Shown here in pieces: positions 1-31,439 of a DNA stretch of 31,439 bases. The notes beneath the pieces were generated by a model, which was not told the origin of the DNA, made no database searches, and saw only the letters and a program-made list of their open reading frames with translations. The stretch spans positions 1 through 31,439 of IMG/VR virus record IMGVR_UViG_3300021375_000106; one strand, 5' to 3'. Numbering within the stretch: position 1 is the stretch's first letter; the number at the start of each line of letters is the position of its first letter. The DNA comes from a virus. The translations under genes and the position numbers were made by a program.

Positions 1-171
1 ACCTGCCTAAATGCTTTTAATGAATTAGGCATCACTCAGGTAGCCGCTAGAATCTTTGAGCTTAAAGAGCTAGGACATCCGATCCAGAAGAAGATGATTA
101 CAGTAACCAACCGATACGATGAAAAATGCAGTGTCGCTGAATACTATATAGGTGATAACAATGTTGCTTAA
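1..171 (+). CDS. Helix-turn-helix protein, 5'-truncated
   Basis: Reading frame 1 is open from the first base to TAA at 169-171 and encodes the last 56 residues of a small protein. The same gene is complete at 30868-31089. The segment LGITQVAARIFELKELGHPI looks like a winged-helix or HTH unit of the kind common in phage helix-turn-helix proteins (HTH_39-like). Relative to the complete copy there is one substitution (N for S near the C terminus). It overlaps the following gene by 11 bp. Its likely role is DNA binding in early regulation or replication. Confidence 0.8.
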   Translation, partial: TCLNAFNELGITQVAARIFELKELGHPIQKKMITVTNRYDEKCSVAEYYIGDNNVA

Positions 172-521
172 TAACGGAGATACCTACGAGGTAGATCAGG
201 CAGACATTATCCAATGGGAAAAGGCTTATCCTAAGATTAATGTTTACCAAGAACTAAATGCAATGGAGTCGTGGCTTGATGCTAATCCTACGCGCAGGAA
301 AACACCTAAAGGCATTAAGAGGTTTATTAACTCTTGGCTGAGTAGAGCGCAAGACAAGGGCGGCTCACCGCAGGTTAAATCTAAAACCCACAGCATCAGG
401 AACAGGAACATTGAAGACAGCCTAGCTGATGTGTCGTGGATTGCTAATGTAGAAGCAAAGAACAGAGCCATTAATCACTTCATGGGCAAGTATGGCTTTT
501 ACTGGGATGGGGAGAGAAAAC
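1..521. repeat. Left copy of the 521-bp terminal near-repeat
   Basis: Bases 1-521 align without gaps to 30919-31439, with 29 mismatches by manual comparison. The first 149 bases hold one mismatch (position 81). The remaining 372 hold 28. Most differences fall at third codon positions. This indicates a circular or terminally redundant genome read past its start, with the two ends coming from slightly different strains. It does not look like a functional direct terminal repeat, whose copies would be expected to be identical. Confidence 0.95.
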
Positions 522-529
522 ATGGGTAA
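161..529 (+). CDS. Small protein resembling the C-terminal part of phage replication proteins
   Basis: The product is 122 residues. ATG 161 is preferred because GGTGAT at 151-156 is correctly placed for it; an in-frame GTG at 152 lies inside that ribosome binding site. Residues of about 30-75 carry the pattern ANPTRRKTPKGIKRFINSWL followed by RAQD. This pattern is often seen at the C-terminal end of phage O-like replication or primosomal proteins, here without the usual N-terminal winged helix. The HTH gene just upstream may supply that half. Comparison with the partial second copy shows mostly synonymous changes and only three altered residues, so the protein is under purifying selection. 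Function is inferred. Confidence 0.7.
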   Translation: MLLNNGDTYEVDQADIIQWEKAYPKINVYQELNAMESWLDANPTRRKTPKGIKRFINSWLSRAQDKGGSPQVKSKTHSIRNRNIEDSLADVSWIANVEAKNRAINHFMGKYGFYWDGERKHG

Positions 530-812
530 TATTAAAAAACTACCATTTAAGGGCAATCACCCTGAGCTAGTTAACGGGCAATCTTACACTTACGAACACT
601 TTGCTAAGGTTGCAGGTGTTGGTTATAAGTGTTTATATTCTAGGCTTTATGGCAAAACCTACGTGACTGACATGGATTTGAGACCGCTGAGATCGCATAA
701 CATACCTACAAAGCATGGTGCAATCTGGTCAGATGAGACTGATAGAGTTTACAGTCGGTTTGAAAAGCCTATAGATCAGGTCTCACAAAAGTGGCTTAGT
801 CGCAGGATATGA
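522..812 (+). CDS. Hypothetical phage protein, possibly HTH-like
   Basis: The product is 96 residues. ATG 522 is chosen because GGGGAGA at 509-515 lies seven bases upstream; an earlier in-frame ATG at 492 has no such site. It overlaps the previous gene by 8 bp and the next by 4 bp (ATGA). Residues 20-50 contain SYTYEHFAKVAGVGYKCLYS, which has the helix spacing of a small DNA-binding fold, but no family is firmly recognised. Its place between a replication-like gene and ninB suggests a role in early DNA metabolism. Confidence 0.7.
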   Translation: MGNIKKLPFKGNHPELVNGQSYTYEHFAKVAGVGYKCLYSRLYGKTYVTDMDLRPLRSHNIPTKHGAIWSDETDRVYSRFEKPIDQVSQKWLSRRI

Positions 813-1267
813 CAGAGGGTGCATTTGTGAAGTTTAACAACAAAGAAGAAGTCAATAAAAAGGTGAAGTTCCTGATTGAGGACATGCTCAACTGGGATTT
901 CACCACCCCCTTATCGGTAAAGCTAGAGCCATACCAGAACCCAAGAAGCCTAAACCAGAATGCTTTGTTACATATGTGGTGCAGAGAGATCGTTAAGGGC
1001 ATGAAGAAGAAAGGCTTTGAGGTTTCAGAGGGTGACCCAGTAGAGGCATGGAAGCTATGGTTAAAGCGCAGATTCTTAGGCACAGATGATTTCAGAATAA
1101 GCAAGACCGAGATCAGTGGTCAGGTGAAGCGCAGTAGCCAACTGGGAAAGGGCGAGATGGTGCATTTCTTAGATCAGTGCTATCATTGGGCAAGTGAGCA
1201 GGGGATACAACTAACCATACCGCGAGAAAGCGAATATGCGGAGTTAAAAAACCAACAGGAGCAATAG
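809..1267 (+). CDS. ninB: NinB-like recombination protein
   Basis: The product is 152 residues from ATG 809. The family pattern is visible: the NPRSLNQNALLHMW segment around residues 45-58 corresponds to the RSLDQN-W motif of lambda NinB, followed by a helical region and a C-terminal MVHFLDQCYHWASEQGIQL segment that matches the conserved end of the family. Lambda NinB (Orf) is a recombination mediator that binds SSB and single-stranded DNA and substitutes for RecFOR. GTG 827, preceded by GAGGGTG at 815-821, is a plausible alternative start and would align better with the family N terminus. The neighbouring ninG homologue supports the call. Confidence 0.8.
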   Translation: MTEGAFVKFNNKEEVNKKVKFLIEDMLNWDFTTPLSVKLEPYQNPRSLNQNALLHMWCREIVKGMKKKGFEVSEGDPVEAWKLWLKRRFLGTDDFRISKTEISGQVKRSSQLGKGEMVHFLDQCYHWASEQGIQLTIPRESEYAELKNQQEQ

Positions 1268-1270
1268 GCG

Positions 1271-2449
1271 ATGGATAAGATCGACCCACGAACACTGTTA
1301 GAGTTAGACATACCAAAAACCGATAGACAAATTGAGTACCTAAAAGCCGTCATAGAATACGGCTCAAACTCTAAAGCCGCTGAGAAGCTAGGCATTAACC
1401 GCAGATCAATAGACCGCAGTATCAAACTAGTCGAACACAAAGCCGCCCTGGTAGGCGTAGCACCACACCGAAACCTAAGCCGCCAGACCGCAGAGGGATT
1501 TGAAGCAAAGCGAATCTCAACAGCATACAAAGAAGACGGCTCAGTTGCCTTGCAATGGGTTATCCAAGAGCCACACAAACGCGATATGCGGGCAAAGATC
1601 GAAGCCCTATTGGATGGGTTGGCTGATGATATAACAGGGCTTAAAAAGCCATCTAAGCCGCCTAAAGAGGTAGATGAAGACTATTGCGCGCTCTATCTGG
1701 TGGGTGACCACCATTTCGGGATGTTAGCCTCAGCAGAGACCAAGCTAGATGATGAAAACTGGGATGTTAAGATTGCAACTAAGGTCTTAACCAACGCAGT
1801 TAATAGATTGGCAGGTAGAGTTGGCAACGCTAAGACGGGTGTTTTGGTAAACGTGGGAGATTTCATGCACGAGGATGGCAAGCAAATGACCACAGCAGGA
1901 ACGCCAGTGGATGTTGATACTCGCCTTAACAGAACGTTTAGACTAGCGGGTAGGTTGTTCCAGACCTTAATAGATAAGATGTTAGAAGTGCATCAGGATG
2001 TTGTTGTAATCAACGTACGCGGCAACCATGATTCTGACATAGCCTGTCACCTTTCTAGCTGTTTGGATTTGCTCTACGACAAAGAGCCAAGAGTTGATGT
2101 GCTTAAAAATTACTCAAAGTTCATACACTGGGAATGGGAAAATAATCTTTTTGTATTCCATCATGGTGATAGAATAAAGCATGAGCAGATTCTACAAGCG
2201 GTGATAACTAACCTAGATGAAGAATGGTCGCAGTGTAAGAACCGCTACTGTCACTTAGGGCATATTCACCACCACATGAGCAGGGAAGTCGGCTCTATGC
2301 AGTTCAGTCATTGGGGTAGCCTAACAGCAACCGACCAATGGCACAGCGATTCTGGCTATGGTGCAGAGCGATCTATGACGGCTATCGTTTATCACAAGCA
2401 GTATGGCGAAGATTCAAGAGTAAAAATCAACGTGGATGCAGTCAAATGA
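1271..2449 (+). CDS. HTH-metallophosphoesterase protein
   Basis: The product is 392 residues, with AGGAG at 1257-1261 upstream. Residues of about 18-60 form a helix-turn-helix-like unit (SKAAEKLGINRRSIDRSIK). From about residue 138 comes a calcineurin-like phosphoesterase fold with its metal motifs in order: GDHH (145-148), GDF (196-198), GNHD (251-254), HHGD (297-300) and GHIHHH (330-335). All expected metal ligands appear present. Such proteins occur in phage recombination and replication modules, where Mre11/SbcD-like nuclease activity is a reasonable expectation. The actual substrate cannot be read from the sequence. The next gene starts inside its stop codon. Confidence 0.85.
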   Translation: MDKIDPRTLLELDIPKTDRQIEYLKAVIEYGSNSKAAEKLGINRRSIDRSIKLVEHKAALVGVAPHRNLSRQTAEGFEAKRISTAYKEDGSVALQWVIQEPHKRDMRAKIEALLDGLADDITGLKKPSKPPKEVDEDYCALYLVGDHHFGMLASAETKLDDENWDVKIATKVLTNAVNRLAGRVGNAKTGVLVNVGDFMHEDGKQMTTAGTPVDVDTRLNRTFRLAGRLFQTLIDKMLEVHQDVVVINVRGNHDSDIACHLSSCLDLLYDKEPRVDVLKNYSKFIHWEWENNLFVFHHGDRIKHEQILQAVITNLDEEWSQCKNRYCHLGHIHHHMSREVGSMQFSHWGSLTATDQWHSDSGYGAERSMTAIVYHKQYGEDSRVKINVDAVK

Positions 2450-2652
2450 GCAGAATAATAAAATTCCCAGAGGGTGAAGATGATGGACTTGATGACGACA
2501 ATATCAGAGTTACTAAAGAGTTTTGTAATACTTGTGGTGGCGGGCTTGAGTTGTGGACTTCTAGCGATCTTGTGGCTTATGGTGTTTGTTCTTATTGTGA
2601 CATGGGAGTTGGTTCACAGCCCATTATACTTGTTAAGACTACTGAGCATTAA
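2446..2652 (+). CDS. Small zinc-ribbon protein
   Basis: The product is 68 residues, beginning at ATG 2446 in an ATGA overlap with the preceding stop. An acidic N-terminal half (GEDDGLDDDN) is followed by two CxxC pairs, CNTC and CSYC, about 20 residues apart, which is the spacing of a zinc ribbon. The longer open frame starting at 2338 is not used because it would run deep into the metallophosphoesterase gene. Function is unknown. A nucleic-acid or protein-binding accessory role in the recombination module is a guess. Confidence 0.75.
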   Translation: MSRIIKFPEGEDDGLDDDNIRVTKEFCNTCGGGLELWTSSDLVAYGVCSYCDMGVGSQPIILVKTTEH

Positions 2653-3084
2653 ATGGCAAAACGCAAAAAAGCAACAGTAGCCCAAGAGGTAGAGAAAGCC
2701 GCCAAGCTATTGCAGAGATACGTAAGGCTGAAAGCATCAGATGATACAGGTTGGTGTACTTGCGTGACTTGCGGCAAGGTAGATCACTATAAGGCTATGC
2801 AAGGAGGGCATTTTTATGGCAGGCGACACACTGTGTTCAAATTGCTTGAAGAAAATGTGCATCCCCAATGTGCGGCATGCAACCAATGGGGCATGAAAAC
2901 CACTAAAATACAGGAAGCCTATCGCATCTACATGGAAGATATGTATGGTGCAAGACGTATTAGGGCAATGCAAAGACTAGCCTGGCGATCTGCCCCTAAG
3001 TTTAACCGGGAAGAAGTGATCGAATTTCAGCGTAAATTAAAGGAAAAAATCAAGGAAGAAGAGTACAGAATAGGCGAAATATAA
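2653..3084 (+). CDS. ninG: NinG/Rap-like recombination nuclease
   Basis: The product is 143 residues, starting directly after the previous stop. It shows the NinG layout: a basic helical N terminus, WCTCVTCG (C35, C37, C40), then GGHFYGRR (H53) and ENVHPQCAACN (H70, C73, C76), which form the zinc-bound HNH-like core, and a long charged C-terminal helix. Lambda NinG (Rap) is a structure-specific endonuclease that resolves recombination intermediates. With ninB upstream and ERF plus exonuclease genes elsewhere, it fits a phage recombination set. It is the last gene before the promoter at 3114. Confidence 0.88.
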   Translation: MAKRKKATVAQEVEKAAKLLQRYVRLKASDDTGWCTCVTCGKVDHYKAMQGGHFYGRRHTVFKLLEENVHPQCAACNQWGMKTTKIQEAYRIYMEDMYGARRIRAMQRLAWRSAPKFNREEVIEFQRKLKEKIKEEEYRIGEI

Positions 3085-3113
3085 AAAAAATAACATAAAT
3101 GTATAAAAAACGC

Positions 3114-3142
3114 TTTACATTATTAGATTGTTCAGGCATAGT
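3114..3142 (+). promoter_or_regulatory. Early promoter with CTTTACAT element
   Basis: TTTACA at 3114-3119 and CATAGT at 3137-3142 are 17 bp apart, in the gap between ninG and the next gene. The same arrangement recurs at 28064-28092 (TTTACA, 17 bp, CATACT). The spacer ends (TCAGG before CATA) and the A-rich leader ending in AAAGGTAAT are also shared. The recurrence is stronger evidence than the match to sigma-70 consensus, since the -10 box is weak. Confidence 0.6.
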
Positions 3143-3176
3143 AACGTCTCAATCAATCAAATAAAGGTAATTAATT

Positions 3177-3500
3177 ATGAAATACGAATTTACTCAAAAC
3201 GAAAAACTTGCCGCACTTCACCTTGTTGACGAATGTCTTACTGGAATGGGTGGTGGTCGCCCAATGGATTTAGAATACGATCAGTTTATATGGACAGATG
3301 TTAGCGTTCTTATTGGTGCAGGTTGGAGCAAGCATGAAGCGGCAGGTACTTATGGTGCGCTAGAAGCTAAAAAAGCCGTTTATATTGAGAAAGATTGCAG
3401 AGATGATGAGGCTTGGGAAGACACTATCTATATTCCACTATATGAGTGGGCAGAAGATCACTGGGATGAATTTGTAGCTAACGGAAAGCCATCTAAATAA
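3177..3500 (+). CDS. Hypothetical acidic early protein
   Basis: The product is 107 residues, with AAAGGTAA upstream of ATG 3177. It is soluble and acidic, rich in W, D and E, with no transmembrane segment. It is the first gene downstream of the 3114 promoter, and a GC-rich hairpin follows the stop, so it may be the most strongly transcribed gene of this small early group. No family is recognised. First-position genes behind early phage promoters are often host-takeover or anti-defence proteins, but nothing in this sequence proves that. Confidence 0.75.
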   Translation: MKYEFTQNEKLAALHLVDECLTGMGGGRPMDLEYDQFIWTDVSVLIGAGWSKHEAAGTYGALEAKKAVYIEKDCRDDEAWEDTIYIPLYEWAEDHWDEFVANGKPSK

Positions 3501-3507
3501 TCTAATC

Positions 3508-3523
3508 GCCCCCGAAAGGGGGC
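3508..3523 (+). terminator. GNRA-capped hairpin, possible attenuator
   Basis: GCCCCC, a GAAA tetraloop and GGGGGC form a perfect 6-bp stem directly after the stop codon at 3500. No T-run follows on either strand, so this is not a standard intrinsic terminator. It may stabilise the upstream mRNA end or act as a partial terminator. Confidence 0.5.
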
Positions 3524-3543
3524 AACTAATCAAGGGGAATACT

Positions 3544-3708
3544 ATGGAACACCAATTAACTTACATGGATATTAAGCGCAAGGAACAGCGTAAAACCGAT
3601 TTCAACGAAAACATCAAAGGCATTGCAGGCGCGTTAGCTTTATTTGCTTTGTATGCAATCGTTTCTACTATGGACTACCAAGACTGCTTGCGAGGTGCAT
3701 CATGTTAA
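3544..3708 (+). CDS. Small single-pass membrane protein
   Basis: The product is 54 residues. AAGGGGA at 3532-3538 is a strong ribosome binding site for ATG 3544. The N-terminal half is polar and lysine-rich (KRKEQRKTDF), and residues of about 24-42 (GIKGIAGALALFALYAIVST region) form one hydrophobic segment, followed by a short tail with two cysteines. It overlaps the next gene by 7 bp. Function unknown. Confidence 0.7.
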   Translation: MEHQLTYMDIKRKEQRKTDFNENIKGIAGALALFALYAIVSTMDYQDCLRGASC

Positions 3709-4163
3709 TCTATGAAGAGTTTGTATCTAAGCACTACGATGCTTTGTATAAGGAAGATTCTAGGTTGTCTGATCTACCTGACGAGGCAATGGATGAGGCT
3801 GTTTATATTTGGCTAAACAGTCACAAGACTTGGTTTGAGGACATTTACCCTGCAACATTTAGCAGAGGCGTAGGCAAGATAGCCACAGAGATGCTGTTTG
3901 GTAAAGCGCCCTCAGCAAGCAAGATAGTTTCTAACCTGTTCATTGCTATGGCAGAGGATGCAGTAGAGCATGACAAGGATGATCTATGGTGGTCAGAGGC
4001 GTTAGAGACACATCTAGATAGCACTGTTAACTTAGGCAACTTTGCTGATGACCTTAGAGATCGCATCTACCTGTACCTAGAACACACAATAGAAGAAGCA
4101 ATCTTTGATGAGTTTGCAAAGCAGAAAGGCGAAAACGATAGGGAGCATGGAATCTATGACTGA
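3702..4163 (+). CDS. Hypothetical acidic helical protein
   Basis: The product is 153 residues, translationally coupled to the membrane microprotein upstream (7-bp overlap). It is strongly acidic and predicted mostly helical from its pattern of alternating charged and hydrophobic residues, with a short non-polar segment near residues 75-86 that is probably not membrane-spanning. No motif or family is recognised. It lies in the early gene group between the 3114 promoter and the modification cassette. Confidence 0.7.
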   Translation: MLIYEEFVSKHYDALYKEDSRLSDLPDEAMDEAVYIWLNSHKTWFEDIYPATFSRGVGKIATEMLFGKAPSASKIVSNLFIAMAEDAVEHDKDDLWWSEALETHLDSTVNLGNFADDLRDRIYLYLEHTIEEAIFDEFAKQKGENDREHGIYD

Positions 4164-4320
4164 TATAGCAAAAAAATGGCAAGAACTACGGGATGAATAC
4201 CCGCCTCTGGAAATACCGCACGACAAAGAGGAGCGCACACAGTTCGAAAACTGGGTTGCAGAAATGGGATTTGATGGGATAATTGGAATTGATAGGGTGA
4301 AGCAAGATGACAAAAACTAA
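4156..4320 (+). CDS. Hypothetical small protein
   Basis: The product is 54 residues from ATG 4156, served by AGGGAG at 4140-4145. An in-frame ATG at 4147 sits too close to that site to be preferred. It is soluble, with charged helices (IAKKWQELRDEYPPLEI) and no recognised family. It overlaps both neighbours (8 bp upstream, 14 bp downstream), typical of this compact early operon. Confidence 0.6.
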   Translation: MTDIAKKWQELRDEYPPLEIPHDKEERTQFENWVAEMGFDGIIGIDRVKQDDKN

Positions 4321-4495
4321 AAAAGCAATAAAAGAGGTAAACCAGATGGCAGATAAAGCGATATTAAAAGCGCAGTTTGATGCGTTCAAAGCCAAAGCAA
4401 AGAAGTGGCTAGATGTCGAAGTATATGGATATAAACGGGGCAAGATTCTACTAGCAGTTATCGTAATGGTTGCCGCAGTAATTACAGCTTCATAG
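4307..4495 (+). CDS. Small tail-anchored membrane protein
   Basis: The product is 62 residues from ATG 4307 (AGGGTGA at 4294-4300). A second in-frame start, ATG 4346, has its own AGAGGT at 4333-4338 and would give 49 residues, so two forms are possible. The front is basic and amphipathic (KAQFDAFKAKAKKWLDV) and the last 18 residues (GKILLAVIVMVAAVITAS) are a membrane segment ending at the C terminus. Function unknown. Confidence 0.65.
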   Translation: MTKTKKAIKEVNQMADKAILKAQFDAFKAKAKKWLDVEVYGYKRGKILLAVIVMVAAVITAS

Positions 4496-4659
4496 TGTAC
4501 CCCTAGTAGCAAGGCATTCCTTTAGCCTGATTAGCCAGATTGGTTCACTGGTGCTACGAAACGAACCATCTTCTCAGGTAATAACCTTCATACCAAAAAA
4601 GCATTAGATTGCGCTCTAAGACCTCTATATAATCCCGCCTTAACAACCTGAGAACCCCT
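4496..4659 (+). other. Non-coding gap with a TATAAT box
   Basis: This 164-bp stretch has no open frame worth calling. TATAAT at 4628-4633 matches the -10 consensus exactly, but the sequence 17 bp upstream (TAGATT) is a weak -35. AAAGCATTAG at about 4598-4607 recurs at 4774-4783 in the next promoter region. TGGTTC and GAACCA form a distant 6-bp inverted repeat, with no tRNA fold around it. Confidence 0.45.
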
Positions 4660-4761
4660 ATGAAAACCATCCTTATACTGGCGATTATCGCCCTAGTATT
4701 CATTGCCTATGATGATCTTGGCGGTAGATACATGAGAAAAGAAGACCAACCTGAAAATTAA
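4660..4761 (+). CDS. 33-residue membrane microprotein
   Basis: The product is a 33-residue peptide starting MKTILILAIIALVFIAYDDL, i.e. one N-terminal hydrophobic segment and a short charged tail. The ribosome binding site is weak (GAG at 4650-4652), but TATAAT lies 27 bases upstream of the start, so it could be translated from a short leader. It is the third tiny membrane protein in this block. Function unknown, and its reality depends on the weak initiation signal. Confidence 0.45.
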   Translation: MKTILILAIIALVFIAYDDLGGRYMRKEDQPEN

Positions 4762-4765
4762 TTGC

Positions 4766-4795
4766 TTGACTGTAAAGCATTAGTTATAGTATATA
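4766..4795 (+). promoter_or_regulatory. Putative promoter for the modification operon
   Basis: TTGACT at 4766-4771 is followed by TATATA at 4790-4795 (18-bp spacing), with an alternative TATAGT inside. TGTAAAG at 4771-4777 is the reverse complement of the CTTTACA element in the promoters at 3114 and 28064, placed here directly after the -35 box. The gene at 4830 and the ParB/TAGT/TET genes follow with no terminator between. Confidence 0.5.
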
Positions 4796-4829
4796 GGCTA
4801 TAGATAGAACCAATAACGAGGTAACTACT

Positions 4830-5084
4830 ATGATGAGCCTAGAACTGACTAACAAGATCAACACTTGTAAAGAGAACGGATGGACTGATTTATTGTCTAA
4901 GCTAGACGAGATCACCCAGAGCCTAATCGAGAATCCAAGCGCAGGACATCAAATCAAAACAGCACTGGTCTTTTGGAAAGATGCAGTAGACTGTCGAGCC
5001 AAAGGTCTACCACCAAAAGAACATGATATAATACTCAAAAACCCAAAAATGAACGTGCGCGAAGCATTTGGAGCAGATTTGTAA
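4830..5084 (+). CDS. Hypothetical protein leading the modification operon
   Basis: The product is 84 residues, with GAGGTAA about eight bases upstream of two adjacent ATG codons (4830, 4833). It is soluble, mixed helical and without a recognised domain; it ends NVREAFGADL. The stop overlaps the start of the ParB-like gene by one base (TAATG), so it is very likely co-translated with the modification cassette. A supporting role there is possible but unproven. Confidence 0.7.
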   Translation: MMSLELTNKINTCKENGWTDLLSKLDEITQSLIENPSAGHQIKTALVFWKDAVDCRAKGLPPKEHDIILKNPKMNVREAFGADL

Positions 5085-5680
5085 TGTTGAAAATAAACTA
5101 TAGGGGAACTGGGGAGTTAATACCATACGTCAATAACTCGAGAACTCACAGCGACAAGCAAGTACAGCAGGTTGCTTCAAGCATAAAAGAGTTTGGCTTC
5201 ACTAACCCCATACTGATAGACGAAGAAAGCGGCATTATTGCAGGACATGGCAGGCTGTTAGCGGCTGAAAAATTAGGGCTTGATGAAGTGCCGACTATTA
5301 CGCTAGAAGGACTTACAGAGACACAGCGTAAAGCCTACGTCATAGCTGACAACAAGTTAGCATTGAACTCAGGTTGGGATGATGAGTTGCTTAAGGTCGA
5401 GTTAGAAAACTTATCTTCTGCTGAGTTTAATCTTGATGTTTTAGGTTGGGATGTGCTGCCTGACTTCAAAGACGATATTGACTATTCAATTCTTGATGAT
5501 GAAGACGTAGATGATGAATTAGGCGAAATGACTGATGACGTCAAAAAAGCTATTCAGATCGAGTTTGAATCTCATGATTACGAAGAAGCGCAAGAGGTAG
5601 TTAAATTTTGGAGAGGCAAAGATGCCTATGTTGGCGGCTTGATTCTTGACTACCTACGCAAAGAGATGAACAAACTATGA
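5084..5680 (+). CDS. ParB-like domain protein of a DNA modification cassette
   Basis: The product is 198 residues. Residues 8-105 are a ParB/sulfiredoxin-type domain with the signature PYVNNSRTHSDKQVQQVASS, ILIDEESGIIAGHGRLLAA (GHGR at 54-57) and KAYVIADNKLALNSGWDDEL. In many phages this module is the N-terminal half of a ParB-DNA methyltransferase fusion. Here the methyltransferase half is absent; an acidic linker (DDEDVDDELGEMTDD) and a roughly 45-residue helical C terminus follow instead. It overlaps the glycosyltransferase gene by 4 bp. It is probably a DNA-binding or nicking component of the modification system, not a partition protein, as no ParA is present. Confidence 0.82.
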   Translation: MLKINYRGTGELIPYVNNSRTHSDKQVQQVASSIKEFGFTNPILIDEESGIIAGHGRLLAAEKLGLDEVPTITLEGLTETQRKAYVIADNKLALNSGWDDELLKVELENLSSAEFNLDVLGWDVLPDFKDDIDYSILDDEDVDDELGEMTDDVKKAIQIEFESHDYEEAQEVVKFWRGKDAYVGGLILDYLRKEMNKL

Positions 5681-6405
5681 TTGTCTGCATACCCAGTAAA
5701 GGTAGACCAGAGACAGACACATATAAGATATTTGAAAAAGCGGGATATGAGGTGTATCACTTTATTGAACCGCAAGAGATGGATGCATACAAAAAAGTAC
5801 CAAACCGAATCGACATCGGTGACAATGACAAGGGTGTAACCTATGTCCGAAACTTCATGCTCAAATGGTGCAAAGAAAAAAAAATCGACTGGGCGTGGTT
5901 CTGCGATGATGACGTTATTGGTTTTGGCGTATATAACGGTAAGACTGTACGTAAAGGCGCAGAGGTTCTGCAGAAAGTTGAAAAGAAAGCTATGCAGTTG
6001 CCTTTCGAGATTGTCGGGCTAAGTTACGTTCAATACGCTTGGACTGAAAAGAAAAGCTACAATATAAATTCAAAGTTTGCAGAAGTATGCACCCTGATGC
6101 ACGTAAGTGCTATTGACTGGTCGTATAACGAAGACACAAAAGAAGACAGAGACTTCGCTATGCAGACAATACAGAATGGTCATGGCATATTGCGGTTCAA
6201 TCACATCTGGTTCAGCTGTCCTAATGTTGGCAGTAATGAAGGCGGCTTACATGATTGGTATGCGGCTAACAAAGATCACGATGCGGCTAAGAAAATGGCT
6301 TTATCTTGGAACCCTTGGGTAACTCTTAAGAAGAAAGGCGATAGGCTAGACATAAAAACAGATATTAAAGGCTTCGCTAAGCACTGCATGAGGAAAGTGG
6401 TTTGA
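5677..6405 (+). CDS. TET-associated glycosyltransferase (TAGT)-like
   Basis: The product is 242 residues, starting in an ATGA overlap. The N terminus MIVCIPSKGRPETDTYKIFE is the sugar-nucleotide-binding start of a GT-A fold. WAWFCDDDV (D77-D79) is the metal-binding DxD motif, and EDRDF (156-160) fits the catalytic acidic pair. A C-terminal PNVGSNEGGLHDWY segment resembles the acceptor-side region of the family. TAGT proteins are predicted, and some phage members shown, to glycosylate hydroxymethylated DNA bases made by TET/JBP enzymes. The dioxygenase gene immediately downstream (4-bp overlap) makes this assignment much firmer. Which sugar and base are used cannot be read from the sequence. 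Confidence 0.82.
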   Translation: MIVCIPSKGRPETDTYKIFEKAGYEVYHFIEPQEMDAYKKVPNRIDIGDNDKGVTYVRNFMLKWCKEKKIDWAWFCDDDVIGFGVYNGKTVRKGAEVLQKVEKKAMQLPFEIVGLSYVQYAWTEKKSYNINSKFAEVCTLMHVSAIDWSYNEDTKEDRDFAMQTIQNGHGILRFNHIWFSCPNVGSNEGGLHDWYAANKDHDAAKKMALSWNPWVTLKKKGDRLDIKTDIKGFAKHCMRKVV

Positions 6406-7205
6406 AAAAAGTACAGATGCAAAAAAGGGAACACGATCGCAAGATTGGCGGTAGATGTGAATACATAGAGCCAAACATAAAAGATTCATGCTTTCTGTAC
6501 GATGGCGATGAACTAGTAGGCGTATATATTAGTGACGTTAAAAAGATGTACCCTAAATTAGCTAAAGTGATGGCAGTTGCTAACGCTGAGTTTCTTTCTG
6601 ATAACGTACCCAAGACTTTGCTTGAGCGTGCTGACGTAATGGCTAAGGTTAAGGCGGGAATGAGTAGAGCCGAAGCCAAGAAAGCAGGAACAGTACAATA
6701 CAGCACAATCATTGGTAGTATTCCGCCAAAACCCTTAATGAAGCGCGCATATCCCAATAGAAGCAGCGTTCACGCAGTTAAGTCCGCACAGACGTTCATT
6801 AAAGCCATGCTAATCGCTGCAAAGGAAATGTCGGTGGTAATGGGTCAGTTACTGCCAGAACACCTTAAATCGCAATTAGAGGCTGTTTCAGGGGTAGATG
6901 ATAAATGGATGTTTGGTGATTTGTTCACAAGCAGTATTAGTAACTTTAACATTGCCGCACCATTCCACAGAGATACAGCTAACATAAAGCACACATTGAA
7001 CGCGATATACACCCACAGACATAACTCTGATGGCGGTAGTTTATATGTGCCTGATTATGATGCTTGCTTTGAGATGCCTACAGACAGCTTGTTATTGTAT
7101 CCCGCATGGCGTAACGTACACGCGGTAACACCTATTATTCCTACGCACGATGGCGGTTACAGAAACAGTTTAGTGTTTTACGCTTTATCAGGTTTCCTTA
7201 AATGA
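6402..7205 (+). CDS. TET/JBP-type 2-oxoglutarate Fe(II) dioxygenase
   Basis: The product is 267 residues. The C-terminal half holds the double-stranded beta-helix ligands: FHRD (H189, D191) and VHAV (H240) for iron, and YRNSLVFY (R254) for 2-oxoglutarate. The segment NIAAPFHRDTANIKHTLNAI and the final DGGYRNSLVFYALSGF are typical of phage TET/JBP enzymes, which oxidise the methyl group of 5-methylcytosine or thymine in DNA. The start is taken as TTG 6402 in a TTGA overlap, with GAGGA at 6390-6394 upstream; ATG 6417 is an alternative losing five residues. It is coupled to the TAGT gene. Substrate base is unknown: no cytosine C5-methyltransferase was found in the window. Confidence 0.85.
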   Translation: MKKVQMQKREHDRKIGGRCEYIEPNIKDSCFLYDGDELVGVYISDVKKMYPKLAKVMAVANAEFLSDNVPKTLLERADVMAKVKAGMSRAEAKKAGTVQYSTIIGSIPPKPLMKRAYPNRSSVHAVKSAQTFIKAMLIAAKEMSVVMGQLLPEHLKSQLEAVSGVDDKWMFGDLFTSSISNFNIAAPFHRDTANIKHTLNAIYTHRHNSDGGSLYVPDYDACFEMPTDSLLLYPAWRNVHAVTPIIPTHDGGYRNSLVFYALSGFLK

Positions 7206-7579
7206 AGAAAGGCAAACAGGGCGAGGGGGGCGGCAGACCACCAGTAGTATTCAATGATAAGCAGATGATTGAACTACAGGCACTTTCTGCTGTCCTTAAC
7301 AAAAGCCAAGTAGCTGATTACTTCGGTATAACAGAGAAGACTCTTAGAGAAATAGAGAGAAGACAGCCAGAAGTAAATACCGCATATAAAAAGGGCAAAG
7401 TTAAACAGATAGCAAGTATGGGTAGTAACCTTGTGCAGTTAGCTAAAGCGGGTAATGTATCAGCTAATATCTTTTACCTGAAAACGCAAGGCGGATGGAA
7501 AGAAGAGCAATCAGAGCCATTAGAAATACCTCCATTGAATATTGTATTAAGCAATGCAACTGACAATACCTCAGACTGA
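7202..7579 (+). CDS. terS: Terminase small subunit
   Basis: The product is 125 residues, overlapping the dioxygenase gene by 4 bp. The glycine-rich start (GEGGGRPPVVF) and the helix-turn-helix LNKSQVADYFGITEKTLREI, followed by GKVKQIASMGSNLVQLAKAG and LKTQGGWKE, are characteristic of small terminases that recognise the packaging site. It sits directly upstream of and overlaps the large subunit gene by 26 bp. The direct junction with the modification cassette means that modification and packaging genes can share a transcript. Confidence 0.85.
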   Translation: MKKGKQGEGGGRPPVVFNDKQMIELQALSAVLNKSQVADYFGITEKTLREIERRQPEVNTAYKKGKVKQIASMGSNLVQLAKAGNVSANIFYLKTQGGWKEEQSEPLEIPPLNIVLSNATDNTSD

Positions 7580-8765
7580 GATATTTACATCACCTGCTCG
7601 GTTCAGAACTGTTGTCGCAGGGCGCAGGTTCGGGAAGACTTTCCTTTCTACGATTGAGATACTTCGCGCGGCTGTAGGCGGTAAAGGTAGGAATGTATGG
7701 TATATCGCGCCCACTTATGGCTCTGCTAAGGAAATCGCTTGGAATATGCTTATACACACTATACCCGAAGAGTATATAGCGAAGACTAATGAATCTTCCT
7801 TGACGATCAAGCTGATCAACGCATCAAGTATAGCTTTGAAAGGCGCAGAGAAGCCTAACAACCTGCGAGGCAGGGCATTAGACTTTGTAGTGCTAGATGA
7901 GTTTGCAGATATGAAGCCAGAAACTTGGACTGAGGTGATTCGACCATCACTCAGTGATCGCAGAGGTCATGCGCTTTTTATTGGCACACCGAAAGGTAGA
8001 AACCATTTTTACGATCTTTGGGCTGACGGCTTAACTGGTAGAGATCACTGGGAGAGCTACCAATACACAACTATTGATGGCGGTCATGTGCCACCAGAAG
8101 AAATTGAACAGGCTAAAAACGATTTAGACGAGCGCACTTTTAACCAAGAATATTGCGCTGAATTTGTTACTTACTCTGGTTTGATATATTATGCGTTTAG
8201 TAGAGAACTATCAGTAGAGCCTATTGAGGACAATGGTGGTACACTACACATTGGCATGGATTTCAACTTAGACCCAATGAGTGCTGTTATATGCTTACGG
8301 CATGGACAAGACTTACTGGCTATAGACGAGATCGTAATGTATGGATCAAACACAGATGAGATGGTTGCTGAGATAAAGGATAGGTATCCTAACAGGCACT
8401 GCATCATCTACCCTGATCCCGCATCAAGACAGCGCAAAACAAGCGCAGGTGGTCGGACAGATTTGTCGATCTTACAAAACGCAGGATTTAGCGTTAAGGC
8501 GAAGAAAGCTCACCCGTTGGTCAGGGATAGAATCAACGCGGTTAATAGTCGTTTACTGTCAGGTGATGGTGAGCGACATTTGTTTGTTAGCCCTAAGTGC
8601 AAGCAAACCATTAAGAGTTTAGAAAGACAGACTTATAAAGAGGGTACGAGTATTCCTAACAAGGATGGCACTGACCACATGAATGATGCGTTAGGCTATC
8701 TGGTAGAGTATTTGTTCCCAATTAGAACCGAATATAACACTCCGCAACCTACTAGGTGGACTTGA
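7554..8765 (+). CDS. terL: Terminase large subunit
   Basis: The product is 403 residues. ATPase motifs: Walker A AGRRFGKT (22-29), Walker B FVVLDEFAD (111-119, D115/E116) and the coupling motif FIGTPKGR (142-149). Nuclease motifs: GMDFN (D236), YPDPAS (D288) and HMNDALGY (D378). All expected catalytic residues are present. It cuts concatemeric DNA and drives it into the prohead. The subunit is on the short side for the family but has both domains. Its start overlaps the small subunit by 26 bp and lacks a clear ribosome binding site, suggesting coupled translation. Confidence 0.95.
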   Translation: MQLTIPQTEIFTSPARFRTVVAGRRFGKTFLSTIEILRAAVGGKGRNVWYIAPTYGSAKEIAWNMLIHTIPEEYIAKTNESSLTIKLINASSIALKGAEKPNNLRGRALDFVVLDEFADMKPETWTEVIRPSLSDRRGHALFIGTPKGRNHFYDLWADGLTGRDHWESYQYTTIDGGHVPPEEIEQAKNDLDERTFNQEYCAEFVTYSGLIYYAFSRELSVEPIEDNGGTLHIGMDFNLDPMSAVICLRHGQDLLAIDEIVMYGSNTDEMVAEIKDRYPNRHCIIYPDPASRQRKTSAGGRTDLSILQNAGFSVKAKKAHPLVRDRINAVNSRLLSGDGERHLFVSPKCKQTIKSLERQTYKEGTSIPNKDGTDHMNDALGYLVEYLFPIRTEYNTPQPTRWT

Positions 8766-10153
8766 TGGAAACAAGAGAGATCGATAACACACACCCAATA
8801 TATGATGACTACAAGCACAGATGGTCGTTCTATCTAAGAAGCTACATGGGTGGAGAAGATTATAAAGATGGCGGCTACCTGACAAGCTACATCTCAGAAG
8901 ACAAAGACGAATATGCTAGACGTTTAGACTTAACCCCGATGGATAACCACTGTAAGAACATTGTCCACATCTACTCTAGTTTCCTTTGGCGCGTACCGCC
9001 TACAAGAGCATTCAACAGCCTAGCCAACAATGCCGCACTAGAACCATTCATGAAAGATGCTGATCTTGATGGTCGCTCTTTTAATGCGTTTATGAGGCAA
9101 GCGCAGATATGGTCTAGCGTATATGGACACGTTTGGTTAATGATTGATAAGCCTCAGTCTAATGCGGCTACAAGGGCAGAAGAGTTAGATCAAGAGATTC
9201 GCCCTTACATGACAATGATCACACCTGAGAACGTATTTGACTGGAATTACGAGAGAACGCCTAGCGGTCGTTTTAAGCTCGTTTATCTAAAGGTAAGGGA
9301 ATCAGTAGACCGCATCAACGAAACTGAGACAGAGGTCTATTACAGAGTCTGGCGTGAAGATACAATCGAAACTTGGCGCGCTACTAACAATGGCGAGCAA
9401 AAGGTTGAAGAGATTGATAATGCGCTAGGCAAGATACCTGCTATTTTTGTTCCTGCCCAGAGATCACAGATTCGTGGTATTGGTACAAGCGATATTGCTG
9501 ATGTGTCGTATATGCAACGCGCTATCTATCAAGAGTTATCAGAAGTAGAGCAGTTGATTCGTATCAGTAACCACCCAACACTAGTTAAGACGTTTGAGAC
9601 TGATGCTAGTGCAGGTGCAGGCGCAGTGATTAACTTACCTGATGATATGGATGGCAACCTAAAGCCATACCAGATGCAACCATCAGGGGCTAACCTAGAT
9701 GCTGTTAGAGCCTCTATTTCTGACAAGGTAGAATCTATCAACCGCATGGCTCACATGGGCGCAGTGCGAGGCACAGAGGCAATGACACAGTCAGGCGTGG
9801 CTATGCAGACAGAGTTTCAAATGCTTAACGCTAAACTGGCTGAGAAAGCAGACATCTTAGAACTAGCAGAGGAGCAGATATTTGACCTGTTCTGTCAGTG
9901 GCAACAAGTAACCAATGACGTAGAAGTATTTTACCCTGATGCGTTTGACCTTAGAGACTACGACAAAGAGTTAGTGTTCTTACAGCAGATGCGAGCCACA
10001 GGCGTACAGTCTGAGACATTAAACAAAGAGATTGATAAGAAGATTGCTGATCTAGTGCTTGATGACGATATGCTTGCTAAGTCACATAATGAGATTGATG
10101 CAGGTACACAAAGTTTAGGTAACTTTGACGAGACTGTTGTAGATGGCGGCTGA
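8765..10153 (+). CDS. Portal protein
   Basis: The product is 462 residues. ATG 8765 overlaps the terminase stop (TGATG), with AGGTGG at 8754-8759. The N-terminal domain (WSFYLRSYMGGEDYKDGGYL) and the segment IFVPAQRSQIRGIGTSDIAD, followed by a long helical crown region, match the portal family seen in many small siphoviruses (DUF4055-like). It forms the dodecameric ring through which DNA enters and leaves. Its position after terL and before a MuF-like gene is standard. Confidence 0.88.
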   Translation: METREIDNTHPIYDDYKHRWSFYLRSYMGGEDYKDGGYLTSYISEDKDEYARRLDLTPMDNHCKNIVHIYSSFLWRVPPTRAFNSLANNAALEPFMKDADLDGRSFNAFMRQAQIWSSVYGHVWLMIDKPQSNAATRAEELDQEIRPYMTMITPENVFDWNYERTPSGRFKLVYLKVRESVDRINETETEVYYRVWREDTIETWRATNNGEQKVEEIDNALGKIPAIFVPAQRSQIRGIGTSDIADVSYMQRAIYQELSEVEQLIRISNHPTLVKTFETDASAGAGAVINLPDDMDGNLKPYQMQPSGANLDAVRASISDKVESINRMAHMGAVRGTEAMTQSGVAMQTEFQMLNAKLAEKADILELAEEQIFDLFCQWQQVTNDVEVFYPDAFDLRDYDKELVFLQQMRATGVQSETLNKEIDKKIADLVLDDDMLAKSHNEIDAGTQSLGNFDETVVDGG

Positions 10154-10889
10154 TACTGACCATGCTGAGTACCTAGCGAGTCTGACAAATAAGCATCAAG
10201 AAAGACTTGCGAGTGCATTAGTAACTTTAGAGCGCAGAATAGCAGATTATGTTGCAAGTGCGCCTTTGCAGGATGGACAACTGTTTGATCTTGAGTGGGC
10301 TGTTAATGCTAGACCAGAGATTAGGCGGTTAATCAGAGAAGAATACCTTGTTGAGATAGATACTATCATCAGGGACTACCGCGGAGTGCATCAACAGGCG
10401 TTAGGCATGATTGGCACTTATGGCGATGTGATAGACATAGACAGCAACATAGTAAGCCAGTTGCAGGGGCTATCGTTTCAGGGTTTTGCTGACATAGGTA
10501 ACGAATACTTAGACGTAATAGCAAAGCAGGTTTATGAAAGCACCTTAACAGGAGCAACTTTTGCCGCTAGTGTTGCCGCAGTACAGCAAGCAGTTGGCGG
10601 TGGCATGGCTAGATACGCTAAACAGCAAGTGCATGATTCGCTAATGCAGTTTGATGCCAATGTGAATGTAGCTGTAGGCAAGGCATCAGGCGCGACAAGG
10701 TGGAAGTATTTTGGTCGATTAGTTGAAGAATCAAGATCACACTGTAGAGAACATAAAGGCAAGGTTTATACAGAAGAAGAAATATATAAGATTTGGTCTG
10801 GCAGTTGGGCGGGCAAAATCGAGGGCAATCCATTTGTAGTTCGAGGTGGCTATAATTGTGGTCATCACTGGCGACCAGTTTTTGACTAA
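10143..10889 (+). CDS. MuF-like minor head protein
   Basis: The product is 248 residues, overlapping the portal gene by 11 bp. The N-terminal two thirds are helical. The C terminus carries the MuF-type signature: SRSHCREHKGKVYTEEEI, then NPFVVRGGYNCGHHWRPVFD, with conserved C/H residues that probably bind metal. MuF proteins associate with the portal inside the head and in some phages are ejected with DNA. No toxin domain is attached, the protein ending at the core motif. Confidence 0.82.
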   Translation: MAADTDHAEYLASLTNKHQERLASALVTLERRIADYVASAPLQDGQLFDLEWAVNARPEIRRLIREEYLVEIDTIIRDYRGVHQQALGMIGTYGDVIDIDSNIVSQLQGLSFQGFADIGNEYLDVIAKQVYESTLTGATFAASVAAVQQAVGGGMARYAKQQVHDSLMQFDANVNVAVGKASGATRWKYFGRLVEESRSHCREHKGKVYTEEEIYKIWSGSWAGKIEGNPFVVRGGYNCGHHWRPVFD

Positions 10890-10901
10890 GAGGATTAAGC
10901 T

Positions 10902-10976
10902 ATGCCAAAAGGCGCAGGAACATACGGAAGCAAGGTCGGAAGACCTAAGAAAAAGAAACGCAAGACAAAGAAATAA
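10902..10976 (+). CDS. 24-residue basic microprotein
   Basis: The peptide is MPKGAGTYGSKVGRPKKKKR followed by KTKK. It has a good ribosome binding site (AGAGGA at about 10889-10894) and its own place between the minor head and scaffold genes. From memory, very similar tiny GTYGSKxGRP peptides occur in the head modules of other marine phages, which supports it being real. The AT-hook-like GRPKKKK end suggests DNA or nucleoprotein binding inside the head. Function unproven. Confidence 0.65.
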   Translation: MPKGAGTYGSKVGRPKKKKRKTKK

Positions 10977-11025
10977 CTTGTGTTAAACTAACGATTCACC
11001 AACTACTCCTAGTGAGGCACGCAAC

Positions 11026-11691
11026 ATGAGCGATACAATCATGGAAACCATAGAAGAAGCTGAGACTGAAACAGCGGCAGTAGAAACTCAGGCAAAGACA
11101 TTTTCACAAGAAGAACTAGACCGCATCGTAGCTGATCGGATTGCTAGAGAACAGCGCAAGTTTGATAAGAAGCTAGGTGGCATTAACTTAGATGAAGCCA
11201 AAGAGTTACTTACTCAAAAGGAACAAGCTGAGATTGAGCAACAGAAACAGCGCGGAGAGTTTGATTCTATCTTGAAGAATACTGTCGAAAAGAAAGATGC
11301 AGTTATCAACAGTTACAAGACTAGATTGCAAGAGACGTTAATTGATGGACAGTTAACCAGTGCGGCTAGTCGGAATAACGCAGTTGATACAGCACAAGTA
11401 ACACAACTCTTAAAAGGCAAGACCAGACTTAATGAAGATGGTGTTGTTGAGATTGTAGATAATAACGGAACACCTAGATATAATGATAAAGGTGATCTGT
11501 TATCTGTCGATGAGATGGTTACAGAATTTTTGACTGTTAACCCACACTTTGTGCGCGCCTCAGGTGGCGGTGCAGGAAGCATGGGTAATACAGGTGGCTC
11601 TACTCCGAAGCCTCAATCGGTGGATTGGATGGTCGAGAATTGGAATAGCGGGGGCAAAGAAGCCTATGCCGCTATGAAGAGGAAAGGCTAA
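11026..11691 (+). CDS. Capsid scaffolding protein
   Basis: The product is 221 residues, acidic at the N terminus, with a long charged coiled-coil region (about residues 25-110, ELDRIVADRIAREQRKFDKK onward) and a glycine-rich, flexible C-terminal part ending in a basic helix (AYAAMKRKG). This is the usual composition and position of phage scaffolds, directly upstream of the major capsid gene. It should guide prohead assembly and then be removed. No protease domain is present. Confidence 0.8.
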   Translation: MSDTIMETIEEAETETAAVETQAKTFSQEELDRIVADRIAREQRKFDKKLGGINLDEAKELLTQKEQAEIEQQKQRGEFDSILKNTVEKKDAVINSYKTRLQETLIDGQLTSAASRNNAVDTAQVTQLLKGKTRLNEDGVVEIVDNNGTPRYNDKGDLLSVDEMVTEFLTVNPHFVRASGGGAGSMGNTGGSTPKPQSVDWMVENWNSGGKEAYAAMKRKG

Positions 11692-11726
11692 ATTATTTTT
11701 CTTTCTATTTATTGAGGTTTTAAACA

Positions 11727-12563
11727 ATGGCTAACGAAACAACTACAAGTACACTAAACGACCTGTTTACTAACATTATTGCTCAGGCTCGTTTCACTGC
11801 TGAAGAACAATCCCTAATGCTAGGTCTTGTGACTCAGTACAACATTGGCAACCAAGCGGGCACAACTATTCAAGTGCCTAAGTATCCTGCGGTAACTGCG
11901 GGCGATCTTACTGAAGGAACTGACATGGGTGCAACTGAAGTATCTACTTCATCTGTATCTGTAGCAGTTGGCGAAGTAGGCGCACAGGTTGTTCTTACTG
12001 ATCTAGCGGCTATGGGCGCAGGCAACCCTGCTGATGAGCTTGGCACTGTTCTTGGTAACGCTATCGCTACTAAGATCGACAAAGACTTGATTGCTTTGTT
12101 TGATGGTTTCAGCACTTCTTTTGGTGCTACAACTGAAGAGCTTACAGTTGCACATTTATTTAAAGCTGCGGCAACTTTGCGTAACAACAAAGCTACAGGC
12201 ACTTTGGCTTGTGTATTAAACCCATTAGCGGCTTACAACTTGAAAGCTAACCTAACTAACACATTTGCTAACCCAAATGGTGGTGACTTGCAGAATGAAG
12301 CTATGCGTACAGGTTATGTAGGTTCGGTTGCAGGGATTGATGTTTATGAGTCGGCTAATGTTGCTGTTGATGGTTCTGGCGATTCTAAAGGTGCTGTTTT
12401 CTCACCTGAAGCACTTGCAATTGCTATCAAGCGTGACTTCAACCTAGAAGTTCAGCGTGACGCATCACTACGCGCTAACGAGCTGAACGCTACTGCTGTT
12501 TATGGCGTAGCTGAGTTAGACGATAGCTATGGTGTTGAGCTATACGTAGACGCAGGTCTTTAA
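11727..12563 (+). CDS. Major capsid protein
   Basis: The product is 278 residues, with GAGG about ten bases upstream. It looks like an HK97-fold coat protein of the short class: the N-terminal helix region TTSTLNDLFTNIIAQARF, the GTTIQVPKYPAVTAGDLTEG beta segment, a spine helix region near LGTVLGNAIATKIDKDLIAL and the C-terminal AVYGVAELDDSYGVELYVD. It follows the scaffold gene and is the only gene between that and a strong terminator. Codons here are notably those of a highly expressed gene (many GCT, GGT, AAC). Confidence 0.88.
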   Translation: MANETTTSTLNDLFTNIIAQARFTAEEQSLMLGLVTQYNIGNQAGTTIQVPKYPAVTAGDLTEGTDMGATEVSTSSVSVAVGEVGAQVVLTDLAAMGAGNPADELGTVLGNAIATKIDKDLIALFDGFSTSFGATTEELTVAHLFKAAATLRNNKATGTLACVLNPLAAYNLKANLTNTFANPNGGDLQNEAMRTGYVGSVAGIDVYESANVAVDGSGDSKGAVFSPEALAIAIKRDFNLEVQRDASLRANELNATAVYGVAELDDSYGVELYVDAGL

Positions 12564-12571
12564 GACTGAAT

Positions 12572-12602
12572 GCCCCTGCTTAGGTGGGGGCTATTCTTTT
12601 TC
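12572..12602 (+). terminator. Intrinsic terminator after the capsid gene
   Basis: GCCCCTGC, loop TTAG, GTGGGGGC form an 8-bp stem (with two G-T pairs), followed by the T-rich run TATTCTTTTTCT. It lies nine bases after the capsid stop, so it can reduce transcription into the connector and tail genes or fix the capsid mRNA end. Confidence 0.8.
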
Positions 12603-12612
12603 TGAGGTTAAT

Positions 12613-12888
12613 ATGGCGATTACATATAGAGGCGAAAGGTTCAGTGGCTATAATAAGCCCAAAAGAACATCTGGTCATTCGACTAAGTCTCACGCCGTAT
12701 TAGCTAAAGAAGGAGATAAGATTAAGCTGATTAGATTCGGACAGCAGGGGGCAGATAACAAGCCACCTAGAAAGAATGAATCTGCGGCAGACAAAGCAAA
12801 GCGCAAAGCATTTAAAGCGCGACACGCAAAGAACATAGCCAAAGGCAAGATGTCTGCGGCATTTTGGTCGGACAAGGTGAAGTGGTAA
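12613..12888 (+). CDS. Conserved basic phage protein of the head-tail region
   Basis: The product is 91 residues, very basic and polar, starting MAITYRGERFSGYNKPKRTS, with a KAKRKAFKARHAKNIAKGKM stretch before AAFWSDKVKW. Similar short basic proteins are common directly downstream of major capsid genes in marine phages; no biochemical role is known to me. Its basic helix may bind DNA or the capsid interior. It overlaps the next gene by one base (TAATG). Confidence 0.75.
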   Translation: MAITYRGERFSGYNKPKRTSGHSTKSHAVLAKEGDKIKLIRFGQQGADNKPPRKNESAADKAKRKAFKARHAKNIAKGKMSAAFWSDKVKW

Positions 12889-13301
12889 TGGCATTCTCTA
12901 CAGATTCAGATTTACAAAACCTAGTGCCTGACATACTAGAGCTAGGCATTGACTCGTTCAGCGATGAACACCCGAAAGCACAGAACGATATTATCCGCGA
13001 ACTACGAATAGGTTGGTGGGATAAAAAAGGGTTATCAGGCGAGCTAAACAGCGCGTACCTGACAGACTCACAGTTTACACGATGTGCATCTTACTTAGTG
13101 TTGTGGAAGTACGCATTGCCTCAGTTAACTAACTGGGTTGATGGCGATAGATTCCAGAGCATGATTACTTTCTACAAGTCGCGTTATGGCGAAGAGCTAG
13201 ATAGTATCCTAAGAGATGGCATTGAATACGATGCTGATAACGATAGTGTCGTTACAGAACAAGAGAAGAAGTCTATCCATAGCGGTAGATTAAGCAGATA
13301 A
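12888..13301 (+). CDS. Putative head-tail adaptor protein
   Basis: The product is 137 residues. ATG 12888 is preferred (AAGGTGA about eight bases upstream, one-base overlap) over the upstream in-frame ATG at 12864. The helical, acidic sequence with a DLQNLVPDILELGIDSFSDE start and a TRCASYLVLWKYALPQLTNW core is consistent with head completion or adaptor proteins that dock on the portal. The position between the capsid and tail-completion genes fits. Assignment rests mainly on position. Confidence 0.6.
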   Translation: MAFSTDSDLQNLVPDILELGIDSFSDEHPKAQNDIIRELRIGWWDKKGLSGELNSAYLTDSQFTRCASYLVLWKYALPQLTNWVDGDRFQSMITFYKSRYGEELDSILRDGIEYDADNDSVVTEQEKKSIHSGRLSR

Positions 13302-13813
13302 TGCCTATACAGATTATACCTGCGATAGCAAGAATCGGTGCATCAGTAGGTGCTAAGGTTCTTGGTGGCGGTAAGGGTAAAGGCAGAAATGTTACTTTAG
13401 ATGTTTCTAGCAATGCCAAGCAGGTAGAGAAAAGGCTAAAGAGAGCAGGTAAAGACATTGATAAGAGCATCAAACGTGCACTATCAATAACAGCCCAAGA
13501 GGGTATAAACATCATTGAGGCTAGAACAGAAGATGGTGTTGGTTATAAAGGCGGTGCTTTTAAAGGCTACTCTGAGAAGTACGCTAAGTTTAGAAGAGAT
13601 AAAGGTAGAGGCAAAAACGTAGACTTACAATTCTCTGGCAGAATGCTTGGTTCTATGACAAGCAAGGCAGATAAGAGAAAGGCTAAGATATTCTTTACCA
13701 GAGCAGAAGAAGCTAAGAAAGCGGCTATGAATGATAAGACTAGACCATTCTTTGGCTTTAACAGGCAAGAAGAAAAACAGCTTGCAAATGTATTCTTTAG
13801 GAACATCAAATGA
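13301..13813 (+). CDS. Tail completion / virion morphogenesis protein
   Basis: The product is 170 residues, basic. It starts with a glycine-rich hydrophobic stretch, then an HK97 gp10 / Mu gpG-like core: KQVEKRLKRAGKDIDKSIKR, YKGGAFKGYSEKYAKFRRDK, and the end motif RPFFGFNRQEEKQLANVFF, which is typical of these head-tail joining proteins. It overlaps its neighbours by 1 and 4 bp. It probably completes the connector on which the tail docks. Confidence 0.75.
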   Translation: MPIQIIPAIARIGASVGAKVLGGGKGKGRNVTLDVSSNAKQVEKRLKRAGKDIDKSIKRALSITAQEGINIIEARTEDGVGYKGGAFKGYSEKYAKFRRDKGRGKNVDLQFSGRMLGSMTSKADKRKAKIFFTRAEEAKKAAMNDKTRPFFGFNRQEEKQLANVFFRNIK

Positions 13814-14244
13814 GCATTAGAGAAGATATAGCGGTTAACTTGGTAGAAACACTACAGGACATTAGACAGCCTTTAAAAGTGAAGTATGTAACCAGAGAGC
13901 CGTTTGATTTTGAGAAGCTATCAAATGCTCAATTCCCTGCTATACTTGTGCAGAGTTCAGACGAAGACCGAGAGAATGACACGATCGGTGGCTCTATGTC
14001 GCACCGGATGGCAACGATTAACTATCAGCTTGTATGTTATGTGAAAGGCAAAGAGATTGATTCTGCCAGAAATGATATCATAGAGGCTGTTGAAGAAAGT
14101 CTTGATGTAGACAGAACAAGAGGCGATGTAGCCCTAGATACACAGATTGTTAGCATTGAGACTGACGAAGGTTCTATAGCACCGATTGGCGGTGTAATTT
14201 TAACTCTGCGTGTACTGTATAAGTATCAGCGCGGTACACTTTAA
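13810..14244 (+). CDS. Tail terminator protein (putative)
   Basis: The product is 144 residues in an ATGA overlap. The pattern of an N-terminal helix (IREDIAVNLVETLQDI), a beta-rich middle (FPAILVQSSDEDRENDTIGG) and a C-terminal VILTLRVLYKYQRGTL strand resembles the lambda gpU / gp17-type tail terminators. It is located immediately before the tail tube gene, as usual. These form the hexameric ring that caps the tail tube. Confidence 0.68.
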   Translation: MSIREDIAVNLVETLQDIRQPLKVKYVTREPFDFEKLSNAQFPAILVQSSDEDRENDTIGGSMSHRMATINYQLVCYVKGKEIDSARNDIIEAVEESLDVDRTRGDVALDTQIVSIETDEGSIAPIGGVILTLRVLYKYQRGTL

Positions 14245-14261
14245 CTTTATGAGGTAACACA

Positions 14262-14663
14262 ATGGCAACAGCAACAGGTAGTAGTGGCGTAGTAAAAATA
14301 GCAGTCAATGGCGGCACTGAAGCCGTAGTTGGCGAGGTTCGTTCATTCAGTATTGAAACATCAGCAGACACTATTGAAGATAGCGTTATGGGTGATGATG
14401 AGAGAACATACAAATCAGGCTTAGAAAGCTCGACAGTGAGCATTGAGTGCTACTGGGATGGCGCAGATGCACAGCAGTTGGTTTTAGATGCAAGAGCAGA
14501 TATTGACTTTGAAATCTATCCTACTGGAACTGGCTCTGGTCAGAAATATTACGCAGGTGGCGGCATTGTAACTAGCAAATCAATCAACACATCTTTTGAT
14601 GGCATGGTTGAAGCTAGCTTTTCAATCCAAGTATCTGGAGCAGTAACCGAAGCATCAGCGTAA
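14262..14663 (+). CDS. Major tail (tube) protein
   Basis: The product is 133 residues, with GAGGTAA upstream. It is a compact beta-rich protein with SIETSADTIEDSVMGDDERT and a late FDGMVEASFSIQVSGAVTEA segment characteristic of short siphovirus tube proteins. It should polymerise into the tail tube. The order (terminator, tube, chaperones, tape measure) is canonical. Confidence 0.8.
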   Translation: MATATGSSGVVKIAVNGGTEAVVGEVRSFSIETSADTIEDSVMGDDERTYKSGLESSTVSIECYWDGADAQQLVLDARADIDFEIYPTGTGSGQKYYAGGGIVTSKSINTSFDGMVEASFSIQVSGAVTEASA

Positions 14664-14680
14664 TTAGGGGAGTATAAATC

Positions 14681-15028
14681 ATGGGACTAGCAAAAGAGTT
14701 ACGCAAGAGAAGAGAAGTTAAGGCAAGAGAAGTTGTTGTGCCTGAGTGGGGTGACGATTCTGGAGCGTTCGTGTTGTATTGCAGACCAATAACCTGCAAC
14801 GATATGAACCAACTACAGAAGAAGCACCCTAACTTCTTAACCAACACAACAATTGCCGCTATGGTCGATCTGATTATTATGAAAGCAGAAGATCAAAGTG
14901 GTGATAGGTTGTTCACTGCGGCAGACGATAAGATTGAATTGATGGGCGAGCAGACAGATGTTATTTCTGAAATCGCTAATCAGATGTTTGCTGAGATCGA
15001 GTCAGAGGAAGATTTAGCAAAAAACTAA
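14681..15028 (+). CDS. Tail assembly chaperone, short (gpG-like) form
   Basis: The product is 115 residues, with AGGGGAG upstream of ATG 14681. It is an acidic, helical protein placed between the tube and tape measure genes, the position of lambda gpG. The coding frame ends in GCA AAA AAC TAA, so the slippery heptamer lies directly before the stop. Most ribosomes would make this short form; some should shift to make the gpGT-like fusion. Confidence 0.82.
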   Translation: MGLAKELRKRREVKAREVVVPEWGDDSGAFVLYCRPITCNDMNQLQKKHPNFLTNTTIAAMVDLIIMKAEDQSGDRLFTAADDKIELMGEQTDVISEIANQMFAEIESEEDLAKN

Positions 15029-15180
15029 AAACCGATCACTGGAGATTTAATCTTATATCTCTGGCTGATCGGCTTCACATGACTATAGACGAAGTAGAGC
15101 AAATCAGCGTTACTGAGTTCAATGAGTGGATGGCATATTTCCAAATACTAAAGGATAACGATGGCGAACCAAAATCTTAA
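14681..15180 (+). CDS. Tail assembly chaperone, -1 frameshift (gpGT-like) form
   Basis: Reading 14681-15025 and then re-reading base 15025 in the -1 frame gives a 166-residue protein ending at TAA 15178-15180. The shifted part (LKTDHWRFNLISLADRLHMT, then VEQISVTEFNEWMAYF) has the W, L and the E-x-x-E-W-x-A pattern typical of gpT-type extensions. It has no plausible independent start at its beginning. The extension recruits tail tube subunits to the tape measure in lambda. It overlaps the tape measure start by 20 bp. Confidence 0.85.
15019..15025 (+). promoter_or_regulatory. Programmed -1 frameshift site, A AAA AAC
   Basis: The heptamer A AAA AAC is in the zero frame (GCA AAA AAC) just before TAA 15026-15028, and fits the X XXY YYZ rule. 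The downstream -1 frame stays open for 51 codons to 15180. Inverted segments CCGATCA (15032-15038) and TGATCGG (15066-15072) can pair to form a stem downstream, a possible stimulator. Confidence 0.85.
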
Positions 15181-16885
15181 TATAACCATTCGCGCATTTG
15201 ATAAAACCAAAAAGGCTTTGTCATCTGCTAGTGCAGGTGTGCGAAAGGTAGGCGGTGCTGTTTTAAGTGCTAAGACAGCTATTGTTGGTCTAGTAGGTGC
15301 GGCGGGTTTTGGCGCACTTATAAAGTCAGGGTTAGCCGCAGGTGATTCATTAGCTAAGACAGCAGACAAGATTGGCGTTACCACTGAAGCCTTAGCAGGT
15401 ATGCGCCATGCCGCAGAACTCACTGGCGTATCTACAGAAACAATGGATATGGCTCTGCAAAGATTCACCCGTAGAGCAAGTGAAGCCGCGATTGGTACAG
15501 GTGAAGCTAAAGGCGCGCTAAAAGAACTTGGTATTAATGCTGAAGAGTTAGTTAAACTGCCTTTAGATGTGCAGATGGAACAAGTTGCAGATGCTATGGG
15601 CGGTTTGTCTACGCAGTCTGACCGCGTTCGTATCGCGATGAAGCTGTTTGACTCTGAGGGTGTTGCATTAGTTAACACTTTAGGCGGTGGCTCTGAGGCT
15701 CTAAGAGAGATGATTGCCGAGGCTGACCACTTAGGTCTGGCTTTAAGTAGAACCGACACAGCGCAAATAGAGGCGGCTAACGATGCCTTTACCAGAGCAA
15801 AAGGCGTAATCACAGGTTTAACCAATCAATTTACAGTTGCATTTGCCCCAGTTCTTGAAGCTATTGCTAATAACTTTAGGCAGGGCGCGCTAGATTCTGC
15901 TGAATTTGGCAACACTGGACAAAGAGTTGCTGATGCTATTGTTAAGGCGTTTGCTAGAGCGCAGGGGGCAATACATTCTCTTAGAATATTCGCCAAAAGA
16001 GTGCATCTTGCTTTTGTTGAGTTAGGCGCATACATACAGGGCAAGTTTGTTGATGCGTTGAATGCCATGATTAATGTTTACAACAAAGTAGCTAATTTGT
16101 TAGGAATGGATGAGATTAGCACATTTGCAAGCAATGCTACTGATGGCGTAGCAATGTTAAGAAAAGAATTGCAAGCTATGTCTGAGATTGACCCTGCCGC
16201 AAACATCTTAGAAGCCTATGAACAGATAAAGGTAAAATCAAGAGAAACTGCTGAAGCTGTAGCAGATAGCAAAGGCAATGAAGAGCAGGCAAATGTTAGC
16301 TATGTTGATAAACTTAAAAAGCTAGGCCAGGATGAGGTTGACTGGGCGGGAAAAACAGCAGACGAGAAAACCAAGTTTGTTGCAGGTCATTTGAGCGCAA
16401 GCATGGGCGAACTAGCAAAGCATAGTCGCAAAGCATTTGAACTACAAAAAGCCGCCAATATTGCTACTGCAATGATAAACACCTTTACAGGTGCTACTAA
16501 AATGCTGAGTGCTACCCCATATCCACCACTTAACGCAATTCTTGTAGGAACAACAATAGCCGCAGGTATGGCGCAAGTTGCCGCAATTAAGGCGCAATCT
16601 TTTGATGGTGGTGGCTTTACAGGTCGTGGCTCTAGGTCAGGCGGTGTAGACGGAAAAGGTGGGTTTAATGCAATCTTACACCCAAATGAAACTGTTATTG
16701 ATCACACAAAAGGCCAGGGACAAGGCGTAGTAATTAACCAAACAATCAATGTCACTACTGGTGTACAATCAACAGTAAGAGCAGAGATTGCAAACTTAAT
16801 GCCTCAGATCGCAGATGTAACTAAAAATGCGGTATTATCGGAAAGACGTAGAGGCGGTTCATATTCAGCAGGTTTAGTAGGTTAA
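15161..16885 (+). CDS. Tape measure protein
   Basis: The product is 574 residues. The N-terminal ITIRAFDKTKKALSSASAGV is the usual start of tape measure proteins, followed by an alanine/glycine-rich hydrophobic segment (about residues 30-60) and long helical stretches. A second hydrophobic region lies near residues 460-480 (NAILVGTTIAAGMAQVAAIK). The C terminus has the FDGGGFTGRGSRSGG and HPNETVIDHTKG signature found in many siphovirus tape measures. At roughly 0.15 nm per residue this predicts a tail of some 80-90 nm. No lytic domain was seen. Confidence 0.92.
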   Translation: MANQNLNITIRAFDKTKKALSSASAGVRKVGGAVLSAKTAIVGLVGAAGFGALIKSGLAAGDSLAKTADKIGVTTEALAGMRHAAELTGVSTETMDMALQRFTRRASEAAIGTGEAKGALKELGINAEELVKLPLDVQMEQVADAMGGLSTQSDRVRIAMKLFDSEGVALVNTLGGGSEALREMIAEADHLGLALSRTDTAQIEAANDAFTRAKGVITGLTNQFTVAFAPVLEAIANNFRQGALDSAEFGNTGQRVADAIVKAFARAQGAIHSLRIFAKRVHLAFVELGAYIQGKFVDALNAMINVYNKVANLLGMDEISTFASNATDGVAMLRKELQAMSEIDPAANILEAYEQIKVKSRETAEAVADSKGNEEQANVSYVDKLKKLGQDEVDWAGKTADEKTKFVAGHLSASMGELAKHSRKAFELQKAANIATAMINTFTGATKMLSATPYPPLNAILVGTTIAAGMAQVAAIKAQSFDGGGFTGRGSRSGGVDGKGGFNAILHPNETVIDHTKGQGQGVVINQTINVTTGVQSTVRAEIANLMPQIADVTKNAVLSERRRGGSYSAGLVG

Positions 16886-16888
16886 TAT

Positions 16889-17485
16889 ATGTCAATCCTT
16901 TACCCAGTAGCAATGCCAACAATAAACGGCAAAACTTTAATCCAAAGTGTTGATATGCGCTTGGTTCAAAGTGCCGGTATGACAGAATCAACAACTAATT
17001 TCAAACAGCTTATAGTAGACTACAACACTGCAAGGTGGGAAGCAGAAGTAACTATACGCCCGCTAGATCACAGTGAGGCAAAAGTTTTTCAAGCGTTTTT
17101 AGCATCTTTGCGAGGCATTGTTGGGACATTTACTTTTGGCGATCCTTTGATGAAGTACACAACAGCACCCACTGTAAAACTATATCAGTCTGAATCAGCA
17201 GGGGCTGACACCCTAAGAATACAGAATACAGGTGTTGTTGATTTTGATGCAGGAAGTCATTTTGAGCTAGGCGGAAACCTTTATGTTTTGTTGGAGAGTT
17301 TAGTAGCAGGAGCTGCTGCGGGTCGTGAGATAATGCCTACCCTAAAAGAGGCACAAGGAATCAACACTTTTCTAAGTATTGACGAACCTGTCGGAACTTG
17401 GAGAATGGCAACCAATGATCTAGGTTGGAGTATAGGCACAGCAGGAATGTACAGTTTTACTTTTTCATGTATTGAGGCTATGTAA
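16889..17485 (+). CDS. Minor / distal tail protein
   Basis: The product is 198 residues, beta-rich. NFKQLIVDYNTARWEAEVTI and the FLASLRGIVGTFTFGDP segment match a conserved minor tail protein often directly downstream of short tape measures. A C-terminal MYSFTFSCIEAM strand closes the domain. It overlaps the next gene by one base. Likely a distal-tail ring component; the exact family is not certain. Confidence 0.7.
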   Translation: MSILYPVAMPTINGKTLIQSVDMRLVQSAGMTESTTNFKQLIVDYNTARWEAEVTIRPLDHSEAKVFQAFLASLRGIVGTFTFGDPLMKYTTAPTVKLYQSESAGADTLRIQNTGVVDFDAGSHFELGGNLYVLLESLVAGAAAGREIMPTLKEAQGINTFLSIDEPVGTWRMATNDLGWSIGTAGMYSFTFSCIEAM

Positions 17486-18039
17486 TGGCTAGAGGCATTA
17501 GTTATGCATTTGAACTCGCGTTAGGTAGTGGGGCTTATAGATACGCAATCGGGCTAGATATTGAGTTTGATAATGGTACTTTAAGATTAACTAACCACAT
17601 GAAGGATATTGGTTATGATGGCAATACATTTAATTCAGTTGGTACAATTCTTTCAGTCAGTTCAGTTAATGAAAACACTGATTTAGGCATATCAGGGCTA
17701 ACAGCCAGTCTGTCAGGATTAGATAGCGTGATTGTTTCACGTATGCAAGGTACAGAAATACAAGGTGCGCCAGTAAATGCAAGATTATTTATTCTAAGTC
17801 AGCAGAGTAATGTTATACACTCTCACCTGTATTTTAAAGGCGTGATTGATAATATGACTTACACTCAGGGTAAGGATTCTGTAACTATAACACTTAACTG
17901 CGAAAACTTTTTGGTACGCTTTGGTGATCGGGTTAATAGAAGATACACAGCCGCAGATCAAAAAATTCAGTATCCTAACGACAAAGGATTAGAATTTGTC
18001 GAGGATATTGCAGAAAAAGTAGTAATATGGGGAAGATAA
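17485..18039 (+). CDS. Tail hub protein (DUF2163-like)
   Basis: The product is 184 residues. The N-terminal part (ISYAFELALGSGAYRYAIGL) is beta-rich and the C terminus contains RRYTAADQKIQYPNDKGLEF followed by VEDIAEKVVIWG, the conserved end of the DUF2163-type hub family. These proteins form the trimeric hub at the tail tip in phage and gene transfer agent tails. It overlaps the following gene by one base. Confidence 0.72.
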   Translation: MARGISYAFELALGSGAYRYAIGLDIEFDNGTLRLTNHMKDIGYDGNTFNSVGTILSVSSVNENTDLGISGLTASLSGLDSVIVSRMQGTEIQGAPVNARLFILSQQSNVIHSHLYFKGVIDNMTYTQGKDSVTITLNCENFLVRFGDRVNRRYTAADQKIQYPNDKGLEFVEDIAEKVVIWGR

Positions 18040-18491
18040 TGAATTATCAAATAGAATCTATCAAAGATTTAAAAAATGAAATACAGCCTTTAATTGAAAA
18101 ACATTGGAAAGAAATAGCACTTAATCAAGACAAAATAAAATTGAATCCTGATTGGAATACCTATTTTAAAATTGCAGATTTAGGTATGCTTAAGTGCTAT
18201 ACAGCGCGTGAAGACAACAACCTTGTTGGTTATTTTTGTGTTATTGTTAACAATCACCTGCATTACGCAAACACTAGCATGGCTATGTGTGATGTGCTAT
18301 ATATCGAACCTGATCGCAGAAGAGGCAGAGCAGGGGCAGATTTAATTAAGTTTGCAGAGCGCGACCTTACAGCAAGCGGTACTTCTGTTTTGTACATGAA
18401 CACAAAAGACCATGCACCCTTTGATAATCTTTTAATCAAGCTAGGCTTTAGCTTAGCAGAAAGAACTTACAGCAAATATATAGGCGAATAA
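18039..18491 (+). CDS. GNAT-type acetyltransferase-like protein in the tail module
   Basis: The product is 150 residues. ATG 18039 is preferred, with GGGGA at 18029-18033 and a TAATG overlap; ATG 18027 is an in-frame alternative. It has the GNAT layout: a LVGYFCVIVNNHLHY strand pair, CDVLYIEPDRRRGRAGADLI (the acetyl-CoA pyrophosphate loop, R/Q-x-x-G-x-A) and the late KLGFSLAERTYSKYIG strand. The acceptor is unknown. It occupies the place where many related tail modules encode a peptidase, so modification of a tail protein or a host surface or cytosolic target is possible. Confidence 0.75.
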   Translation: MNYQIESIKDLKNEIQPLIEKHWKEIALNQDKIKLNPDWNTYFKIADLGMLKCYTAREDNNLVGYFCVIVNNHLHYANTSMAMCDVLYIEPDRRRGRAGADLIKFAERDLTASGTSVLYMNTKDHAPFDNLLIKLGFSLAERTYSKYIGE

Positions 18492-20810
18492 ATGGGCGTA
18501 GTTGCAGGGTTAGGCACATTTTTATTTACTAGCGCATCAGCTGCGACTGCTGTTGCTGTTGGTTATGCTGTTAGTGCAGGAATTGATCTGCTTGAAGATG
18601 CACTGATTCCAGACATCCCGCAAGCATCAAGCGACACTATGTCAGGCAGAAACGTAACAACCAAAAACTCTACAGCTACCCGCGATGTTGTTTACGGAGA
18701 GGTTAGGAAAGGCGGTGTAATTGTATATCAAGAGGCAGTAGGTGCGAGCAATGAAATTTTGCACGAGGTTATTTGTTTCGCACATGGAGTTTCTGACCAT
18801 ATTGAAAAGGTGTGGTTTAATGACAAATTGGCTTGGTTCTATGATTCTGATTTTGTTCCGCAGTATATGCAGAATGGCTTGACTGTTCAAACAAGGCTTG
18901 GAGATAATACATATTATACACCATTAGCAGGCTCAACAGATTGGACTACTAGTCATTTACTAAATGGCATAACTTACTTGACTTTGAGTTACGGACTCAG
19001 TGAAAGTGTCCACTACTATCCAGAGGGCGTGCCAAAAGTTACTGTCACAATGCGCGGGCGCAAGGTCTACGACCCAAGAGAATCATCACACAGTCCTACA
19101 AGCCCATCAACTTGGGAATATTCCTCTAATCCAGTTTTATGTTTATATGATTATTTAACTGATACTGAATATGGCGCAGGTTTAGATAGGACTCTATTTG
19201 ATGAGTCAGAAATAGAAACAGATGCAGACTATTGTGATGGTATATACAATGGAAATACTGCTAGTTCTCCCTATTACGAGTGTCATGGTGTAGTCAAAAC
19301 TGACGTAGCTATACGGGAAAACATTAAGAATTTACTCTCATGTATGCACGGCAAGCTCTTATTTGTTAATGGTAAATTTAAAATAGTACCACTAAAGCCT
19401 ATATCTACCCACCCAACAACACTTACAGAAGATATGATTGTTGGCGATTTTACTATGTCGCACACGATACCAAGACAAAATCAGTACAATATTGTCAAAG
19501 GTGAGTTCATAAATAAAGAAAGCCGCTACACAAAAACAGAATACCCGCAACAGACTGTTTCTGAATATGTGACTGCTGATAAGCAAGAGTTAATTAAACA
19601 ATTTAATTTGCCTTTTACAACTGACTGGGTTCGAGCGCAACAACTTGCAAATGCAGAATTAAGAAAGTCGAGAAGACAAAAACATCTTAAAGTGAAAGTT
19701 AACGCTCTTGGCTTTGACTATGCGGTCAACGATGTAATTGAAATATCTAATGATTCTTTGGGTATAACGTCAGCATTGTTTCAAATAACTAGCATAAGGA
19801 TTAATGCTGAATTAAGCGGTATAACTTTTGATATTGAGGCGCATGAATATGATTCACTGCTTTACTTACCATACACGGGCACTGTAAATTTTGTCGAAAA
19901 GTTGCGTAGCCTGCCTGATGATCGTGCAATCTCTGCAGTAACAAACCTAAAATATTCTTGGAGACATAACATCAATCAGCAAGGTGAAGCCGTTGTTGGT
20001 GCTAGGGTTTTTTGGACACCCCCTGTTGGCGTTAACGTGGATTATTACGAAGTAAGTGCGCGGGATACAACTGACAATTATTACATAAGTGAAAAATACA
20101 CAACCACTAACGACTATTTTGAGATTCCATATTTAACAGAAGAAGGATCAAGCGCGTATATCAGAGTGATTGCTGTCAATAAATATGGTCGTAAAGCAGT
20201 GAAAACTATACTCACAGTAGATGTTATACCGGTTAGAATAACAAAAGCGATTGGTAGTCAATATGTTGTAGGCAACCCAAACGTAGCTCCCACAAGTCAG
20301 CAATGGAAAGATCATTTTGGCAGAGAGCCAGTGGCGGGAGATATGTTAACAGTAGCAAGTAAGGTTAATAACGCAATTACTGACAGTAAGACGTATGTAT
20401 TTGTAGAAGAAGATGAGATTATTATTAGCGATGGCGCAAGTGCTGATAACAGAATCCCAAGCAAAGGTGATTCAATAAGTGCAACGCGCAGTATACTGTT
20501 AAGCATAGATGATGCTACAAATGTAACCTGGACACATAGCCTTTTATCTTATGAGTCTAATGATAGCTCAACATCTATGCACACGTTGCAAGTCACACCT
20601 TATACCTTATATGGATCGGCTAGAGCCTTAAAAATACAAGCGGCTTTACCCTCTACTTTATATAATAGCCGAACAACAACAGAAAGCATTCTATCTAATA
20701 AAGCGGTTTTGAGAGTAAATGCCGCATATACATCAACAAGGACAGGCACGAGTTATAATGTCAGCAGGGACATAGATGTTTTGATTAATGTTTTGGATAT
20801 GCAGAGTTAG
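18492..20810 (+). CDS. J-like tail tip / host specificity protein
   Basis: The product is 772 residues. An N-terminal hydrophobic segment (GLGTFLFTSASAATAVAVGY) is followed by ARDVVYGEVRKGGVIVY-like beta structure (here TATRDVVYGEVRKGGVIVYQ), CFAHGVSDHIEKVWFNDKLA, and a central CLYDYLTDTEYGAGL motif, all characteristic of lambda gpJ-like central tail fibre proteins. Residues of about 478-577 look like a fibronectin III-type domain. The C-terminal 200 residues are beta-rich and probably strain-specific. It should close the tail tip and contribute to receptor contact. Confidence 0.85.
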   Translation: MGVVAGLGTFLFTSASAATAVAVGYAVSAGIDLLEDALIPDIPQASSDTMSGRNVTTKNSTATRDVVYGEVRKGGVIVYQEAVGASNEILHEVICFAHGVSDHIEKVWFNDKLAWFYDSDFVPQYMQNGLTVQTRLGDNTYYTPLAGSTDWTTSHLLNGITYLTLSYGLSESVHYYPEGVPKVTVTMRGRKVYDPRESSHSPTSPSTWEYSSNPVLCLYDYLTDTEYGAGLDRTLFDESEIETDADYCDGIYNGNTASSPYYECHGVVKTDVAIRENIKNLLSCMHGKLLFVNGKFKIVPLKPISTHPTTLTEDMIVGDFTMSHTIPRQNQYNIVKGEFINKESRYTKTEYPQQTVSEYVTADKQELIKQFNLPFTTDWVRAQQLANAELRKSRRQKHLKVKVNALGFDYAVNDVIEISNDSLGITSALFQITSIRINAELSGITFDIEAHEYDSLLYLPYTGTVNFVEKLRSLPDDRAISAVTNLKYSWRHNINQQGEAVVGARVFWTPPVGVNVDYYEVSARDTTDNYYISEKYTTTNDYFEIPYLTEEGSSAYIRVIAVNKYGRKAVKTILTVDVIPVRITKAIGSQYVVGNPNVAPTSQQWKDHFGREPVAGDMLTVASKVNNAITDSKTYVFVEEDEIIISDGASADNRIPSKGDSISATRSILLSIDDATNVTWTHSLLSYESNDSSTSMHTLQVTPYTLYGSARALKIQAALPSTLYNSRTTTESILSNKAVLRVNAAYTSTRTGTSYNVSRDIDVLINVLDMQS

Positions 20811-20813
20811 ATT

Positions 20814-22034
20814 ATGGGTTTTGAATTAGCAGACAAATTTATATCAGGCAACGTGATAGTTGATGGCTCTATAGAGGCAGATCAGGTTAAGACTGACACC
20901 TTAACAGCTAACAAGTTTAAGGGTGCTACCCAAGAGCAATACTTCTACAAGATGGATGACAAGAGTCTTGCGGCATTCGCTTATGTTGACCTGCTTGAAT
21001 TTGATATGCCTGAAACTGAATTGAGTCTAGTAAAAGCTAGGACAATTAAGGCAGATTGGGATTTTTCTGTTTCTACAGGTTCATCATCAGTAATAAGAGG
21101 AACTGTTTATTTATATTTACAGGTCAAAGTTCCAACAGACACACCCCCGTGGAGATTTGTTGGCACTGCATACTGGGCAGGAACTCCGCAAACTGGTTGG
21201 GAGACTGTTTATTTACAAGGTAATTATTTAAATTATTTCGGTGTTGGTCAGGTAGGCGGGCTAAGTAGTTACAGAGAATATCAAAATCTTACATTAAAAA
21301 ACTTTCATCCATTAACTGAACTTGTAACAAATGGAATTTTTAGCGGGATAACTGGATGGACAGCAGTAGGCGGGACTCTTTCAAGTTTTATGGGAAGTTC
21401 TGCGGGAATCACACAAGACAGCAACCCAGACGAAGCCTATTTTTATCAGGAAGTTTCAGTTGATGCAGGTCACACCTACCAACTAAAAGCGCAGATGTAT
21501 GCCAACAGCACTGCAAATGGCAAAGTGCATCTTTCTACTAGTAGTGATATTGCAGATTCTTTTTTTGTAATTGACTTTTCATCTAGCGCATCAGATTTGA
21601 AAACAGCTTTAGTCGATATTGATGTGGATACTGTCTATATAATTGGGCAAGCTAACACCTCGACTAGTGGGCAGTACAGTGTATTTGATAATTTTTCACT
21701 AAAGAAGACAGAGACTAGAACTTATTTAGATATATCAACATCAGGCGGTGCTGTTGTACCTGTAGGCTCAGGCGGCTACGCTTCAATATATCACCATCCA
21801 TTTGGAAACGCGGCGGCAGGAACTTGGAAGACAGTAGCAGAAAAGGTGCGAAGCCTCACTGTTCCACCTTACGCAGGTTACTTTAGCATGAGCGCAGAGG
21901 CTAATTTAGGTATTGAAACAATACCACATGAATGCAGAATACAGGCGCGCCATTTTCTTTCAGGTGATACAATAAACACAACGCAAGGGATAGTTAAAAC
22001 AAAGTCGAGAATGACAGGACAGCAGAACGCATGA
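20814..22034 (+). CDS. Tail fibre protein with carbohydrate-binding-like domain
   Basis: The product is 406 residues. The start (ADKFISGNVIVDGSIEADQV, then TDTLTANKFKG) is the connector typically following J-like proteins. Residues of about 170-298 begin LVTNGIFSGITGWTAVGG and end near SVFDNFSLKK, the layout of a CBM4/9-type beta-sandwich that binds sugars. The rest is beta-rich. It probably binds host surface glycans. It overlaps the next gene by 4 bp. Confidence 0.72.
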   Translation: MGFELADKFISGNVIVDGSIEADQVKTDTLTANKFKGATQEQYFYKMDDKSLAAFAYVDLLEFDMPETELSLVKARTIKADWDFSVSTGSSSVIRGTVYLYLQVKVPTDTPPWRFVGTAYWAGTPQTGWETVYLQGNYLNYFGVGQVGGLSSYREYQNLTLKNFHPLTELVTNGIFSGITGWTAVGGTLSSFMGSSAGITQDSNPDEAYFYQEVSVDAGHTYQLKAQMYANSTANGKVHLSTSSDIADSFFVIDFSSSASDLKTALVDIDVDTVYIIGQANTSTSGQYSVFDNFSLKKTETRTYLDISTSGGAVVPVGSGGYASIYHHPFGNAAAGTWKTVAEKVRSLTVPPYAGYFSMSAEANLGIETIPHECRIQARHFLSGDTINTTQGIVKTKSRMTGQQNA

Positions 22035-22273
22035 TAGTCGTAGGGTACGAAAAAAAGCTAACCGAGCATCCGTTTTCTGAATTTGTAGAGGTCAGTAGGC
22101 ACGATGACGATGGCGAATGGGCGTTAGCTATGCGAGAACTTAGACTATCCAAAGTAGGTGCTGATGATGTATATTTGTTTTTTTATGGTATATCTACAAG
22201 CGATACAGAATTTAAAGTTAATTTAGTAATAGATGCAGATGAGCCTTTATTACCTGACAGTCCAGAGGGATAA
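22031..22273 (+). CDS. Hypothetical small tail-region protein
   Basis: The product is 80 residues, beginning in an ATGA overlap with the fibre gene. It is soluble and acidic, with alternating hydrophobic residues suggestive of beta strands (DDVYLFFYGISTSDTEFKVN) and no recognised family. It lies one base before the next gene start, so it is likely co-translated and may be a fibre attachment or chaperone protein. Confidence 0.65.
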   Translation: MIVVGYEKKLTEHPFSEFVEVSRHDDDGEWALAMRELRLSKVGADDVYLFFYGISTSDTEFKVNLVIDADEPLLPDSPEG

Positions 22274-22274
22274 C

Positions 22275-22928
22275 ATGAGCGCGGCAAAATACGACTTAAC
22301 AATAGATCAAGGCTCTGATTTTAAAATCACCTTGAACGTCAAAGAAGATGGCGTTAACAAAGACCTAACAGGTTGGAGTGCGCGTGGTCAATTGCGCGAA
22401 ACTCTTGAGGCTGGTGTTGCGGAAGATTTTAATTTTGGCTCTTCTCCTTACGATGCAACTGGCAACATTGTTGCAACAATCAGTAATGAAGATGCAGGGA
22501 ATTTAACCGCAGGGCAGTATTTCTACGACATAGAGATATTTACGCAGAAGTCTAATGTGGTTGGCTACTATGATACTGGTGGTCAATTCAACGAATACAC
22601 AGCCCAAGAATTAGCAGATGTAACGAGGTTTGCTCAAAAAGTTGGGGTTTCATCAGACACCATACCGACTGACCGACAATTTCTCTTAGATGTTAATGGT
22701 GATGGTCAAGTATCCTCAGTAGATAGCTATGCTTTTCTATTGCAATCAGCAACTAGAGATCAGGCTTTTCAAGATGCTTACAATACTGCTTATGCATCTA
22801 ACGAAACAAGTTATGGAACTTCTATTGTAGATACCTTAAAAACTGGCGATGTAGCCGCACAAGGCACTGAATCTTCAACCAGAATCTTACAGGGTAAGGT
22901 TAATGTAACACGACAGGTAACTAGATAA
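22275..22928 (+). CDS. BppU-like fibre/baseplate protein with a dockerin-like insert
   Basis: The product is 217 residues from ATG 22275, with AGAGGGA upstream. Residues 1-90 (YDLTIDQGSDFKITLNVKED, then NLTAGQYFYDIEIFT) and 199-217 (SSTRILQGKVNVTRQVTR) are the two ends of a small beta domain common in phage fibre modules. They are separated by about 105 extra residues. Within these, DVNGDGQVSSVD at 139-150 is a near-perfect dockerin/EF-hand calcium loop followed by a helix (SYAFLLQSAT). The insert may bind calcium and mediate protein contact. A single loop is present, not the usual dockerin pair. Confidence 0.75.
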   Translation: MSAAKYDLTIDQGSDFKITLNVKEDGVNKDLTGWSARGQLRETLEAGVAEDFNFGSSPYDATGNIVATISNEDAGNLTAGQYFYDIEIFTQKSNVVGYYDTGGQFNEYTAQELADVTRFAQKVGVSSDTIPTDRQFLLDVNGDGQVSSVDSYAFLLQSATRDQAFQDAYNTAYASNETSYGTSIVDTLKTGDVAAQGTESSTRILQGKVNVTRQVTR

Positions 22929-24040
22929 TGACCTACAAAGTAACAGTTACAGAAGATGTGACTAGCGTATCAGTCTCAGGCAATACGACTAGCATTAATC
23001 TAACAGGCGAGCAGACTGAAATCTCAGTAGTTAACCCTGCAACAAGTGTTACTTTTAACCCCTCTCAATCATTCAGTTCTACTAACGTGCAAGATGCTTT
23101 GTTTGAAGCGCACAAGATGACTGGCGAACAGTCTAACAACTACTCAGTAATATTAGATTTTGGCAATAAGTTTGAGATACAAAGCGGCTCTGAGTTTGCT
23201 AGATTTGAGGCATCAGCAGGTGCAGGTGGATTTGATGCAGGTCTTAGATCATCTGACAAAATAACTTTTGGTGCTGATGGCAATCTTACCGCATCACTTG
23301 ATGGCAGTGGCTCAACTTTTTATGACAAGCTAGTGGTTGAGGGCAACCCTTCTATAGAAGATGGTCTTATCCAGACCAATAATACAAGCGGTACACAACA
23401 GCACCATATAGAGATGCAAAACAGTGGTAGCACTGTTGGCTTTTTAGGCTCTAATGGCGATAGCGCCTTGTTAGGTATTGGCAGTGCTTCTGTTGCCGTA
23501 TCTTCTGCGGGGTTTTTTGGTGGCGATTTATCACCCGCAACACAATTTGGTGCTAATAGGAATGAAGCAATAGATTTAGGAAAGACTAACTCACGATTTA
23601 GAGACTTATACTTGTCGAGTGGAATTTATTTTGGCTCAGACACTTCTAACAAGTTTCAATATGAAGAGGGTACATGGACACCAACTCTGGCTCTAGGGGC
23701 TTCTTTTACCATATCGAGTGTTAGTGCTAAGTATACAAAGTTAGGTGATCTAGTTGTTGTAACGGCAGAATTGGGTACTATAAATACCAGTAACGCTACA
23801 ACTGGTTCTTTGATTTTAGGTGGGTTGCCTTTTCAGCCAAACGGAAAATATCCATGTATTGTCACTGACTCAACTATTTTTACAGGGTTTAGTGGTATTG
23901 TTAGTGGGATAACAAATAACGCTGATAGCACAATATCATTTAGGCAAAGCAAGCATACTTATGTTGTGAATCAAACCAATCTTGCATCCACATCAACAGG
24001 CAAAATGATATTCCAATGCTCTTATAAAACAGATTCTTAA
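22928..24040 (+). CDS. Tail fibre / receptor-binding protein
   Basis: The product is 370 residues. The low-complexity beta N terminus (VTSVSVSGNTTSINLTGEQT) and the VQDALFEAHK segment are typical fibre shaft parts. TNSRFRDLYLSSGIYFGSD marks the end of the shaft, and residues from about 243 (YEEGTWTPTLALG ... KYTKLGDLVVVTAEL) form a C-terminal beta-sandwich seen at the tips of many phage fibres. It is the best candidate for primary receptor recognition. Confidence 0.78.
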   Translation: MTYKVTVTEDVTSVSVSGNTTSINLTGEQTEISVVNPATSVTFNPSQSFSSTNVQDALFEAHKMTGEQSNNYSVILDFGNKFEIQSGSEFARFEASAGAGGFDAGLRSSDKITFGADGNLTASLDGSGSTFYDKLVVEGNPSIEDGLIQTNNTSGTQQHHIEMQNSGSTVGFLGSNGDSALLGIGSASVAVSSAGFFGGDLSPATQFGANRNEAIDLGKTNSRFRDLYLSSGIYFGSDTSNKFQYEEGTWTPTLALGASFTISSVSAKYTKLGDLVVVTAELGTINTSNATTGSLILGGLPFQPNGKYPCIVTDSTIFTGFSGIVSGITNNADSTISFRQSKHTYVVNQTNLASTSTGKMIFQCSYKTDS

Positions 24041-24043
24041 TTA

Positions 24044-24062
24044 TTTTTAGTGGAACTAAAAA
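24044..24062. repeat. Perfect 19-bp inverted repeat
   Basis: TTTTTAGT, loop GGA, ACTAAAAA. It occupies the 37-bp gap between the fibre gene and the next gene, just before the ribosome binding site (GGAAAGGTGA). It could be an operator, an mRNA processing hairpin or a weak terminator; the AT-rich stem argues against strong termination. Confidence 0.5.
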
Positions 24063-24077
24063 CGGAAAGGTGAAAAA

Positions 24078-24323
24078 ATGAGTTTAGAAAAAACAGTAAC
24101 GCAAGATAAAATTGAAATTGTAGGCGAGTTTAAAACAGTACAAGTTAGAACTAAAACCGCGATTGCAGAAGATGGCGTAGAAATTAGCGCATCATATCAC
24201 CGCCATGTTATAGTAGCGGGACAAGACTATTCAAACGAATCAGCAGAAGTACAATCTATCTGCGGAATCGTACATACATCAGAAGTGATTGCGGCAAGAC
24301 AGGCGGCACAACCTAGCGAATAA
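24078..24323 (+). CDS. Hypothetical small protein between fibre and lysis genes
   Basis: The product is 81 residues with a strong AAAGGTGA site upstream. It looks beta-rich in its centre (KIEIVGEFKTVQVRTKTAIA, then ISASYHRHVIVAG). Short proteins of this type frequently follow fibre genes in marine phages, but no function is known to me. No membrane segment or signal peptide. Confidence 0.7.
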   Translation: MSLEKTVTQDKIEIVGEFKTVQVRTKTAIAEDGVEISASYHRHVIVAGQDYSNESAEVQSICGIVHTSEVIAARQAAQPSE

Positions 24324-24335
24324 CTGGAGCGCGTG

Positions 24336-24587
24336 ATGGAAGACTGGCATCTAAGCAAGAATGTACCGATAACTTTATTTGTATTGTTGGCGTTTCATGC
24401 TATCAATGTGATGGGCGCATTCACCGAGGTTGAAGTTGGCGTGAGCCAAAACGCTAAAGACATTGCTAAAGTGAGCAACAACTTTGATAAGTTAGATGCT
24501 AGACAGCGCGACCTGGAAGTTAGAGTGGCGCGCATTGATGAAAACGTCATGCAAATAAAAGCATGGATGGAAGAGAAAAGGCAGTGA
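24336..24587 (+). CDS. Membrane-anchored coiled-coil protein of the lysis region
   Basis: The product is 83 residues from ATG 24336 (GGAG at 24326-24329); an adjacent GTG at 24333 is in frame. One N-terminal membrane segment (about residues 10-28, VPITLFVLLAFHAINVMGA) is followed by a charged coiled coil (about 36-80). The layout resembles inner-membrane spanin subunits or holin accessory proteins. It overlaps the next gene by 4 bp (GTGA). Confidence 0.65.
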   Translation: MEDWHLSKNVPITLFVLLAFHAINVMGAFTEVEVGVSQNAKDIAKVSNNFDKLDARQRDLEVRVARIDENVMQIKAWMEEKRQ

Positions 24588-25201
24588 GGTTTTTAGCTAT
24601 CCTATGGCTATTCACATCATTAGCTATGGCGAACGACCAACAGGGTAGCTTAAACACTTATCATGGTGAGAACAGTACCACCAATAGTAATAACCAAACC
24701 ACAGACACATCAACTAGCAACACTTACAATGGCGCAGGCTCAGCTAGCGAAATCCCAGTAGGTTCAGCCATCAGCCCAACCTTTATGTCTAACGGCTCTG
24801 ACACTTGCTTGAAAGGCACAGCAGGTTCATTACAAACAGTGGCAGTTGGATTTTCTAGCGGTGGTTATGAGTTAGACGTAGACTGCACTAGATTAAAATA
24901 CAGTCGGATGTTATCTGCTCTTGGGTTAAAAGTGGCGGCAGTATCAATGCTCTGCCAGAGTGAAGAGGTGTTTAAGAGTATGATTCTAGCGGGTTCGCCA
25001 TGCCCGTTCATATCCAATGGGAGATTAGTAGCGGGGAAGCGGGGGTTGATGCTGATAAAGCAGAACCCAGAATTATATATTCCTGATTACAAAAAGAATC
25101 GGAAATATTACAACGGCATTCTCCAGATAGGTAAGGTGAGCGAAGATGTGGAAGAAGATAGCATTTCTATTAGCGATAAGTACCGCAGTACAAAGCAATG
25201 A
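24584..25201 (+). CDS. Exported protein of the lysis region
   Basis: The product is 205 residues from GTG 24584, whose overlap with the previous stop (GTGA) and AAAAGG upstream favour it over ATG 24563. MRFLAILWLFTSLAMA is a clean signal peptide. A long serine/threonine/asparagine-rich linker follows (about residues 20-60), then a cysteine-containing domain (DTCLKGTAGSLQTVAVG, ELDVDCTRLKY, MLCQSEEVFKSM, GSPCPF) whose cysteines could pair in the periplasm. Function is unknown; outer-membrane spanin, lysis or superinfection roles are possible. Confidence 0.68.
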   Translation: MRFLAILWLFTSLAMANDQQGSLNTYHGENSTTNSNNQTTDTSTSNTYNGAGSASEIPVGSAISPTFMSNGSDTCLKGTAGSLQTVAVGFSSGGYELDVDCTRLKYSRMLSALGLKVAAVSMLCQSEEVFKSMILAGSPCPFISNGRLVAGKRGLMLIKQNPELYIPDYKKNRKYYNGILQIGKVSEDVEEDSISISDKYRSTKQ

Positions 25202-25979
25202 ACTAGATAACCTGATTGACAGCAGTAGTGCTATTGTCGATCAGATTGATACAGGCATTAAGCTAACAGGTGCGGCTATGGATTACGCACACACTGGTGG
25301 CGGTTTATCTGATGGTACGCTATCTAGCACAGCACATATAACAGCAGAGCAGGTAGAGGCTTACAACTCTGCCCTGTCTAACATGGCTACCTATCAGCCT
25401 TATGGCGCACCTGTCAAAGAAGTGCTAGAGAATATGGCTATGGATTCCCTAGAAGAAATGGATCAGGCTATCGGGACTTTTACAGAAGTAGTAGTTGATA
25501 TGATTGCGGTACAACAGGTTGCAGAAAAAGCAGAAACAGCAAGCACCCCTAAGCAAGAAGAAGAAGTGCAGACCTTTGTAGCTGATAATCAGGATATGCT
25601 AACGATCACACAGGAAGAAGTAGACACATACAACACCAGTGTTGACCAGATTGAAACATCAGCTAACGAAGCCTCTGCCTATTTAAGTGTCGCAAGTAAC
25701 TCAGAAGCAACAGCATTTCTACAGCAAAGTGTAGAAGATGCGAACACCACTACAGATAATGTTAATATCTTCTATGATGCCAACTCACAATGGGTAGCAA
25801 TGGGATACAACACAACTAGAAATCTAACAGTCGTGATGCTAAATGGATCAGGTAACTACGGGCTTGATATGTACTACAGTGAGGCAGATATTCTTGCGCT
25901 AGGCACAGAGTCAGAGTTCTATAAAACATCACCCGTAGGCATGGGTTACGATTGTTTCTTTGAAATGGAGTGCGAATGA
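25146..25979 (+). CDS. Exported acidic helical protein
   Basis: The product is 277 residues. AAGGTGAG at 25133-25140 is an excellent ribosome binding site for ATG 25146 even though the gene overlaps the previous one by 56 bp. MWKKIAFLLAISTAVQS is a signal peptide. The mature part is acidic and helical (VEKAETAS... region rich in E, T, A) with a more ordered C-terminal 70 residues containing GYDCFFEMECE with two cysteines. No family recognised. Pairing with the exported gene upstream suggests both act in the host envelope. Confidence 0.7.
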   Translation: MWKKIAFLLAISTAVQSNELDNLIDSSSAIVDQIDTGIKLTGAAMDYAHTGGGLSDGTLSSTAHITAEQVEAYNSALSNMATYQPYGAPVKEVLENMAMDSLEEMDQAIGTFTEVVVDMIAVQQVAEKAETASTPKQEEEVQTFVADNQDMLTITQEEVDTYNTSVDQIETSANEASAYLSVASNSEATAFLQQSVEDANTTTDNVNIFYDANSQWVAMGYNTTRNLTVVMLNGSGNYGLDMYYSEADILALGTESEFYKTSPVGMGYDCFFEMECE

Positions 25980-26449
25980 GTTTAGCAGATACAGAATTAT
26001 CAATTGGTGGCGTTAAGCTAAAAGGCATCTATATAGCCGTAGTCTTTTCACTAGCTACAACGATCGGCTCATTCATTTGGGCGGCTAGTAGCCTGTATGG
26101 AAGACTAGAAGCAGTCGAGGCGGTGCAAGTTCCTGACGTTACACCTTTGCACGAATCCATACAACTGATAGAACAACAGCTTAAAGACAACGATATAAGC
26201 CAATTAAGCGCGAAATTAGCCACTTTAGGGACAAACCTGACAACTATATCCTCTCAACAGGAAAGGCTCTTAGAAATCACTACAAGCGTATCTAAGCTAG
26301 AGAAAGATATTGAGACGATGAGAGCCATTGTTGCAAAGGCTGAGCTAGTCGTTGAGGATGTTAACGAGATAAAAGGAAACTGGGATACTGCCAAGACGGA
26401 GTATGACGATATTTGGCGCGCACTTGATGCACTAGCCATGCCCTTATAA
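25976..26449 (+). CDS. Membrane-anchored coiled-coil protein
   Basis: The product is 157 residues. ATG 25976 in an ATGA overlap (GGAG at 25967-25970) is preferred to GTG 25970. One membrane segment (about residues 17-39, GIYIAVVFSLATTIGSFIWA) is followed by a long coiled coil (about 44-150). This matches inner-membrane spanin or holin-associated proteins in topology. It is 15 bp before the holin-like gene. Confidence 0.68.
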   Translation: MSLADTELSIGGVKLKGIYIAVVFSLATTIGSFIWAASSLYGRLEAVEAVQVPDVTPLHESIQLIEQQLKDNDISQLSAKLATLGTNLTTISSQQERLLEITTSVSKLEKDIETMRAIVAKAELVVEDVNEIKGNWDTAKTEYDDIWRALDALAMPL

Positions 26450-26464
26450 CAGGAGAAGATAACC

Positions 26465-26839
26465 ATGTGGATGAATTTAATTGCACCGGTAGCCAAGTTA
26501 GCAGGTGGCTACATGAAGAACAAAGCAGAAGAGAAGCAAGCTAAACACAAAGCCAAGATGCACATGATAAAGAATGATGCTGACTGGGAAACAAAGATGG
26601 CAGAGGCTTCTAATTCGTCATTTAAGGATGAATTTTTCGTAATTGTTTTGAGTTTTCCATTGTTTTTTATCGGCTATGCTGTTGGTGTAGATGACCCTGC
26701 TATCATTGACAGAGTCAAAGAGGGCTTCAATGCGTTAAATGAATTGCCTGATTGGTATCAATACTTGCTTTTCATAGCAGTTAGTTCTAGCTTTGGTATC
26801 AAAGGTGCTGACAAAATAATGAAACTGAGGAACAAGTAA
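26465..26839 (+). CDS. Holin, GTA_holin_3TM-like
   Basis: The product is 124 residues. The basic amphipathic N-terminal half (KNKAEEKQAKHKAKMHMIKN) leads to SSFKDEFFVIVLSFPLFFIG and a second hydrophobic segment near residues 98-113 (YQYLLFIAVSSSFGIKGA). This is the arrangement of the holin family first described in gene transfer agents: W-x-x-x-M-A-x-A-S-x-S-S-x-K-D-E before the first membrane helix. It should permeabilise the inner membrane to let the endolysin out. The M15 peptidase gene lies two genes downstream. Confidence 0.78.
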   Translation: MWMNLIAPVAKLAGGYMKNKAEEKQAKHKAKMHMIKNDADWETKMAEASNSSFKDEFFVIVLSFPLFFIGYAVGVDDPAIIDRVKEGFNALNELPDWYQYLLFIAVSSSFGIKGADKIMKLRNK

Positions 26840-27552
26840 TGTATCAGTATCACAAAGACAGACCAACACCACACCTGTTTCACGATATTGTAAAAGGCAA
26901 TATGTGGGATACAAGACCACTAAACATTTTTGGCTTTAACCGCACTGTCGGCACTAGCTTTGAGACTCTTTGGGATGATGGCGGGAACTATACATTCCCT
27001 ACGTCAGCCGTAACTATGGATGTGGTATCCACTTCTGTAAGCGATACTATGGATGTGCTTATATATGGTCTTGATGCTAACTACGCAGAGATCAGCGAGA
27101 CAGTCACCCTGACAGGCACAGTAGCAGTGACTACCAGTGCATCATTTCTACGCGTTAATTCAGCTATTATTCTGGCAGGTTCTAACGTAGGAAACATAAC
27201 AATTGCGAATGGCGGTACAACCTACGGCTTTATCGGTGCTACTTTAGGCACAACGCAGTCTAGCGTTTACACTGTACCCGCAGGTCATAGTTTATATTTA
27301 CTAAGAATTGATGTATGCTCAGGAACTAACAATGGGCAGAAGTTTTTAACATTCAGGAATGTTGTAACTACTAGTGCAGGTCGGACTTTACGAGTAGCAG
27401 AAGCAACATTTTCAACAAGCCAAGTTAGCTTTGATCGCCAAGTACCATTCAAGATAGGCGAGAAATCTGACTTTCACTTTGAAGCTAAGAGCAGTTCTAG
27501 TGATAACGAGGTCAGTATTTTCTTAGAAGCTATACTGGTCAAAGACGATTAG
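26839..27552 (+). CDS. Putative virion structural protein within the lysis module
   Basis: The product is 237 residues, overlapping the holin gene by one base. It is beta-rich and resembles a marine phage structural protein: the NMWDTRPLNIFGFNRTVGTS start, then a FETLWDDGG and repeated beta strands (VTLTGTVAVTTSASFLRVNS). It has no signal peptide. It could be a head fibre, decoration or tail accessory protein. The location between holin and endolysin is unusual for a virion gene. Confidence 0.65.
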   Translation: MYQYHKDRPTPHLFHDIVKGNMWDTRPLNIFGFNRTVGTSFETLWDDGGNYTFPTSAVTMDVVSTSVSDTMDVLIYGLDANYAEISETVTLTGTVAVTTSASFLRVNSAIILAGSNVGNITIANGGTTYGFIGATLGTTQSSVYTVPAGHSLYLLRIDVCSGTNNGQKFLTFRNVVTTSAGRTLRVAEATFSTSQVSFDRQVPFKIGEKSDFHFEAKSSSSDNEVSIFLEAILVKDD

Positions 27553-27560
27553 AGGTCAAT

Positions 27561-27998
27561 ATGACAGGTAAAAAACCAAAGGCTAAAGCAGAGCCTAAAA
27601 GCGAAAACGTAGAGAACAAGTATTTCTCACACAAAGAATTGAAGTGCAAGCACACAGGTGAGAACAAGTTTGACCCTGACTTTTTAGACTTGCTAACCAA
27701 GATCAGAATCGAATGTGATTTTCCATTCGCTATATCTAGTGCTTACAGATCACCACAGCACCCCCTTGAAATGCGTAAACCTAGTGGCGCAGGAGCGCAT
27801 AGCACCGGCAAGGCTGTTGACATACTATGTCGCGGAGAAAATGCCGTAAAGCTAGTTTCTGTAGCTATAGCGTTTGGAATTACCCGCATTGGCATTCAGC
27901 AAAAAGGAACAGGTCGATTTATTCACATTGATGCCTGTACCCAAGATGACTTTCCTGAGATCGAGAACTACCCAGAAGAGACTATCTGGTCGTACTAA
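27561..27998 (+). CDS. Endolysin, peptidase M15 family
   Basis: The product is 145 residues, with AGAGGT upstream. After a lysine-rich N terminus and FSHKELKCKHTG, the catalytic core has SSAYRSPQHPLE, GAHSTGKAVDI (zinc ligands H80 and D87) and RFIHID (H122), the M15 D,D-/L,D-carboxypeptidase metal site. It cleaves peptide cross-links of peptidoglycan. No signal peptide, so release depends on the holin. It is the last gene before the terminator at 28018. Confidence 0.88.
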   Translation: MTGKKPKAKAEPKSENVENKYFSHKELKCKHTGENKFDPDFLDLLTKIRIECDFPFAISSAYRSPQHPLEMRKPSGAGAHSTGKAVDILCRGENAVKLVSVAIAFGITRIGIQQKGTGRFIHIDACTQDDFPEIENYPEETIWSY

Positions 27999-28017
27999 TT
28001 TCATAGTAACTCTCATT

Positions 28018-28043
28018 GCCTCACTTATGTGGGGCTTTTTTTT
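28018..28043 (+). terminator. Strong intrinsic terminator after the endolysin gene
   Basis: GCCTCAC, loop TTAT, GTGGGGC (7 bp with one G-T pair), followed by eight T residues. It ends the late transcript carrying head, tail and lysis genes, just before the early promoter at 28064. Confidence 0.9.
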
Positions 28044-28061
28044 GCCTAAAGTAAATTTAAA

Positions 28062-28092
28062 ACTTTACATTATGTAAAGTATCAGGCATACT
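28062..28092 (+). promoter_or_regulatory. Early promoter with overlapping 19-bp palindromic operator
   Basis: TTTACA (28064-28069) and CATACT (28087-28092) are separated by 17 bp. The -35 box lies inside a perfect palindrome ACTTTACAT-T-ATGTAAAGT (28062-28080), a likely repressor or activator site. The whole block, including TCAGGCATA and the AAAGGTAAT leader, is a near copy of the promoter at 3114-3142, which keeps only the left half-site. It should drive the early recombination operon 28125-30178. Confidence 0.7.
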
Positions 28093-28124
28093 GACTCTAA
28101 ATTAATCAAAAAAGGTAATGTCAA

Positions 28125-28334
28125 ATGTATGAATCATCAGTAATTAAAAGTGCTAGACGTCGCAAGCTTTCTCTAGAGCGTGATGTTGCAGATTGCGTAG
28201 AAAGACTTACTGTTATGTCTGACAATGAATATAACAGATGGGGCAAGGTTGTTGAGTCAAAACTCACTTCTCTTGAAAAACAACTTGCAAATGCTACTTG
28301 GTGGCACGAGCATCTTCTCGCAGAAATCGCGTAA
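28125..28334 (+). CDS. Hypothetical basic early protein
   Basis: The product is 69 residues, the first gene behind the 28064 promoter, with AAAGGTAA upstream. It has an arginine/lysine-rich start (KSARRRKLSLERDVADCVER) and a helical, probably coiled-coil remainder (NRWGKVVESKLTSLEKQLAN). No family recognised. As a leading early gene it could be a host-directed inhibitor or regulator. Confidence 0.7.
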   Translation: MYESSVIKSARRRKLSLERDVADCVERLTVMSDNEYNRWGKVVESKLTSLEKQLANATWWHEHLLAEIA

Positions 28335-28345
28335 GGGAAAATATA

Positions 28346-28537
28346 ATGACAGAATTAAATAAAATGTGCGCCTATGAGCGCGGAGAATATGACTGCTTGC
28401 ATGGTCATGCAGTTAGAGATAATGAGTCACCTGAATACTACTCAGGCTATGGCGATCAATACGCGCAAGAGCAGATTGATAATCACCGTAGTGAGCAACA
28501 CTTAATCAAAATGGAGAAAAGCTATGAAAGAATATAA
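28346..28537 (+). CDS. Hypothetical small early protein
   Basis: The product is 63 residues from ATG 28346 (AAGGGAAA upstream). It is polar with clustered tyrosines and histidines (CAYERGEYDCLHGHAVRDNE) and two cysteines; a metal-binding role is possible but not shown. It overlaps the next gene by 14 bp. Confidence 0.65.
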   Translation: MTELNKMCAYERGEYDCLHGHAVRDNESPEYYSGYGDQYAQEQIDNHRSEQHLIKMEKSYERI

Positions 28538-28763
28538 TGGTCACAGAAGTTGGAACGCTTGGAATGTTAGCCTTTGGCTGACTAATGACGAGGAGACTTA
28601 CAGCTTCGCTCGTCAGGTTTATTATGACATGGGGCTTGAAAAAGCCGCAACTTACTTAACAATGGCACTACAGGGTGAAAAAACACCTGATGGCGCTGTC
28701 TACACAAGAAAAGCAATTTATGAAGAACTAAAAACATGGGAGAATGAAAATGAAGTCGAGTGA
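28524..28763 (+). CDS. Conserved phage protein (NGHxSWNAWNVSLW type)
   Basis: The product is 79 residues. The start MKEYNGHRSWNAWNVSLWLT is a pattern I recall from small conserved proteins of many unrelated phages, with W and N residues invariant and no established function. The rest is helical. It overlaps its neighbours on both sides, inside the early recombination operon. Confidence 0.75.
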   Translation: MKEYNGHRSWNAWNVSLWLTNDEETYSFARQVYYDMGLEKAATYLTMALQGEKTPDGAVYTRKAIYEELKTWENENEVE

Positions 28764-29322
28764 ACAAACCAATGAATTAGCGTTAGCGTTAAACCTAGCG
28801 CAAAGCCAGATGGGCGGAGCAATCAAAGATTCCTCTAACCCTTTCTTCAAATCTAGCTACGCGGACTTAACATCCGTAATCAAGGCTATCAAACAACCAT
28901 TCGCAGATAATGGTCTGAGTTACACGCAGTTCCCTGTGAGTGTTGATGGTCGCATTGGTGTAGCTACAAGATTGATGCACGTTTCTGGTCAATATATCGA
29001 ATCAGAGTTTGCGCTACCTGTGGTTAAGCAAGACCCGCAAGCCGCAGGTTCAGCAATCACTTACGCTAGACGTTATGCACTGCAATCTATCGCAGGTATA
29101 CCGACAGCAGATGATGATGCAGAATCAGCTATGTTGCGAGGCGCGATTGATAACATTATTGATGATGAAAAAGTAGTAACCATAACTAACCTTATTGAGC
29201 AAACAGAGAGCGATGAGAAAAAATTCTGTAAGCTATTTAAGGTATCAAGCGTTACTGGTTTGAAAGAATCACAGTACGAAAGGGCATTAGCTATGCTGAA
29301 TGCTAAAAAGGCTCAGAAATGA
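28750..29322 (+). CDS. erf: ERF-family single-strand annealing protein
   Basis: The product is 190 residues. ATG 28750 is preferred because GGGAG at 28738-28742 lies seven bases upstream; ATG 28744 is too close. ERF signatures are clear: NPFFKSSYADLTSVIKAIKQ (about 30-49), FADNGLSYTQFP, and AGSAITYARRYALQSIAGIP followed by TADDDAE. ERF proteins anneal complementary single strands and promote circularisation of terminally redundant phage DNA. The partner exonuclease gene follows with a 4-bp overlap. Confidence 0.9.
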   Translation: MKSSEQTNELALALNLAQSQMGGAIKDSSNPFFKSSYADLTSVIKAIKQPFADNGLSYTQFPVSVDGRIGVATRLMHVSGQYIESEFALPVVKQDPQAAGSAITYARRYALQSIAGIPTADDDAESAMLRGAIDNIIDDEKVVTITNLIEQTESDEKKFCKLFKVSSVTGLKESQYERALAMLNAKKAQK

Positions 29323-29918
29323 TTATCCTTAACAATGAGCAAGGCTCTGAGGCTTGGTTGCAATCTAGGCTAGGCAAACCCTCAGCCAGTTGTTTTGGCA
29401 AGCTAATAACGAGGACTGGTAAGCCGAGTACGTCTGCTGATAACTACATCAACGGATTGATTTATGAGTTATTATCTCAGGAAATAACGCAAGGTCACAC
29501 TAGCGATGCTATGATTCGCGGCACAGAGTTAGAGCCAGAGGCTCGAGAAAACTACGAGTTCATCACAGGTAACGAGGTTAAAGAAGTCGGATTTATTGTT
29601 GACCTCGATGATACTTATGGTTGTTCGCCTGACGGGTTGATTGGTGAAGATGGTGGAATTGAAATTAAATGCCCACTTGGCGCAACGATGGTTAAGTACC
29701 TACGCGACCCAGATCAATTAGTAAAGAATTACTGGCAACAGATACAAGGCTGTATGTTTGTTACTGGTAGGAAGTGGTGGGATGCGTTCGCCTATCACCC
29801 AAGTACGCCTCATGTACTTGTGAGAGTAGAGCGCGATGATGCATACATTGAGTTACTTGAAGAACAGGTAATCAATGCTTGCCTAACTATTAAAACTGAA
29901 GTGGAGAAAAACCAATGA
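29319..29918 (+). CDS. YqaJ-like / lambda-type exonuclease
   Basis: The product is 199 residues. Motifs: WLQSRLGKPSAS (13-24), MIRGTELEPEAR (65-76, E70), CSPDGLIGEDGGIEIKCP (D105, E115, K117) and YWQQIQGCMFVTG. These make up the PD-(D/E)xK active site of the lambda Exo/YqaJ family, which degrades one strand of duplex ends to give the single-stranded DNA used by ERF. It is coupled to the ERF gene and to the SSB-tip gene by 4-bp overlaps. Confidence 0.9.
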   Translation: MIILNNEQGSEAWLQSRLGKPSASCFGKLITRTGKPSTSADNYINGLIYELLSQEITQGHTSDAMIRGTELEPEARENYEFITGNEVKEVGFIVDLDDTYGCSPDGLIGEDGGIEIKCPLGATMVKYLRDPDQLVKNYWQQIQGCMFVTGRKWWDAFAYHPSTPHVLVRVERDDAYIELLEEQVINACLTIKTEVEKNQ

Positions 29919-30178
29919 GTGAGTATGTTCAAAAAAACCTAAAAGGTAACTTGTTTAAAAACATTAAGAAAGAGTCAGAGACACAACCTGATTACACTGG
30001 TAGCGCAAAAGTTAATGAGGTCGATTACGCTATGAGCGCATGGATAAATGAAGGTAAGAACGGAAAGTATCTTTCTGTTTCGTTCACTTCTATGGCTGAA
30101 TTACAGGCTAAAGGAATAGGTCAGGTCAAGGAAGCAGTCGGTGCAAATGTAATGCCGGAAGATGATATTCCATTCTAG
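29915..30178 (+). CDS. Small protein with SSB-like acidic C-terminal tip
   Basis: The product is 87 residues. A beta-rich body (NLKGNLFKNIKKESETQPDY, then YAMSAWINEGKNGKYLSVSF) ends in MPEDDIPF. This is almost the exact C-terminal tip (DDDIPF) through which bacterial SSB binds its partners. The body is shorter than a standard SSB and may be a minimal OB-like fold. Placed after the ERF and exonuclease genes, it could cover single strands or recruit host SSB-binding proteins. The assignment rests on the tip and the context. Confidence 0.7.
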   Translation: MSEYVQKNLKGNLFKNIKKESETQPDYTGSAKVNEVDYAMSAWINEGKNGKYLSVSFTSMAELQAKGIGQVKEAVGANVMPEDDIPF

Positions 30179-30180
30179 CT

Positions 30181-30204
30181 AAAAACCCCCCTCCGAAGAG
30201 GGGG
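30181..30204 (-). terminator. Minus-facing intrinsic terminator with UUCG tetraloop
   Basis: Read on the minus strand: CCCCCTC, TTCG, GAGGGGG and then G followed by TTTTT. The C(UUCG)G loop is an unusually stable cap. On the plus strand the hairpin is preceded by A5 and followed by TAAACC, so it lacks a U-tract there. It points towards the recombination genes and would stop antisense transcription coming from the right. Confidence 0.7.
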
Positions 30205-30267
30205 TAAACCATAGGAGTGATGATCGGGGAAAACCATCACCGACAATTTAACACATAGGATGCTCAA

Positions 30268-30462
30268 ATGATAGATTTTGGTAGATGTTTAAGAGAGGCG
30301 CAAAACATGCAAGGAGTCAGTAGTTCTGATCTTGCGCGTAAGTTAGGGGTTCACAGACAGCAGGTGAACATTTGGCGTAATAAAACTAACGTAAGGCTAG
30401 ATACTGCTTTGAAAGTTTGCATGGCTTTAGGTTATGGATTAGACGAGTTTATTGCTTTATAA
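30268..30462 (+). CDS. Xre-type HTH regulator
   Basis: The product is 64 residues, one Xre/Cro-like helix-turn-helix: LREAQNMQGVSSSDLARKLG, VHRQQVNIWRNKTNVRLDTA, then LKVCMALGYGLDEFIAL. AGGA upstream of ATG 30268 is a modest ribosome binding site. It is the size of Cro-like proteins, without a separate oligomerisation or RecA-cleavage domain. A candidate binder of the CTTTACAT palindrome at 28062. A half-site CTTTACAT lies at 30485-30492, just after its stop. Confidence 0.85.
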   Translation: MIDFGRCLREAQNMQGVSSSDLARKLGVHRQQVNIWRNKTNVRLDTALKVCMALGYGLDEFIAL

Positions 30463-30484
30463 AAGAAAACCCCCTTTACGGGGG
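30460..30484 (-). terminator. Second minus-facing terminator
   Basis: On the minus strand: CCCCC, GTAAA, GGGGG then TTTTCTTTT. On the plus strand the same hairpin is followed only by CTTTACATTT, so it works better leftward, although a bidirectional role is possible. It lies at the 3' end of the Xre gene and at the end of the putative minus-strand RNA. Confidence 0.65.
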
Positions 30485-30544
30485 CTTTACATTTGCTCTG
30501 TGATGAGCAATACTGAATGTGCGGATTCAGAAAGGTTATTCTAA
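30460..30544 (-). ncRNA. Candidate structured minus-strand small RNA
   Basis: On the minus strand, TATAAT (30556-30551) is followed by an about 85-base stretch with three consecutive hairpins: CTGAAT/ATTCAG (30513-30530), TTGCTC/GAGCAA (30493-30510) and the GC-rich terminator at 30460-30484. The first two stems are perfect 6-bp with 6-base loops. The -35 region is weak (AGAAAG). The same hairpins could form in a plus transcript as the 3' UTR of the Xre gene, so strand is uncertain. Read-through of the first terminator would make an RNA antisense to the Xre gene. Confidence 0.4.
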
Positions 30545-30556
30545 CACAGTATTATA

Positions 30557-30867
30557 GTGTCTTGTAACATTCCCTTTCTTTTTTCGCGCTTTAGTTATCG
30601 GGCTAGAGGCTGGCGAATCTCTTAAATTAAACGCCAGAGCGAAGTTGACCCTCTTGACATAGCCCCGGATGCAGATCGGTTTCTGCTGATGGATAGATTA
30701 GATATTCGATACGATAACGAAAAAACCGCGAAGTCGCTTTGCCCTTTGATCGTTTATTTTACTCAGCGTAGTAAAAGGGTTAAAAGTGTCTTCAATAAAA
30801 ATATATATTCAAATACATATTTAATAACATAATCAGGCGAGGCTTGACCGAGCCATAGGAGTTTAAC
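30557..30867. other. Non-coding control region, possible origin
   Basis: There is no convincing gene in these 311 bp. They contain CTGGCG/CGCCAG (30610-30637), GCAGA/TCTGC (30671-30686), two close TTGAC boxes (30645, 30654) without matching -10 boxes, and a strongly AT-rich stretch at about 30791-30833. That stretch is followed by AGGAG and the HTH gene. The AT tract may hold a promoter for the replication genes and could serve as a melting element of an origin. This is inferred from position and composition only. Confidence 0.45.
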
Positions 30868-31089
30868 ATGACACAGATATCAAGAGTTCTACAATACTTA
30901 GAAGATGGCAAGAAACTAACCTGCCTAAATGCTTTTAATGAATTAGGCATCACTCAGGTAGCCGCTAGAATCTTTGAGCTTAAAGAGCTAGGACATCCAA
31001 TCCAGAAGAAGATGATTACAGTAACCAACCGATACGATGAAAAATGCAGTGTCGCTGAATACTATATTGGTGATAGCAATGTTGCTTAA
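30868..31089 (+). CDS. Helix-turn-helix protein, complete copy
   Basis: The product is 73 residues, with AGGAG ahead of ATG 30868. It starts MTQISRVLQYLEDGKKLTCL and continues with the winged-helix-like NAFNELGITQVAARIFELKE. This is the intact form of the gene truncated at 1-171. It is typical of phage HTH_39-like proteins found upstream of replication genes. It overlaps the next gene by 11 bp. It is probably a DNA-binding partner of the replication-like protein encoded next, or a regulator of that operon. Confidence 0.82.
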   Translation: MTQISRVLQYLEDGKKLTCLNAFNELGITQVAARIFELKELGHPIQKKMITVTNRYDEKCSVAEYYIGDSNVA

Positions 31090-31439
31090 TAACGGGGATA
31101 CCTACGAGGTAGATCAGGCAGACATTATCCAGTGGGAAAAGACTTATCCCGCAATTAATGTTTACCAAGAACTGAATGCAATGGAGTCGTGGCTTGATGC
31201 TAATCCTACGCGCAGGAAAACACCTAAAGGCATTAAGAGGTTCATCAACTCTTGGTTAGCCAGAGCGCAAGACAAAGGCGGCTCACCACAGGTTAAATCA
31301 AAAACGCACAGCATCAGGAACAGGAACATTGAAGACAGCCTAGCTGATGTGTCGTGGATTGCTAACGTAGAAGCAAAGAACAGAGCCATCAATCATTTCA
31401 TGGGTAAGTATGGTTTCTATTGGGATGGGGAGAGAAAAC
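30919..31439. repeat. Right copy of the 521-bp terminal near-repeat
   Basis: It aligns to 1-521 without gaps with 29 mismatches, nearly all beyond 31067. The end of the window therefore corresponds to base 521 of the next genome unit. Confidence 0.95.
31079..31439 (+). CDS. Replication-protein-like gene, second copy, 3'-truncated
   Basis: This is the same gene as 161-529, cut by the window end after 120 codons. Compared with the first copy, 26 bases differ but only three residues change (A to T, K to A, S to A); the rest are synonymous. The variation pattern is that of natural strain divergence in a real, selected coding sequence. The ANPTRRKTPKGIKRF motif is unchanged. Confidence 0.85.
   Translation, partial: MLLNNGDTYEVDQADIIQWEKTYPAINVYQELNAMESWLDANPTRRKTPKGIKRFINSWLARAQDKGGSPQVKSKTHSIRNRNIEDSLADVSWIANVEAKNRAINHFMGKYGFYWDGERK

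What the first reader, a model, noticed from the sequence alone, without database searches (positions are those of the whole stretch)
30181..30556. Minus-strand terminators and a hairpin-rich candidate antisense RNA in an all-plus genome
Two hairpins at 30181-30204 and 30460-30484 carry T-runs only when read leftward, one with a UUCG cap. Upstream on that strand lie two perfect hairpins and a TATAAT box. With no minus-strand protein genes, this implies a leftward RNA: a short one ending at 30460, or a read-through form fully antisense to the Xre gene. That could work as an antisense control of the regulator, in the spirit of lambda OOP or P22 sar.
Basis: partly seen in the sequence, partly recalled or inferred. 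Interest (0 to 1): 0.6.

Follow-up and report, generated by a model that had tools for sequence, protein, structure and literature searches.

The report
Paired leftward phage small RNAs
A marine phage carries two tiny RNA genes, one on each side of a regulator gene and both pointing against all of its protein genes; matching mutations in dozens of relatives show that their folded shapes are kept by selection, and one of them probably blocks the ribosome-binding site of the phage's first rightward gene.

Summary
There is not one leftward RNA reading through the Xre gene. There are two short leftward RNA genes that bracket it, each with its own extended -10 promoter and terminator. sRNA-A (~30534-30462) has three hairpins; sRNA-B (~30241-30180) has a hairpin, a single-stranded linker CUCCUAUGGUUU and a UUCG-capped terminator. 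In IMG/VR relatives the stems covary strongly (score 0.464 vs 0.149 shuffled for A, 0.537 vs 0.162 for B; 0/500 shuffles). The promoter motif TGnTAnnnT sits at a near-fixed place in 37/38 A and 48/48 B sequences. sRNA-B is in 79 of 99 loci tested, sRNA-A in about 40; neither is in Rfam. Most likely sRNA-B pairs with the Shine-Dalgarno site of the first rightward-operon gene (9 nt perfect; best of about 50 genes; p~0.014), while sRNA-A faces the rightward promoter. The RNA genes are well supported; the targets are inference, and the covariation test of the sRNA-B target was negative. A new ~190-nt structured leader lies next to them.

The parts
30180..30241 (-). sRNA-B gene: hairpin 30217-30240 (C-rich loop), single-stranded linker 30205-30216 containing the anti-Shine-Dalgarno CUCCUAUGG (30217-30209), UUCG-capped terminator 30187-30204, T-run 30185-30181
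   Evidence: Covariance model hits in 79/99 loci at E<1e-8; 540/540 cells paired, score 0.537 vs 0.162; 22 G-U vs 0 A-C, so minus strand
30245..30253 (-). Extended -10 promoter of sRNA-B, TGTTAAATT
   Evidence: TGnTAnnnT in 48/48 distinct relatives, 3-4 nt before the model start; shuffled 6.9%
30268..30462 (+). xre: 64-aa Cro/C1-type HTH protein between the two RNA genes
   Evidence: Pfam HTH_26 E=1.7e-9; 36 related loci; identical protein in 11 loci whose stems differ
30462..30534 (-). sRNA-A gene: hairpin 1 30513-30530, hairpin 2 30493-30510, terminator 30470-30485 with T-run 30469-30461; start probably near 30532
   Evidence: 98.6% of cells paired, score 0.262 vs 0.066 on an unfitted alignment; 0.464 vs 0.149 with 35 distinct sequences
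30538..30546 (-). PL, extended -10 promoter of sRNA-A, TGTTAGAAT
   Evidence: TGnTAnnnT in 37/38 distinct relatives, 3 nt before the model start in 35 of them; shuffled 5.5%
30486..30514 (+). PR, rightward promoter TTTACA-N17-AATACT inside the sRNA-A gene; hairpin 2 is its spacer
   Evidence: -35/-10 with spacing 17-18 kept in 37/38 relatives and in L006, which lost sRNA-A; consensus scan 9/12
30544..30560 (.).
   Evidence: Sequence and alignment A4: ACACTATTATAGTGT in L089, ACAGTATTTTACTGT in L088
30593..30785 (+). Structured leader of the rightward transcript
   Evidence: 40 predicted pairs, 27 with compensatory changes in 23 sequences; no Rfam match
30853..30861 (+). CCATAGGAG, Shine-Dalgarno site of the first rightward gene (HTH_39, 30868-31089); predicted target of sRNA-B
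   Evidence: Only other copy of this 9-mer in the window is in sRNA-B; duplex -20.6 vs next -14.2 kcal/mol; 14/1000 shuffles reach it

Best explanation
The region encodes two independent, intrinsically terminated small RNAs on the minus strand, one on either side of xre, each driven by an extended -10 promoter (well supported by comparative evidence; expression not shown). sRNA-B is most likely a trans-acting riboregulator: its single-stranded linker CUCCUAUGG pairs with the Shine-Dalgarno site CCAUAGGAG at the end of the structured leader and holds down translation of the first gene of the rightward operon (inferred, about 45%). sRNA-A is transcribed from a promoter that faces the rightward promoter PR, with predicted start sites only about 10 bp apart. 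Polymerases at the two promoters should therefore exclude each other, and the 5' ends of the two transcripts are complementary for about 10-15 nt, so that sRNA-A is made when PR is off and counteracts it (inferred, about 35-40%). Together with the small HTH protein this would be an early-gene control module.
For: Two promoter-plus-terminator units, none in shuffles. Strong covariation of both RNAs, also on unfitted alignments. Extended -10 at a near-fixed distance, 37/38 and 48/48. G-U asymmetry 22:0 for sRNA-B. PR kept with spacing 17-18 across relatives and after loss of sRNA-A. CCATAGGAG exactly twice in the window and in 9 of 15 related records; best duplex of about 50 gene starts, 14/1000 shuffles as good.
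Against: No expression data. No compensatory change between the sRNA-B linker and the leader SD in diverged lineages; in the L213/L214 type the perfect match sits at the ERF gene instead. Conservation of the SD (AGGAG) and of the preceding CC (hairpin) has other reasons. sRNA-A is missing in many relatives (L006, L195 type), so it is dispensable. The G-U test does not fix the strand of sRNA-A.
Confidence: 0.55

Rival explanations
1. The two RNAs are real, but their main targets are host mRNAs or host proteins, the anti-SD linker and C-rich loop of sRNA-B acting broadly on ribosome-binding sites, and the loop of sRNA-A on something unknown.
For: The linker resembles a general anti-Shine-Dalgarno sequence; no covariation with the leader SD; the loop UUCCCC is nearly invariant without a convincing phage partner.
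Against: The 9-nt perfect match at the first rightward gene and its rarity elsewhere; fixed position beside the leader.
Confidence: 0.28
2. One reading: one leftward transcript, partly read through, acts as antisense to xre.
For: Both terminators face left and flank xre.
Against: Each terminator has its own promoter and hairpin; sRNA-B occurs in phages without sRNA-A; no overlap with xre coding sequence.
Confidence: 0.07
3. The terminators only insulate xre and its neighbours from stray leftward transcription; the short RNAs have no function as molecules.
For: Terminator-like hairpins with leftward T-runs; dispensability of sRNA-A in some relatives.
Against: The non-terminator hairpins covary, the linker and loop of sRNA-B are nearly invariant, and the promoters are conserved.
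Confidence: 0.07
4. The stems are DNA elements: operators of Xre, cruciforms or origin structures.
For: Palindromes lie close to PR and PL; a phage operator can change together with its repressor.
Against: Loci with an identical Xre protein have different stem sequences; G-U pairs occur on one strand only for sRNA-B; T-tracts and -10 motifs are present.
Confidence: 0.03

Closest known systems
Phage lambda OOP RNA (77 nt, leftward from pO)
   Same: Short leftward RNA with an intrinsic terminator, next to a regulator gene and a rightward operon
   Different: OOP overlaps 52 bases of the cII coding end (PMC5869508); sRNA-A and sRNA-B do not overlap xre coding sequence; here there are two RNAs, one encoded across a rightward promoter
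Phage P22 sar RNA (68/69 nt)
   Same: Size; leftward-type small RNA proposed to block translation initiation of a phage regulatory operon (PMC12197685)
   Different: sar pairs with ant mRNA; here the predicted target is the SD of the first gene behind a structured leader, about 640 nt away; pairing untested
Phage P1/P7 c4 RNA
   Same: Small structured RNA that binds around a ribosome-binding site in trans (PMC12197685)
   Different: c4 targets ant; sequence and structure unrelated as far as tested (no Rfam match)
anti-hemB (Burkholderia RNA 7, RF02837)
   Same: Hairpin plus terminator outline; best sub-threshold Rfam match of sRNA-B (20.1 bits, E 0.041)
   Different: Far below the gathering score of 49.5; chromosomal RNA of Burkholderia; not a member

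Membership tests
Intrinsically terminated bacterial/phage sRNA gene | promoter, short structured transcript, intrinsic terminator with U-tract | tested here: met
   (sequence level)
Intrinsically terminated bacterial/phage sRNA gene | transcript detected | not testable with these tools
   No expression data available
OOP-type cis-antisense RNA | overlaps the coding sequence of the regulator on the other strand | tested here: not met
   sRNA-A ends at the xre stop codon; sRNA-B lies in the ssb-xre gap
sar/c4-type translation-blocking RNA | complementary to the ribosome-binding site of a phage regulatory or early gene | tested here: met
   9-nt perfect match at the SD of HTH_39, -20.6 kcal/mol, 14/1000 shuffles
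sar/c4-type translation-blocking RNA | pairing maintained by compensatory change between RNA and target | tested here: not met
   Cognate pairs not better than non-cognate in diverged lineages
sar/c4-type translation-blocking RNA | represses the target in cells | not testable with these tools
   Needs a reporter assay
Any Rfam 15 family | score at or above gathering threshold | tested here: not met
   0 matches in window and in 7 relatives

The most novel reading that the evidence does not exclude
A previously undescribed RNA-centred early-gene switch of marine phages. A widespread structured leader, which could be a processive antiterminator or a ligand-sensing RNA, stands in front of interchangeable first genes. 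sRNA-B controls its ribosome-binding site, and sRNA-A is encoded across the rightward promoter, so that the promoter spacer itself folds as an RNA hairpin on the other strand.
Probability: 0.25. Interest if true: 0.8.

Novelty: new variant of a known kind. Interest (0 to 1): 0.6.

Why it matters
Phage-encoded antisense and small RNAs are known mainly from a few enterobacterial model phages. Here two RNA families, absent from Rfam, are supported by covariation in a large uncultivated marine phage group, with defined promoters, ends and a testable target. The sequences also show one stretch serving at once as a rightward promoter and, on the other strand, as a three-hairpin RNA. Such genes are easily missed by protein-based phage annotation, and the control of these phages' early genes was otherwise invisible.

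Tried and rejected
Read-through RNA antisense to xre: rejected, because the left terminator has its own promoter and occurs without sRNA-A. TATAAT at 30551-30556 as sRNA-A promoter: rejected, not conserved (L088, L110); it lies in a palindrome. Stems as Xre operators: rejected, because identical Xre proteins go with different stems. A short ORF in the sRNA-B region (ATG after AGGAG, in frame with xre in the L088 type): rejected, because the frame is broken in the window, L090 and L102. Compensatory change between sRNA-B linker and leader SD: tested, not found. Prophages or hosts: the genome-contig scan gave two stretches whose surroundings do not resemble the module. Named phages: no nucleotide match for the window or for two relatives' leaders. 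Known RNA family: none. G-U strand test for sRNA-A: uninformative. PHROGs searches of about 40 window proteins gave no integrase, so lysogeny is not assumed.

Full report
OBSERVATION. A strict scan of the whole window found only five terminators. The only promoter-plus-terminator units were the two minus-strand ones at 30546-30466 and 30253-30186, with none in 40 shuffled genomes. All credible genes are on the plus strand.

RELATIVES. The Xre protein found 36 loci in IMG/VR. Their non-coding flanks kept the hairpins while stem sequences changed. A conserved motif in the downstream leader (GTTGACCCTCNNGACANAGCC) found 107 stretches. A homologous HTH gene lies upstream of the leader in most of them.

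sRNA-A (minus, about 30534-30462). It has three hairpins. On an unfitted alignment of 14 distinct sequences, 98.6% of cells pair, with covariation score 0.262 against 0.066 shuffled (0/500); slid controls are at most 0.032. A covariance model found it in distant phages. With 35 distinct sequences, 11 of 20 pairs show double changes, score 0.464 against 0.149. In 37 of 38 distinct sequences an extended -10 motif TGnTAnnnT precedes it, 3 nt away in 35 of them; shuffled expectation is 5.5%. In the window this is TGTTAGAAT, 30546-30538.

sRNA-B (minus, about 30241-30180). It has a hairpin with loop UUUUCCCC, the linker CUCCUAUGGUUU and a UUCG-capped terminator. It is found in 79 of 99 loci at E<1e-8, one per locus, and in 7 more. 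In 46 distinct sequences all 540 cells pair, 7 of 12 pairs show double changes, score 0.537 against 0.162. An unfitted alignment of the first hairpin agrees (0.558 against 0.216). G-U pairs number 22 on the minus strand against none on the plus strand, which fixes the coding strand. The extended -10 is present in 48 of 48. The fitted alignments lean towards their model, so the unfitted counts are the safer ones.

INDEPENDENCE. L006/L007 lost sRNA-A but keep sRNA-B, and the L195 type shows no sRNA-A but has sRNA-B. This speaks against one read-through transcript as the main product. Neither RNA covers xre coding sequence.

RIGHTWARD PROMOTER. Inside the sRNA-A gene lies TTTACA-17 bp-AATACT on the plus strand. 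It is kept with spacing 17-18 in 37 of 38 relatives although hairpin 2, in the spacer, changes its sequence. It is also kept in L006/L007 after loss of the RNA. Predicted start sites of the two facing promoters are about 10 bp apart, so polymerases at both should exclude each other (inference).

LEADER. Downstream, 30593-30785 folds as a plus-strand RNA with 40 predicted pairs, 27 of them with compensatory changes in 23 sequences. G-U pairs far outnumber A-C mismatches in that table, which favours the plus strand. There is no Rfam match. It stands before unrelated first genes.

TARGET OF sRNA-B. CCATAGGAG, the complement of the linker, occurs twice in the window: in the sRNA-B gene and at the Shine-Dalgarno site of the first gene behind the leader. 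In 9 of 15 related records it also occurs exactly twice. The linker-SD duplex is -20.6 kcal/mol, the next gene -14.2; 14 of 1000 shuffled linkers reach that value. Against this, diverged lineages show no compensatory change between linker and SD. In the L213/L214 type the perfect match sits at the ERF gene's SD instead. The target is therefore a lead, not a result.

VERDICT. Two new small-RNA families on the strand opposite to all protein genes: strongly supported by comparative evidence, unproven by expression. The comparison with OOP fails on anatomy (no overlap with the regulator's coding sequence; OOP overlaps 52 bases of cII, PMC5869508). Sar and c4 RNA (PMC12197685) are the better functional models for sRNA-B. 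No integrase was found, so a lysogeny switch is not assumed.

Noticed in passing
30593-30785 (+), and 107 stretches: A ~190-nt structured leader RNA on the plus strand (40 predicted pairs, 27 with compensatory changes), absent from Rfam, in front of unrelated first genes in many marine phages; function unknown, antitermination or a riboswitch-like role are guesses.
   Followed up: partly
1-521 and 30919-31439: The two ends of the contig overlap by 522 nt at 94.6% identity, as if the assembly went once round a circular or permuted genome into a strain variant.
   Followed up: partly
30835-30861: Just before the first gene's SD a short hairpin with tandem GA/GA (GGC-GA-GG..CC-GA-GCC) is kept with outer-stem changes (GGC/GCC to GGU/ACC) in relatives.
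   Followed up: no
30544-30560: Palindrome ACACAGTATTATAGTGT, perfect in L088 and L089 variants, beside PL; possible operator for Xre.
   Followed up: no
3502-3529: A third strict terminator pointing left, in a short gap between plus-strand genes, without an extended -10 nearby.
   Followed up: no
L213:2527-2535, L232:7570-7578: Where the leader SD no longer matches sRNA-B, CCATAGGAG appears as the SD of the ERF recombinase gene.
   Followed up: partly
L193, L202, L208, L235, L236: A group of phages carries the leader motif without the HTH gene or the two RNAs, with a TATAAT box just upstream of it.
   Followed up: no
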